Source: Phycisphaerales bacterium (lineage in GTDB: Bacteria; Planctomycetota; Phycisphaerae; Phycisphaerales; SM1A02). Taken from it: a stretch of DNA of 49,108 bases. Under the pieces are notes generated by a model. The model was not told the origin of the DNA and did no database searches. It worked only from the letters and a program-made list of their open reading frames with translations. Below are positions 1 to 49,108 of this stretch, in pieces; the stretch's first letter is position 1; each line of letters starts with the position of its first letter. A program made the translations under genes and the position numbers. The stretch is from positions 1-49,108 of the forward strand of contig JASMLR010000013.1 in NCBI GenBank assembly GCA_030748575.1, given 5' to 3'.

Positions 1-531
1 GGGGAAACCGCCGAGTACCGGCTCGCCGAGGAGTTCCAGAAGATCAGGCCGCCCGCCGAAGTATGGCTGCTTCGCATTCCCGAAAGTGCCATCAACGCGT
101 GGCTCGCGACGCGGCTCCCTGCGTGGCTCCGCGGCCGCGACATCGACTGGCCCGACGGCCTCGGCGTACCGCAGGTTCGCGCGCAGACCGGTCGCCTCAC
201 CGTGGCGATGCCAACGGCCGCTCTGGGCGGCCGCACCGGCCTGCTCACCCTCCGCCCTCGCATCAAGTCGGGCATGCTGTCCTGCAGCGTCACCGGAGGC
301 ATCGGAAGGGTGCCGCTGCCCGTGGCCGATCGCATCGTCCGGACCGCGCTCGCCGCCAACCTCCCCGACAGCGAACATCTGGCGGCCGTGTCCTCTGCCA
401 TTGCGGGCGACCCTGTGGACCCGGTGTTTCCACTCATCGACGCCCGCGCCGTGACTCTGACGAGCGTCACGTGCGAACCAGGCGCGATCATCATCGCGGC
501 CCGCACCGCCGCCGCCGACGCAGGTGATTGA
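1..531 (+). CDS. Uncharacterised protein, 5' end cut off by the window
   Basis: The frame is open from base 1 and ends in TGA at 529-531, giving 176 visible residues. The start codon lies outside the window. The visible part has no obvious membrane segment. It includes a short W-L-A-x-R-L-P-x-W-L motif near the left edge, a middle section with alternating hydrophobic residues suggestive of beta strands (around residues 60-100) and an Ala-rich end. The pattern loosely recalls periplasmic lipid-binding beta-barrel proteins (YpmS or LmeA-like), but this is only an impression. I do not recognise the family. Codon use is typical of the neighbours (G or C at most third positions), which supports real coding. 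It is followed by about 360 bases without a gene. Confidence 0.7.
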   Translation, partial: GETAEYRLAEEFQKIRPPAEVWLLRIPESAINAWLATRLPAWLRGRDIDWPDGLGVPQVRAQTGRLTVAMPTAALGGRTGLLTLRPRIKSGMLSCSVTGGIGRVPLPVADRIVRTALAANLPDSEHLAAVSSAIAGDPVDPVFPLIDARAVTLTSVTCEPGAIIIAARTAAADAGD

Positions 532-836
532 CCAACCGGATGGGGATGCCCCCCGACCGCAGCCGCGGAGTTGACTGCCGCGGCACAGGGTGCCGGCAGG
601 CCCCGCGTTCACGACATGCCCACTTGGCGATCCAGCACGCCCCCTGAGGCCCGCGGCGGCGCAGGGACTGAGATCTGCGGCCGGCTTCTCCAAGTTCGGG
701 GCCGGACCGTCGCCACGATCTGCCCCCGATTTCAGGCTCTGTGATTCCCCTGAAGGCCCCGGCGTCCGCGAGACCCCGCCGGAATCCCAGACGCATCCGG
801 ATCTCACGCAGAAGGGCCTGCGGAGACTCTGCAACA
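532..836. other. Intergenic stretch with no recognisable gene
   Basis: GC-rich DNA between the cut-off gene and the terminator of the convergent lipoprotein gene. Frames here are open only because of the high GC content, and none has a ribosome binding site or a recognisable product. No tRNA arm consensus and no clear repeat was seen. Confidence 0.5.
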
Positions 837-866
837 CGGCCGCCCCCTCTTTGGAAGGGGCGGCCG
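837..866 (-). terminator. Hairpin terminator of the 895-3636 gene
   Basis: A perfect 10-bp inverted repeat, CGGCCGCCCC at 837-846 and GGGGCGGCCG at 857-866, encloses a 10-base loop. It lies 28 bases beyond the stop codon of the minus-strand lipoprotein gene. No T-run follows, so termination strength is uncertain. Confidence 0.6.
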
Positions 867-894
867 CAACGATCCGTGTATCGACAGCGCCGAC

Positions 895-3636
895 TCAGCT
901 TGGCTCATGCAGTCGGGCTGGGTCTTCAGGCCGGTGCAGGAAGTCTCGGTGGTACCGATTCCACCCCTCTCCTGCCTCAAGTACGCCTGCCGGCGCCGAA
1001 ACGATGTCGGTGATTTCAGTTTCAATCAGATCGCTTCCGAGCACCCGATACGTCTCTGCGTCGTGCAGACGCACGAATCCGAGGATCTTGGCGCGTCGCA
1101 CATAGAGCGGCGTGTCCGGGAGCGGCTCAAAGGTCACCTCCGCTCGCCGAAGCTTGTAATCGAATACGTGCGGAGACATGAATGGTTCGACACTCTCCGC
1201 CCGCTCCAGGATGTCCTCGTACCGCGCAATTGCAGGGGTGATCTCCAGCACCTGCACCTGGGGCACGTCACCTTCGCCGTCCTCAGTTGTTACGCCTTGC
1301 AGAATGCGAACGGCCTCCGACGGCTGGAAGTGACCGGCAAGCATCTCGTGCGTCGGTTTCGCAAGCGGCACGATCTCAAGCATCCGCTCCACATCAAATG
1401 GCACACGATGGTCCTGAAGCGCCTCGAAGCGCTCGGAGTCCCGCTCGTAAACATCATTGCCCGACTCAATGAATGCCCGGACGATGGCATCGTCAAAGAG
1501 ATCCAGAACCCTTTCGTCATACACGTCGTGAAAGTGCACGACCGCGACGCCCAGAGACTCATCACCCCCCGACACAGCGCTCACAGCATCCCCAGACCAT
1601 CGATCCAGCGCCCGACGGAACATGCTGAGCGAACTCGCCGCCGGCGTCGCTGGTACCGCAGCCTTCATCACTGCTGGTGGCTCGGGTTCCGGCTCTGGCT
1701 CCTCCTCAGGTTCCGGTGCGGCCTTCGCAATGGTCTCAGGCATCGGGCGAATCACGACATTGAGATTCTGGGTGCGTGAGAACCCGAGCAGGTCTTGCGT
1801 CGTCAACCGTACGTCGTAGCGGCCCGGATTCTGCCAGGTGTGCCGCCATGCGTAGCCGTCGAGTTGGTCAGGCTCAATCTGGATCTTGTCACCGTCACCG
1901 AAGTCCAGCGTGCAGGACGTCATTGGCACCTCGGCATTGGTGAAGTTGCCAAGGTGAGTGACAAGGTCGATCGGTTGCCCCGCCGTCCCCTGAAAGACGA
2001 TCTGTGAGAGTGCGCCGTGAACCCGATCGACATCCCGTGGGCGTGGTCCATCCCCCTCGGTGTGTGGTGCAACAGCCCGCGCCGGCGACCAGGAGTTGTC
2101 GGAGACCTCCGTCTGTGGAAGCGCCCACGCCCCCGGGCGAAGGTCCACAACGGACACTGGCCTCATTGCCATGCCCCAGTAGCCATCGTTCCCAAGCGCA
2201 ACGAGCGCAATCGTCGCGTGCGACGTTTCACGATCTGGAGTCCACTCCACACCGTCTCCGAGGCCGATCAGTCGAGTCGGCAGCAGCGCCCGGTGAAGCA
2301 AGTTCCAGTCATATCCATCGTTACTGGATAGATACCGCTTCAGTTCCGAATCGACGCGGGATCGCAGATCCATCCAACCGTCGAGTCCGTACAACTCGGC
2401 ATGTGCTGTAGTGGGCGACTCATGCCCGGCGGGCAACTCCTGAATGCCCTCTGTCACACCGGATGGATCGAACAGCAGCCAGAAGATGTGGCGGCTTTCG
2501 TCACTGGCACCGTCCTCAACGAACAACTTGACGTGATCGCCAGCGTAGAACGTGTTGGATTCGAGGTGCGTCCCGGGATCGACACGCATGCTGAGTACAG
2601 GTGCCTGCGTCAAGTCAAAGTCCACCTCCTCGGGCTGACCCCGATTCAGTGTTACAGACCGATGCCACCGCAAGGCCGTCGAACCTCCACGAGCTGGACG
2701 TGCGCTCAGGAGAATCACCTTTGTTTCATCAAGCGGGGACAGGTCGGCCACAAGTGTGATGGGATCTGAGTGCGAACCCTTCTTGACGAACTCCTGAACG
2801 CTTCCATCAATCAGCAGTTCCAGATCCATCGGAGCTGAGTCGATCGCGACATGCAGAAGCGTAAGCCCGGAATTCGCCACCGCAACGTTGATCTGCCGCA
2901 TAGCGGCATCACCGAACGCGGGAGACTTGTCAACCTTTGCGACGAGGGCCGCGTTGAGGTCTTGAAGATCTCCGAGACCAAGTTCGGCAAGCACATTGGC
3001 AACCAATGCGCTCAGGTCACCGGTCCTGGGCGCAACCAAGGACATGATGCGATCCGCCTGCTCTTTGGCCAGCTCCAACTGGTCGAAGCCCTGCTTGCCG
3101 ATGTCGCGGATTCCGGCCAACTGAGACCTTGAGGCGCGGCCGAGTTCGCCAATGTTGCGCACGCCGACCGTTGACAATGCCGAGATGATCTGTCGACCGA
3201 GTCCCAGCCGGCGAATCGGATCCGACGGACCCAGTCCCGAGACGATCTTGTAACTGACCGCGGCCCGCATCTCCTGATTCGCCGCATCCAGGACATACCT
3301 CCGGACCATCTCCCGCTCTTCCTGGGTCATCATCGCCATCTGGCGGATCGTCGTAACGCCGGCCCTTGTCAGGGCCTCTGCCACGATTCTGTCCAAGTCG
3401 AGCTGCGCAAGCCCGGGCGCAACTGGCTTTGCTGCAACCTTCGGCGCCCATTGCACTTCCGGGTAGGCAATTGACGGCTTCATCGCCCGGTCAGAAGTCG
3501 CAGGAGTCGCCGAAAGGGTGTTCGGCTTCTTTGTCTCCTTGGAGCAGCCTGCCGCGGTACCAAGTCCGATCAGAACCGCGCACACCATTCCCTTCCTCGC
3601 CAGCCCTCGCACACTCAACCCACTCGGCCTCTTCAT
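895..3636 (-). CDS. Large multidomain lipoprotein with alpha-CTD-like, PKD and CsgG-like regions
   Basis: 913 residues. The ATG at 3636 is chosen because GGAG stands 8 bases upstream and the product then begins with a lipoprotein signal: basic start, hydrophobic core, and GTAAGC with Cys 31 as the lipidation site. Residues about 75-120 and 143-190 are helical. The second stretch (LGRQIISALSTVGVRNIGEL and onward, with IRDIGKQGFDQL) closely resembles the helix-hairpin-helix of the RNA polymerase alpha C-terminal domain. Around residues 565-625 a PKD-type domain shows the DFGDG motif and W-x-N-P-G-R-Y-D-V. A Glu/Pro linker follows near 640-655. The last 200 residues (DLFDDAIVRAFIESG and R-x-E-V-T-F) look like a CsgG or FlgO-type periplasmic domain. 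It is probably outer-membrane or periplasmic, and its function is unknown. It is a single-gene unit with a terminator behind it. The domain names are from pattern recognition, not from a search. Confidence 0.85.
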   Translation of the reverse strand: MKRPSGLSVRGLARKGMVCAVLIGLGTAAGCSKETKKPNTLSATPATSDRAMKPSIAYPEVQWAPKVAAKPVAPGLAQLDLDRIVAEALTRAGVTTIRQMAMMTQEEREMVRRYVLDAANQEMRAAVSYKIVSGLGPSDPIRRLGLGRQIISALSTVGVRNIGELGRASRSQLAGIRDIGKQGFDQLELAKEQADRIMSLVAPRTGDLSALVANVLAELGLGDLQDLNAALVAKVDKSPAFGDAAMRQINVAVANSGLTLLHVAIDSAPMDLELLIDGSVQEFVKKGSHSDPITLVADLSPLDETKVILLSARPARGGSTALRWHRSVTLNRGQPEEVDFDLTQAPVLSMRVDPGTHLESNTFYAGDHVKLFVEDGASDESRHIFWLLFDPSGVTEGIQELPAGHESPTTAHAELYGLDGWMDLRSRVDSELKRYLSSNDGYDWNLLHRALLPTRLIGLGDGVEWTPDRETSHATIALVALGNDGYWGMAMRPVSVVDLRPGAWALPQTEVSDNSWSPARAVAPHTEGDGPRPRDVDRVHGALSQIVFQGTAGQPIDLVTHLGNFTNAEVPMTSCTLDFGDGDKIQIEPDQLDGYAWRHTWQNPGRYDVRLTTQDLLGFSRTQNLNVVIRPMPETIAKAAPEPEEEPEPEPEPPAVMKAAVPATPAASSLSMFRRALDRWSGDAVSAVSGGDESLGVAVVHFHDVYDERVLDLFDDAIVRAFIESGNDVYERDSERFEALQDHRVPFDVERMLEIVPLAKPTHEMLAGHFQPSEAVRILQGVTTEDGEGDVPQVQVLEITPAIARYEDILERAESVEPFMSPHVFDYKLRRAEVTFEPLPDTPLYVRRAKILGFVRLHDAETYRVLGSDLIETEITDIVSAPAGVLEAGEGWNRYHRDFLHRPEDPARLHEPS

Positions 3637-4193
3637 TCGCTTATCTCCGGCTCTGTTCAGTTCATTGAGTCGGAAGCCGCCCCCTAAAGACGGACCCCCG
3701 CTGCCGCTCCATGCGTTAGTCCACCACGCCACGGGAACCACAATCTGGGAAACGCCGGCTTGCTTTGAAGCGCTCAGGTAACGCCTGAAACCCGGCGTGG
3801 AGCACGGCCAGAATTGAAGGATCTTTCACCCAGGAGTGGCAATGACTGACCCTGGATGCAGGAGAATCCCTCGCCGCTGAGGAAACTCACGTGGGGTGGG
3901 AGCGGGTGACCGCAGCCCGGCAGTCCAGTCCGCGTGATCGTCTCGTTCGCAGTTGAGCCGCTTTGGGATGGCACCGGGAGGCATGTGGCGGAGGCATTAA
4001 TCGACTGCGACAAGCCGGGTTGCGCTTGGCCAGACCAAGTCCATCGATCTGGTGTGCGGGCGAGTCGCAGCCACACAGGCGACGGACGGCCGCTTCAACC
4101 AGGCGTGCTGTGGCCCCCGATCCCTCGCAGGGCGGACTGAAATCAGATCCCCTTCTCCGATCGGTTGCCGCATGTATCTCCGAGGAGACCCCC
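3637..4193. other. 557-base divergent intergenic region, nothing identified
   Basis: It lies between two lipoprotein genes transcribed away from each other, so it must carry promoters for both. I could not find a convincing TAnnnT box at the usual distance from either start. Open frames in it lack ribosome binding sites and recognisable products. No tRNA or repeat was seen. Confidence 0.45.
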
Positions 4194-4610
4194 ATGCACC
4201 GAGCACAACCAGCAATGTTGGCCCTTGCGGCACTCGTTGCCGCCCTCTGCCTGACGGCATGCGGCGGAAGCCCCGCCGGAACCTATGAACTCGATAAGGC
4301 TGGGATGAAGGCCGAGATAGAGGAGGCGGTCGCTGCCAATCCTGATGATCCATCTGCTGCCATGGCCGCCTCGATGATCGGCCCCATGCTCGACTCACTC
4401 GACGTGACGCTCACGCTCCATTCGAACGGCTCCGCCGAGATGCGGATGGCCATGATGGGTAGGGTCGAATCTCAATCCGGCACCTGGACCAGTGGAGGTG
4501 ACCGGCTGACCCTTTCCTTCAACGGTGATACGAAGACCGCTACGTGGAGTGACGGCCGCATCACCCTGGCTGGACCAGACGGCAGAGATCTGACGCTCGT
4601 TCGAAAGTAG
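4194..4610 (+). CDS. Small lipoprotein of unknown function
   Basis: 138 residues. The ATG at 4194 is preceded by GAGGAG with 6 bases between, and the frame before it has no ribosome binding site. The product begins with a lipoprotein signal ending LCLTAC (lipobox LTAC), then GGSPAGTYELDK. The C-terminal half (residues about 70-138) contains short repeated strands such as SGTWTSGGDRLTLSFNG and ends LTLVRK. This resembles the small beta-sandwich lipoproteins often found in planctomycetes, where a 'G-T-Y-x-L-D' start leads into a region sensing or describing a substance-like value. That family link is weak. Two Met-rich runs (MAASMIGPMLD, MRMAMMGR) are notable. It is monocistronic as far as can be seen. 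Confidence 0.8.
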   Translation: MHRAQPAMLALAALVAALCLTACGGSPAGTYELDKAGMKAEIEEAVAANPDDPSAAMAASMIGPMLDSLDVTLTLHSNGSAEMRMAMMGRVESQSGTWTSGGDRLTLSFNGDTKTATWSDGRITLAGPDGRDLTLVRK

Positions 4611-4715
4611 CCGGAGCACACTCGCTGCGGCAGGCTGGTGCTACGTGCATCCGCCGAGTATCAGGGCCCACGCTGTGGTGTGGGCAGGCACACGCGCTGA
4701 AAGGATGTCTGAATC

Positions 4716-5633
4716 ATGTGTGAACAACCTACCGACGCCCTTGGTGATGGACAGTTGCCTCAAACGCAGGGAACTGGCTGGCGATGGGCTGATGACCTCT
4801 TGGGACGCTGGTCGGCCGCATCGCTTGAGTTCGTCCGCAACTTGGTCTCTCGGTTGGCGACCTTGTGGAGTGGAGGGTGCATCGATGATGTGATTCCTCA
4901 GACCAAGCGAAGGGGGCACGTGCTGCTCCTCGTCTTTGTGCTGGCTCAAGCCCTTCTGATGCCACTTCTGCTGACCGGCTGGATGTTGTGGATTCCAGCG
5001 GTCGGAGTCAGTCTGATCGCCTTCTCACTGGCCCAGTTTCTTGCTGATCGGTTCATTGTGGAAGGCGAGAAACTGCTGACGACTGGGTCCGCCCATGTCA
5101 ACAACATGGCCCTTCTGGACATCATTGGACTCATCAGCGTCGCTGCCGGATGCGCAGCTATGGGGGTTGGTGTCTATCTCGCGGCGGACGGTGCTGGCCG
5201 GAGCAGCCAGATGCTCGCCGGCCTTCTTGTCCTCTCCCTTGGCTCGCTTGCAATCCCCTTCGCGGTGTTTGCCTTTTGTCCGCACCTTGTGGGGGTCACC
5301 ACCTCCTCAAATGCATCTGCCGGCGACGAGGCCATCGGACTGCTCTCGTTCGCGATTCGATCAAGCCTCGCCCTCGCCAGCTTCTGGTACCTGTTCGTCG
5401 GCGTCTGGTCGTTGGTCGGTCTCCTGCTCGCTGTCGTGGTGAGCATTGACAGCGGAGCGGTCGCATCGACGGTCTTTGGTGCAACCGTGCTGGCCATGTT
5501 GGCGGGTGCCGTCCTCCCGCTGCTTCTGTACGTCAGCTACCTCATGCTCGCTCTGGGAGTCGACCTCGTGCGAGCATTCCTCAACATTCGGCAGAACGTG
5601 GAGGCTCTGGCGGAGCGGCGGGCTGCCGACTGA
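4716..5633 (+). CDS. Multi-pass membrane protein of unknown function
   Basis: 305 residues. The start ATG at 4716 has an AAGGA-type site about 10 bases upstream. Residues 1-65 are soluble. Six or more hydrophobic spans follow, near residues 68-88, 91-111, 132-156, 165-188, 215-244 and 250-285. The protein ends in a short polar tail (NIRQNVEALAERRAAD). No catalytic motif is visible. The long soluble N-terminus with Trp residues (GWRWADDLLGRW) may be a cytoplasmic domain or partner-binding segment. I do not recognise the family. It stands alone between a lipoprotein gene and a remnant gene. Confidence 0.75.
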   Translation: MCEQPTDALGDGQLPQTQGTGWRWADDLLGRWSAASLEFVRNLVSRLATLWSGGCIDDVIPQTKRRGHVLLLVFVLAQALLMPLLLTGWMLWIPAVGVSLIAFSLAQFLADRFIVEGEKLLTTGSAHVNNMALLDIIGLISVAAGCAAMGVGVYLAADGAGRSSQMLAGLLVLSLGSLAIPFAVFAFCPHLVGVTTSSNASAGDEAIGLLSFAIRSSLALASFWYLFVGVWSLVGLLLAVVVSIDSGAVASTVFGATVLAMLAGAVLPLLLYVSYLMLALGVDLVRAFLNIRQNVEALAERRAAD

Positions 5634-5636
5634 CCC

Positions 5637-5659
5637 GAGAGGCTGGGGTGGAGTCTCTC
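5637..5659 (+). terminator. Possible weak terminator after the membrane protein
   Basis: GAGAG (5637-5641) pairs with CTCTC (5655-5659), and CT/AG pairs inside a single mismatch. It starts four bases after the stop codon. The stem is short and has no T-run, so this is tentative. Confidence 0.3.
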
Positions 5660-5714
5660 CGCCGTATCGGTGTCTAGCGTGCTTGTTGCCAGCGGCGGCT
5701 TTGACGGCTTGTGA

Positions 5715-5936
5715 TTGCCAGAACACCGCGACACCGACCATCTCGAGACGGTCGGCGAGGACGCGGCCACGCTGGGTCCGGGCCAGTACCCCCCGCGCTT
5801 CCTGCAGGACTGGTCTGGCGGCGAGAGCACATTCACCCACATCCGCCTCAACTTCACCGGGGTCCCCGCCCCGGCCGCGTTGGCACTTCTGGGCGTCGCC
5901 GGGCTGGGCGGCCGGCATCGGAGGCGGCGTCGCTGA
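5715..5936 (+). pseudogene. Remnant of a PEP-CTERM-type secreted protein (C-terminus only)
   Basis: The frame opens directly after a TGA at 5712-5714, has no ATG before the relevant part and ends in TGA at 5934-5936. Its last residues read HIRLNFTGVPAPAALALLG, then VAGLGGRHRRRRR. This is the planctomycete form of a PEP-CTERM sorting tail: a short proline motif, a hydrophobic helix and an Arg cluster. The upstream 80 bases cannot hold the missing body of the protein, and no ribosome binding site is visible. I read it as the 3' end of a deleted gene. A very short functional gene is possible but less likely. Confidence 0.55.
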
Positions 5937-6061
5937 GGGGGCTTGCGACGCTGCCTCGCGGAACGGTCCCCGGTCCGATGTTTGCACGCGGACGCGGAGC
6001 ACGCTCCCCACGCCTGGTTCAGAGGTGGTCGCGCCGCAGCCAATCCCCCGAGGGCCTTCGC

Positions 6062-6067
6062 TACCAT
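6062..6067 (+). promoter_or_regulatory. Putative -10 box of nuoG (TACCAT)
   Basis: TACCAT preceded by GC, matching the TAnnnT boxes seen before other genes in this window. It lies 51 bases ahead of the nuoG ATG. The resulting leader contains the small inverted repeat GCGGC-gat-GCCGC. No -35 consensus was recognised. Confidence 0.4.
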
Positions 6068-6118
6068 GGGTCATTCCGCGGCGATGCCGCTGCGGCAATC
6101 AATGGCCTGAGACCCCCC

Positions 6119-7765
6119 ATGCCCACCTGCACCATCAACGACATCGTGTGTGAGTTCGAGGACGGCCAGACCATTCTTGAGGTCGCCAAGGCCAACGATC
6201 TGGAGATCCCGCATTACTGCTGGCATCCGGGTCTGTCGATCGCAGCCTCGTGCCGGATCTGCCTGGCCGAGGTCGCCGCGCCCAATCCTCGCAATGACGG
6301 CAAGATCGAGACGATCCCCAAACTCCTGCCTGCCTGCCAGACGCCGGCCGGCGACGGGCAGGTCATCACCACAACCAGCGAGAAGGCGGTCAAGAGTCAG
6401 CACTCCGTCATGGAACTGCTGCTTATCAACCACCCCGTCGACTGCCCGGTCTGCGACCAGGCCGGCGAATGCGGCCTGCAGGACTACGCCTATAAGTACG
6501 GCAGCGCATGCAGCCGCTTCGAAGAAGACAAGATCAAGCAGCCGAAAAAGGACATCGGCCCGCACGTGCTGCTCTACAGCGACCGCTGCATCATGTGCAC
6601 GCGGTGCGTCCGATTCACGCGTGAAGTCACCGGCACTGGTGAACTCATGATCGACGGCCGGGGCGCCACGGAATCCATCGACGTCTTTCCCGGAAAGGCG
6701 CTCGACAATCCGCTCAGTGGGTGTGTCGTCGACCTCTGCCCCGTCGGCGCCCTGCTCGACAAGGACTTCCTCTTCACGCAGCGGGTGTGGTTCCTCAAGT
6801 CCACGCCGTCGATCGACGGGCTCACGGCCTCGGGCGACAACATTCTCGTCGAACACAATCAGGGGGAGGTGTACCGCCTCAAGCCCCGCGAGAACATGGA
6901 CGTCAATCGCTGGTGGATGACCGATGAGGTGCGATACGGCTGGCACTTCATCAATGCCGAGAACCGAATCACCATCCCCGCCCTCCGCGGCGACGAAGCC
7001 TTCGATGATGACAGCGCAGACGAAGCCTGGGACGTCGCCGAAGCAGCTGCATTGGACGGGCTTCAGGATGCCGGGCACATCGCGGCGATCATCAGCCCGA
7101 TGCTCTCATGCGAGGATGCCTGGCATCTCGGGCAACTTGCCAGGGCCATCGACCCGCATGCCGTGCTGGCCGTTGGTCCGGTGCCGGTTGATGGGGAAGA
7201 TCAGACCATGCGCGACGGCTTCGTCATTCGCGCTGAAAAGGCGCCGAATGCCCGCGGGGTTCGCCGCGTCCTGGAAGCGATGGGCGGAGACGTCCTGGAT
7301 GCCGCCGGCCTGGAGCGGGCGCTCACCGATGACGCCTCGCTTGCCGGCGTCCTGGTGACCGGCAACTACCCAAGTCCATGGGTCACGCCCTCGCTTGAGC
7401 GCGCCATAGACGGCGGGCGATTCGTGGTTCAGCTTGACACGCTTCCCAACTCCCTGACGGACACCGCTGATGTCGTGCTCCCTGCCGCCACCTGGATGGA
7501 AAAGGCCGGGACCTTTGAGAGTGCCTCGGGCCGCCTGCAGACATTTCAACGAGCCATCGCGCCCAAGCACTGGTCCAAGGCGGAGGCGCAGATCGCGATC
7601 GATCTGCTGGCGCGACTTCGGGGTGAGTCACCCTGCCCATATTGTGATCAGGCAGCCCGCACCTCGATGGCAGACCATGGATTGACCTCGATGTCGCAGG
7701 ATGTGCATCAGCCGCCCGCGTGTGACGTGCAGGCTGAGAGCGATATGCACCTGATTGTGTTGTAG
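6119..7765 (+). CDS. nuoG: NADH-quinone oxidoreductase subunit G (NuoG, 75 kDa type)
   Basis: 548 residues. NuoG is the large iron-sulfur subunit of the peripheral arm of respiratory complex I. Its N-terminus shows all the expected cluster ligands. The [2Fe-2S] site uses Cys 34, 45, 48 and 73. The His-containing [4Fe-4S] site uses His 105 and Cys 109, 112 and 118 (HPVDCPVCDQAGECGLQDYA). The second [4Fe-4S] site uses CIMCTRC at 157-163 and Cys 207 in DLCPVG. The C-terminal half is the molybdopterin-oxidoreductase-like fold without cofactor (LPNSLTDTADVVLPAATWME). It is shorter than the E. coli protein (over 900 residues) but similar to compact NuoG forms. I chose the ATG at 6119 because the domain begins there; the frame continues open upstream without homology. 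It is separated by 13 kb from nuoD-E-F and has no complex I neighbour. Confidence 0.95.
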   Translation: MPTCTINDIVCEFEDGQTILEVAKANDLEIPHYCWHPGLSIAASCRICLAEVAAPNPRNDGKIETIPKLLPACQTPAGDGQVITTTSEKAVKSQHSVMELLLINHPVDCPVCDQAGECGLQDYAYKYGSACSRFEEDKIKQPKKDIGPHVLLYSDRCIMCTRCVRFTREVTGTGELMIDGRGATESIDVFPGKALDNPLSGCVVDLCPVGALLDKDFLFTQRVWFLKSTPSIDGLTASGDNILVEHNQGEVYRLKPRENMDVNRWWMTDEVRYGWHFINAENRITIPALRGDEAFDDDSADEAWDVAEAAALDGLQDAGHIAAIISPMLSCEDAWHLGQLARAIDPHAVLAVGPVPVDGEDQTMRDGFVIRAEKAPNARGVRRVLEAMGGDVLDAAGLERALTDDASLAGVLVTGNYPSPWVTPSLERAIDGGRFVVQLDTLPNSLTDTADVVLPAATWMEKAGTFESASGRLQTFQRAIAPKHWSKAEAQIAIDLLARLRGESPCPYCDQAARTSMADHGLTSMSQDVHQPPACDVQAESDMHLIVL

Positions 7766-7768
7766 GTC

Positions 7769-7785
7769 GGGCCTTCGGGGGGCCC
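7769..7785 (+). terminator. Possible short terminator after nuoG
   Basis: GGGCC (7769-7773) pairs with GGCCC (7781-7785) around a 7-base loop, immediately after the nuoG stop and before a convergent gene. The 5-bp stem has no T-run. Confidence 0.3.
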
Positions 7786-7823
7786 TCCCCGCACACGACG
7801 GATGACCCGTATGACGCCGGGCT

Positions 7824-8273
7824 TTATGCCGCGTGGCGCGCCGTCGCGATCAAGGCCGGTGGAAACGCGGCCAGCACACCGAAGAGCATGGCCATGGCGC
7901 CGAAGCACAGGAACTCAGCGGCGGCCTCCGAACCGGGAGGCGCGCCAACGTACGCGAATACGCCGGCGGCCAGCCCGATCAGGCCCACAAGGAGGCTGCG
8001 GAGCATGATCCGCTCCAGATGCATTCCTCCAGCCCAGAGAAATGCGGTGGTCGATCCGCCGACGAGGATGGCCGCCAGAAGTGCGGCGGGCTTGCCGGTC
8101 AACAACGTGTCGCCCCAGGCGGCCAGGCCCATGGCCAGATACCACCCAAGGATGGCCGCCCGCCCGATCGAGCCCATCCGGCTTGATTGGCCCGCCTGAG
8201 CCCTCGCTAACGCGGTGGAGGGCAGGTCCTGCGGGACGAGGTCGATTCGGGGGACAGCCATGGAACCCGGCAT
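7824..8273 (-). CDS. Small four-span membrane protein of unknown function
   Basis: 149 residues from the ATG at 8273, or 145 from a second ATG at 8261. Neither has a strong ribosome binding site. Residues 1-32 are polar. Four hydrophobic stretches follow, beginning near 'AAILGWYLAMGLAAWG', 'ALLAAILVGGSTTAFLWAG', 'SLLVGLIGLAAGVFAYVG' and 'FLCFGAMAMLFGVLAAFPP'. The tail is short and basic. No motif points to a function. The gene converges on nuoG and diverges from the secreted protein at 8393, with 119 bases between. The codon pattern and the clean alternation of hydrophobic spans support real coding. Confidence 0.65.
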   Translation of the reverse strand: MPGSMAVPRIDLVPQDLPSTALARAQAGQSSRMGSIGRAAILGWYLAMGLAAWGDTLLTGKPAALLAAILVGGSTTAFLWAGGMHLERIMLRSLLVGLIGLAAGVFAYVGAPPGSEAAAEFLCFGAMAMLFGVLAAFPPALIATARHAA

Positions 8274-8361
8274 CGGATCAGCAGGGAGAGGACTTCTGCC
8301 AAACCCGAGAAGCCGACAGATTCGTTTCAGGTTTACCCTTCAAAACAGAATCCCCAGCCAC

Positions 8362-8367
8362 TACAGT
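8362..8367 (+). promoter_or_regulatory. Putative -10 box (TACAGT) of the 8393 gene
   Basis: TACAGT, 25 bases ahead of the start codon. This leaves a short leader holding the GGAG ribosome binding site. Confidence 0.4.
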
Positions 8368-8392
8368 CGCTCAGGGGCGGAGGGAGATCCAC

Positions 8393-9115
8393 ATGAGCAT
8401 TCAGTGGTTGGTGCCAACCCTCATCTCAACATCTGTGGCGACGCTCGCCTACGGTTCGCCCGTGCAGGGTCTTTGCGTCGAGATCGTTGAGAATGATCTC
8501 ACCCAAGGTGAGATCACCTATCGATGCTACGTCAACCTCGATGCAGGCGCAAGAATCGAATCGGTGTTCGGCAACTCACAGAGTCCGCTGACGATCAGAC
8601 CTCGCTCTGGGAGGAGTTTCTATCAGAACCCCTATGGCGGCCCGACATCGCAATACATCAACCCGGCCTTTCTCCCGCTGGTCCCATCACTGCAGTGGGA
8701 TTCATTCGTCACCATCGGCAGCCTGAATATTCTGGGATCGCCGTTCGCGGACAACAACCTGACGGACTTTGGTATCAGTTGGGCTTCATTTGAAGCGGGG
8801 AGTGATTTGGATGTCGATAATGGATCGTGGTTCATCGGCCCGAACGACGCGCAAGGGCAGGAACTGAATGGATCGGTGTTGATCGGACAGTTCACCGTCA
8901 TCAATGGCAACGGCAACGCCTGGTCTGATCTTGAAATCAATGTCAGCTTGCAAGGAACCGATGCGAATGGCGATGCCTGGCAAATGCTTGGATTGACATG
9001 GGTGCCCGCGCCGAGTGCCATCGCCATCTTCGGTTTGCTCGCCATCCAACCACGAAGGCGCCGCCACGCCTCATGCACCGATGATCTCAATCGACGGCCT
9101 GCTCAACATCGATGA
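8393..9115 (+). CDS. Secreted protein with a new shared exoprotein domain and PEP-CTERM-like tail
   Basis: 240 residues. The ATG at 8393 follows GGGAG with good spacing, and a signal peptide covers about residues 1-21. Residues about 45-200 match, motif by motif, the N-terminal domain of the large exoprotein at 33750: SFYQN (75-79), PSLQWDSFVTIG (98-109), FEAGSDLDVDNGSWF (133-147) and a closing strand near 165-200. Residues 205-225 (PAPSAIAIFGLLAIQPRRRR) form a PEP-CTERM-like membrane anchor and Arg cluster. The last residues (CTDDLNRRPAQHR) look like a dockerin start that has shifted out of frame, since the rest of a dockerin repeat follows in another frame up to 9155. The protein is probably exported and surface-processed, with unknown ligand or activity. 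The frame end at 9115 may therefore be secondary. Confidence 0.8.
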   Translation: MSIQWLVPTLISTSVATLAYGSPVQGLCVEIVENDLTQGEITYRCYVNLDAGARIESVFGNSQSPLTIRPRSGRSFYQNPYGGPTSQYINPAFLPLVPSLQWDSFVTIGSLNILGSPFADNNLTDFGISWASFEAGSDLDVDNGSWFIGPNDAQGQELNGSVLIGQFTVINGNGNAWSDLEINVSLQGTDANGDAWQMLGLTWVPAPSAIAIFGLLAIQPRRRRHASCTDDLNRRPAQHR

Positions 9116-9155
9116 TCTGCTCGGCATGCTGAATGCATGGGGACCCTGCCAATAG
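9081..9155 (+). pseudogene. Out-of-frame dockerin repeat behind the 8393 gene
   Basis: In the frame beginning at 9081 the DNA reads ...DGLLNIDDLLGMLNAWGPCQ and then TAG at 9153-9155, which is the second part of a dockerin-type EF-hand. The first part, DDLN, lies in the frame of the preceding gene at 9080-9091. Only one base separates the Asn codon from the Asp codon where a full codon is expected (D-x-N-x-D-G). A loss of two bases would explain it. It could be a real mutation or an assembly error. Confidence 0.65.
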
Positions 9156-9173
9156 CCGGCCCGGGGTCGCCAG

Positions 9174-11195
9174 TCAGTTGGCTCGGCCGGGGCGGGCCCG
9201 GGTGAGTTCAGCAACGGTGCCCGCGGGTCTGCCAGTCAGTTGCGCGTACTTCAGCAGGTACTGAACAATCGTCGTCATGACCGTCGCATGTGACCACGTG
9301 AGCGGGCTCACGCTGATCGGCGCCCCGGTATAGGGGTCGAACTGCTCGGCAAGCACGCCCGACTCCAATGCCTTCGAGCGGGTCCATTCCAGCCTCGGCA
9401 CCACAGCCTCGAGTTGCTCAACCGTGGTTGCCGTTGCAATGTCGTACTGCCCCAGCCACAACGTGCAGATGGCCCACGGATTTCCAGGCACACGCTGCGT
9501 GTCCACAGACTCAACCTGGTGGTAGTAGTCGTTCTCGTAGCGAGCGACGCCACCCACACCGGTCGACACGGTCAGCCGCTCTCGGAGCGCCTTCATGTGA
9601 GACGCAACCTTCGAGTCCCTGGCCGGCAACGCATCGAAGGCAAAGAGACCCCAGGCACTCGCATCGAGTGTCATGTCGTGCGTGTAACTGCCGTCCTCCT
9701 GAAGCACCACCATGCGGGCGAAGTGACCAGCGGACTCACTCCACATGTGCTCGACCATCGCCTGTCGCATCTGGTCGGCTGCGGCGCGATAGCGAGCGCT
9801 CTCCTCAGCCGCGCCGAAGTCGTCTGCGAAGTCGCGGGCTGCTTCAAGCGCTCCAAGACAGGTCGCAACCGTAAAGAGGTGCACGCCGTGCCGCTCTTCC
9901 CACAAGTCCCAACTCGGAAGCGGCAGGCCATTGTGATCACGAAACGACATGATCCACTCTGCCGGCAGCGTGACCAGATCGCGGTGCATCTCCCGAATGA
10001 ACTCGACGTCACGGAAGACCTCAAAGTGCCTCCGCAGAGCCCACAACACCAGAGCGGTCTCGTCCTGCTGAATGGGCAGACTCGTCTTGCCGTCCTTCAG
10101 CCACGGGTGCCAGCTGCTTGCGAGCGTTCCCGTCGGGTTGTACTTGTGAAGAAAGTAGCCCTCGGGCTCGATCACCCGCTGGCAGAACCGGAAGAAACGC
10201 CGCGACAACTCGCTGTGGCCGGACAGAATCAAAGCGTGACTGCACAATGCACCGTCCCGCGGCCACATGTAGGAGTAGGTGTCCCCGGCGAAGTGGGTGA
10301 TGTCCGTGTCATTCGCGGCAATGATCGCGCCGCCATGATCGACCTGAGTCCGCAGAATCAACTCGCTCCGTACATAGTGATCCCGCAGGGGCTCAGGAAG
10401 CGGCGAGAAATCCAGCGGCTCCTTGCAGGCCCACAATCTCCAATACGCCTCCGTGCGGCGGATCATTCGCTCAGCCGTTCGGTCCAACACCTTCTGGTTG
10501 AGGTCCCTCGCTGCCTTGTAAGACTCGCCAGCGGCGATCCAGTACACCAGATGCTCTTCACCACCGCCCTGCAGCTTCAAGTCAAACCCGATCGTCGAAT
10601 CCACCGAGCCCTGCGAAATCGCACTGCGCACAAGTTGCCCGTCTTCCGCATCACGCCACGTTCCCTCGGCCTTGCCGAGCCGCTTGGTCCCGGTGGCAAA
10701 GTGGTCGATGCCGCACTTCCGGCTGTCACAACCGTTCACCAGAAAGTACGTGCCGTCCTTGTAGTGCACCAGACCCATGGACTTCGGGTCATAATTGACC
10801 GTGTCACCGACTCGGAAACCGCCGATCGAAATGTCGTGGTGAAAGAACACCCGAACCTCCCGCGGTGTGCCACGCAGGTCTCGCACGCGGATTGACCGCA
10901 GATACACGGGGTTGTTGTAGTCGACTGCGTCCTCACAGTGCAGTTCCAGACCCAGGCGATCGTGGCGAAGCGTCACCTCGGTGACCATGGTGTCGGGCTT
11001 GTAGCGAAGGTCGCGGCTCCAGCCATCCTCCTGCACCCAGGCAAAGTCGCCGTCCGCCCAGACCCCGAAGTGCTGCACATGGCCACCCGTGTGATTCGGC
11101 ATCCCGACATGGGGCCAGTACAGATCGCGGATCCGATAGTCCCGATCAAAGGTCACGAGCATGTCGCCGTTCCCGACCGGGATATCGCGTGGCAT
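9174..11195 (-). CDS. Glycoside hydrolase family 15 (glucoamylase-like)
   Basis: 673 residues. GH15 enzymes release glucose from the ends of alpha-glucans, or cleave related glucosides such as trehalose or dextran, by inversion. The N-terminal beta-sandwich (residues about 1-260) begins PRDIPVGNGDMLVTFDRDY. The (alpha/alpha)6 barrel follows (TYSYMWPRDGALCSHALI). The likely catalytic acid is a Glu in SWDLWEERHG near residue 430. The likely base is the Glu in GVLAEQFDPYTG near residue 617. The ATG at 11195 has GAGGGAGG six bases upstream. There is no signal peptide, so it is probably cytoplasmic, working on glycogen-like or imported glucans. It starts 12 bases after pyrB ends and is likely co-transcribed with it. 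Exact substrate cannot be told. Confidence 0.92.
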   Translation of the reverse strand: MPRDIPVGNGDMLVTFDRDYRIRDLYWPHVGMPNHTGGHVQHFGVWADGDFAWVQEDGWSRDLRYKPDTMVTEVTLRHDRLGLELHCEDAVDYNNPVYLRSIRVRDLRGTPREVRVFFHHDISIGGFRVGDTVNYDPKSMGLVHYKDGTYFLVNGCDSRKCGIDHFATGTKRLGKAEGTWRDAEDGQLVRSAISQGSVDSTIGFDLKLQGGGEEHLVYWIAAGESYKAARDLNQKVLDRTAERMIRRTEAYWRLWACKEPLDFSPLPEPLRDHYVRSELILRTQVDHGGAIIAANDTDITHFAGDTYSYMWPRDGALCSHALILSGHSELSRRFFRFCQRVIEPEGYFLHKYNPTGTLASSWHPWLKDGKTSLPIQQDETALVLWALRRHFEVFRDVEFIREMHRDLVTLPAEWIMSFRDHNGLPLPSWDLWEERHGVHLFTVATCLGALEAARDFADDFGAAEESARYRAAADQMRQAMVEHMWSESAGHFARMVVLQEDGSYTHDMTLDASAWGLFAFDALPARDSKVASHMKALRERLTVSTGVGGVARYENDYYHQVESVDTQRVPGNPWAICTLWLGQYDIATATTVEQLEAVVPRLEWTRSKALESGVLAEQFDPYTGAPISVSPLTWSHATVMTTIVQYLLKYAQLTGRPAGTVAELTRARPGRAN

Positions 11196-11207
11196 AGAGA
11201 GCCTCCC

Positions 11208-12170
11208 TCAGGCGCCGAGTTGTTCAAGCAGGACGGCCATCCTGACCGCAACACCGCAGGTGACCTGATCCATGATCAGGCTCCGGGGACCATCGGCCGT
11301 TTCATCATCTAACTCCAGCCCCCGATTGATGGGGCCCGGGTGCATGACGACCGCGTGCTCCGGAAGCATGGCAGCACGGGCGGCGGTCAACCCGTACATG
11401 GCCGGGTAGTCGCCGGTGATCGCTGCGCCACGCTCAAACTGCACGCGTAGCATCATGGCGGCGTCGAGGTGCGGCAGCGCGGCATCAAGATCGTGGCAGA
11501 CTCGCACGTCGCCACGCCCTTCACCCTCCAGGCCGTCCAGAAGCCCCTCGAGTGACGCGGGCACCATCGCTGGGGGTCCAATGAACACCACGTCGCCACC
11601 GAGACACGTCGCAGCGTACGCGGCCGACCGGGCCACTCTGCTGTGAACGACATCCCCCGTGATCCCGATGGTTCGGCCCGACAAGTCGGTCGTACCGATG
11701 GACCTCGTGAGCGCAAGCATGTCAAGCAGTCCCTGCGTCGGATGCTCGCATGTGCCATCGCCCGCGTTGATCACCGGGCAGGAGACATGGCGGGCAATCA
11801 GGTGCGAACCACCACTTGCGTTGCACCGCAGGACAATGGCGTCCACCCCCATGGCGGCGACGTTTCGAGCCGTGTCTACCAGCGACTCACCCTTGCTTGC
11901 GCTGCTGGTGCCTCCAAGCAGGTCGACCGTCTGGGCGCCAAGACGCCGCGCCGCGACCGTGAAGGAGACGCGAGTTCGTGTTGAGTTCTCCAGAAAGAGG
12001 TTCGCGATGAGTCGCCCCTCGAGCGGCGCAGCGGCGGCCTCCGCGCCTTCAACGACGGGCAGCAACATCGCCGCCGACTCCAGCAGCCCGAGGAGCCGCT
12101 CACGAGGAACGTCCCGAAGGCCGAGCAGGTGCCGCGTGGTTGCGTTGGTCATCGTCATCCGAAGCGGCAT
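11208..12170 (-). CDS. pyrB: Aspartate carbamoyltransferase catalytic subunit
   Basis: 320 residues. It joins carbamoyl phosphate and aspartate in the second step of pyrimidine synthesis, in the cytoplasm. The carbamoyl-phosphate loop ENSTRTRVSF is intact, as are the HPTQGLLD motif (carbamoyl phosphate and aspartate sites) and MHPGPINRG near the end. The start is uncertain. A GTG at 12191 would overlap the upstream stop by four bases, and ATGs lie at 12170, 12158 and 12152. Family members usually have only a few residues before RHLLGL, which favours the shorter starts, so I use 12170 as a compromise. It sits downstream of the cytochrome gene and upstream of the GH15 gene. No pyrI or pyrC is adjacent. 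Confidence 0.93.
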   Translation of the reverse strand: MPLRMTMTNATTRHLLGLRDVPRERLLGLLESAAMLLPVVEGAEAAAAPLEGRLIANLFLENSTRTRVSFTVAARRLGAQTVDLLGGTSSASKGESLVDTARNVAAMGVDAIVLRCNASGGSHLIARHVSCPVINAGDGTCEHPTQGLLDMLALTRSIGTTDLSGRTIGITGDVVHSRVARSAAYAATCLGGDVVFIGPPAMVPASLEGLLDGLEGEGRGDVRVCHDLDAALPHLDAAMMLRVQFERGAAITGDYPAMYGLTAARAAMLPEHAVVMHPGPINRGLELDDETADGPRSLIMDQVTCGVAVRMAVLLEQLGA

Positions 12171-12187
12171 GCTACCGCCCGCGGGGC

Positions 12188-14098
12188 TCACCCGAAGTAG
12201 GCGAGCATCAACAGCAGATCGTCCACGCCCACCTCACCGTCTCCGTTCAGGTCGGCCGGGCAGCCCCCGCACGAACCCCAGTGGGAGAGCAGAATCAGCA
12301 GATCGTCCACGCCGACCACGCCGTCGCCGTCCAGATCGCCAGGCGTGTCCTCGAATGGATCAATGTCAATCGACACAGCATCCATCACCACCGGCGGCGA
12401 CATGCCACGCGCGACATAGGCGTCCCACGCAATCTGGCCGCGGTTGTCGGTGACGTTGGCGTCCCTGAGGAACTCCATCAGGTCCCGGGTCGTCGTCTGG
12501 AAGTAGAGCGTCGTGACCGCCGTCTCCGCGTCAGCCGGGATCTCAAAGACCGTGTCCGACCAGTGCTGCCCATCGGCGTAATAGGCGCCGACCGGGGCCG
12601 CATGAATGGCCTCGAAGGCCGCGTTGGTGAAGCCGACGGGCGGGATGCGATTGTCGATCAGGTACTCGTCACAGAGCACCAAGTGGTAGGACTCGCCGGC
12701 CTCGACGCCGGTCAGGTCGGCCACCTCCTCCGATACGCCGAGCTTCGCTTCCCAAACCTGCGTGCTCGCTTCGTCAAGCGTGGCCGTCAGCCAGTTGTAT
12801 GCGCCCAGTTCCTCAATGGCCGCTCCGTCGCCATCGAGGTACTGCACGTTCAACCACATGCGGCGGCCTTCGGGCATCCCGGTGGGCAACTTGTGGCCCG
12901 ACCAGTTCGTGACGCGAATCTCAAGTTGGCCGCCGTTCTGCACCACATCCATGTCGCTGGCCGCGGCGAGCATGTCGGCGGTCCGCTGCATGGATCGGTC
13001 CACGATGTCGTCGGTGAGCGCGGTGTATTGGGGGTCGTACAGATCATGCACGGCACCGATCACCCAGGTATTGCCGCCGGCAAAGCTGTGAACGTCCAGA
13101 TCGTCCCGCGCCCCAATCTCCGGCAGGTACCAGAAACTGCAGTTTGCGCCGTGCGTCTTGGGCATATGGCAGTCCTGGCAGGACTTCATGACGCCGTCCG
13201 GGTGCCCGTCGCCGCCAAATCGGCCGTCGGGAAAGGCCACGCCATCTGCTGCGAACTCGCTGTTGAGCCACTCGCTGTAGGTCCGCTGCTCGGGGAACAT
13301 GTGATACGTGTTCTGCGTGGGGTGCGCCGCATCAAGGCTGTTGAGCTCGAACTTCTCGGTCGATTCGTTGTATGAGAAAACGGGGTTCCCCAGATCGTGG
13401 CACGGGCCGCAGATGCTCGCCTCCATGTGGTGGGGCGAGTACCAGATCTGCGACGCGCCGTGCATATTGATGCCGACGTCGTCGAGCGGCCCTCGACGAT
13501 CGTCCACCGGATCAAGAATGAACCGCCCGTTGCCCGGGAAGGCGGGGTCCGGGTACGTGCCCGCGTCCAGGAGCGACTGCAGGATGTCTTCATCCTGCGC
13601 CGGGTTGTCCATCGATGCGATGGGGTCCACCATTCGATGGCAGAAACTGCAGGTGATGCCGTCATAGTCATCCGGGGCCCAGAGGGCGTCCAGATCTCCG
13701 CCGCTGCTCCGCCCTTCCACCCAGCCCTTGGGCGAGTGGCAGCGGATGCAATACTCGCCCGCGCCGGCTGCGTCCTGATTGGCAATGACGACGGCGGCCT
13801 GCCAGACCGGGTCACGGACCGACTGGGCCATCATGGTGCCGGCCCAGTTGATGTGCGGCGATGTAATCTCGTCCGGGTTGTCGTCGTCTTCGAAGTTGTG
13901 GCAACTGAGGCAGTTCCAGGACTCGGTGAAGACCTGCAGGCCCTCCGGCTCCGGCTGGGTACCGGGCTGGTAGAAGTCGGCGGCCGTCGTCGGCACCTGC
14001 ACCTGGTCGGCCGTGGCAACGCCGGACAGCGGGATCACCATGCCGAAGGCTGCGACCCCTCGGGCCACACCCCGCATCACTCCGGTCTGCTGTTGCAC
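12188..14098 (-). CDS. Secreted pentaheme cytochrome c with C-terminal dockerin pair
   Basis: 636 residues from a GTG at 14098, chosen for its GAGGGAG site nine bases upstream; the ATG at 14077 has a poorly spaced site. A short signal peptide (hydrophobic core ending VATA before DQ) fits export. Five CxxCH heme-binding motifs occur: CLSCH 64-68, CIRCH 118-122, CSFCH 151-155, CGPCH 231-235 and CQDCH 308-312. Further His residues could be distal ligands. The central part has a GHKLPTGMPEGRR stretch typical of multiheme proteins of the cytochrome c554 or DmsE-like group. The C-terminus has two dockerin-type calcium loops: GDLDGDGVVGVDDLLILL, then a second ending LLLMLAYFG. It is probably a periplasmic or surface electron-transfer protein. 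The partner is unknown. A lipoprotein gene diverges from its upstream side. Confidence 0.9.
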   Translation of the reverse strand: MQQQTGVMRGVARGVAAFGMVIPLSGVATADQVQVPTTAADFYQPGTQPEPEGLQVFTESWNCLSCHNFEDDDNPDEITSPHINWAGTMMAQSVRDPVWQAAVVIANQDAAGAGEYCIRCHSPKGWVEGRSSGGDLDALWAPDDYDGITCSFCHRMVDPIASMDNPAQDEDILQSLLDAGTYPDPAFPGNGRFILDPVDDRRGPLDDVGINMHGASQIWYSPHHMEASICGPCHDLGNPVFSYNESTEKFELNSLDAAHPTQNTYHMFPEQRTYSEWLNSEFAADGVAFPDGRFGGDGHPDGVMKSCQDCHMPKTHGANCSFWYLPEIGARDDLDVHSFAGGNTWVIGAVHDLYDPQYTALTDDIVDRSMQRTADMLAAASDMDVVQNGGQLEIRVTNWSGHKLPTGMPEGRRMWLNVQYLDGDGAAIEELGAYNWLTATLDEASTQVWEAKLGVSEEVADLTGVEAGESYHLVLCDEYLIDNRIPPVGFTNAAFEAIHAAPVGAYYADGQHWSDTVFEIPADAETAVTTLYFQTTTRDLMEFLRDANVTDNRGQIAWDAYVARGMSPPVVMDAVSIDIDPFEDTPGDLDGDGVVGVDDLLILLSHWGSCGGCPADLNGDGEVGVDDLLLMLAYFG

Positions 14099-14225
14099 TG
14101 ATACACGCTCCCTCTTCGCCCGCTTCGCGGCCCGACGGTCTCCCAAAGGTCCCTTGAAGACGTTCAACCGTACTTGGGATCGGCCTCTGGTCAATACCGG
14201 ACCCACGAATCTGCTCACCAATGGG

Positions 14226-14231
14226 TAGACT
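14226..14231 (+). promoter_or_regulatory. -10 box (TAGACT) abutting the 14240 start
   Basis: TAGACT preceded by GG, ending eight bases before the ATG at 14240. No ribosome binding site lies between. This spacing implies transcription starting at or next to the A of the start codon. Confidence 0.55.
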
Positions 14232-14239
14232 CGGCCCGG

Positions 14240-14908
14240 ATGACCATTCGCTCCATCACGATCCTCGGATTCATCTGCTTTGCAACTGGCTGCTCGGCCC
14301 ATCGGGGCCCGGAGCTGGTGACCGTGCAGCCGGACCAGTATGAGGCCGCTTTTTCGACCGCGGTCGAACTGGTCAGAGCCGGCGGGTGGGAGCCCGAGTT
14401 CATGGACCGACGCAGCGGCGTCATCGAGTCGGGCCCGGTGCAGGCCGGATCGCTGCTGGAGCCCTGGCACCTCCAGACGGAGGACATGCCCACCATCGTC
14501 GAAAACACGCTTTCAAAGACCCGTACGCGGGTTCGCATCGAGTTTCGGCCCGCCAAAGAGGTCGCGCTGGCCCACACCGGACGGACCGACGTCGAGCCAG
14601 CCGACTTCCTCGGCACCAGAGACATGCCCGACCTCACCGCCTCGGATGGGCCGCTGGACCTGCGAGCCTGGGTATTCGTGGAGCATGGGCACCGGCCCGA
14701 CATCATGCGGAGTACCTGGATGCCCAGCCTGACCGCCAGCCCCCGCCGAACCGGCTTCGACAGCACGTGGGAGCAGCCCCCGAGCGGCGAATTCTGGATT
14801 CCGACCAGCCGCGACCGGTCGGCCGAGCGAAAGCTCCTGGGGGCGATCGAAGCGGCCATGCAGGCGGGCCAGCCCGCCCAGACCCCACCCCCGCGGGCCG
14901 CCGGATAG
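14240..14908 (+). CDS. Lipoprotein of unknown function
   Basis: 222 residues. The ATG at 14240 gives a short lipoprotein signal (ITILGFICFATGC, Cys 18). The mature part begins SAHRGPELVTVQPDQYEAAF, followed by A-V-E-L-V-R-A-G-G-W, which resembles the start of planctomycete lipoproteins that process variable-length data in an alpha/beta fold. A stretch with R-R-S-G-V-I-E-S-G-P may be a strand-turn. The C-terminus is Ala/Pro-rich. No catalytic residues are evident. The start is likely leaderless, because a TAGACT box ends eight bases before it. It diverges from the cytochrome gene over 141 bases. Confidence 0.8.
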   Translation: MTIRSITILGFICFATGCSAHRGPELVTVQPDQYEAAFSTAVELVRAGGWEPEFMDRRSGVIESGPVQAGSLLEPWHLQTEDMPTIVENTLSKTRTRVRIEFRPAKEVALAHTGRTDVEPADFLGTRDMPDLTASDGPLDLRAWVFVEHGHRPDIMRSTWMPSLTASPRRTGFDSTWEQPPSGEFWIPTSRDRSAERKLLGAIEAAMQAGQPAQTPPPRAAG

Positions 14909-14960
14909 CCCTCACGCCGCCGAGCTCGGGCTGGCGGCTTGCCTCAGGCCGGACCAGTGG

Positions 14961-14966
14961 TAGGCT
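14961..14966 (+). promoter_or_regulatory. Putative -10 box (TAGGCT) of the subtilase pair
   Basis: TAGGCT preceded by GG, about 43 bases ahead of the ATG at 15010, with GAGGAG (14993-14998) in the leader. Confidence 0.45.
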
Positions 14967-15009
14967 GAAGCGTTGGTCTGTGCCAGGGGTGTGAGGAGTG
15001 CGATTCACG

Positions 15010-16557
15010 ATGCGAGGCGTCACAGCGGCGACGGCCGCTGCCATGCTGACAACAGCCTGCCTGGCCGACTACCGCGCGTGGATCGGCTGGGACGCGCTGG
15101 TCGAACGTATCGGGCTGGAGAACGTCCCGACCGGCGCGGACGTCATTGTCGGCCAGGTCGAGGCGGCCAACACCAACGGGTACTACGTGCCGGACGCAGC
15201 CAACGCCGAGTTTGACGGCAAGTACATCATCCGCCGATCGGGCGGGTCAGCCATGCCCTCCAGCCACGCCACGGGCGTCGGCAAACGGTTGTACGGTCTG
15301 GACACCAGCATCGCGCCGGGCGTCTGGTTCATCAACGTCTTTGAGGCCAACGACTGGGTTCAAGGCGGGTTTCTCAACGTCGGGGCCGGCCCGAGCACAC
15401 CCCCCGAGGACGCGATTGGCGCCCAGAAAGTCTGGAGCCACTCCTGGGTCGGATCATTTGGCAATGCCACCTACGACGTGGAAGCGCTTCGGCGACTGGA
15501 CTGGACCATCGAGCGTGACGACTCCGTGTACACGGTCGGGCTGAACAACGGCGGCGAGCAGATGCCGCTGCTGGCGTACGCCTACAACGCCATCAGCGTC
15601 GGACGCCGCGACGGTGACCACGCAGCCGGCGACGTCCCCGCTGGTTTCGAAGGCGAAGGCCGCATGATGCCCGACATCACCGGCCCCGAGTACACGACGA
15701 GCAACTCGACCCCCATCGTCGCCGCCTCCGTCGCGATGCTTGTCGAGATGGTGCGAACGGACGACACCCTGCACAGCGACGGTGAACAGCCTGAAGTGCT
15801 CAAGGCCGTGCTCATGGCGGCAGCCAGACACCAGGGCGTGGATGGCGCCGACTGGACAAACAACGCCCCGCAATCCGGGCCCGATCGTGGATGGACCGCC
15901 CGACCGTTGGATGAGTCGGTCGGCGCGGGACATCTGCATATCGACCACGCGCATGAAACGCTCTCGGGCGGCCGCGTCTCCCCCGCCGCCAACGCGCAGG
16001 CGGCCCCCTCGGCCGGCATGCACGGGTGGTCCTTCGAGCAGGCAGATGCCGATGATCAGATGTGGTGGCGGTTCACGCTCCCAGAGGGCGCGGCCAAGTT
16101 CGCGGTCTCGGCTGCCTGGAACCGCGTCGTTCCGTCCAACTTCGGTCAGGCCGCAGTCGCTGACTTCGACCTTGAACTCTTCACCGAAGTGGACGGCGCA
16201 GCGGTACCGCTCGTGGGCGATGACGTGGCCTTTGGCGGAGGCAATGTCGCCAGCGCCAGTGAAGTGGACAACGTCGAACACCTCTGGATCACCGACCTTG
16301 CAGCAGGCGACTACCTCCTGGTGGCCACACGCGTCGACGGCGGCGGGGATCCGGCGGCCGTGGCCCTGGCCTGGTGGAACAACGGCGACGCCCCGGACGT
16401 CCCCGGAGACCTCGATGGAGACGGGCTGGTCGGCGTCGATGACCTGTTGATTCTGTTGTCCCAGTGGGGCGACTGCGGGGGCTGCGCGGGTGATCTCGAC
16501 GGCGACTCCGTCGTTGGCGTCGACGATCTGCTTACCCTGATCGCCCTCTTCTCATGA
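15010..16557 (+). CDS. Secreted subtilase-like (S8 fold) protein with dockerin pair, first of two
   Basis: 515 residues. The ATG at 15010 has GAGGAG 11 bases upstream, and the short signal peptide ends near CLA before DYRAW. The body follows the order of a subtilisin-type serine protease. A strand VIVGQVEA carries Glu 51 where the family has its catalytic Asp. SSHATGVG carries His 86 at the catalytic His. GLNNGG (Asn 179-180) sits at the oxyanion Asn, followed by AYNAISVGRRDG. PDITGPEYTTSNSTPIVAAS carries Ser 231 at the catalytic Ser. LKAVLMAAA and GAGHLHIDHAH complete the fold. A jelly-roll-like C-terminal domain (DNVEHLWI) and a dockerin pair follow. Activity is uncertain because of Asp to Glu. 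The downstream gene overlaps by four bases (ATGA) and is a paralog. Confidence 0.85.
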   Translation: MRGVTAATAAAMLTTACLADYRAWIGWDALVERIGLENVPTGADVIVGQVEAANTNGYYVPDAANAEFDGKYIIRRSGGSAMPSSHATGVGKRLYGLDTSIAPGVWFINVFEANDWVQGGFLNVGAGPSTPPEDAIGAQKVWSHSWVGSFGNATYDVEALRRLDWTIERDDSVYTVGLNNGGEQMPLLAYAYNAISVGRRDGDHAAGDVPAGFEGEGRMMPDITGPEYTTSNSTPIVAASVAMLVEMVRTDDTLHSDGEQPEVLKAVLMAAARHQGVDGADWTNNAPQSGPDRGWTARPLDESVGAGHLHIDHAHETLSGGRVSPAANAQAAPSAGMHGWSFEQADADDQMWWRFTLPEGAAKFAVSAAWNRVVPSNFGQAAVADFDLELFTEVDGAAVPLVGDDVAFGGGNVASASEVDNVEHLWITDLAAGDYLLVATRVDGGGDPAAVALAWWNNGDAPDVPGDLDGDGLVGVDDLLILLSQWGDCGGCAGDLDGDSVVGVDDLLTLIALFS

Positions 16558-18119
16558 AACTGACTCTCCCTTTGATGTTGCTTGTCGCCACGGCTCCCGC
16601 CGCAGCAAACTACCGAGCGTGGTGCCATTGGGACGACCTGTTTGACCGCCTCGGCGGTGTGGTCCCGTCCGGATCGGAAGTGCACGCCGCGATCGTCGAG
16701 GCGGAGGACGGCGAGGGCAACTACGCCATCGATGAATGCACACCCTGGGCCTGCGACCCCGAGTTTGAAGGTCCGCTGGTCACGCACAAGTCCGGAAGCA
16801 GTGGCACATCGAACCACGCCCGGTCCGTCGGCAAGAAGTTCCTCGGCAACACCGACGGCATGGCACCCGACCTGAAACAGATCCAGTGTTTTGAACTTGA
16901 TGACTGGATTGGCGACGGGGGCCTGCACGTGGGTTTGAATGGTCAGCTCCCCACAGGCTCGGGGGCCGTCAAGGTGTGGAACCACTCGTGGGTCGGCGAC
17001 CTGGGCAACAACAACACCAATCGAGAAGCCCTTCGGCGCATGGACTGGATGGTCGCCCATCACTCGACCGACCCGATTGTCTGCGCTGGCCTCAACAACA
17101 GCGAGACGCAGTATCCCCTGCTGTACAACGCGTACAACGTGATTGCCGTCGGTCGTCGCGATGGCGCCCATTCATGGGGCGACGTGCAGTCACCGTTGGA
17201 CGGGGCCGGTCGGATGCGGCCGGACATCACCGGGCCGCTCTTCACAACCAGCCAGGCGACGGCGACCATCTCCGCGGCGGCCGCCGTGCTGGTCGACACC
17301 GTCCGGCTTGATGACGCGCTTCCGGAGACGGCCGAGTCGTCCGAAGTCATCAAGGCCGTGCTCATGGCCTCTGCCGACCACAGCGGCCAGAAGGACAACT
17401 CTGGCGACATCTGGAGCAATGAACCCGACGCGGACGGTCCCGATCGGGGTCGCACGTCCAGGCCGCTGGATCCGATCGTCGGCGCCGGCCATCTGGATGT
17501 GGACGCGGCCCATCGCGTGCTCACCGCGGGCTGGCAGCCCGGCGCCCCTGACACGGACGCCCCGGCCGACGCGCCCGTCGATGGCTGGTCGCTTGAGTCG
17601 ATGGCTGCCGGAGACGTGGTGCAGTGGCGGCTCGGCTGGCTGACGGAAACCGACTCGTTGTCGCTGGTTGCAACCTGGCACCGAACCGTCGAGACCAATT
17701 TCAACGTGACATCGGTTGCGGACTGCCGCCTGGAGATGCTCCGCGTCGCCGCGGGGAGCACCCACACGCTGGTCGGAACCGAGGCAGGCGAGGTCTTCGA
17801 CGCGGGCAACGTGGTCAGCGAGAGTTCCGTCGACAATGTCGAGCATCTCTATGTGGAAGGACTCCGGCCCGGGCACTACATCATCCGCCTCTCCCGTGAC
17901 GACCACGCCGAGGGCCAGGCGGATGTGGCCATTGCCTGGACCATTGATGGCGACCTCACGGACCCCGACCTCGACAACGATGGCGCCGTGGGCGTCCGCG
18001 ACCTGCTGGAATTGCTGCAGCAGTGGCCACTTTGCAATGCGTGTGACGCCGATCTGACCGGCGATGGGAATCTGGACCTCGATGATCTCATCATGCTGCT
18101 GCAGTTCTGGGGCACCTGA
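16554..18119 (+). CDS. Secreted subtilase-like (S8 fold) protein with dockerin pair, second of two
   Basis: 521 residues. The start ATG overlaps the TGA of the preceding paralog (ATGA), so translation is probably coupled; there is no separate ribosome binding site. A signal peptide ends at PAAA before NYRAW. It matches its neighbour along the whole length. The Asp position again holds Glu (Glu 49 in AAIVEAEDG). The His position is His 88 in SNHARSVGKK. The Asn position is 181-182 in GLNNSE, followed by NAYNVIAVGRRDG. The Ser position is Ser 233 in TTSQATATISAA. IKAVLMASADHSG and GAGHLDVDAAH follow. The final repeats are DLDNDGAVGVRDLLELL and DLTGDGNLDLDDLIMLL, a dockerin-type pair. It is likely an exported, calcium-bound protein; whether it cuts substrates is open. 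Confidence 0.85.
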   Translation: MKLTLPLMLLVATAPAAANYRAWCHWDDLFDRLGGVVPSGSEVHAAIVEAEDGEGNYAIDECTPWACDPEFEGPLVTHKSGSSGTSNHARSVGKKFLGNTDGMAPDLKQIQCFELDDWIGDGGLHVGLNGQLPTGSGAVKVWNHSWVGDLGNNNTNREALRRMDWMVAHHSTDPIVCAGLNNSETQYPLLYNAYNVIAVGRRDGAHSWGDVQSPLDGAGRMRPDITGPLFTTSQATATISAAAAVLVDTVRLDDALPETAESSEVIKAVLMASADHSGQKDNSGDIWSNEPDADGPDRGRTSRPLDPIVGAGHLDVDAAHRVLTAGWQPGAPDTDAPADAPVDGWSLESMAAGDVVQWRLGWLTETDSLSLVATWHRTVETNFNVTSVADCRLEMLRVAAGSTHTLVGTEAGEVFDAGNVVSESSVDNVEHLYVEGLRPGHYIIRLSRDDHAEGQADVAIAWTIDGDLTDPDLDNDGAVGVRDLLELLQQWPLCNACDADLTGDGNLDLDDLIMLLQFWGT

Positions 18120-18224
18120 CCCGCGGCGGGCTGGCTGCGGCCTCCGCGCAGGCGCCCGGCCTGGGGCAGCAGGTCGCTGACATCACTCCCAACGCCGATG
18201 GCGGAGACGGACCACCCCGCTCGC

Positions 18225-18230
18225 TACCAT
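18225..18230 (+). promoter_or_regulatory. -10 box (TACCAT) abutting the permease start
   Basis: TACCAT preceded by GC, ending seven bases before the ATG at 18238. The intervening CCCCGCC has no ribosome binding site, so the mRNA is probably leaderless. Confidence 0.6.
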
Positions 18231-18237
18231 CCCCGCC

Positions 18238-19965
18238 ATGCGCCGCGCTCGCTTCGGCTCCTACCTCCTCATGGCTGCGGTTCTCGCCGGGTTCGCGCTG
18301 TTCCTGCTGTATCCCATCTGGCTCACCGTGTCGGTGGGATTCGAGAGCACCACCGGCGGATTCACGCTGCACCACGTCCTGGACGTACTCCGCGACCCGG
18401 CGACCCGGATCGGTCTGCTGAACGCGCTGGGCATCGCGGTCTGCACGACGATCGTCGCCATCGTCATCTCGATTCCACTGGCGCTCGTCTCGGTGAAGTG
18501 TGTCTTCCCCGGTAAAGCCGCCTTCAATGCTCTGGTTCTTGTGCCACTGATCCTGCCACCCTTTGTCGGCGCGATCGGGCTGCACCACCTGCTTGGCCGG
18601 CACGGCGCCATCAGCGAGTTGCTGATGTCGATCGGACTGGTCGATCAAGGCGTGGACTTCATCGGACAGGGCGGCTTCTGGGCGATCGTGCTCATCGAAG
18701 CCCTCCACCTGTATCCAATCATCTATCTGAACGCAGCCGCGGCGCTGGCGAACCTCGACCCAGCGCTCGAAGAGGCCGCGGCGGGTCTGGGCGCTTCGGC
18801 CTGGCGAAGGCTGCGGCAGATCGTCATGCCGCTGATCAGACCCGGGCTCTTCGCCGGCGGAACGATCGTGTTCATCTGGTCGTTCACCGAACTGGGCACG
18901 CCGCTCATGTTCGACTATCAGCAAGTCACGCCGGTGCAGATCTTCAACGGCATCAAGGAGATGGAGAGTTCCACGCAACCCTATGCCCTGACGGCCGTCC
19001 TCTTGATCGTGGCAGCCGGCATCTATGTCGTCGGCAAAGTGCTGCTGGGCGGACGGTCGAGCACGATGTACGCGAAGGCGTCCATTCGGGCAGTTCCGAA
19101 GAAACTGGGAGCCTGGGGGAGCGCCGGGGCGATTGCGCTGTTTGCGGGCGTCACATTCGCCGCCGTGCTGCCACACATCAGCGTGGTGCTCGCCTCGCTG
19201 GCAGTGGAGGGAAGTTGGTACGACAGCGTGCTGCCCACCCAGTGGACGGTACACAACTACGACACGGCACTCTCACACTCCCTCGCCAACGATTCCATCC
19301 GGAACAGTCTGCTGTACTCGTCGCTGGCGGTTGGCATCGATCTGATCGTCGGGCTTGCGATCGGTTATCTGATCGTTCGCGTCAAGGTCAGGGGCCGAGG
19401 ACTCGTCGACGCGCTTGCGATGCTCCCCCTTGCGGTGCCGGGGCTCGTCATGGCGTTCGGGTACGTCGCCATGACGCTCAGGTGGCCCTTCGGCAAGGAC
19501 GATCCACTTGAGGGCGTCATCTCGGTCGTGGGCGCCGACCCGAACCCGGTGCTGCTGCTCGTCATCGCGTACGCGGTTCGACGACTGCCCTACGTGGTCC
19601 GCTCCACCGTGGCCGGTCTGGAACAGACCAGTGGTGAGTTGGAAGAGGCAGCCCTCAATCTCGGCGCCTCCCGCGCCCGAGCGATCCGAACCGTGGTCAT
19701 CCCGCTCATTACGGCCAACCTGGTGGCCGGGGCCCTGCTTGCCTTCTCTTTTGCCATGCTCGAAGTCAGCGACTCGCTCATCCTCGCGCAGCGTGAGAGC
19801 GACTATCCGATCACCAAGGCGATCTACGTGCTCTTTGAGCGACTTGGCGACGGCCCTGGCATCGCCAGCGCGATGGGCGTCTGGGCGATGACCCTGCTTG
19901 CCGTGACCCTCGTCGGCGCCTCGGTGCTGATGGGACGCAAGATGGGCGCCATCTTCCGCGTCTGA
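18238..19965 (+). CDS. Fused two-domain ABC transporter permease (iron(III)/FbpB type)
   Basis: 575 residues with about twelve membrane spans. Two copies of the binding-protein-dependent permease domain are joined. Each carries the EAA loop that contacts the ATPase: EEAAAGLGASAWRRLRQIVM near residue 181, and EEAALNLGASRARAIRTVVI near residue 470. Fused permeases of this kind (FbpB, AfuB, SfuB family) import ferric iron or, in some relatives, phosphonates or thiamine. The substrate cannot be assigned because no substrate-binding protein or ATPase gene is next to it. The start is leaderless-looking, with a TACCAT box seven bases ahead. The gene is flanked by the subtilase pair and a Cys-rich protein, so its partners must be elsewhere in the genome. 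Confidence 0.9.
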   Translation: MRRARFGSYLLMAAVLAGFALFLLYPIWLTVSVGFESTTGGFTLHHVLDVLRDPATRIGLLNALGIAVCTTIVAIVISIPLALVSVKCVFPGKAAFNALVLVPLILPPFVGAIGLHHLLGRHGAISELLMSIGLVDQGVDFIGQGGFWAIVLIEALHLYPIIYLNAAAALANLDPALEEAAAGLGASAWRRLRQIVMPLIRPGLFAGGTIVFIWSFTELGTPLMFDYQQVTPVQIFNGIKEMESSTQPYALTAVLLIVAAGIYVVGKVLLGGRSSTMYAKASIRAVPKKLGAWGSAGAIALFAGVTFAAVLPHISVVLASLAVEGSWYDSVLPTQWTVHNYDTALSHSLANDSIRNSLLYSSLAVGIDLIVGLAIGYLIVRVKVRGRGLVDALAMLPLAVPGLVMAFGYVAMTLRWPFGKDDPLEGVISVVGADPNPVLLLVIAYAVRRLPYVVRSTVAGLEQTSGELEEAALNLGASRARAIRTVVIPLITANLVAGALLAFSFAMLEVSDSLILAQRESDYPITKAIYVLFERLGDGPGIASAMGVWAMTLLAVTLVGASVLMGRKMGAIFRV

Positions 19966-20011
19966 TCCCGGCGTTTTGGCAACACCTGGCGGAGGTGCCT
20001 ATCCAGCGATG

Positions 20012-20017
20012 TAGCGT
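20012..20017 (+). promoter_or_regulatory. Putative -10 box (TAGCGT) of the 20063 gene
   Basis: TAGCGT about 45 bases ahead of the ATG, with an AAAGGA ribosome binding site in the leader. Another candidate, TATCCA, lies just upstream. Confidence 0.35.
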
Positions 20018-20062
20018 CCGCTGCATCGGCGATGGTGCCGTGTCTTGACGAAAGGACAACCA

Positions 20063-20635
20063 ATGTTGCTGAATGCCATGATGCTGGTCACGAGTCTGGC
20101 CCTGCCAGCCCCACTGCCATCGCCCGCTGTGCTGCCGGCGCCTGTCACGATTCACCAGATGCATGAGCAGCCACTGGACATCGCGTTGGCGTGGCACACC
20201 CCCGCCGACGGTTCCTCGGCCCTGGCTCCACCGCTCGACATCGTGACCTACGCATGGTCTGACGCGTCGAATTACCACACCGGAACCGCCGGCATGGGCG
20301 ATCGGATCATCATGGGGACGCTCAGCAACAGCGGCGAGCATGCCATCCACGTGGTGGACGCCGACGGCGGCATCATCACCCTGGCCGCAGGCGAGAATCT
20401 CTGGGTCGGCCCCCCGCGATCTCTGGACCCCACACACCAGTGCGCCTGCAGGTGCGAGTGTGCTGGTGGCAACAAGTCAACCCGCTTTGTCGTGCCGTGT
20501 GATAGCACCGGTGGCTGCTCCATGGAGGGCAGCGAGTGCGAACTCCCGTCCGATGACTACCTCGAGCCGACGGGAGTGGTCCGGACCTGCCGCCGCATCT
20601 GGGTCTGGTTGCCGCCCCAACCACAGGACGGGTAG
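20063..20635 (+). CDS. Secreted Cys-rich protein of unknown function
   Basis: 190 residues. The ATG at 20063 follows AAAGGA with six bases between. A signal peptide (MLLNAMMLVTSLALPAPLPS...) covers about residues 1-25. The middle (residues about 60-120) contains beta-like strands: GDRIIMGTLSNSGEHAIHVV and then DADGGIITLAAGENLWVG. From about residue 130 comes a Cys cluster: CACRCECAGG, VPCDSTGGC, SECELP and TCRR, with nine Cys in roughly 55 residues. These probably form disulfides or a metal site outside the cytoplasm. No known domain was recognised. It is followed directly by the nuoD gene, which has its own promoter-like box. Confidence 0.7.
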   Translation: MLLNAMMLVTSLALPAPLPSPAVLPAPVTIHQMHEQPLDIALAWHTPADGSSALAPPLDIVTYAWSDASNYHTGTAGMGDRIIMGTLSNSGEHAIHVVDADGGIITLAAGENLWVGPPRSLDPTHQCACRCECAGGNKSTRFVVPCDSTGGCSMEGSECELPSDDYLEPTGVVRTCRRIWVWLPPQPQDG

Positions 20636-20708
20636 GCGGCAGCACCCCGGGGACGCCGAGCCACCTGCTCAGGCCCTTGGATTCCGTGGGGGGCACGCCC
20701 CGGAAGCC

Positions 20709-20714
20709 TATACT
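20709..20714 (+). promoter_or_regulatory. Putative -10 box (TATACT) of the nuoD-E-F operon
   Basis: TATACT, close to the sigma-70 consensus, 34 bases ahead of the nuoD ATG. No clear -35 element lies at the usual distance. Confidence 0.45.
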
Positions 20715-20748
20715 GCGCGGCCCCGAAACCGCGGAGTACCCGAGCCTC

Positions 20749-22038
20749 ATGCCCTACACCCTGACCCCCGCCACCCCGTGGGACGTCGATGCAGACGACG
20801 TTGAATACCTCGCCGACCGGCCTGAGGGCGGTGACCGGTGGGTCCTCAACTTTGGTCCTCAGCACCCCGCAACGCACACCACGCTGCGGGTTGTGCTGGA
20901 ACTGGACGGCGAGCGTGTGGTCCGGGCCACGCCGCACATCGGCTATCTCCACAGCGGCTTTGAGAAGCTCAGCGAACACCAGAGTTACAACCAGTGGGTC
21001 TGCACGGCAAGCCGCATGGACTATGTCGCCCCCATCTGCAACGACATCATCTGGCACGACGCCGTCGAGAAGTTGTTCGACATCACGCTGACACCCAGAT
21101 GCAAAGTCGTCCGAACCATCCTCATGGAGCTGGGACGCATCCAGGGGCACCTCCTCTGCGTTGGCGCCGCAGCGCTTGATCTTGGTGCATTCACCGGCTT
21201 TCTGTACGGGTTCAACGAACGAGAATTCATCTACGACATCATCGACTTCCTGACCGGCCAGCGTTTCCACCCTGACTACACACGCGTCGGTGGCATGGCA
21301 CGCGACATTCCGGACGAGGCCATCTTCAGGAAGATGATTCACAACTTCCTTGATGTTCGCCTGCCCAAGGCAATCACCGACATCGAGACGCTTCTGAACC
21401 GAAACCGCATCTTCATTGATCGCGTCAAGGGCGTCGGAGTGATGACGGCCGAGCAGGCGACGGCGTGGTCACTCACGGGGCCGCTTGCCCGCGCGTCCGG
21501 CATCGCCAGAGATCTTCGCAAGGACGACCCGAACCTGTGCTACGCCGCCAACTGGGACGGCGACGGCGCCGATGCCGTCGAGTTTGACGTGCCGGTTGCA
21601 CGCGATGGGGACTGCCTCTGCCGCTACCTGGTGCGGCTTGAGGAAATCAAACAGTCTGCCCGGATCATCAAGCAACTCATCGACCGCATTCCAGGCGGCT
21701 CCATCAACGTCGACGCCGAAGGAAAGGCCGTGCTGCCGCCGAAGGGCGATGTGTACGGATCGATCGAAGGCACCATTCAGCACTTCGAACTGATCATGGA
21801 CAACCGGGGCTTCGAGGCGCCGGTGGGCGAGCTCTATTCGGCCATGGAAGCACCCAATGGCGAGTATGGCTTCTACATCGTCGCCGACGGCGGCCGAACG
21901 CCCTGGCGGGTCGCGGTGCGACCACCCTCGTTCATCAACTATCAGAGTTTCGCGCGACAACTCGAGGGGCACCAACTTGCCGACTTTGTCGCGATTCTCG
22001 GTTCGATCAACGTCATCGCAGCCGAATTGGACCGCTAG
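20749..22038 (+). CDS. nuoD: NADH-quinone oxidoreductase subunit D
   Basis: 429 residues, the usual length. NuoD is the 49 kDa-type subunit that lines the quinone site in the peripheral arm of complex I. Family motifs are present: NFGPQHPATHTTLRVVLELD (residues about 34-53), then TPHIGYLHSGFEKLSEH, MELGRIQGHLL and DRIPGGSINV. The end INVIAAELDR is the normal end of the family. I chose the ATG at 20749, since the frame upstream has no homology. It heads a cluster with nuoE (12-base gap), a small ORF and nuoF. nuoC is not fused to it and is not visible here. Confidence 0.96.
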   Translation: MPYTLTPATPWDVDADDVEYLADRPEGGDRWVLNFGPQHPATHTTLRVVLELDGERVVRATPHIGYLHSGFEKLSEHQSYNQWVCTASRMDYVAPICNDIIWHDAVEKLFDITLTPRCKVVRTILMELGRIQGHLLCVGAAALDLGAFTGFLYGFNEREFIYDIIDFLTGQRFHPDYTRVGGMARDIPDEAIFRKMIHNFLDVRLPKAITDIETLLNRNRIFIDRVKGVGVMTAEQATAWSLTGPLARASGIARDLRKDDPNLCYAANWDGDGADAVEFDVPVARDGDCLCRYLVRLEEIKQSARIIKQLIDRIPGGSINVDAEGKAVLPPKGDVYGSIEGTIQHFELIMDNRGFEAPVGELYSAMEAPNGEYGFYIVADGGRTPWRVAVRPPSFINYQSFARQLEGHQLADFVAILGSINVIAAELDR

Positions 22039-22050
22039 GAGCCGCTCGCC

Positions 22051-22578
22051 ATGGCCTGGACCGTCAAACCATCAGCCACCATGGAGATCCCTCGCCGCAG
22101 CGAGCCGTACGTCACCGACGAGATGAAGCGGGATTGGACCGAGCGAATCCTCCCTCGGTACGAAACCCGCCTCGGTGCGCTCATGCCGATTCTGCACGCG
22201 ACCCAGCATGCCTGGGGTTGGATCACACCACAAGCCATGGAGGAGATCGCGGCGTTTCTTGAGATCGACCCGTCGCAGGTGCTCGATACCGCCACGTTCT
22301 ACGAGGAGTTTCACACGCACCCGGTTGGCAAGCACGTCATTGCAATCTGTCAGTCCATTGCCTGTGAGGCCTGTGGACATCAAGCCATTCTCGATCACGT
22401 CCGCGGGCGGCTGGGCATCGACCCGCACGAAACAACGACGGACGGCAAGTTCACGCTCATGGCGCTGGAGTGCCTTGGTGCGTGCGATACAGCGCCGTGC
22501 GCTCTGGTCGACGACGATCGGCATGACGACCTGACCATCGCGGCCATTGACCAGGTCATTGATCGGCTGTCCACGTGA
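22051..22578 (+). CDS. nuoE: NADH-quinone oxidoreductase subunit E
   Basis: 175 residues. NuoE is the 24 kDa-type [2Fe-2S] subunit of the NADH-oxidising module. An N-terminal helical bundle (WTERILPRYETRLGALMPIL) leads into a thioredoxin-like domain. The cluster ligands are Cys 100, 105, 141 and 145 (CQSIACEACG and CLGACDTAPC), the pattern of the family. The ATG at 22051 has AGGAG nine bases upstream. It lies 12 bases after nuoD, and its stop overlaps the start of the next small ORF (TGATG). NuoE and NuoF normally work as a pair, which the gene order reflects. Confidence 0.95.
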   Translation: MAWTVKPSATMEIPRRSEPYVTDEMKRDWTERILPRYETRLGALMPILHATQHAWGWITPQAMEEIAAFLEIDPSQVLDTATFYEEFHTHPVGKHVIAICQSIACEACGHQAILDHVRGRLGIDPHETTTDGKFTLMALECLGACDTAPCALVDDDRHDDLTIAAIDQVIDRLST

Positions 22579-22793
22579 TGGCTAAGCCGCGGAAATCTCT
22601 GATGCGTTGTCTGGGTGAGTTCACCGGGCACATCCTCAAGGGCGCCCGCACGCCTGTGTCTCAACGCCAGGAAGTGTCTCGAAGTACGGAAGAATCCACC
22701 AAGGATGGCGTCACACTGCGGCGAACCACCATCGACGAAGTCGAATTGCCCGCAGACCAAGATCCAAGGACCACCGACCATGTTTCTGAGTGA
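22578..22793 (+). CDS. Small conserved-looking protein between nuoE and nuoF
   Basis: 71 residues from the ATG at 22578, which overlaps the nuoE TGA (TGATG). Its own stop lies 11 bases inside nuoF, so it is locked in the operon between the two. It is basic at the start (MAKPRKSLMRCLGEFTGH) and acidic at the end. A motif VTLRRTTIDEVELP occupies residues 46-59. No membrane span is present. I recall similar short frames before nuoF in planctomycetes, with an R-R-T-x-I-D/E-E-V/I motif, but could not check. Given its place it might help assemble or stabilise the NADH module; this is inference. Coding is supported by the tight overlaps at both ends. Confidence 0.65.
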   Translation: MAKPRKSLMRCLGEFTGHILKGARTPVSQRQEVSRSTEESTKDGVTLRRTTIDEVELPADQDPRTTDHVSE

Positions 22794-24129
22794 GCCCGTT
22801 CTGACCAAGCGCATCCCGACCTGGCCATGGGCCGACCCTGCGGAACGAACGCTCGTTTCCGGCGAGCAGTACGCCGCCACGGGCGGATACGAGGCGCTCC
22901 GGGCGGCCATCGCCATGGACCCGACGGATGTGGTGCAGGCGGTCAAGGATTCACAACTTCGCGGCCGCGGCGGCGCCGGATTCCCCTGTGGTGTCAAGTG
23001 GGGATTCCTGCCCGAGGTAGACGGCGGCCGCCGCTACCTCGCGGTCAACTGTGACGAAGCCGAACCTGGCACCTTCAAGGACCGCTTGCTGGTCGACTAC
23101 GACCCACATCAAGTGCTTGAAGGCGTCGCGATCGCATGCTGGGCGTGTCGCCTTGATACGGCCTACTTCTTCATTCGAGGCGAGTACCGGCATCAGGCCA
23201 AGGTCATGGAACAGGCCATTCAGGAAGCCTATGCCATGGGCATCTTCGGGCCGCAGGGACTGCTCAAGGGGGCCACGGACTTCTCGGTCGATTGCCACCT
23301 GCACCGCGGCGCTGGTGCCTACATCTGCGGCGAGGAAACGGCGCTGCTCGAAGCCGTCGAAGGGAAACGTGGCTGGCCGCGACTCAAGCCTCCATTCCCC
23401 GCCATCAAGGGCCTCTTCGGGCGGCCGACCATCGTCAACAACGTCGAGACACTCGCGGCGGTCCCGCACATCGTGGAGCGGGGCGCCAACTGGTGGACCG
23501 GCATCGGCTGCGAGTCGACGATCGGGCAACCGCCGTCGTACGGGACCAAACTGGTCGGCGTATCGGGCCACGTGAACAGGCCGGGCGTGTATGAAGTCGG
23601 TCTGGGCGCGCCCATCGATGAGTTGGTCAATCGTGACGACTACTGCCAAGGCATGAAGGGTGGACGCGAGTACAAGGCGTGTATTCCGGGCGGCGTGAGT
23701 ATGGGTGTACTGGATACGGGTGAGTTTGGCGCCGAACTCGACTTTGACATCGGTCGCAAGTACGGCATCATGGGGTTGGGCACGGCCTGTCCGACGGTGT
23801 TCGACGCTGGAACCGACATGATCATGGTCGCGCGGAACATCGCCCGGTTCTTCAAGAACGAGTCCTGCGGGCAGTGCACGCCGTGCCGGGAAGGTTCGCA
23901 GTGGGTCTACAAACTGCTGGTCAAGATCGAGCGGGGCGAGGCTCGGCCACACGACCTTGACCTGCTGACGGAGGTCGCCGGGTCGATGGGCACCATGCCC
24001 GGCACCACCATCTGCGGCCTGGCCGACGGCACCAACTGGGCGGTCAGCACCATCGTCAAGAAGTTCCGGGGCGAATTCGAGGCCCGAATCCGCCCCTCAC
24101 AGCCCAAGGCGGCCGCCGGAGCCACTTGA
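22780..24129 (+). CDS. nuoF: NADH-quinone oxidoreductase subunit F
   Basis: 449 residues, the usual length. NuoF holds FMN and binds NADH, and carries cluster N3 of complex I. GRGGAGFPCGVKWGF (62-76) and CDEAEPGTFKDR (91-102) are the FMN and NADH-binding signatures. YICGEETALLEAVEG follows. The [4Fe-4S] ligands are CGQCTPC at 363-369 and Cys 412 in TTICGLADG. The ATG at 22780 has AAGGA nine bases upstream and overlaps the end of the small upstream ORF. It is the last gene of the nuoD-nuoE-small ORF-nuoF unit. nuoG lies apart, 13 kb to the left. Confidence 0.96.
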   Translation: MFLSEPVLTKRIPTWPWADPAERTLVSGEQYAATGGYEALRAAIAMDPTDVVQAVKDSQLRGRGGAGFPCGVKWGFLPEVDGGRRYLAVNCDEAEPGTFKDRLLVDYDPHQVLEGVAIACWACRLDTAYFFIRGEYRHQAKVMEQAIQEAYAMGIFGPQGLLKGATDFSVDCHLHRGAGAYICGEETALLEAVEGKRGWPRLKPPFPAIKGLFGRPTIVNNVETLAAVPHIVERGANWWTGIGCESTIGQPPSYGTKLVGVSGHVNRPGVYEVGLGAPIDELVNRDDYCQGMKGGREYKACIPGGVSMGVLDTGEFGAELDFDIGRKYGIMGLGTACPTVFDAGTDMIMVARNIARFFKNESCGQCTPCREGSQWVYKLLVKIERGEARPHDLDLLTEVAGSMGTMPGTTICGLADGTNWAVSTIVKKFRGEFEARIRPSQPKAAAGAT

Positions 24130-24177
24130 TACTGGCCTCATCCTCCGCCAGAAGGTACGCTTCGGTGCTTCGGAGGC

Positions 24178-24195
24178 CTGGCGGCCAGTCGCCAG
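24178..24195 (+). terminator. Possible hairpin after nuoF
   Basis: CTGGCG (24178-24183) pairs with CGCCAG (24190-24195) over a six-base loop, 48 bases after the nuoF stop. There is no T-run. A TACGCT box at 24156-24161 lies just ahead and may be a promoter for ybeY. Confidence 0.35.
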
Positions 24196-24252
24196 CGTCC
24201 ATCCAAGTGTGACGAGGAGACGCACTCTGGGACACGCCAGGGTCACCACACC

Positions 24253-24816
24253 ATGAATACCGACTGCCAGTCGTCTCCCCTGCGGGAGTGCGACGACCGA
24301 GACGAGCTCGGCTCGTCGGCCGAGGGCGACGTTCCTCCTGAACGGACCGATCGCCCCGCCCCACACACCATGGAACTCAGCCTCGATCGCGGCCCGCTGA
24401 CTGCGGATCGCGGGACGCTCCTTGAACAACGTCTTCGCGCCGTCGCGTCGCTGCTGCCGCGGCCGGTCGCACGCATCAACGTGCGCATCGTTCAGGACGG
24501 CGACATGGCGACGCTCCATCAGCAGTGGCATGACGCGCCAACCACGACAGACGTCATGACGTTCGAGCATGCAGATGAAGGACCGTTGGAGGTCGATCTG
24601 GTCCTCTGCAGCGACCAGGCGGATCGAGAAGCCGACGGCCGCCCGCACGCTGCCGACGAAGAACTTCTGCTCTACGCCGTGCACGGCCTGCTTCACTGCT
24701 GCGGCTTTGACGACCACACCGAGGCGGAGGCATCAGCCATGCACGCCGAGGAGGACCGGCTGTTGAAGCAGATTGGTCTGGGCCCGATCTTTGCTTCCAG
24801 GGAGGACGATCGATGA
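24253..24816 (+). CDS. ybeY: Endoribonuclease YbeY (rRNA maturation)
   Basis: 187 residues. YbeY is a zinc-dependent RNase involved in 16S rRNA 3' end processing and ribosome quality control. The hallmark metal region reads HGLLHCCGFDDH (His 144, His 148, and Asp 154 / His 155). In E. coli the motif is HGxLHLxGYDH. Here an extra Asp puts Asp 154 at the third-ligand position and His 155 one step later, a change seen in other lineages as 'GYDD'. The motif TDVMTFEH upstream is normal. Residues 1-39 precede the family domain and are hydrophilic. A start at an ATG at 24370 would remove them, but neither start has a clear ribosome binding site. It overlaps the next gene by four bases (ATGA). Confidence 0.9.
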   Translation: MNTDCQSSPLRECDDRDELGSSAEGDVPPERTDRPAPHTMELSLDRGPLTADRGTLLEQRLRAVASLLPRPVARINVRIVQDGDMATLHQQWHDAPTTTDVMTFEHADEGPLEVDLVLCSDQADREADGRPHAADEELLLYAVHGLLHCCGFDDHTEAEASAMHAEEDRLLKQIGLGPIFASREDDR

Positions 24817-26084
24817 TTGCACTGCTGGCGCTCGCCATGCTTGCGATCGCGACCTGGATGACCTCCATGGAGCGGGCGCTTCGCAATGGACCGCGGGGCG
24901 CGCTGCTGGAACACCTGACACGAACCGGCCGCACCACGCTCCGGGACGCCATCGAGCCCAAGCTGGATGGCGTCGCCGACGTGCTGTCGCTCAAGTCCCG
25001 AGCCCTTCAGATGGGGTTCCTCGCCGCATGGGTCTGGTCGATCGCCGGCTGGACCGAGCGGGAGACGTCCCACTGGGTCGCCATGCTGATCGTCGCCGGG
25101 GCGACGGCCGTACCGCTGATATGGATGGCATGCTCCGTGCTCGCGCCCGCCATTGCACGCTGGGCTGGCAAGGGGCTGCTCAAGCACTGCCTGTGGGTTG
25201 TGCGGTTGACGACCATTGGCGCAGGCATCGTGGCATGGATTCCGTCGTTCATCAGCGAAGTCGTTCGCAGACTCAGCGGCGCCCACCTGCAGCAGAACGG
25301 CCGAGCCGGCGAAGCTGAAGCTGAGTTGCTTCGCAGTATCGAAGCGAAGCAGCGAGAAGGCGAGTTGGCTGAAGGCGCGGCGACGCTGCTTGAGAATGTG
25401 GTCGACTTCAGTACGACGGATGTCGGCGAAGTCATGACGCCTCGAATAGAGATCGAGGGCATTCAGATGACCGACGATCTCGCCGCGATCCGTACGTTCA
25501 TTCTCGATGCCGGGCATTCACGCATCCCGGTCTTTGAAGAAGACCTCGACCACATTTCGGGGATCCTGTACGTCAAGGATCTGATCCCGTTCCTCGGAGC
25601 GCCCGCAAGCGAGTTCAGGCTCGGCCCACTTCTGCGGCGCCCGATCGTCGTCCCGGAGACCAAGCAGGTCGCAGACCTCCTCGCCGACTTTCAGCAGGCG
25701 GAAGTGCACATGGCGATTGTCGTCGATGAGTACGGTGGAACGGCGGGTCTGGCCACCATCGAAGATGTGCTTGAAGAGATCGTCGGCGAGATCTATGACG
25801 AGCACGAAGGCGATGACGAAGACGACGAGCCGGAACTCGTTGAGACGGCGATGTCCTCCTGGGAGGTCGATGGACGGTTCCACATCGATGACTTCAACGA
25901 AGCCGTCGAAACGTTGCTGCCCGAGGATGACGAGTACGACACCGTCGGAGGGTGGTTCACAGCGCGCATCGGCCGCGTGCCGGTCCCGGGAGAACATCTG
26001 GAGGAGCACGGGCTCGTGTTCACCGTTCTGGCGGCAGAACCGACCCATGTCACTCGGTTGAAGGTCGCCCGCGCCCAGTCTTGA
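24813..26084 (+). CDS. CorC/HlyC-type CBS domain membrane protein (CNNM-like)
   Basis: 423 residues. The ATG overlaps the ybeY stop (ATGA), with GGAGG eight bases upstream. Residues 1-150 hold three or four hydrophobic segments; this replaces the usual DUF21 domain but is weakly conserved. Next is a pair of CBS domains: VGEVMTPRIEIEGI near 209-222, then SRIPVFEEDLDHISGILYVK. A second part contains HMAIVVDEYGGTAGLATIED. An acidic loop and a C-terminal CorC_HlyC domain follow (EYDTVGGWFTARIGRVPVPG). Relatives are linked to magnesium or cobalt efflux and resistance. The ybeY-corC neighbourhood is common in bacteria. The acidic insert (EDDEPELVE) is ordinary for the family. Confidence 0.88.
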   Translation: MIALLALAMLAIATWMTSMERALRNGPRGALLEHLTRTGRTTLRDAIEPKLDGVADVLSLKSRALQMGFLAAWVWSIAGWTERETSHWVAMLIVAGATAVPLIWMACSVLAPAIARWAGKGLLKHCLWVVRLTTIGAGIVAWIPSFISEVVRRLSGAHLQQNGRAGEAEAELLRSIEAKQREGELAEGAATLLENVVDFSTTDVGEVMTPRIEIEGIQMTDDLAAIRTFILDAGHSRIPVFEEDLDHISGILYVKDLIPFLGAPASEFRLGPLLRRPIVVPETKQVADLLADFQQAEVHMAIVVDEYGGTAGLATIEDVLEEIVGEIYDEHEGDDEDDEPELVETAMSSWEVDGRFHIDDFNEAVETLLPEDDEYDTVGGWFTARIGRVPVPGEHLEEHGLVFTVLAAEPTHVTRLKVARAQS

Positions 26085-26097
26085 GGCCACCCCTTGG

Positions 26098-26103
26098 TAT
26101 CCT
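26098..26103 (+). promoter_or_regulatory. -10 box (TATCCT) abutting the carboxyltransferase start
   Basis: TATCCT preceded by GG, ending nine bases before the ATG at 26113. The spacer GCGTCCGCG has no ribosome binding site, so the mRNA is probably leaderless or nearly so. Confidence 0.6.
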
Positions 26104-26112
26104 GCGTCCGCG

Positions 26113-27750
26113 ATGAGCACAACGACATCCGATTTACGCTCGGCCACCGCTCGATTCATCGAGGAGGCCGAGGTCATCCGGGCCGGCGGTGGCGAGAAGG
26201 GTGTCGAGCGTCAACACCGACACGGACGCCTGACCGCGAGGGAGCGTATTCAGCAACTGGTTGACCCCGGCGGGCACCACTTTGAGTGCGGGCTCTTTGC
26301 CGCCTGGAACATGTACCAGGAGTACGGCGGCGCCCCGGGCGCCTCGGTCGTCACCACGATTGCGCCAGTTGGTGGGCGATTGAGCATGATTGTTGCGAAC
26401 GACGCAACGGTCAAAGCCGGCGCGTTCTTCCCGATGACCTGCAAGAAGATCATCCGAGCGCAGACGATTGCCGAGCGAGCGCGACTGCCGCTCATTTACC
26501 TCGTCGATTCTGCCGGCGTCTTTCTTCCGCTTCAGGAGGATGTCTTTCCGGACACCGACGACTTTGGTCGCATCTTCCGCAACAACGCCGTCATCTCGGC
26601 TGCAGGCATCCCGCAGATCGCCGCCATCATGGGCAACTGCGTGGCAGGCGGCGGGTACCTCCCGGTCCTCTGCGATGTCCTGCTTATGACCGAAGGAAGC
26701 GGGCTGTATCTGGCCGGACCCGCCCTGGTGAAGGCCGCCATCGGGCAGGAGGTCGACAGCGAAGATCTCGGCGGCGCCGAGATGCACGCGTCCATCTCGG
26801 GCACCGTCGATTACCGGGAGCCGGACGATGACGCCTGCCTGAAGCGACTCCGAAATCTCATGCTCGCCGACATGCGTACACCCCCCATGCAAGACTCCCC
26901 ACTCGAGTCAGCCCCGACGGCAGCCGAGCCGGACGCCGTGTACGACGTGTTCTCGGGAGATGCTCGCGACCAATATGACGTGGTGGAACTGCTCGCGAGC
27001 ATTGTGGACGAACACTCGTGGAACGAGTACCGCGCCGAGTTCGGCGCATCCATCGTGTGCGGCTACGCCCGGATCGATGGCCGCCCCTGTGGCATCGTCG
27101 CCAACCAGCGGAAGTTGACCGAGCGTGTCATGCCCGGAGGCAAGGACGGTCCGTCCAAAGCCATGAACATGCCGGCCGTGATCTACGTCGAAAGCGCCGA
27201 CAAGGCCGCACGCTTCATCATGGACTGCAACCAGAAGCGGATTCCGATCATCTTCATCCATGACACGACCGGCTTCATGGTCGGCAGAGACAGCGAGCAG
27301 GCGGGAATCATTCGCAGCGGGGCCAAGATGGTCAATGCGATGAGCAACAGCATTGTTCCGAAGATCAGCCTCATTACGGGGGGCTCGTACGGCGCCGGCA
27401 ACTATGCCATGTGCGGCCGGGCCTTCGACCCGTTCCTGACACTTGCGTGGCCAGACAGCCGATGCGCCGTGATGGGCGCCCAAAGCGCCGCGGGCACGCT
27501 GCTGCAGATCGACCTCGCGGCTCGCAAGCGTCGTGGCGAAGAAATCGATGACGCAGAGCGGAAGGCCCTGCTCGAAGCCATCACCGCCTCGTACAGCGAA
27601 CAGCAGGACATCCGGTACGGCGCCGCCCGGGGATGGGTCGACCGCATCATCGAGCCCCATCGAACACGCGAGGAACTCTCGGAGGCGCTGCAGATTGCTT
27701 CGACCTTTCCGATTGACGGCGAGTTTCGAACCGGCGTGATTCAAACCTGA
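26113..27750 (+). CDS. Acyl-CoA carboxylase carboxyltransferase (beta) subunit
   Basis: 545 residues. It transfers a carboxyl group from carboxybiotin to an acyl-CoA. Two crotonase-like halves are present. The first has GRLTARERIQQLVD, VVTTIAPVGGR and then DSAGVFLPLQEDVFPDTDDF (residues about 137-156), followed by IFRNNAVISAAGIPQIAAIM and GNCVAGGGYLPVLCD. This last block matches the 3-methylcrotonyl-CoA carboxylase beta type. The second half has KLTERVMPGGKDGPSKAMNM, DTTGFMVGRDSEQAGIIRSG and GGSYGAGNYAMCGRAFDP. A propionyl-CoA or branched-chain substrate is possible, given the mutase gene further on. No biotin carboxylase or carrier gene is adjacent. It has no ribosome binding site but a TATCCT box nine bases ahead. 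The SDR gene follows after one base. Confidence 0.92.
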   Translation: MSTTTSDLRSATARFIEEAEVIRAGGGEKGVERQHRHGRLTARERIQQLVDPGGHHFECGLFAAWNMYQEYGGAPGASVVTTIAPVGGRLSMIVANDATVKAGAFFPMTCKKIIRAQTIAERARLPLIYLVDSAGVFLPLQEDVFPDTDDFGRIFRNNAVISAAGIPQIAAIMGNCVAGGGYLPVLCDVLLMTEGSGLYLAGPALVKAAIGQEVDSEDLGGAEMHASISGTVDYREPDDDACLKRLRNLMLADMRTPPMQDSPLESAPTAAEPDAVYDVFSGDARDQYDVVELLASIVDEHSWNEYRAEFGASIVCGYARIDGRPCGIVANQRKLTERVMPGGKDGPSKAMNMPAVIYVESADKAARFIMDCNQKRIPIIFIHDTTGFMVGRDSEQAGIIRSGAKMVNAMSNSIVPKISLITGGSYGAGNYAMCGRAFDPFLTLAWPDSRCAVMGAQSAAGTLLQIDLAARKRRGEEIDDAERKALLEAITASYSEQQDIRYGAARGWVDRIIEPHRTREELSEALQIASTFPIDGEFRTGVIQT

Positions 27751-27751
27751 C

Positions 27752-28612
27752 ATGGCTCGTCGCATGGACGTGACCGGCCGGCCCATCGTCATCACCGGCG
27801 GAGGAACCGGGATCGGCGCTGCGACGGCCCGCGCGTGCGCAGCGGCCGGCATGCCGGTCTTCCTCGCTGGCAGGCGAGAAGCGCCGCTGGTTCAAACACG
27901 GGATGACATTCTTGCAGGGGGTGGCCGTGCGGAGGTGCTGCAGACGGACGTTACCGACACAGCGCATGCGCTCCAGTTGCTTGAGGCGGCAACGAACGCG
28001 TTCGGGCCGCCGTGGGCCGTGTTCTCCAACGCTGGCCGCGGGCTGGACCGCCCGGCGCACAGGACGACCGACGAAGAGATGCGATCCATCTTTGAAGTGA
28101 ACTTCTTTGCAAGCCAGGCGCTTCTCGGGGAGGCTGCCCGCCGCATGGTGGAAGATGGCGCTGGAGGGCACCTCCTGGCGTGCGCGTCCTGCGTGTCAAA
28201 GTTTGCGCCGCCCTACCACGGGGCCTACGCCGCCACCAAGGCCGCACAGGACCTGTACTGCCAGGCCATGCGGCTTGAGTTGGCCCCCGCCGGCATTCAC
28301 GTCTCAACCGTCCATCCGATCACCACAACGACGGACTTCTTCGACGTATCCGCAGACGTGAGCGGGCGATCAGGTGGCCGCAGCGGAATCGACCACACGC
28401 CTCGCCTGTTCCGGCAGTCCGCCGAGCGGGTCGCCGCTGCCGTGCTTCGGTGCCTGCGACGGCCCGTCGCCGAAGTGTGGACCAGCCGTGTGGTCCGACT
28501 CACCGCGGCCCTTCGAACACTCCGCCCGTCCATTGTGGATCGGCAGATGCGAGGCATGCTCGACCACCGCCGACTTCGAGGGGATGACCGCTCAGAAGCC
28601 GACCCGGACTGA
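27752..28612 (+). CDS. Short-chain dehydrogenase/reductase (SDR)
   Basis: 286 residues. The NAD(P) glycine motif is TGGGTGIG near residue 17. NAG appears at the cofactor-binding strand (VFSNAGRG) and N-x-F-A in EVNFFASQALL. The catalytic Ser is within ACASCVSKF, followed by Tyr and Lys in YAATK, spaced Y-x3-K. The C-terminal 60 residues are basic and contain no known domain. The substrate cannot be told. The ATG lies one base after the carboxyltransferase stop, so the two are probably expressed together, perhaps acting in the same acyl-CoA or lipid pathway. It converges on the LolA-like gene, 11 bases beyond its stop. Confidence 0.9.
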   Translation: MARRMDVTGRPIVITGGGTGIGAATARACAAAGMPVFLAGRREAPLVQTRDDILAGGGRAEVLQTDVTDTAHALQLLEAATNAFGPPWAVFSNAGRGLDRPAHRTTDEEMRSIFEVNFFASQALLGEAARRMVEDGAGGHLLACASCVSKFAPPYHGAYAATKAAQDLYCQAMRLELAPAGIHVSTVHPITTTTDFFDVSADVSGRSGGRSGIDHTPRLFRQSAERVAAAVLRCLRRPVAEVWTSRVVRLTAALRTLRPSIVDRQMRGMLDHRRLRGDDRSEADPD

Positions 28613-28623
28613 TACCCGGTCCG

Positions 28624-29403
28624 TCAGGGCGCTGGGGGCGCGGTCGTCGCTTGCCAGGGCTGCACGTCAACCGACCATCCCTCGCCGGGCAGCGCCATCG
28701 ACAACATCGCCTTGGAAGCCGCCGGAATCTCGTCGTGCCGCGCCACCTCGCTCAGGCGGATGCGCCGCGCGTCGCCGTTGGTCTCAACGGCGAGCACGCC
28801 CAGAGGCAGCCAGGAGGTTCGGTCGTACCACAGGTTGAGATGGGCCCAGTCCTCCGCCTCGGCCACGCCGGGCTTTGGCACGAGATGAAGGCCGATCACC
28901 TCGCGGTCCGTGGCTGCAGACGCGAGGAATGCATCCGGAGGCCCATCGAGCACGGTCACATCGAATCGCCGGAGTACATCCGCTCGCTTCTGGCCGATCG
29001 GAAGGGGAAACGGCCCGCCAAGCCTCATAGGGTCTGCAGTATCTCCGGGCGCCACGATCTGTCGCTTGATGAACTGCCGATTCGCCTGGTCAGCCTCCAG
29101 CAGCCATCCATCGGCAAACACCAGTCGCTTGGTCTCGCCGCGCCGGGCCATATCGCCCAGATCAATGCGGTAGTCGAACTGCACAGCCAGGCTGGGCCCG
29201 GGGTCGGCGGCGTACACCAGTCGCCCGGTTCTGAGTTCGCCGCCACCGATCAGCGCGTCATCCTTTCGGTACGCCACGTCTGCCGTCAAGGCTCCAAGGC
29301 TGGACCCCGCCTGCTCGATGTTGCTCAGCGCATCGTGCACCGGGTCCGCAGGCGGCTCGCACATCACCATCGCCGCCCCGACCGTCACCGCGTGGATCAA
29401 CAT
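28624..29403 (-). CDS. Exported LolA-like protein
   Basis: 259 residues. The start overlaps the ispF stop, the ATG beginning four bases before the TGA (ATGTTGA), so the two are coupled. A signal peptide (residues about 1-20) precedes PADPVHDALSNIEQAGSSLG. The pattern then follows the LolA/LppX-type half-barrel: an N-terminal helix, repeated strands, TGRLVYAADPGPSLAVQF, and KRLVFADGWLLEADQANRQF. The remainder is P-L-P-I-G-Q-K-R-A-D-V-L-R-R-F and a long C-terminal section including LWYDRTSWLPLGVLAVETNG. LolA family proteins ferry lipoproteins across the periplasm, and planctomycete homologs are common but of uncertain role. Identity is judged from the fold pattern. Confidence 0.75.
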   Translation of the reverse strand: MLIHAVTVGAAMVMCEPPADPVHDALSNIEQAGSSLGALTADVAYRKDDALIGGGELRTGRLVYAADPGPSLAVQFDYRIDLGDMARRGETKRLVFADGWLLEADQANRQFIKRQIVAPGDTADPMRLGGPFPLPIGQKRADVLRRFDVTVLDGPPDAFLASAATDREVIGLHLVPKPGVAEAEDWAHLNLWYDRTSWLPLGVLAVETNGDARRIRLSEVARHDEIPAASKAMLSMALPGEGWSVDVQPWQATTAPPAP

Positions 29404-29924
29404 GACCCATCCTTGGCGCGGTCGTCAGCGGGAGTCAACAGCGTCACGACATGAACCTCGATTGCGCGGCCTTCGCCCACCGCGTCCACGCCCTCGTGCG
29501 TCTTGCCTTTGACATTGACTCGGTCGACCGAGCATTCCGCCAGTTCCGCAATCCGCTCGCAGATGGCCGTGGCATGCGGTCCGATCTTCGGCCGCTGGCA
29601 GATCACGGTCGCATCGATATTTTCAATCCGCAGGCCGCGGGCGGCCACGCGGCGAACGGCCTCACGCACAAACACGCCGCTGTCCTGTCCGTCATGGCGT
29701 GGGTCATCGTCGGGAAACAACTGCCCGATGTCCGGGGCACCGATCGCCCCCAGCAGGGCGTCGGTCACCGCATGAAGCAGTGCATCGCCGTCCGAATGGC
29801 CGACAGGGCCGGCGGTGTGCTCAATCGGCACACCTCCAAGCACGAATGGGCGGCCCTCGCCTTCAGGCGGGAGTGCCTCCAGGCGATGCAAGTCGAACCC
29901 GTGCCCGATCCGGTATGCAGGCAT
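29397..29924 (-). CDS. ispF: 2-C-methyl-D-erythritol 2,4-cyclodiphosphate synthase
   Basis: 175 residues, slightly longer than the usual 160. IspF makes 2-C-methyl-D-erythritol 2,4-cyclodiphosphate in the MEP isoprenoid pathway. The zinc ligands are visible: Asp 11 and His 13 in GFDLHRLEAL, and His 43 in VGHSDGDALLHAVTDALLGA. IGQLFPDDDPRHDG follows. The substrate region DATVICQRPKIGPHATAICE is normal, as is NVKGKTHEGVDAVGEG. The ATG at 29924 has no ribosome binding site but a TACGCT box six bases ahead, so translation is probably from a leaderless mRNA. It precedes the LolA-like gene in an overlapping pair. No ispD is adjacent. Confidence 0.95.
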   Translation of the reverse strand: MPAYRIGHGFDLHRLEALPPEGEGRPFVLGGVPIEHTAGPVGHSDGDALLHAVTDALLGAIGAPDIGQLFPDDDPRHDGQDSGVFVREAVRRVAARGLRIENIDATVICQRPKIGPHATAICERIAELAECSVDRVNVKGKTHEGVDAVGEGRAIEVHVVTLLTPADDRAKDGSC

Positions 29925-29930
29925 CCCGGG

Positions 29931-29936
29931 AGCGTA
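29931..29936 (-). promoter_or_regulatory. -10 box (TACGCT) abutting the ispF start
   Basis: On the minus strand, TACGCT preceded by GC ends six bases before the ATG at 29924. The spacer is CCCGGG. Confidence 0.6.
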
Positions 29937-29967
29937 GCCGATACCACCGTGCAGCACGTCCACCGGA

Positions 29968-29973
29968 TAGGAT
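29968..29973 (+). promoter_or_regulatory. Putative -10 box (TAGGAT) of the 30043 gene
   Basis: TAGGAT about 69 bases ahead of the ATG. The leader contains AAGGAG directly before the start. It lies close to the ispF promoter on the other strand. Confidence 0.4.
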
Positions 29974-30042
29974 GGCCTGCGGAGCAGGGTTGGTCGGCCA
30001 GCCCGCCCCATGGACCACGTCGACTGCCAAGGAGATCGGCTG

Positions 30043-31227
30043 ATGCATCGTCTGTGTGTGCGTATCTGCCTGGCATGGAGTGCGGGCGTCGCTCTGGCGG
30101 GATGCAGCACGCTGAAGGGCGGCGGGCTGCTGCCCAGCGCCGCAGGAACCGCCAGCCCCATCACCTGGGAATCGACTGCAGCCTCCCCCAAGACCATCGT
30201 GCTCGTAGACGTGCGAACGGGCGAGAACATCTTTGAGATGGACATCCCCCTCGGCAAGCAGCTCTCCGTGCAGTTCTTCCAGGTCAAGGACCCGCAGAAG
30301 CACCCGAAGGCCCCGGACACCATGTTCTACGGTCTGCAGCCGGCAGGCCAGTGGGTCGGCGTGCTGGACGAGACCGTGGCGGTACCACACGCCGTCAACC
30401 GGCGAATCGACGTGTTCCTTCGAACGCCGGAACCCTTCACGCCGCCCGATCCCGCCCGGCCCGTCGTCGCCTACGAAGTGCCCAGGCCGGATGACGCCGG
30501 CGCGGTGACTTCAGAGTCGGCCGAACCGGCGCCGGCCGCCCAGCCCGATAGCCCCTCTGGTCAGGGGCCTGCCGAAGCGACATCGGCCACCGCCGAAGCG
30601 GCGGCCGACTCCGACGCAGCGGCCGAGGGCGCCGCAGATGCGCCCGCAGCAGCGCCCTCCGCGGCTCCCGAGTCCTCGCCCGCACCGGACACACCTGTGG
30701 ACGCAGCACCCGCAAGCGGGCCGGAACCGGACGCGGGGGCAGAAGTACCGGCCGACGCAGCGTCCGAGCCGGCGGCTGCGAGCGACCCGCCTGTGACCTC
30801 CCCCCCGGTGACTCCCGTCGCGTCGGCCCGACGCGCCGCCATGACATGGACCGACTCGGGACACGCCCGCCGCGTGTCCGTCTCCGATATGCGGACGGGC
30901 GCCGATGTGTTCGAAGTCGACGTGCCCGGCGGCCATGACCTCGTCCTGCACTTCTATGAGATGTGGACGCCGCCCGGAGCCGACAAGGACGTCGAGGCCA
31001 TGCACTGGCAGATCGTCCCCGCCGGCGCCGTGGTTGCTGTCCCCGCCCACCACGCCACGGTGCCGTCCGAGGCCCACCGCCGCGTCACGGAGCGTGAGGT
31101 GTACGCGGGCCGGGCCGCCGATCCGCAGGCACCGGCGCCGCAAGCGGCCCCCGATCCGGCCCCGGACGACGAGGCTCCAGCCCCACCACCGGTCGATCTG
31201 CTTGAAGATGACCCCACGCCGTCCTGA
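30043..31227 (+). CDS. Lipoprotein with a duplicated domain and an Ala/Pro/Glu linker
   Basis: 394 residues. The ATG at 30043 has AAGGAG nine bases upstream, and the lipobox is ALAGC with Cys 21. Residues about 45-150 form a first domain (SPKTIVLVDVRTGENIFEMD, then VQFFQV and QPAGQWVGVLDETVAVP). Residues about 155-265 are an Ala/Pro/Glu/Ser-rich linker. A second domain (about 267-355) repeats the first: RRVSVSDMRTGADVFEVDVP, LHFYEM and VPAGAVVAVPAHHATVP. The shared core is V-x-D-x-R-T-G-x-x-x-F-E-x-D-x-P. A Pro-rich tail ends the protein. The linker is disordered-looking and could let the domains reach from the outer membrane. The function is unknown. Confidence 0.85.
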   Translation: MHRLCVRICLAWSAGVALAGCSTLKGGGLLPSAAGTASPITWESTAASPKTIVLVDVRTGENIFEMDIPLGKQLSVQFFQVKDPQKHPKAPDTMFYGLQPAGQWVGVLDETVAVPHAVNRRIDVFLRTPEPFTPPDPARPVVAYEVPRPDDAGAVTSESAEPAPAAQPDSPSGQGPAEATSATAEAAADSDAAAEGAADAPAAAPSAAPESSPAPDTPVDAAPASGPEPDAGAEVPADAASEPAAASDPPVTSPPVTPVASARRAAMTWTDSGHARRVSVSDMRTGADVFEVDVPGGHDLVLHFYEMWTPPGADKDVEAMHWQIVPAGAVVAVPAHHATVPSEAHRRVTEREVYAGRAADPQAPAPQAAPDPAPDDEAPAPPPVDLLEDDPTPS

Positions 31228-31280
31228 ATTGGCCCCTTCCAGCCCGATCGCGCGGCGGTCGCCAGACCACGCGTTGGGGC

Positions 31281-31286
31281 TACAAT
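31281..31286 (+). promoter_or_regulatory. -10 box (TACAAT) of the mutase gene
   Basis: TACAAT preceded by GC, 33 bases ahead of the mutase ATG. It is close to the sigma-70 consensus. The leader holds GAGGGAG. Confidence 0.5.
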
Positions 31287-31319
31287 CGTCGGTTGGTTAC
31301 TTGAGGGAGCCCGCCGGCC

Positions 31320-32987
31320 ATGACGACATCTGACCACACACCTGCGACATCCACCACGGGCGACGGGTCTGCGGACCCCGCGACCGTCAGCCTCTCCGGC
31401 TACGTCATCGACCGCCTGTACGGCCCGGATCGGGTCGAAACGACCGCTCCGGGCAGCCCGGGCGAGGTCCATTCCCGCATCGGTGAGCCCGGCGCGTTCC
31501 CATACACCCGAGGCGTTCACCCGGGCATGTACCGCACCCGCGGCTGGACGATGCGGCAGTTCGCCGGCTTTGGCAGCGCCGACGATACGAACGCCCGCTT
31601 CAAGTACCTGCTTGAGAATGCCAAGGGCACCAACACGGGCCTCTCCACTGCATTCGACCTGCCCACCCTCATGGGCCGCGACAGTGACGACGGACTGAGC
31701 CTGGGCGAGGTCGGTCGATGCGGTGTCGCCATCGACACGATTGAAGACATGCACCGGCTCTATGCCGACATCCCCGTCGATGGGGTCACGGTCAGCCAGA
31801 CCATCAACGGCCCGGCCGCCGTCATCTGGGCGATGTACATCGCCATGGCGCAGCAGCGGGGCATGGACATCGCCAAACTCGGCGGCACGCTGCAGAACGA
31901 CATCCTCAAGGAGTTTCACAGCCAGAACGAGTTCATCTACCCACCGGAGGCTTCGGTGAAGCTCGTCGTCGACACGATCGAGTACGCCACGCAGCACCTC
32001 CCGCGATGGAACAGCGTTTCGATCAGCGGATACCACATTCGCGAGGCGGGCTCGACGGCAACGCAGGAACTGGCATTCACACTTCGCGACGGCATGGAGT
32101 ACGTGGAGGCTGCCATGAAGCGGGGGCTCGACGTCGACACCTTTGCGCCACGCCTGTCCTTCTTCTTCAACTCGCACAACGAGTTTTTCGAGGAGATCTG
32201 CAAGCTTCGCGCGGCGCGGCGCATCTGGGCCACTGCCATGAAGGATCGCTACGGCGCCAAGAGTGATCGGTCGCTGCTCATGCGAACACACGTGCAGACG
32301 GCGGGATGCTCCCTGACGGAGCAGCAACCCCTGAACAACGTCGTCCGCGTCGCCTATCAGGCCATGGCCGGTGTGCTCGGTGGGTGCCAGAGCCTGCACA
32401 CGGACAGCATGGATGAAACGCTCGGTCTTCCCACGGAAACGAGCGTCCGCGTGGCGCTGCGGACGCAACAGATTCTCAACGAGGAAACCGGAGTCACCCG
32501 TACGGTCGACCCGCTTGGCGGCAGTTGGTACGTCGAGGCCCTCACCGATCGCATGCAGGAGGACGCCGACGCCATCATTGGCGAGATCGACGACATGGGC
32601 GGCGTCGTCTCCGGCATCCACAAGGGCTACTTCCGCCGCTCGATCGCCGAGGCCAGTTACCGTTTCGGGCAGGAGATGGAAGCAGGCGACCGCGTGATCG
32701 TCGGTGTGAATGCCTTCACCGAAGGCAACGAAGATCATCAGGTTGACATCCTGCAGATTCCCCACGAAGTCGAGACGACGCAGTGTGACCGGCTCGCCGA
32801 CTTCAAGAAACGCCGGGACGACGATGGAGTGAAGGCAGCACTCGACACGATCCGCGCCGACGCCCGGAGCGACGCCAACCTGATGCCCTCACTCATCGCC
32901 GCCGCGCACGCCAACTGCACACTGGGCGAAATGGTCCAAGCGATGGCGGATGTGTTCGGCCGGTATGCAAGCGGTCCGGAGTGGTGA
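31320..32987 (+). CDS. B12-dependent acyl-CoA mutase large subunit (catalytic domain only)
   Basis: 555 residues. It resembles the catalytic TIM barrel of methylmalonyl-CoA mutase and 2-hydroxyisobutyryl-CoA mutase. These rearrange carbon skeletons of acyl-CoA esters using adenosylcobalamin. Motifs are [20 protein letters not shown] (65-84), then [18 protein letters not shown] (107-124). [18 protein letters not shown] follows, then [33 protein letters not shown] and [13 protein letters not shown]. The C-terminal B12-binding domain (DxHxxG) of one-chain methylmalonyl-CoA mutases is missing, so it needs a separate small subunit, not found here. At the position where I recall Asp in 2-hydroxyisobutyryl-CoA mutase, it has Ala (Ala 111), like methylmalonyl-CoA mutase. 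Substrate remains open. GAGGGAG precedes the ATG. Confidence 0.9.
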
Positions 32988-33044
32988 ACTCCTGACCGCC
33001 CAGGGCCAGATGGAGCCAAGGACAATACAGTCCGCCGGCGGCAC

Positions 33045-33084
33045 AAAAGCAAAAAGACAGCTGCCCGCCTCCGAAGAGGCGGGC
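33045..33084 (-). terminator. Rho-independent terminator of the 33115 gene
   Basis: GCCCGCCTC (33063-33071) and GAGGCGGGC (33076-33084) form a perfect 9-bp stem with a 4-base loop. On the minus strand it is followed by a T-rich stretch (TCTTTTTGCTTTT, about 33045-33058), the classic form. It also lies behind the convergent mutase gene and may stop that transcript. Confidence 0.75.
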
Positions 33085-33114
33085 GGCTGCATTCAGTCAC
33101 TCAGATGCGGGCGA

Positions 33115-33348
33115 TCAGCCGCCGCGCTTCGAGAAGACATAGATGATCACCAACAGGGCGATCAGGCCGACGAATCCGCCTTGACCGAGTTCGTTGATGA
33201 AGCCCATCAGCCGCTCGGTGATCCCACCGAAGTACCAGCTGTCATCCTTGCCGAAGATGATCTGAACGATCACACCGACGGCGATGAACAGGAGCGAGAG
33301 ATCGATCAACTCACGCGCCCAGCCCTTGATAGTTGCCATTGCATTCAT
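33115..33348 (-). CDS. Small two-span membrane protein
   Basis: 77 residues. The ATG at 33348 has GAGGAG nine bases upstream; a second ATG lies at 33339. Two hydrophobic helices are clear: LIDLSLLFIAVGVIVQIIFG (about 14-33), and GGFVGLIALLVIIYVFSKRGG at the C-terminus (about 57-77). A short loop with KDDSWYFGGITERLMG lies between. No motif indicates the function. A strong terminator follows. It diverges from the large exoprotein at 33750 across 401 bases. Confidence 0.75.
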   Translation of the reverse strand: MNAMATIKGWARELIDLSLLFIAVGVIVQIIFGKDDSWYFGGITERLMGFINELGQGGFVGLIALLVIIYVFSKRGG

Positions 33349-33749
33349 GCTGCATGTCTCCTCGCGGAATCCGACCTCCCTGCCGGTCCGCCTGACCATG
33401 GTCTGAGGCACGATGCCGTCGCTGGCCACGAGTACGCCAACGTCGATCGACCTCCGCCTGACCTCTGGTATCGGACGAATGGCTCGCTCAGGACCAGTGA
33501 AGAGTGGGCAGATCCGAACCTGGTTCTCTAAAACCTCCCCTGAGAGGTACTTAGAAGGGGCCTTGGGGGGCCGAATCGGGGTATATCGCGGCCAGAAGCC
33601 GTGTTTGCAGGCCCAGACGGCCCGGACACGGCGATTCTTGGGCAAAAAAGAGATCTGCTCCTGTACGGTGGGTGCTTGCCGCCGGTCCGCAACAGGGCGC
33701 GTGCCCTGGCGTGGCGGGTGGAAGAGAGAGGACCAAGGAGAAGGATCCC
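33349..33749. promoter_or_regulatory. Divergent 401-base control region
   Basis: No gene is visible. It must carry promoters for the small membrane protein (minus) and the large exoprotein (plus). A TACGGT box at 33664-33669 is the best -10 candidate for the plus-strand gene, followed by a leader with AAGGAG nine bases before the ATG. An A-rich patch lies near 33644-33650, and GTATAT at 33571. An imperfect inverted repeat pairs CCCCT (33537-33541) with AGGGG (33556-33560). Nothing further was recognised. Confidence 0.4.
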
Positions 33750-36119
33750 ATGCGTACGCTTCCAAGAGCTGCTGCGGCAGCGGGTGCGGTGCTTTGCGCA
33801 GGCACCGCCCTCGCCGGCATGCAGGGCATCGACTACAACATCGTCGGGACGAATCTCGTCGACACAGGCGGCGATTTCAACTGGACCGTCGACGTGCTGG
33901 CCGTGTTGGACGCTGGTGACCGCCTCGATGCCGTGGCGGGCAACCAGACGACACCCAAACTGGTCTCCACAGACGGAACTTTTTATCAGAACTCGTTCTG
34001 CGGCGGCACCTCCGTGGAGAACAACGAAGGCTTCTGGCCGATGCAGCCCAGCATGGAATGGGACTCGTATGTCACCATTGGCCTTCGCAGCAGTGCCGGC
34101 AACGCCCTTCAAACGATCGGCATTGACTTCGGGCCATTCGAGGCTGGTGGCGACCTGTCGACCAGCAACGGTACCTGGTTCATCCTTCCGACCGACCCCC
34201 AGGGTAATCCGGTCATGGAGTCGACCAAGGACTGTGTGGACACGGACGCTGTCCTGATCGCCAGACTAACCGTGATCGGCAGTAACTCAGTCAACATCGC
34301 CGCCCTCTTCCAGGGCCGAGACGCAACCGATGTGACGTGGCAGCACACCGCAGATGTCTTCATCACCTATGACGAAGTCATGGACGGCGACTGCGACGAA
34401 AACGGCCAGCCTGACCGCTGTGACTTCGCCGCCGGCGGTGACAGTGACGGCAACGGCACGCTCGACGCCTGCGAGTTCATCGATTGCAACAACAATGGCA
34501 CGCACGATGCTGACGACATCGCTGACGGTACTTCCTCCGACTGTGACGGCAATGGCCGTCCGGACGAATGTGACCTCGCCGATGGCGCCGCCGACTGCAA
34601 CGGCGACGGTCTCATGGACGTGTGTGATATGGGCGAAGACTGCAATGCCAACGGCGTGCCCGATGGCTGCGACATCGACGCCGGCAACGAGGATGACTGC
34701 GACGGCAATGGCCGGCCGGACTCCTGCGACATCGCCGATGGCGGCGACACCAACGGCAACGGTGAACTCGATGCCTGCGAAGTCACGCCGTACACCAACC
34801 TCAACAGCGGTCTCATCTCCGATACCGCCGCCGAGGCAGTCTTTGCCGCCGACAACGGCGACACGATTGAAGCCGAGGCCGACTTCTTCAACGCTGAAGA
34901 CGACGTCAACATGATGGGCAAGAACCTGTACATGAATGTCGTCGAGGGCGGCATGAACCAGGGTGGCACCATCACGCTCGCCAACGGCGCTGTCGTGAGC
35001 GGCTCCGGCGGATCCACTGTGGCCAACGTCAACAGTGGTTTCAGTGGTACAGGCGTCATCGCTGACGACACGTCGGTCACCTCCTCAGGTTTGACTCTGG
35101 TACGCGGTGGTTCGGGCGTCGAGTTCGACAGCCCGGCGACCCATATGTCCGGCGACTCGCTTGTCATGTCGGGCGGCTCCATGGCGGCTTCCGGCGCACT
35201 GTCCAACACCGGCTCCATGACCACCGTCGGATCCTCCGTCGTGGCTGCAGCCTCCATGGACAACACCGGCTACATGAGCACGTCTGGCACGTTCGTGACC
35301 GATCTTGGAAACGGCGTGGATGGCGAGATCTACTGCAACGACGAGACCATGCTCTCGGGCAGCCTCGTCAATGACGGCCTTGTGTCTGTGAACCGAGGAC
35401 CGCTCTACATCCTCGGAAGCCTCACCAACAACGGCTCAATCGTCGGCGAAGTGGACACCGGACCCGGTTCCCGTGGCGGCGGCGAGCCGATCAGCGGTGA
35501 TGGTCTGCGCATCGGCGGAAGCTACGTTGCCGGCGCCGGCGCCGAACTGCTCATGCCACACGCCAACTGGCGACTCTCTGTCGGCGGCAACGTCGACCTG
35601 GCCATCAACGACAACGTTCGCTTCATCATGGATGAGGCGACGCTGGCGATGACCGGCGTGTCGAGTACCCAGACGCTCGAGGCCATGAGCACCGACGTGG
35701 ACAGCAGCCCGGACGGTCTCGATCGCACGATGGAAGGTCACTTCCCGCTCGGCGTGCTCGTGATCGAGTCGGGGTCCGACGTCACGGTGGTTGACAACCA
35801 TGCCAACCACGACGGTGGCGAGACCATCTACGTCCGGCACCTCGTGATCGAGGCGGGCGCCATCTTCCGCACCGGCGATCGCACCGTCTGGTACGAGACG
35901 GTCGATCTGTTCGGAACGGTCGATGGTGAGATCGATGTGATCACCGAACCGTGCCCCGGAGACGAGGACGGCAACGGTCTGATTGACATCGATGATCTCC
36001 TGATTGTCATCGGCAACTTCGAGTGCACAGGCACCTGCGAAGGCGACGCCGACGGCAATGGGCTCGTCGACATCGACGACCTCCTGATCGTGATCAGTGG
36101 CTTCGGTCCCTGTGTCTGA
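33750..36119 (+). CDS. Large exoprotein: shared domain, Cys/Asp repeats, beta-repeat section, dockerin pair
   Basis: 789 residues. The ATG at 33750 follows AAGGAG (33735-33740). The signal peptide ends TALA before GMQG (about residue 22). Residues about 45-205 match the N-terminal domain of the protein at 8393: TFYQNSFCGG, PSMEWDSYVTIG and FEAGGDLSTSNGTWF. Residues 211-345 are a run of thrombospondin type 3-like calcium repeats, such as DCDGNGRPDECDLADG and DCNANGVPDGCDIDAG, each with D-x-N-G and paired Cys. Residues about 350-730 are rich in Gly/Ser/Thr strands (MSGGSMAASGALSNTGSMTT), probably a repetitive beta-solenoid. Two dockerin-type loops end the protein (DEDGNGLIDIDDLLIVIGNF and DADGNGLVDIDDLLIVISGF). 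It is exported, likely calcium-stabilised, and of unknown function. A strong terminator follows. Confidence 0.9.
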   Translation: MRTLPRAAAAAGAVLCAGTALAGMQGIDYNIVGTNLVDTGGDFNWTVDVLAVLDAGDRLDAVAGNQTTPKLVSTDGTFYQNSFCGGTSVENNEGFWPMQPSMEWDSYVTIGLRSSAGNALQTIGIDFGPFEAGGDLSTSNGTWFILPTDPQGNPVMESTKDCVDTDAVLIARLTVIGSNSVNIAALFQGRDATDVTWQHTADVFITYDEVMDGDCDENGQPDRCDFAAGGDSDGNGTLDACEFIDCNNNGTHDADDIADGTSSDCDGNGRPDECDLADGAADCNGDGLMDVCDMGEDCNANGVPDGCDIDAGNEDDCDGNGRPDSCDIADGGDTNGNGELDACEVTPYTNLNSGLISDTAAEAVFAADNGDTIEAEADFFNAEDDVNMMGKNLYMNVVEGGMNQGGTITLANGAVVSGSGGSTVANVNSGFSGTGVIADDTSVTSSGLTLVRGGSGVEFDSPATHMSGDSLVMSGGSMAASGALSNTGSMTTVGSSVVAAASMDNTGYMSTSGTFVTDLGNGVDGEIYCNDETMLSGSLVNDGLVSVNRGPLYILGSLTNNGSIVGEVDTGPGSRGGGEPISGDGLRIGGSYVAGAGAELLMPHANWRLSVGGNVDLAINDNVRFIMDEATLAMTGVSSTQTLEAMSTDVDSSPDGLDRTMEGHFPLGVLVIESGSDVTVVDNHANHDGGETIYVRHLVIEAGAIFRTGDRTVWYETVDLFGTVDGEIDVITEPCPGDEDGNGLIDIDDLLIVIGNFECTGTCEGDADGNGLVDIDDLLIVISGFGPCV
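34380..34782 (+). repeat. Cys/Asp calcium-repeat coding array
   Basis: Within the exoprotein gene, DNA coding for repeated D-C-x-x-N-G-x-P-D-x-C-D units of about 13-16 residues (39-48 bases). Units such as gactgcgacggcaatggc recur with small changes. Such DNA is prone to copy-number change. Confidence 0.7.
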
Positions 36120-36151
36120 TGTCTTGATCTGATCTGTTCGTGTGCATTCCG

Positions 36152-36181
36152 CAGGGCGGATGGCTTCGGCCATCCGCCCTG
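36152..36181 (+). terminator. Strong UUCG-loop terminator
   Basis: A perfect 13-bp stem, 36152-36164 with 36169-36181, closes on the stable tetraloop TTCG. It lies 32 bases after the exoprotein stop. It is symmetric and could also act on the convergent esterase gene. Confidence 0.9.
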
Positions 36182-36246
36182 TCTCATAGAGAGGCTCCGC
36201 TCCGCCGACACCGTGATGCTGATTGCGTCGCTTCCGATGGAGCGAC

Positions 36247-36957
36247 TCAGGGCTCCCCGATGGCCGGCATCACACTGGCCACGGATCGTGTTTCAGCCTC
36301 CACCGGATCCATGCCAGCGGTTCCAAACCCTCCCGTCTTGAGGAACTTCAAGACCAGTTCGACGGTCTGCGGGTGGTCCATGATCCGGCTGTGGGACGCA
36401 TCGACCATGGCAACATCGGTCGCCGCCGAGTGCATGGCCTCGCGAAGCGACACCGTGCCGTCGTGCACTTCATCCCGTTGAAACACACCCCGCAGCGACG
36501 CAAGCCACGACGGCGGGTTGTCGAGCGTCGCGCCAGCCGTTCCGGCGACAATGCCACATGGCCGCGGCGGGGCGGGCCAGATCGGCTCTCGGCCAAGCTC
36601 ACGACAGGCTGGTCCCATGATCCACCGGATCGGCGGAATGCCGGCCGACCATTCGGCCAGACTGCTTGCGTGGTTCGGCGGGGCGAGCATGACGCACCCC
36701 TGCCACCGGAACCGCGAGGAGAGCGCCCGGAGCACGATGCCGCCCATCGAGTGCGTCACGGCGATGAGCGGCTGGTCGGTGCGAAGATCACCCAGTTTGG
36801 CCGACACTTCCTCTGCGGCCTCCCGCACACCGCCGCGTCTGGAGCGGTACCCGATGTTGCGCGTCTCCCAGCCTGCCGCCGCAATGTGCGCTTGCAGCCG
36901 GCCCATTGACCCTCGGGTGCGCCCTAGCCCGTGCAGCAGGATCACCATGCCTTCCAT
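36247..36957 (-). CDS. Alpha/beta hydrolase (esterase/lipase-like)
   Basis: 236 residues. The start at 36957 is chosen because a TAGGGT box ends seven bases ahead; M-V-I-L-L-H-G begins three residues later. The fold begins MVILLHGLGRTRGSMGRLQA, with a possible oxyanion hole at HG. The nucleophile elbow is VTHSMGG, with Ser 70. The likely catalytic His is in DASHSRIMDHP near the C-terminus. There is no signal peptide, so it is probably cytoplasmic. The family (lipase class 3 / DUF-type hydrolases with H-S-x-I-M ends) acts on esters or acyl chains. The substrate is unknown. It diverges from hisS with only 61 bases between starts. Confidence 0.88.
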   Translation of the reverse strand: MEGMVILLHGLGRTRGSMGRLQAHIAAAGWETRNIGYRSRRGGVREAAEEVSAKLGDLRTDQPLIAVTHSMGGIVLRALSSRFRWQGCVMLAPPNHASSLAEWSAGIPPIRWIMGPACRELGREPIWPAPPRPCGIVAGTAGATLDNPPSWLASLRGVFQRDEVHDGTVSLREAMHSAATDVAMVDASHSRIMDHPQTVELVLKFLKTGGFGTAGMDPVEAETRSVASVMPAIGEP

Positions 36958-36964
36958 GGTCCAC

Positions 36965-36970
36965 ACCCTA
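36965..36970 (-). promoter_or_regulatory. -10 box (TAGGGT) abutting the esterase start
   Basis: On the minus strand, TAGGGT preceded by GG, seven bases before the ATG at 36957. It pairs back-to-back with the hisS box. Confidence 0.6.
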
Positions 36971-37004
36971 CCGGCTTCCTCGACCTCCGACCCGTCCGGC
37001 GCGG

Positions 37005-37010
37005 TAGCCT
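37005..37010 (+). promoter_or_regulatory. -10 box (TAGCCT) abutting the hisS start
   Basis: TAGCCT preceded by GG, ending eight bases before the ATG at 37019. The spacer GCCGCCCC has no ribosome binding site. Confidence 0.6.
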
Positions 37011-37018
37011 GCCGCCCC

Positions 37019-38365
37019 ATGGCAGGCACGACTCACGTCTTTCAAGCGCCCAAGGGCACGCGCGATTTCCCGCCGGACGTCATGGCGGTCCGACGTCACA
37101 TTGAGCAGGCCTGGCGGTCCGCCTCCATCCGCCACGGCTTTGATGAGATTGACGGGCCGACGTTTGAGCACCTCGACCTCTATACCGTCAAGAGCGGCGA
37201 TGGCATCGTGAGCGAACTCTTCTCGTTCCGCCGCTCCGGCGGCGACACCGACTACGCGTTGCGACCTGAGTTCACGCCGACCCTTGCCCGCATGGCCGCG
37301 GCCAAAGGGAAGTCACTCTCGATTCCGACCAAGTGGTTCGCCATGCCCGACCTCTTTCGAGCAGAGCGACCCCAGAAGGGACGCTTGCGTGAGCACCGGC
37401 AGTGGAACGTCGATGTTCTGGGCGTCGCCGGCCCCGAAGCGGACGCCGAAGTCATCGCCGTGGCGGTCGCGGGACTGCGAGGTCTGGGCCTTGGCCCCGA
37501 CGACATTCGCGTTCGCATCAGCCACCGCGGCGCTGCTGCCGGGATGCTGACGGCACTGGGCGTGCCGGCCGAGCGGATTGCAGACGCCTTCGCGCTGGTC
37601 GATCGACGCGAGAAGATTCCCGCAGACGCGTTTGCGACGCAGGCGTCCGAGCTCGGGCTGGATGCGGCCGCCGTGAGGCGGCTCGACGACATCGCGACCT
37701 GCCGCCGGCCCGCCTCAACCCCTCCGACCGACCTCGCTGAGGAGCACAACCTGCCGCCCGATTCGGTCGCGGATTTGACCGCGCTCTCCACCGAGCTCGA
37801 TCGCCGCGGCCTACTCCCCTTCTGCGACTGGGACCTCGGCATTGTCCGCGGCCTGGCCTACTACACGGGCACGGTGTGGGAGATCCACGACGCAGAAGGC
37901 ACGTTTCGCGCCATCGCAGGCGGTGGACGCTATGACCAACTGGTGGAGCTCTTTGGCGGGCCGACTGTTCCCGCGTGCGGTTTCGGCATGGGCGACGTGG
38001 TCCTTGCCCTGCTGCTCGCCAAGCGATCGCTCCTCGGCGACACCACCGCATCACTGCTGCCCCGGCCCGACGTGTTTCTCGTTTCCAGCGGCGACGAGGA
38101 CGCCGAGGCCCTGCTTGTTCCGATGGCGACGTCGCTTCGGGACCTCGGACTGCACACACGGCATACGTGGAAGGCGACGCGCAATATCGGCAAGCAGCTC
38201 AAGGAAGCCGCCGCCAACCGCGCCCGGACGGCCGTCATCCTCGGCGACGAATTGAAAGGCGGCGCCGTGGTCGTCAAGGATCTCGACTCGGGCGAGCAGC
38301 ACGACGTGCCGCTGGCCGATCTCCCTGCATGGCTTCCACGCCGCCTCGCCGGTGCCGACCGGTGA
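37019..38365 (+). CDS. hisS: Histidyl-tRNA synthetase
   Basis: 448 residues. It charges tRNA-His with histidine and belongs to the class II synthetases. The signature order is intact. KGTRDFPPDVMAVRRHIEQA is near the start (motif 1 region). FRAERPQKGRLREHRQWNVD is motif 2. GLAYYTGTVWEIHD and AIAGGGRYDQL surround the histidine site. ACGFGMGDVVLALL is motif 3. The C-terminal anticodon domain begins PRPDVFLVSSGDEDAE. Compared with E. coli, LRPEFTPTLARM replaces LRPEGTAG, and GLAYYTG replaces GLDYYTG. Those variants occur in other bacterial lineages. The start has no ribosome binding site but a TAGCCT box eight bases ahead. Its stop overlaps mqnB (GTGA). Confidence 0.95.
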   Translation: MAGTTHVFQAPKGTRDFPPDVMAVRRHIEQAWRSASIRHGFDEIDGPTFEHLDLYTVKSGDGIVSELFSFRRSGGDTDYALRPEFTPTLARMAAAKGKSLSIPTKWFAMPDLFRAERPQKGRLREHRQWNVDVLGVAGPEADAEVIAVAVAGLRGLGLGPDDIRVRISHRGAAAGMLTALGVPAERIADAFALVDRREKIPADAFATQASELGLDAAAVRRLDDIATCRRPASTPPTDLAEEHNLPPDSVADLTALSTELDRRGLLPFCDWDLGIVRGLAYYTGTVWEIHDAEGTFRAIAGGGRYDQLVELFGGPTVPACGFGMGDVVLALLLAKRSLLGDTTASLLPRPDVFLVSSGDEDAEALLVPMATSLRDLGLHTRHTWKATRNIGKQLKEAAANRARTAVILGDELKGGAVVVKDLDSGEQHDVPLADLPAWLPRRLAGADR

Positions 38366-38988
38366 AACTCCTGGTCGTGGCCGCCACGGCTCAGGAAGCT
38401 GAGGCCGCAGGAACACCCCCCGGCGGTCATACCGTCGTATCGGGTGTGGGACGAACCAACGCAGCCGCAGCCACCACGCTGGGGCTCGTCGCGCACGGTC
38501 CCTTCGATGCCGTCATCTCCGTCGGCCTGGCCGGCACGCTGCCGGGAAGCGGGCTGGACATCGGTGACACGATTGCTGCCGACCACTGCGTGTACATGGA
38601 GGAGGGCATTCAGACACCAGACGGGTTCCGGACCATGTCGGACCTCGGGTGGCCGCTCGGCCCATTCGAGGGCAATGCCGTGCCATGCGGGCCAGACCTG
38701 GTCGAGCGTCTTCGACCCATCGTCCCGATGACCCGCATCGCCACGGTCGCGACGTGCTCCGGGACCGATGGGGCGGCGGAGGCGGTCGTCGCCCGCACGG
38801 GCTGCGGGGCGGAGGCCATGGAGGGGGCGGCGGTGGTTCACGCGGCGGCCCGGCTGGACGTGCCGGGCATCGAGATTCGGGCCATTTCCAACACCACCGG
38901 CGATCGAGATGCCCAGATCTGGGACGCCAGGCGGGCCCTGCAGACGCTGGCGGAGACGATGCCGGCGGTGGTGGACCGGCTCTGCTGA
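38362..38988 (+). CDS. mqnB: Futalosine hydrolase
   Basis: 208 residues. MqnB removes adenine (or hypoxanthine) from aminodeoxyfutalosine or futalosine in the alternative menaquinone pathway. The nucleoside-phosphorylase-like fold begins KLLVVAATAQEAEA. VSGVGRTNAAAATTLGL and SVGLAGTLPGSGLDIGDTIA follow. VYMEEGIQTPDGF is typical of futalosine hydrolases. The purine/ribose region is CGAEAMEGAAVVHAAARLDV, with the catalytic-region motif AISNTTGDRDAQIW. It starts at a GTG overlapping the hisS stop (GTGA), so the two are translationally coupled. Menaquinone would be the quinone for complex I in this organism; no other mqn gene is in the window. Confidence 0.85.
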   Translation: MKLLVVAATAQEAEAAGTPPGGHTVVSGVGRTNAAAATTLGLVAHGPFDAVISVGLAGTLPGSGLDIGDTIAADHCVYMEEGIQTPDGFRTMSDLGWPLGPFEGNAVPCGPDLVERLRPIVPMTRIATVATCSGTDGAAEAVVARTGCGAEAMEGAAVVHAAARLDVPGIEIRAISNTTGDRDAQIWDARRALQTLAETMPAVVDRLC

Positions 38989-39126
38989 GCCCCCCACCAA
39001 CAGGTACAGGCTGCACGACCAGACCAGGACCAGCGAAACCCTCCTGCCGGGCCTTCAGCAGCCCCCCCATGCTGCCGACCTCCACCTGCAGCAGCCGCCC
39101 CAGCCGGACGGCTCGGAGGTGCGCGC

Positions 39127-40209
39127 ATGCGGCTCAGAATGAGAAGGCCCTTCCCCCCGCCCATCGCGGCGGATCTCGGGTCGAGTGCTTTGCGGTTCCT
39201 GCAGCTCGATCAGGCGGGCCGCGGTATCAGCGCCGCGTCGGAGCTGGAACTCCCGGCCGAGGCCTTTGACCTTGAGCACCACCTTTCCGCGACGGACGCG
39301 GCGCTCCGCGACCTGTTGTCCGCCCGATGGGGATCCAACCGCCGCATGGTCGTTGCCCTCCCCGCCGAACTGGTGTCCATGACGCACCTCCACCTGGAAG
39401 CGGGAGAAGACCTGCAGACGGCCGTGCAGACTCGCATGCCGGACGCCGGCATTGATCCGCTGATCCGAAGCATCGACGTGTCCAGTCCATGGAAGAGCAG
39501 CCGGGGCGGGGCAGATCTGCTGTGCCTGGCCATGCCCCGCGAGGCCGTGCTTCGATACGTCGGCGTGCTGCATGATCGGAAGTTCGACATCGCCGGCGTC
39601 TACGCGCCCGCAAGCATGCTCGTCCGCGCCTTCATGCACGTGAACCGCCGCGACACCGACGTGGACGCGTGCACCATGTACATCGACTTGAGCCCCGGCC
39701 GATCGACCGTGGCCTTCGCGCACGGGCCACGCCTGGTCGCCGCCCGCACGACCGAGGCACTCGCCATGGAAGACGCCGAAGCGCCCCCGCGGCCCATCGC
39801 CTCGGCAGCGCCGGTCGCAGCAACAGACGATGACGGCAACCTTCTGACCGCCATCAACCGGCGGGTGGACCAAGCCCCGCCATCCATGCCCCCGGTACAG
39901 GCGGCCCCCGTCCACGTGCCCGAGGCTTCCTGCGATGAACTGCGGATGTGCATGCGACACCACCAGAGCCTGTTCAGCGAAACGCCGATCACCCGAGTCG
40001 TATTCACCGGCCGGGGCGCCCTCGCTGCCGGGCCCTGCTGCGGCATTGCGCAGGCACTGGGCCTTCCGGCGCAGGTCGGCGACCCGCTCGCCCGATGGGA
40101 CGCGTCCGGGACCGACATCGACTGCGCGGACTGGCACCACCAACTTCGCCCACAGTGGACCGTGGCCGCTGGCCTGGCCACCGAATTCGACGAGGAGTAC
40201 CGCCGATGA
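39127..40209 (+). CDS. pilM: PilM-like actin-fold pilus assembly protein
   Basis: 360 residues. The ATG at 39127 follows CGGAGG with good spacing. It heads a five-gene overlapping unit. The N-terminus has the actin-like phosphate-1 motif IAADLGSSALRFLQLD. The central region carries VVALPAELVSMTHLHL, as in PilM and cell-division FtsA-like proteins. A second actin-fold part has YIDLSPGRSTVAFAHGPRLV and ITRVVFTGRGALAAGP near the end. PilM is the cytoplasmic ATP-binding platform of type IV pili or type II-like secretion. The region between residues about 215-270 is a variable Pro/Ala linker. The family call rests on motif order and on the genes that follow. Confidence 0.8.
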   Translation: MRLRMRRPFPPPIAADLGSSALRFLQLDQAGRGISAASELELPAEAFDLEHHLSATDAALRDLLSARWGSNRRMVVALPAELVSMTHLHLEAGEDLQTAVQTRMPDAGIDPLIRSIDVSSPWKSSRGGADLLCLAMPREAVLRYVGVLHDRKFDIAGVYAPASMLVRAFMHVNRRDTDVDACTMYIDLSPGRSTVAFAHGPRLVAARTTEALAMEDAEAPPRPIASAAPVAATDDDGNLLTAINRRVDQAPPSMPPVQAAPVHVPEASCDELRMCMRHHQSLFSETPITRVVFTGRGALAAGPCCGIAQALGLPAQVGDPLARWDASGTDIDCADWHHQLRPQWTVAAGLATEFDEEYRR

Positions 40210-40904
40210 AGCGTCCTGTCGACGACTTTCTGCCGGACGAGTACATCGATCACCGCCTGGACCGCCGCATGCACCTGGCGGCCATCGGACTCTTCGTCGT
40301 CGTGCTTTCCGGCGTCGCGGTGGCCTTCTTCGTGACGCGATCCGATTGGCATCATGTCCGCAACGTCCGCGACCAGATCTCGGTTCGGTATGAGGAGGCA
40401 GCGGACCAGGTTCGGACGCTGACCGAACTCGAGGACCGCCAGCGCAAGATTGCCGAGCGGGCCTCGCTGGCGGCGAGCCTCATCGACCGGCTTCCGCGAT
40501 CGGTCCTCCTCTCCGAGTTCATCACGCGGATGCCGCCGGGGCTGGGTCTGCTTGAATTCGAACTCGAAGCGCACCGCGTGGCCGTGGAGTCACCTCCGCA
40601 CTCCGGACCGGCCAACAGGCCCGCTCGACCCGCGACCTCCACCGAGGCCGCCGAAGACGCCCGGGCCGTTGCGCCGCGATGGCGAACCGACATCTCGCTG
40701 CTTGGGTTCGCCCCGACCGACGTCCATGTATCAGCCTTCCTCTCGGCCCTCAATGATCACCCGTTGCTCCAGAACGTCACGTTGCAGTTCTCAGAGGAAA
40801 CGGAACTGAATGAACTTCCCGTGCGACAGTTCAGAATCATCACGAGCATCGACCCTGATTCCGACTGTCGCGCACCGACCATCGCCGGAGCGGTCTCTCC
40901 ATGA
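40206..40904 (+). CDS. pilN: PilN-like inner-membrane pilus protein
   Basis: 232 residues. The ATG overlaps the PilM stop by four bases (ATGA). One N-terminal membrane helix (HLAAIGLFVVVLSGVAVAFF, about 24-43) is followed by a coiled-coil-like stretch (about 50-100). A periplasmic ferredoxin-like domain follows (about 155-220, with FLSALNDHPLLQNVTLQFSE). A Pro/Ala/Glu linker lies near 130-155. In type IV pilus and type II secretion systems PilN binds PilM inside the cell and PilO in the periplasm. The gene order here matches. Confidence 0.82.
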   Translation: MKRPVDDFLPDEYIDHRLDRRMHLAAIGLFVVVLSGVAVAFFVTRSDWHHVRNVRDQISVRYEEAADQVRTLTELEDRQRKIAERASLAASLIDRLPRSVLLSEFITRMPPGLGLLEFELEAHRVAVESPPHSGPANRPARPATSTEAAEDARAVAPRWRTDISLLGFAPTDVHVSAFLSALNDHPLLQNVTLQFSEETELNELPVRQFRIITSIDPDSDCRAPTIAGAVSP

Positions 40905-41491
40905 AACCCCACATGAGACAGGTCGTGTTTTTCGCCGTGCTGCTCGGCATCCCTCTGGGTGCCTGGTACATGATTTTCCGCCCGCAGAACAAGGACATCT
41001 CCGAAGCGATGCAGGATATTGCCAGCCGCCAGCGTCAACTCGACCGTGTGGCCCAACTAGCCGAACGCATTCCCGACCTTGAGTCCGCGCTTGAAACCGG
41101 TGAGCAACTCGTAGCGCAAGTGGAAGCCCAACTCCCCAAGCGGCGAGATGTGGAAGGCGTGCTGGAGAGCATCTGGCAGATGGCTGAGCGAAACGGCATG
41201 CAGGTGCGATCGGTCAAGACACAGGCCGCCGTGCCATCGTCGGTGTACATGGAACTCCCGCTCGACGTCACCATGGACGGACCCTTCGAGGGCTTCTACA
41301 GGTTCCTTCTGGAACTGGAAGCATTGCCCAGAATCACCCGGGTGTCACGCATGGCCATTCAGGAAGCCGGACTCAAGGTTCGCGGCCCGGGTTCAGACCT
41401 GCCCCCGGGCTCGATTGCCACGCAGTTCACCCTGAGCATCTACTTCGCCGATGCCGTTCCGGCCCTCGCAGGCGTGGGAGGTGAACCGTGA
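40901..41491 (+). CDS. pilO: PilO-like inner-membrane pilus protein
   Basis: 196 residues. It overlaps PilN by four bases (ATGA). A membrane helix at residues 7-26 (VVFFAVLLGIPLGAWYMIF) is followed by a coiled coil (about 30-85) rich in Q, R, E and L. The periplasmic domain is PVxMELPLDV-like, with GPFEGFYRFLLELEALPRIT near residues 125-145. PilO pairs with PilN in the inner-membrane ring. Length and layout are normal for the family. Confidence 0.85.
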   Translation: MKPHMRQVVFFAVLLGIPLGAWYMIFRPQNKDISEAMQDIASRQRQLDRVAQLAERIPDLESALETGEQLVAQVEAQLPKRRDVEGVLESIWQMAERNGMQVRSVKTQAAVPSSVYMELPLDVTMDGPFEGFYRFLLELEALPRITRVSRMAIQEAGLKVRGPGSDLPPGSIATQFTLSIYFADAVPALAGVGGEP

Positions 41492-42138
41492 ACTGGACCG
41501 ACCTTTCCGACGTGACCGCGTCCGCCGAACCAAGCGTGGAACCTGCCGTTCCCGCTGCCATGACACCGTTCACCAAACAGCGGCGGAATCGGATCGCGGT
41601 GATGACGATGCTCATCGGCGGCGGCCTGATGATGATCGTCGGCATGCGATTCCTCTCCGGCGGTCCTGCCTCGGCGACGGCGGACACAGGCGCTGCCGTG
41701 GAGATCAGTTCGTATCTCGCGCCCTCGCCCGATGGCGACGCGCCCGACCCCGCCACGGATCCGCTCGCCGTTCTGGCTGGATTCGGAGCCGGTCCCCCGT
41801 CCACGCACCACGCCTCGCTTGACCGCAATCCGTTCCTGATCCCCGGATCGAGCATGGAGTCCCCGATGCCGCTCTCGCCGGTCAACGCAGACCATCATCG
41901 AGCGGAGCGGCTGGCCGACCTGCAGGCAGCGGTGGAAGTGCTTCGGGTATCGGTCGTCCTTCAGGGGCGGCGGAGCATGGCCGTGGTCGGCGGCGTCAAC
42001 CTGCCGATTGACACCCCGGTCGAGTTTGACACGGATCTGACCCTGACCCTGATCGGTGTCGACGCCGCAGGAATCACGGTGGAGGCAACAGACCCGCTCC
42101 TCGGTCTGTCCACACCCGTGCACCTTCCCCGACCCTGA
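41488..42138 (+). CDS. Single-span membrane protein in the pilP position
   Basis: 216 residues. It starts at a GTG overlapping the PilO stop (GTGA). The first 35 residues are cytoplasmic, followed by one helix (RIAVMTMLIGGGLMMIVGMR). A periplasmic region with a Pro/Asp/Ala linker comes next. The last 60 residues contain strands (VVLQGRRSMAVVGGVNLPID and LTLTLIGVDAAGITVEATDP), like the beta-sandwich of PilP or the GspC HR domain. It probably connects the PilMNO platform to a secretin. PilP is normally a lipoprotein, so this membrane-anchored form is closer to GspC; this is inference. Confidence 0.7.
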   Translation: MNWTDLSDVTASAEPSVEPAVPAAMTPFTKQRRNRIAVMTMLIGGGLMMIVGMRFLSGGPASATADTGAAVEISSYLAPSPDGDAPDPATDPLAVLAGFGAGPPSTHHASLDRNPFLIPGSSMESPMPLSPVNADHHRAERLADLQAAVEVLRVSVVLQGRRSMAVVGGVNLPIDTPVEFDTDLTLTLIGVDAAGITVEATDPLLGLSTPVHLPRP

Positions 42139-42147
42139 GAGACTCCT

Positions 42148-43914
42148 ATGCACGACTCCGACATGATTCAGGCGGGACGCTCGACAACCCGCGACCTCTG
42201 GACGCCGGACGCGGGCGGGCCCGCAGCGTCGTTCGATCTCGGCGCCACACTCGCGCGCCGCGATCTCATCCCACTTGACCAGATTGAGGCCGCGCGCCGC
42301 GTGCAGCGGCAGACGCCAGGCGCGTCGCTGCATCGCGTGCTCCTCGACATGGGCGCCGACGAGACCATCATCCTGCGAACTCTTGCGGAAGGCACTGGCC
42401 TTGACTTTGTGTCGCCGGACCAGGACGCCATCGACAATCAGGCGGTCGGGGTGCTTGGCACCGACTACTGCAAGGCTCGCAGCGTCCTGCCGCTGAAGCA
42501 GGATGACGGGTGCTGCACCGTCGCCACATCGGACCCGAACGACATCGCAACCCTCGATGAAGTTCGACTTGAACTGGGCGTGCAGCGCGTACGCCAGGTG
42601 CTCTGCGAGCCAGGCCGCATTGCAAGCCTGCTCGAAGGCACCGAGCCGGATCACACCGAAGAGCTCGATCTCCAGCAGATCCTCGCCGACGCGGCCGAGG
42701 ACGACGTCGAGGTCGTGGAGGACGCTGAGGATGATGAAGTTGACGACGGCAGCGCCTCCCCTGTCGTTCGATATGTCAACCACATCATTCAGACTGCTGT
42801 GCGTGAGGGCGCCTCAGACATTCACATCGAACCGAGCGAGTCCGGAGTCAAGATCCGGCTTCGCATCGACGGTGTGCTGCACGAGACGATGAATCCCCCA
42901 CGGCGGATGCTCGCGTCGCTCACGAGCCGCATCAAGATCATGGCGTCACTGGACATTGCCGAGCGGCGGCTTCCTCAGGACGGGCGGATTCGCGTTCAGG
43001 TTCACGGCCGACCGCTTGACCTTCGCGTCTCTACTGCGCCCACGCCTCACGGCGAGAAAACGGTCATGCGTCTGCTTGACAACCGGTCCATTCAGGTGCC
43101 GCTGGACGATCTTGGTTTCTCCCCCGAGACGCTTGCGTCCTGGCGGTCGCACATCGCCCGGCCTCACGGCATTCTGCTCGTCACCGGGCCGACGGGTTCA
43201 GGGAAGACCACCACGCTGTACGGGTCCATTCAGGAACTCGACCTGCAACGGCTCAATGTGTCCACGGTCGAGGATCCGGTTGAATACCAGGTGCGAGGCA
43301 TCACGCAGATGCAGACGCACGACCGCATCGGTCTGACGTTCGGCTCCGCACTTCGCACGCTGCTTCGTCAGGACCCCGACGTCATCATGGTTGGTGAGAT
43401 TCGTGATCAGGAGACGGCCACCATTGCCATTCAGGCAGCGCTCACGGGCCACCTCGTCCTCTCCACCCTGCATACCAACGACGCGCCGTCTTCGATCACG
43501 CGGCTGATCAACATCGGCATCGAACCGTTTCTGGTTTCGGGCGCCGTCAATGCCGTACTGGCGCAGCGGCTCATCCGTCGCGTGTGTGACCGGTGCGCAG
43601 CGGACGTGCCTGTCAGCCCAGAAACGGCGGACATTCTGGCCACGTTCGGCATCACGCTGGAGACCATGCGACAAGGCGCCGGCTGTGAGCATTGCCGGGG
43701 CGGCGGCCTCTCGGGGCGTCTTGGCATTCACGAGATGCTTGAGGTGGATGACGCGATGCGGGACCGCATCGCCGCGAACCCATCAGTCAACGCCCTGCGA
43801 ACGCATTGCTGCGAGTCCGGCATGACGACCCTTCGCGAAGATGCGCTGGCCAAGATGGTGGCAGGTCACACGACCCTCCAGGAAGTGCTTCGCGTCACCG
43901 GAGACAATCACTGA
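42148..43914 (+). CDS. GspE/PilB-type secretion or pilus assembly ATPase
   Basis: 588 residues. An N-terminal MshEN-like region (residues about 25-170) leads into the ATPase core. The Walker A motif is VTGPTGSGKTTTLYG near residue 347. The Asp and His boxes follow. The Walker B motif is DPDVIMVGEIRDQETATIAI near residue 410. GHLVLSTLHTNDAPSSITRL comes next. Two Cys pairs, CDRC (about 479) and CEHC (about 512), form the zinc element of GspE/PilB. It powers pilus or pseudopilus assembly from the cytoplasmic side. A 9-base gap separates it from the preceding gene. No pilin, secretin or PilC gene is in the window. PilB and GspE cannot be separated by motifs alone. Confidence 0.93.
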   Translation: MHDSDMIQAGRSTTRDLWTPDAGGPAASFDLGATLARRDLIPLDQIEAARRVQRQTPGASLHRVLLDMGADETIILRTLAEGTGLDFVSPDQDAIDNQAVGVLGTDYCKARSVLPLKQDDGCCTVATSDPNDIATLDEVRLELGVQRVRQVLCEPGRIASLLEGTEPDHTEELDLQQILADAAEDDVEVVEDAEDDEVDDGSASPVVRYVNHIIQTAVREGASDIHIEPSESGVKIRLRIDGVLHETMNPPRRMLASLTSRIKIMASLDIAERRLPQDGRIRVQVHGRPLDLRVSTAPTPHGEKTVMRLLDNRSIQVPLDDLGFSPETLASWRSHIARPHGILLVTGPTGSGKTTTLYGSIQELDLQRLNVSTVEDPVEYQVRGITQMQTHDRIGLTFGSALRTLLRQDPDVIMVGEIRDQETATIAIQAALTGHLVLSTLHTNDAPSSITRLINIGIEPFLVSGAVNAVLAQRLIRRVCDRCAADVPVSPETADILATFGITLETMRQGAGCEHCRGGGLSGRLGIHEMLEVDDAMRDRIAANPSVNALRTHCCESGMTTLREDALAKMVAGHTTLQEVLRVTGDNH

Positions 43915-43994
43915 GCGGCCTTTCCCGGCGACACCCTGTCGGGCACGATCCTCACACAGCACGCGCCCTGCTCAACCCGCTCCGCACGCAGTGA

Positions 43995-44540
43995 TCACCT
44001 GATCAGCAGTCCCGCAATCAGCACCACCCACACGGCAAGGCCGACGCCGGTCTTGATGAGCGTGCCTGCAGCGCGGCCAGCCGCAGCGCCTGCCGCCGGC
44101 GCGACCGCGTCCCGCATGGCGCCGGCGTTCGCGCCGGTCGTCTCCCCGATCAATGCCCCGACGAACGCGCCGGCGATCGCGCCAATCAGCGTCCCGAGCA
44201 CCGGTATCGGAATCAACGGTGTTCCAACAATGGCGCCCAGAACACCCCCGATGAACGCCCCCCACATGCCGCGGCGGCCGCCACCTCCCACCTTGGCCCC
44301 CGCCGCACTGGAGAGGCCCTCCAGAATCTCCGCAATGATCGCAAGGACGGCGGCAATGCCGATCGCCCACCAGCCCGCGGTCGCATCGCTCCCGTGAACC
44401 CAGGCAACATCCGCCAATTGCACGCCAATCGCCAGGATGAGCATGACCCAGATACCCGGAAGTTGCATGAGCACGAGCAGCAGGCAGCCAGCGCCCGCGA
44501 TCGCAAACAGCCCCGTCAGCGTCCAGTGCAGCCAGATCAC
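43995..44540 (-). CDS. DUF456 family membrane protein
   Basis: 181 residues. It starts at a GTG that overlaps the stop of the upstream nitroreductase gene by four bases (GTGA). Several membrane helices are present, beginning WTLTGLFAIAGAGCLLLVLM and LPGIWVMLILAIGVQLA. The Gly/Ala-rich middle, VGGGGRRGMWGAFIGGVLGA and then IVGTPLIPIPVLGTLIGAIA, is the signature of DUF456. GAFVGALIGETTGANAGAMR follows. The function of this family is unknown. It is probably co-transcribed with the nitroreductase gene. Confidence 0.85.
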   Translation of the reverse strand: MIWLHWTLTGLFAIAGAGCLLLVLMQLPGIWVMLILAIGVQLADVAWVHGSDATAGWWAIGIAAVLAIIAEILEGLSSAAGAKVGGGGRRGMWGAFIGGVLGAIVGTPLIPIPVLGTLIGAIAGAFVGALIGETTGANAGAMRDAVAPAAGAAAGRAAGTLIKTGVGLAVWVVLIAGLLIR

Positions 44541-45247
44541 GACGAGGTATTGGGATTTGACCCACTCGTTTTTGACCCACCACCCTCACGCCACACCAAA
44601 ATTTCGTCGACGGGCTTCCGCTTGATGTCCGGCACCATGCACTGCGCCGCAGGCCAGCCCACCGGGATGAGTACAACCGGCCGCTCGTATGCCGGCCGCT
44701 CGAGGATCTCGCCCAAGAATCCCATCGGGCTGGGCGTATGCGTCAGCGTTGCCAGTCCGGCCTGCTGGGCTGCTGCAAGGAACAGGCCCGCGGCCATGCC
44801 GACCGACTCATTGACGTAGTACACGCGGCCCGTACTGTCGGGACGGTCATCCTGCATCAACTTGAAGATCGCGACCAGCCAGGGCGCTTCTTCAAGAAAG
44901 GGTTTGTCGGGACCAACCTCAAGCGGTTTGAGATCGCGCAGCCAATCGTCCGACGCACGTCCATCGTAGAACAACCGCTCCTCCGCTTCGGCGGCCTCCC
45001 GAATGCGCCGCTTCAGGTCCGGATCGCTGATCGCCACGAACCGCCAAGGCTGTTTGTTGGCACCACTCGGCGCTGAACCGGCAGCCGCAACAATCGCCTC
45101 GACGATGGCTCGATCCACCGGCTCACTGGAAAAGTGGCGAACAGAACGCCTTTGGGAGACGGTGTCTCGAAAGCGTTGTACCGACGCCAGAGGGTCTGCA
45201 TCGGGCTGCCAAGGCTCGTGCGGGATGAGCGGTGCTGCTTTCGCCAT
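44537..45247 (-). CDS. Nitroreductase-fold flavoprotein, iodotyrosine-deiodinase-like
   Basis: 236 residues. FMN-binding motifs are QRRSVRHFSSEPV (32-44) and APSGANKQPWRFVAI (59-73). NESVGMAAGLFLAAAQQAGL and ATLTHTPSPMGFLGEIL follow. Its closest pattern is the iodotyrosine deiodinase group of the nitroreductase superfamily. Glu 90, Tyr 94 and Lys 115 sit exactly where the mammalian enzyme has Glu 157, Tyr 161 and Lys 182 (mouse numbering, from memory), residues that clamp the amino-acid part of halotyrosine. That group reductively removes halogen from tyrosine derivatives. The last 20 residues are a Ser/Gly-rich tail. Start ATG at 45247; a TATGGT box lies about 36 bases upstream. Activity is inferred. 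Confidence 0.88.
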   Translation of the reverse strand: MAKAAPLIPHEPWQPDADPLASVQRFRDTVSQRRSVRHFSSEPVDRAIVEAIVAAAGSAPSGANKQPWRFVAISDPDLKRRIREAAEAEERLFYDGRASDDWLRDLKPLEVGPDKPFLEEAPWLVAIFKLMQDDRPDSTGRVYYVNESVGMAAGLFLAAAQQAGLATLTHTPSPMGFLGEILERPAYERPVVLIPVGWPAAQCMVPDIKRKPVDEILVWREGGGSKTSGSNPNTSS

Positions 45248-45283
45248 CTGTGTGCCCCGAGCGTCTCATGCCCACGGGCACGT

Positions 45284-45289
45284 ACCATA
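45284..45289 (-). promoter_or_regulatory. Putative -10 box (TATGGT) of the deiodinase-like gene
   Basis: TATGGT on the minus strand, 36 bases ahead of the ATG at 45247. Confidence 0.4.
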
Positions 45290-45305
45290 CAGGGTTTCGC
45301 TGAGC

Positions 45306-45311
45306 TACTCT
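45306..45311 (+). promoter_or_regulatory. -10 box (TACTCT) abutting the 45319 start
   Basis: TACTCT preceded by GC, ending seven bases before the ATG at 45319. GGAG immediately touches the ATG, which is too close for a normal ribosome binding site unless the ATG at 45331 is used. Confidence 0.5.
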
Positions 45312-45318
45312 GCAGGAG

Positions 45319-47163
45319 ATGCAAGGCGTGATGGCCATGTCGGTGTTGGGGGTCGCTCTGGGGTTCGGGGGAGGGTCCTTCGAGACCGGGGACATCTACC
45401 TGGCCCTTGAGACCATCGAGCACACGGACGAGGAACGCGAGGAACACGCGTGGCTGCTTGCCTGCCTCGAGAACGGGTACCCGCTCACGCCCGCCATGGA
45501 GTCCCGACTGTCGGCGCTTCAGGATGAGTCGCTCTGGCTCTTTGAGGCGGCGGCCGTCCGAGACTATCCCGCGTGGCTGGTCAACTGGGAGGACGAGGGC
45601 TTCGCTGCCACCCTCCCCCACATCGGGCTGATGATGCAGGCCTCCCGCATGGCGTTTGGCCGGGGTGAAGCCGCCGCCGCGCGCGGAGATGCCGAGGCGC
45701 TTGCGGACGATGTCAACCGGTGCCTGACCGCCGCGAGCCATGTCCGCGCCGAGCCCTGCCTCATTGCGAGCCTGACGTCCATCGGCATCACGCGGCGCGC
45801 CGTGGAGGTGGCCCGATCCGCAGCAGAACGCGGACTGCTGACACCTGACGCTGCGGCATCCATGGCCACCGCGCTGCGGCGCGCCGGCGCAGCGCAGGTG
45901 TTTGACCGGACGGGTGACGCCTTCGGCATCGGGGCGGCCATCGCGCAGGAACGGGCCGTCATCCGGCATTGGATGGCCAAGCAGTTGGAACTGCATGAAG
46001 GCGCCGACGAGGACCCCATCGCTCAGCAGGCCGTCGACGCTGTGTCGGACGTACTTCCCGACATCGGTACCCTCGGGCTGACCAAGGGCATGGCGCGAGC
46101 GGAGCTCGCCCAACTCGACGCGTGGTACGGGGAGTATGTGCGTATCGCCCGCTTGACCAATCACACGGCCGCTGCCCGGCGCATCGCAGCACTTGAGAAC
46201 ACAATCGGGCGCAGCAAGGCAACCTTCGCGGCCTCCCTGCTGCCGTCCATGTCCGGCATCCTGAGCAAGCGTCAGGAAACGCTTGATGAGATCGCGGACG
46301 TGGCCGCAAGCCTTGACGCGATCGCCCAGGGCACGGCCCCCCGATCCACCAACGCGGCGTGGTGGTGGATTCGCGCCGGCGGCCTGGCGGGGCAGTGCGA
46401 TGGCCCATGGACGGCCGACCCCGACACCGCCGCCGCCGTGGACGATCTCCTTGCCATCGCCGACGCGATACCAACCGCGGCCTATCCACCGGTCATCGAC
46501 GGCTACATCGAACCACTCATTCCATGGTGGCTTGCCGATCAGGATGTGTTGCTTGCCGGGCTTCTTGATCGAGCTGAACGTGGTCTTGACGCGGGGGATG
46601 CGGCGGGCGAGCTCGAGCGGCTGATACGGATGACGGCCGCCCTCGGAAACAACGGCTCCATGGCGGCATCGCGCACCGGCCACTCGGTGCTGGCAGCGAT
46701 CACGCCGCTGGTGGAGCAGTGTGCGCCCACCCTCACACCTGCCCAGCGGGCCCGGTTGGAGCAGTGGATCCGCACGATTTCAACCCGCGACCCACTGGGC
46801 GTGCAGTCGGCGGCCGCCGCCACGCGGCGACGCCTGGAAGGACTCGTGCCACACGACTTCGGTCCGGCGCTGGCACGCGACATCCCGGCGGATGACGCGG
46901 GACTGCTGAGCATGATCGCCTGGCTGCGGGGCCGTGCCGACGCGGCGAGGAACCCCCGCATCTTCATCGCGCCCGGCGGGACGCCTCAGGACGCTCCGCT
47001 GACGCACCTCGACGCGCTCAGGCTGGGCGCATGGGCTGAGGTTGGCGCGAGCAATGAGCGGCCGGCGGGTTTCGCTGAACTGGGAGGGGAGGACCATGCC
47101 GCCACCTCCACCTCCGCGGCCGCGCTGCTGAACCGAGTGCGGTCCGCGACGCGGCGGCAGTGA
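45319..47163 (+). CDS. Exported alpha-helical protein of unknown function
   Basis: 614 residues from the ATG at 45319. The first 20 residues (MQGVMAMSVLGVALGFGGGS) look like a weak signal peptide. An ATG at 45331 or 45337 is also possible. The rest is almost entirely Ala-rich helix: long amphipathic runs, AWLLACLENGYPLTPAMESR, RRAVEVARSAAERGLLTPDA and many others. No catalytic motif is seen. Such proteins are common in Phycisphaerae and are annotated only as hypothetical. Base composition and codon pattern match the neighbours. A bidirectional terminator follows. Confidence 0.8.
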   Translation: MQGVMAMSVLGVALGFGGGSFETGDIYLALETIEHTDEEREEHAWLLACLENGYPLTPAMESRLSALQDESLWLFEAAAVRDYPAWLVNWEDEGFAATLPHIGLMMQASRMAFGRGEAAAARGDAEALADDVNRCLTAASHVRAEPCLIASLTSIGITRRAVEVARSAAERGLLTPDAAASMATALRRAGAAQVFDRTGDAFGIGAAIAQERAVIRHWMAKQLELHEGADEDPIAQQAVDAVSDVLPDIGTLGLTKGMARAELAQLDAWYGEYVRIARLTNHTAAARRIAALENTIGRSKATFAASLLPSMSGILSKRQETLDEIADVAASLDAIAQGTAPRSTNAAWWWIRAGGLAGQCDGPWTADPDTAAAVDDLLAIADAIPTAAYPPVIDGYIEPLIPWWLADQDVLLAGLLDRAERGLDAGDAAGELERLIRMTAALGNNGSMAASRTGHSVLAAITPLVEQCAPTLTPAQRARLEQWIRTISTRDPLGVQSAAAATRRRLEGLVPHDFGPALARDIPADDAGLLSMIAWLRGRADAARNPRIFIAPGGTPQDAPLTHLDALRLGAWAEVGASNERPAGFAELGGEDHAATSTSAAALLNRVRSATRRQ

Positions 47164-47174
47164 TCGCGCAGCAC

Positions 47175-47210
47175 AAGGGCCGAAAGCCGATGTCTCGACT
47201 TCCGGCCCTT
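47175..47210. terminator. Bidirectional hairpin between convergent genes
   Basis: AAGGGCCG (47175-47182) pairs with CGGCCCTT (47203-47210). After one mismatch, AAG (47184-47186) pairs with CTT (47199-47201). It lies 12 bases after the plus-strand stop and 24 bases beyond the minus-strand stop, so it can serve both. Confidence 0.75.
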
Positions 47211-47233
47211 GCCGCTGAAGCGCGATCGCGAGA

Positions 47234-49108
47234 TCAGGACCAGTTCTCGAGCACGATCAGCAGATCACCCATGTCGATGACACCGCTTTGATCCGCGTCG
47301 AGGTCGTCGCAGTCTTCATCGACGCCGTCACAGACTTCGCCCCAGCGGCCGATCATGAGTACCAGATCGTCCACGTCCACGATGCCGTTGAAGTCAAAGT
47401 CGCCAGGCACATGGATGATGCACACCGGAAGGTCGATGCAGATCGTCTCGGTGCAGACGGCGCCGTTGCTGAACGTGACCTGGAAGTCGATGCAGACCGT
47501 GCTGCCCTGCGCGGCGCCGGTAAGCACCGTGTCGAAGGGCCAGGAGTGCATTCCGGGAAGTGACATCGTCACGTGATCGGGCGTGAGCGACATGCCGGCG
47601 GGCGGCGTCATGTCGACGCTGGTGATGGAATGCGACGCGTCCATGTTGCTGACGCCAAGATGGAGGTCGAACTCCCAGGGCGCGAACCACGTGCCACACT
47701 CGGCGTCCAGCACCTGAATCATGGGGCAATCGGCGGTCGGGTCCGGGGACTCCGCAGGCCGCGTCACGACCAGATCGCCAAGAAGGGTCTTGTCCTGGAC
47801 CGAGAGGTTGCCGTTGTAGTCAATGAGCCAACTGTCGGTGACGGAGCCGCCACCAGCCGGAAGGCCCTGGAAGCCGTAGATGTTGTCGCCGCCGCCGAGG
47901 TGCATCGCGTCGGCCGAAGCCCACACCCGCGCGTCCTTGGCATCGACACCACCTGCCGCTGACTCGACAATCGCGCCCACATGGAAGACCGCCGAGGTCT
48001 GGACCCAGCCCGACGTGGTGCATTCATACTCAAGCACACGGGCTTCATGGGCGCCCATGCTGCCAATGCCGGCCTGCGTCCGCTCGCCAAGCAGCATGGT
48101 GCCCTCCGGACTGAAGTCGATGTCCGCGACAGGTGACGAGTAGCCACTGCTGACGTTGAAGTCGGTCAGGGTGATTTCAAGCACCTCGGTGCCGGCCATG
48201 GGCTGCCCTGCCGTGCTGAGCTGCACCGACCAGATCTCGTTGTTGTCGGTTGAGGAAGGATTGAGTCGGTCTTCGTTCCACACCGCGTAGTAGAGACGCT
48301 CGCCGTTGACTTCCAGACCGAAGGGGCGGTCTCCCAACGCAACCGGTCCCGGCGCGCCACTCCAGGGCGTGCCGTGATCAAACGTATCCAGCACCGCGCC
48401 GGTGGCGTGGTCGAGCCGATAGATCAGGCCGTCCTCGAAGCTGCTCACGAAGAACTGGTCATGCTCGCAGTCGTAGGTGATGGAGCCCAGGCTGCTGTTG
48501 GCCACAGGAAGGACCGCGAAGGTCGAAATGGCAGCGGTATCGGTATCAATTCGGTAGACGGCACCCCACCCGGACGGACCGGCGACGTCGAAGTTCCATG
48601 TCTGGGAGGCCGTGACAAAGATGTTGCCTTCCTCGTCGATGGCCAACCCGAGGATGCTCCCAAGATTGGAACTGGTCCAACTTGGATGCGAGTAGCGTCC
48701 GATGGGAAACGCGGTGTCGAACGGCTGACCACCAATGCCGGTGAGGTCAAACACCGTGAGCATTCGATCGCCGGGGATCCCCGGGGACACCGTCTGCACC
48801 GCCACGCGGCCGGAGCCGAATGCCATGTACGCCTGATCCTCGTACCTGGGTCGACCGGCACACTCCGTCCCCGGAACCGCATCGCAATCATCGATCGGGT
48901 CGCAGTTGACGCCTGGATCGGTGCAGTGGGAACCCGCGCCGTACCACACGCCTGCCTGACTGTGGCAGTCTGCGAGCGTCGTTTCGATGCAGTACCAAAG
49001 GCCCGATCCCGGCGACTCTTCAACGCAACACGCGCCATCTTCGGGGAGCGGGTCGCACTCGACGAACGGGTCGGAGCAGAGCGTGCCCGGTCCGTACCAG
49101 TAGCCGCC
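47234..49108 (-). CDS. Secreted Cys-rich exoprotein with dockerin pair, 5' end outside window
   Basis: The frame stays open to the window edge; 624 residues are visible. The edge holds two Cys-rich cassettes with a shared pattern: YWYGPGTLCSDPFVECDP, then DGACCVEESPGSGLWYCIET and GVWYGAGSHCTDPGVNCDP. These W-Y-G-x-G-x-x-C-x-D-P units are familiar in planctomycete exoproteins. The middle resembles a beta-propeller (SIIGLAID-type strands: LGSILGLAIDEEGNIFVTAS, ITYDCEHDQFFVSSFEDGLI and LFGLEVNGE-like). A sandwich domain with CIDFQVTFSNGAVCTETICI precedes the dockerin pair (DFDFNGIVDVDDLVLMIGRW, then DLDADQSGVIDMGDLLIVLE). A start codon at 48949 (GTG) is not real, since homologous coding continues upstream. 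The function is unknown. Confidence 0.85.
   Translation of the reverse strand, partial: GGYWYGPGTLCSDPFVECDPLPEDGACCVEESPGSGLWYCIETTLADCHSQAGVWYGAGSHCTDPGVNCDPIDDCDAVPGTECAGRPRYEDQAYMAFGSGRVAVQTVSPGIPGDRMLTVFDLTGIGGQPFDTAFPIGRYSHPSWTSSNLGSILGLAIDEEGNIFVTASQTWNFDVAGPSGWGAVYRIDTDTAAISTFAVLPVANSSLGSITYDCEHDQFFVSSFEDGLIYRLDHATGAVLDTFDHGTPWSGAPGPVALGDRPFGLEVNGERLYYAVWNEDRLNPSSTDNNEIWSVQLSTAGQPMAGTEVLEITLTDFNVSSGYSSPVADIDFSPEGTMLLGERTQAGIGSMGAHEARVLEYECTTSGWVQTSAVFHVGAIVESAAGGVDAKDARVWASADAMHLGGGDNIYGFQGLPAGGGSVTDSWLIDYNGNLSVQDKTLLGDLVVTRPAESPDPTADCPMIQVLDAECGTWFAPWEFDLHLGVSNMDASHSITSVDMTPPAGMSLTPDHVTMSLPGMHSWPFDTVLTGAAQGSTVCIDFQVTFSNGAVCTETICIDLPVCIIHVPGDFDFNGIVDVDDLVLMIGRWGEVCDGVDEDCDDLDADQSGVIDMGDLLIVLENWS

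Follow-up and report, generated by a model that had tools for sequence, protein, structure and literature searches.

Two overlapping genes at positions 15010 to 18119 of the window, the whole 49,108-nucleotide stretch of Phycisphaerales DNA analysed here, encode two proteins, A and B, which on their sequences and structural models can with good confidence be considered secreted serine endoproteases of the subtilisin fold with a Glu-His-Ser triad. Most probably they are functional proteases, of a type that is rare but has been described before, and not decayed ones, since their relatives keep the Glu together with the rest of the active site, and they most likely form a planctomycetal lineage of the known Glu-His-Ser kind. 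The features discussed below are:

14993-14998, plus strand: GAGGAG, probable ribosome-binding site of A, read directly, 11 bases 5' of ATG 15010
15010-16557, plus strand: coding sequence of A, putative secreted Glu-His-Ser subtilase of 515 aa from ATG 15010 (sequence, family conservation, AlphaFold model)
15061-15975, plus strand: subtilase catalytic domain of A (AlphaFold model residues 1-305; approximate boundary)
15160-15162, plus strand: codon of A Glu51, replacing the catalytic Asp (alignment of relatives, sequence)
15265-15267, plus strand: codon of A catalytic His86 (family conservation, sequence)
15547-15549, plus strand: codon of A probable oxyanion Asn180 (family conservation, sequence)
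15700-15702, plus strand: codon of A catalytic Ser231 (family conservation, sequence)
16021-16380, plus strand: C-terminal KP-43-like beta-barrel of A (model strands; profile match over both domains)
16405-16554, plus strand: C-terminal dockerin-like domain of A, GC type (21.8 bits, below the cut-off of 29)
16554-18119, plus strand: coding sequence of B, putative secreted Glu-His-Ser subtilase of 521 aa, its first four bases (ATGA) shared with the end of A (sequence, conservation, AlphaFold model)
16611-17540, plus strand: subtilase catalytic domain of B (AlphaFold model residues 1-310 and structure search; approximate boundary)
16698-16700, plus strand: codon of B Glu49, replacing the catalytic Asp (conservation, profile alignment, sequence)
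16815-16817, plus strand: codon of B catalytic His88 (conservation, profile alignment, sequence)
17097-17099, plus strand: codon of B probable oxyanion Asn182 (family conservation, sequence)
17250-17252, plus strand: codon of B catalytic Ser233 (conservation, profile alignment, sequence)
17583-17948, plus strand: C-terminal KP-43-like beta-barrel of B (model strands; profile and structure matches)
17964-18110, plus strand: C-terminal dockerin-like domain of B, GC type (29.0 bits, marked as over the cut-off of 29)
18238-19965, plus strand: fused ABC transporter permease with two BPD_transp_1 stretches, a conserved downstream neighbour (domain matches, locus comparison)

Both paralogous frames claimed in the earlier note are present, 44% identical in a pairwise alignment (221 of 498 columns), and the start codon of B lies inside the stop of A, in the ATGA at 16554-16557. 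The translational coupling proposed from this 4-base overlap is supported by the relatives: a count based on open reading frames found, among the best 80 of 182 relatives, four loci (including L042) where a second copy follows in tandem and its frame overlaps the first, by one or four bases in each case. The mechanically called frame of A begins at GTG 14998. Because this codon overlaps the GAGGAG upstream, ATG 15010 was taken as the better start; the numbering Glu51 in A is valid for that start, and Glu49 in B is correct.

All the subtilisin-order landmarks named earlier are found in both proteins, namely PSSHA in A and TSNHA in B, GLNNG and GLNNS, TTSNST and TTSQAT, together with LMA and GAGHL. 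Both have Thr where the GTS motif has Gly, and a GTSMA motif is lacking. The replacement of the catalytic Asp by Glu in both paralogs was confirmed by a profile-profile alignment of the family (82 rows) with 27 Asp-type subtilases (probability 99.2), in which E49 falls on the catalytic Asp, H88 on His and S233 on Ser. The Asn-Asn pair assigned to the oxyanion site is likewise present. As to which of the two acts there, the same alignment pairs N181, not N182, with the canonical Asn, but N182 of B is conserved in 82 of 82 sequences (the best 80 of 182 relatives plus A and B) and N181 in 66, and it is most probably the second of the pair that serves as the oxyanion Asn.

The relatives were gathered with motif patterns that leave out the site, the contig scan using an 8-row subset of a 25-row alignment. 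In the family set of 82, that is, the best 80 of 182 relatives together with A and B, every sequence has the Glu, the His, the Asn and the Ser (82 of 82 for each residue), with spacings of 32-40 residues from Glu to His, 87-101 from His to Asn and 51-53 from Asn to Ser; as judged from these alignments, the pattern is far beyond chance. The survey of relatives for Asp or Glu, suggested in the earlier note, thus returned Glu throughout the family, and Asp in 29 of 31 ordinary subtilases of the same order. In the wider set Glu, His and Ser are found in 25 of 25 rows and Asn in 23 of 25; this set stands without five further matches, L034 and L040 (Glu), L033 and L036 (Cys) and L035, which stops short of the site. 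The L040 branch is thinly sampled, as a search with the L040 domain matched 7 of 294 genomes, mostly partially. A few relatives (L022, L039, L185) are devoid of the oxyanion Asn and the acid is replaced by Cys or Ser in sister clades, so that some of the wider clan may lack activity. On viral contigs 24 stretches fit a pattern, none of them a relative, and plasmids gave no match at 1e-5.

The AlphaFold models, with pLDDT values of 95.6 for A and 94.7 for B, bear out the S8 fold predicted for both proteins, and its absence, named beforehand as a counter-argument, was not encountered. In the models, strand 1 ends at the Glu, and one helix begins at the His and another at the Ser; these are the classical secondary-structure positions. 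The best solved structure in a PDB search with the B model is KP-43 (1wmd; Z 34.5, rmsd 2.4 over 349 residues), followed by SubHal (5fax; Z 34.4), each match extending over both domains and model residues 1-445. These two are also the best matches in a profile search of solved structures (E of about 1e-15, catalytic domain and barrel), and a search of solved structures with the A sequence alone gave two dockerin-bearing chains and one TraO chain (E 1.2). Pfam Peptidase_S8 scores A at 14.1 and B at 16.8 bits, both below the cut-off of 21.8, and matches 36 of 63 family domains at E <= 0.01 (best 2.5e-12); an NCBIfam scan of the same 63 domains gave weak matches only, nine to the IteS anti-phage peptidase (best E 2.3e-4) and two to mycosin.

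These sub-threshold Pfam scores, the Gly-to-Thr change in the GTS motif of both proteins and the Cys or Ser that sister clades carry instead of the acid would be in line with pseudoproteases, which would have retained the fold for binding and gained the Glu as a side effect of losing catalysis. Such an origin appears unlikely, given that each of the four residues, Asn included, is invariant across the 82 sequences, that a non-catalytic fold has no need of Ser and His, and that SprP, an active subtilase, has been assigned to the same Glu-His-Ser set (PMC3937732). Of the three possibilities raised in the earlier note, a weakened protease and a binding protein with a kept fold are left unsupported by the same facts, the conservation of Glu being no less strict than that of His and Ser; a specialised acidic variant finds no support either, as the pH optimum reported for SprP is 7-8 (PMC4618607).

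The sole invariant acids among the 63 rows of the alignment built for the first AlphaFold model, which takes 58 of the 80 loci (the others were omitted as near-copies or for room), are E49 and D164 in B numbering. That Asp164 is invariant too (63 of 63) could mean that the Glu is structural and that a different Asp enters the site, which we regard as very improbable: the profile alignment matches the catalytic Asp with E49 and not with D164, the helix at model residues 134-150 that holds D164 (model residue 145) is expected to lie away from the site, and the Glu-His spacing of 32-40 fits the Asp-His spacing of subtilases, which is 32 in subtilisin BPN'. A check for another Asp in the catalytic site, by sequence, by profile and by the secondary structure seen in the two models, brought up none.

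Catalysis by Glu, His and Ser thus remains the preferred reading, and it has a precedent. The set of E-H-S subtilases is cited to Siezen et al. 2007 (Proteins 67:681), and SprP (PA1242) of Pseudomonas aeruginosa, with E262, H299 and S499, is assigned to this set; it has proteolytic activity, which is lost in the S499A variant (PMC3937732). The likeness to SprP, Glu-His-Ser in subtilisin order with Glu replacing Asp, is drawn from published residue positions, and the defining trait of the set, a Glu replacing Asp while His and Ser are retained, is found in the family of A and B. SprP differs in a 233-residue N-terminal domain of unknown function, whereas the Glu is preceded by no more than 55 codons in A and 68 in B, both of which have a KP-43-like barrel and a dockerin-like tail. 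It is the sole characterised Glu-His-Ser subtilase found in a literature search; the accessible text of PMC11593635 and PMC9549277 names just the Asp-His-Ser and S53 triads.

As for the marks of family S8, the fold was found in B by structure search and in A by the model, and the order of His, Asn and Ser is kept, but in place of the catalytic Asp there is Glu in 82 of 82 sequences. KP-43 and SubHal are S8 proteases that have in common with A and B a catalytic domain followed by a C-terminal beta-barrel. The catalytic acid of KP-43 is Asp30, and this enzyme is made with an N-terminal propeptide, whereas A and B have Glu at the acid position, lack GTSMA and, to judge from their reading frames, have no room for a classical propeptide: from the upstream in-frame stop to the Glu there are 55 codons in A and 68 in B, and residue 1 of the B model aligns with residue 4 of 1wmd. 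In S53 sedolisins the triad is Glu-Asp-Ser, Glu replacing His; they share with A and B a Glu in the active site, but here the His is retained (82 of 82). Sedolisins belong to the same clan as subtilases (PMC9549277).

The dockerin pairs described earlier at both C-termini hold in part: two repeats are visible in each tail, but they make up one weakly matching dockerin-like domain per protein. NCBIfam dockerin_GC scores are weak on the proteins (A 15.9, B 25.1 bits against a cut-off of 29) and reach the values listed above in a whole-genome search; Pfam Dockerin_1 lists neither. By a loose motif count, such tails occur on 71 of the 82 family members, one of which is truncated where its contig ends, and the other 11 have another C-terminal module. 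How widespread the tails are could suggest a proteolytic machine with A and B assembled through their dockerins on a scaffold of cohesins, like the planctosome put forward for other planctomycetes (PMC6461901). This we consider quite unlikely, as cohesin PF00963 had no match at E <= 10 in this genome (assembly 97% complete; the model can miss distant cohesins), 47 places genome-wide match the GC-type dockerin at E <= 0.01 (11 over the cut-off), the cytochrome-like neighbour at 12188-14470 is tailed too (20.0 bits), and 11 of the 82 family members use a different module. A general sorting or anchoring tag fits the tails better than cohesin docking.

In the proposed mechanism, both proteins would be exported from the cytoplasm by an N-terminal signal peptide, would fold without a classical propeptide, perhaps aided by the C-terminal beta-barrel, and the GC-type dockerin-like tail would keep them at the envelope or direct their sorting. 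The Glu carboxylate would hold and polarise His, as Asp does in subtilisin, His would activate Ser for attack on the peptide bond, and Asn would stabilise the oxyanion. The 4-base overlap would secure a fixed ratio of A to B, which may act on the same substrates or sequentially, beside the co-oriented ABC permease. A permease gene of this kind lies downstream of the subtilase gene in 55 of the 80 loci (best 80 of 182 relatives).

Tentatively, A and B could belong to a large planctomycetal clade of secreted subtilases in which the triad acid became Glu, the propeptide that secreted subtilases are presumed to require for folding is missing, and the acid changed once more, to Cys or Ser, in sister branches; since the genes are kept beside that of the ABC permease, the enzymes may be dedicated envelope proteases of an uptake system. 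If this is true, the third residue of the subtilisin triad would be evolvable within one clan, with intermediates at hand. The Glu itself will not surprise a specialist aware of the 2007 survey. The family raises two side questions, namely what lets a secreted subtilase fold when it has no propeptide, and whether the sister-clade enzymes with Cys or Ser are active. What was a puzzling pair of proteases becomes a well-sampled family with conserved catalytic positions, and therefore offers many natural Glu-His-Ser subtilases for study.

Two adjacent paralogous genes for secreted subtilisin-like proteins, A and B, whose products are 44% identical, are located in the window:

15010-16557, forward strand: gene A
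16554-18119, forward strand: gene B, overlapping A

The mechanical open reading frame of A starts earlier, at GTG 14998, but ATG 15010 is favoured as its putative start, because GAGGAG is present at 14993-14998. The subtilisin-order landmarks described in an earlier note were all found in both sequences, and its observation that Glu occupies the place of the catalytic Asp in both (E51 in A, E49 in B) is confirmed.

From sequence alone the subtilase identity of the two proteins would be weak, their Pfam Peptidase_S8 scores being 14.1 (A) and 16.8 bits (B), both below the cut-off of 21.8. A profile of 25 relatives, on the other hand, matched in the PDB the S8 proteases SubHal (5fax) and KP-43 (1wmd; Asp at the acid position), with E about 1e-15, over the catalytic domain as well as the C-terminal β-barrel. 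The AlphaFold models of A (pLDDT 95.6, pTM 0.95) and B (pLDDT 94.7, pTM 0.95) predict that strand 1 ends in the Glu and place the His and the Ser each at the second position of a helix. With model B as the query, the closest solved structures were KP-43 (Z 34.5, rmsd 2.4 over 349 aligned residues) and SubHal (Z 34.4), each match spanning residues 1-445 of the model. A and B have a KP-43-like architecture, a catalytic domain followed by a C-terminal β-barrel.

Relatives were sought in a genome collection with two motifs excluding the Glu site, VDN[VL]EHL[YFW] and GR[MT][KRM]P[ED][IL][VT][AGV]P, which yielded 550 stretches and 182 relatives; the best 80 of these 182, one protein per locus, together with A and B, make up the 82-protein family set. 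By their record titles these 80 are planctomycetal except for L067 and L073, both given as uncultured bacterium, and L100, a metagenome bin labelled Chitinophaga pinensis. Within the phylum, relatives are present in 26 of 392 genomes by a single-sequence search and in 38 of 384 by a profile search, the window's own genome being included in both counts. Glu, His, Asn182 (B numbering) and Ser are each found in 82/82 members of the family set, as is the Ala following the His; because the 80 are the best-scoring relatives, these counts describe the part of the family close to A and B. A broader set of 25 rows, A and B plus 23 from genomes of the phylum, has Glu, His and Ser in all 25 and Asn in 23 (missing in L022 and L039). 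Five further phylum matches lie outside this set: L034 and L040 with Glu, L033 and L036 with Cys, and L035, which ends short of the site. Of the Asn-Asn pair, the second residue is most likely the one at the oxyanion site, because it is conserved in 82/82 proteins versus 66/82 for the first, although the profile alignment places the first at that position.

Spacings over the 82 proteins are 32-40 (E-H), 87-101 (H-N) and 51-53 (N-S). When the family was aligned profile to profile with 27 subtilases of the Asp type from the same order (probability 99.2, E 3.7e-19), E49 of B was paired with Asp, H88 with His and S233 with Ser. An acid is present in at least 85% of the rows of a 63-row alignment at B residues 49, 164, 216, 248, 306, 427 and 430. 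Of these, residues 49 and 164 alone show no variation, and in model B residue 164 lies in another helix.

The survey of relatives for Asp or Glu proposed in the earlier note gave Glu throughout the family and Asp in 29 of 31 ordinary subtilases of the same order. The latter come from 33 loci (4 from the window's own genome, all with Asp, and 29 from other listed places), a GTS-motif ORF being absent in L142 and L146. By MAFFT the two exceptions are L153, with Glu, and L155, with Ser and also without the His; the 27 Asp-type rows are the 31 minus these two, L150 and L152. L150 (VGVFEALDNG), a KP-43-like subtilase placed among the Asp rows of the tree, is counted as Asp by virtue of a gap that puts Asp in register and as Glu if aligned gap-free; it perhaps represents an independent Asp-to-Glu change. 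The tree of the KP-43-like clan, of 54 hand-chosen rows (Glu 36, Asp 10, Cys 4, Ser 4), requires Glu to change three times: at the main Glu set, with the A/B family within it; at a Cys clade next to the Glu row L202 (100/99); and at L150 among Asp rows (99/97). That the main Glu group arose once is compatible with this tree but not demonstrated by it, because its deepest split is weak (24/39), it is rooted at the midpoint and the branches of three rows are very long. A sister clade, from genomes of the same class, has Cys at the acid position (AAVCRS/ASICRS; L186, L188, L191, L192 and, outside the tree, L190) and may be a Cys-His-Ser or inactive form; another clade of the clan has Ser (GVLSQ/AMLSSG/GFLSVD; L198-L201 and, outside the tree, L197). 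In both, His, Asn and Ser are apparently retained, as judged by eye.

A and B leave no space behind a putative signal peptide for anything resembling a classical propeptide. The upstream in-frame stop is separated from the Glu by 55 codons in A and by 68 in B, and residue 1 of model B falls opposite residue 4 of 1wmd. Across the family this span is at most 76 codons in 47/82 and at most 107 in 69/82, while 13/82 have at least 112 open codons, translated or not. Propeptide-free subtilases are uncommon, since a review counts AspA as one of two (PMC9549277).

As to the C-terminal tails, described in the earlier note as dockerin pairs, two repeats are indeed present in each, but they form one weak dockerin-like domain per protein. 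Across the whole genome the GC-type dockerin model matches 47 places at E up to 0.01, 11 of them over the cut-off, and a PF00963 search (E up to 10) of the assembly, 97% complete, found no cohesin; the tail probably serves as a general tag for sorting or anchoring. Instead of the dockerin, 11 relatives (L063, L066, L069, L078, L079, L082, L091, L092, L106, L114 and L118) carry a C-terminal module that contains an FWFRD-type motif and ends in FC followed by F, Y or R.

Within the sequence extracted per locus, a second copy directly adjoins the first in 4 of the 80 loci, L041, L042, L044 and L045. The overlap is of 4 bases in the window, L042 and L044 (ATGA) and in L045 (GTGA), and of 1 base in L041 (TGATG). 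Phylogenetically, A clusters with the first gene of L041 and B with its second (100/100 each), and the L044 genes pair likewise with those of L045 (98/98 and 100/100), so the two genes have been retained together, at least among close relatives; the first genes as a whole are not resolved as one clade.

A further gene follows the pair:

18238-19965, forward strand: fused ABC permease gene (Pfam BPD_transp_1)

Of the 80 loci, 55 have such a gene downstream in the same orientation, 52 of them within 143 bases; it is absent in 18, and 7 have too little sequence. The window permease weakly resembles molybdate, phosphonate and sulfate permeases, with no NCBIfam match over its cut-off among the 25 listed of 37. 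No ABC ATPase or binding-protein domain was found by Pfam among the neighbours (window 895-27747; L058, L103, L108), and the association is a lead, not a function. In L087 an IS200-type transposase gene (Y1_Tnp, 5681-6313) separates the subtilase and permease genes. Between the permease gene and nuoD, 20045-20635 (forward strand) encodes a small protein that is probably secreted; it contains a Cys-rich stretch and matches nothing in Pfam or NCBIfam. Upstream of the pair, 12188-14470 (reverse strand) encodes a protein resembling multihaem cytochromes whose tail is weakly dockerin-like; in 16/80 loci a relative of this protein is encoded upstream on the opposite strand.

The Glu-His-Ser arrangement itself is already known, and the central oddity of A and B is therefore precedented. 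Following Siezen et al. 2007, SprP (PA1242) of Pseudomonas aeruginosa, which shares this arrangement with them, was placed in the "E-H-S family of subtilases"; when produced in E. coli, SprP cleared skim milk and cleaved Suc-AAPF-pNA, and its S499A variant had no protease activity (PMC3937732). Its pH optimum is 7-8 (PMC4618607). That A and B are weakened or non-catalytic, as the earlier note considered, is unlikely; they are best explained, with good confidence, as active Glu-His-Ser endoproteases, a prediction for both proteins. Because SprP had already been assigned to the E-H-S subtilases, A and B are best regarded as a planctomycetal lineage within a known type, as defined by the Glu-His-Ser arrangement, with a KP-43-like architecture.
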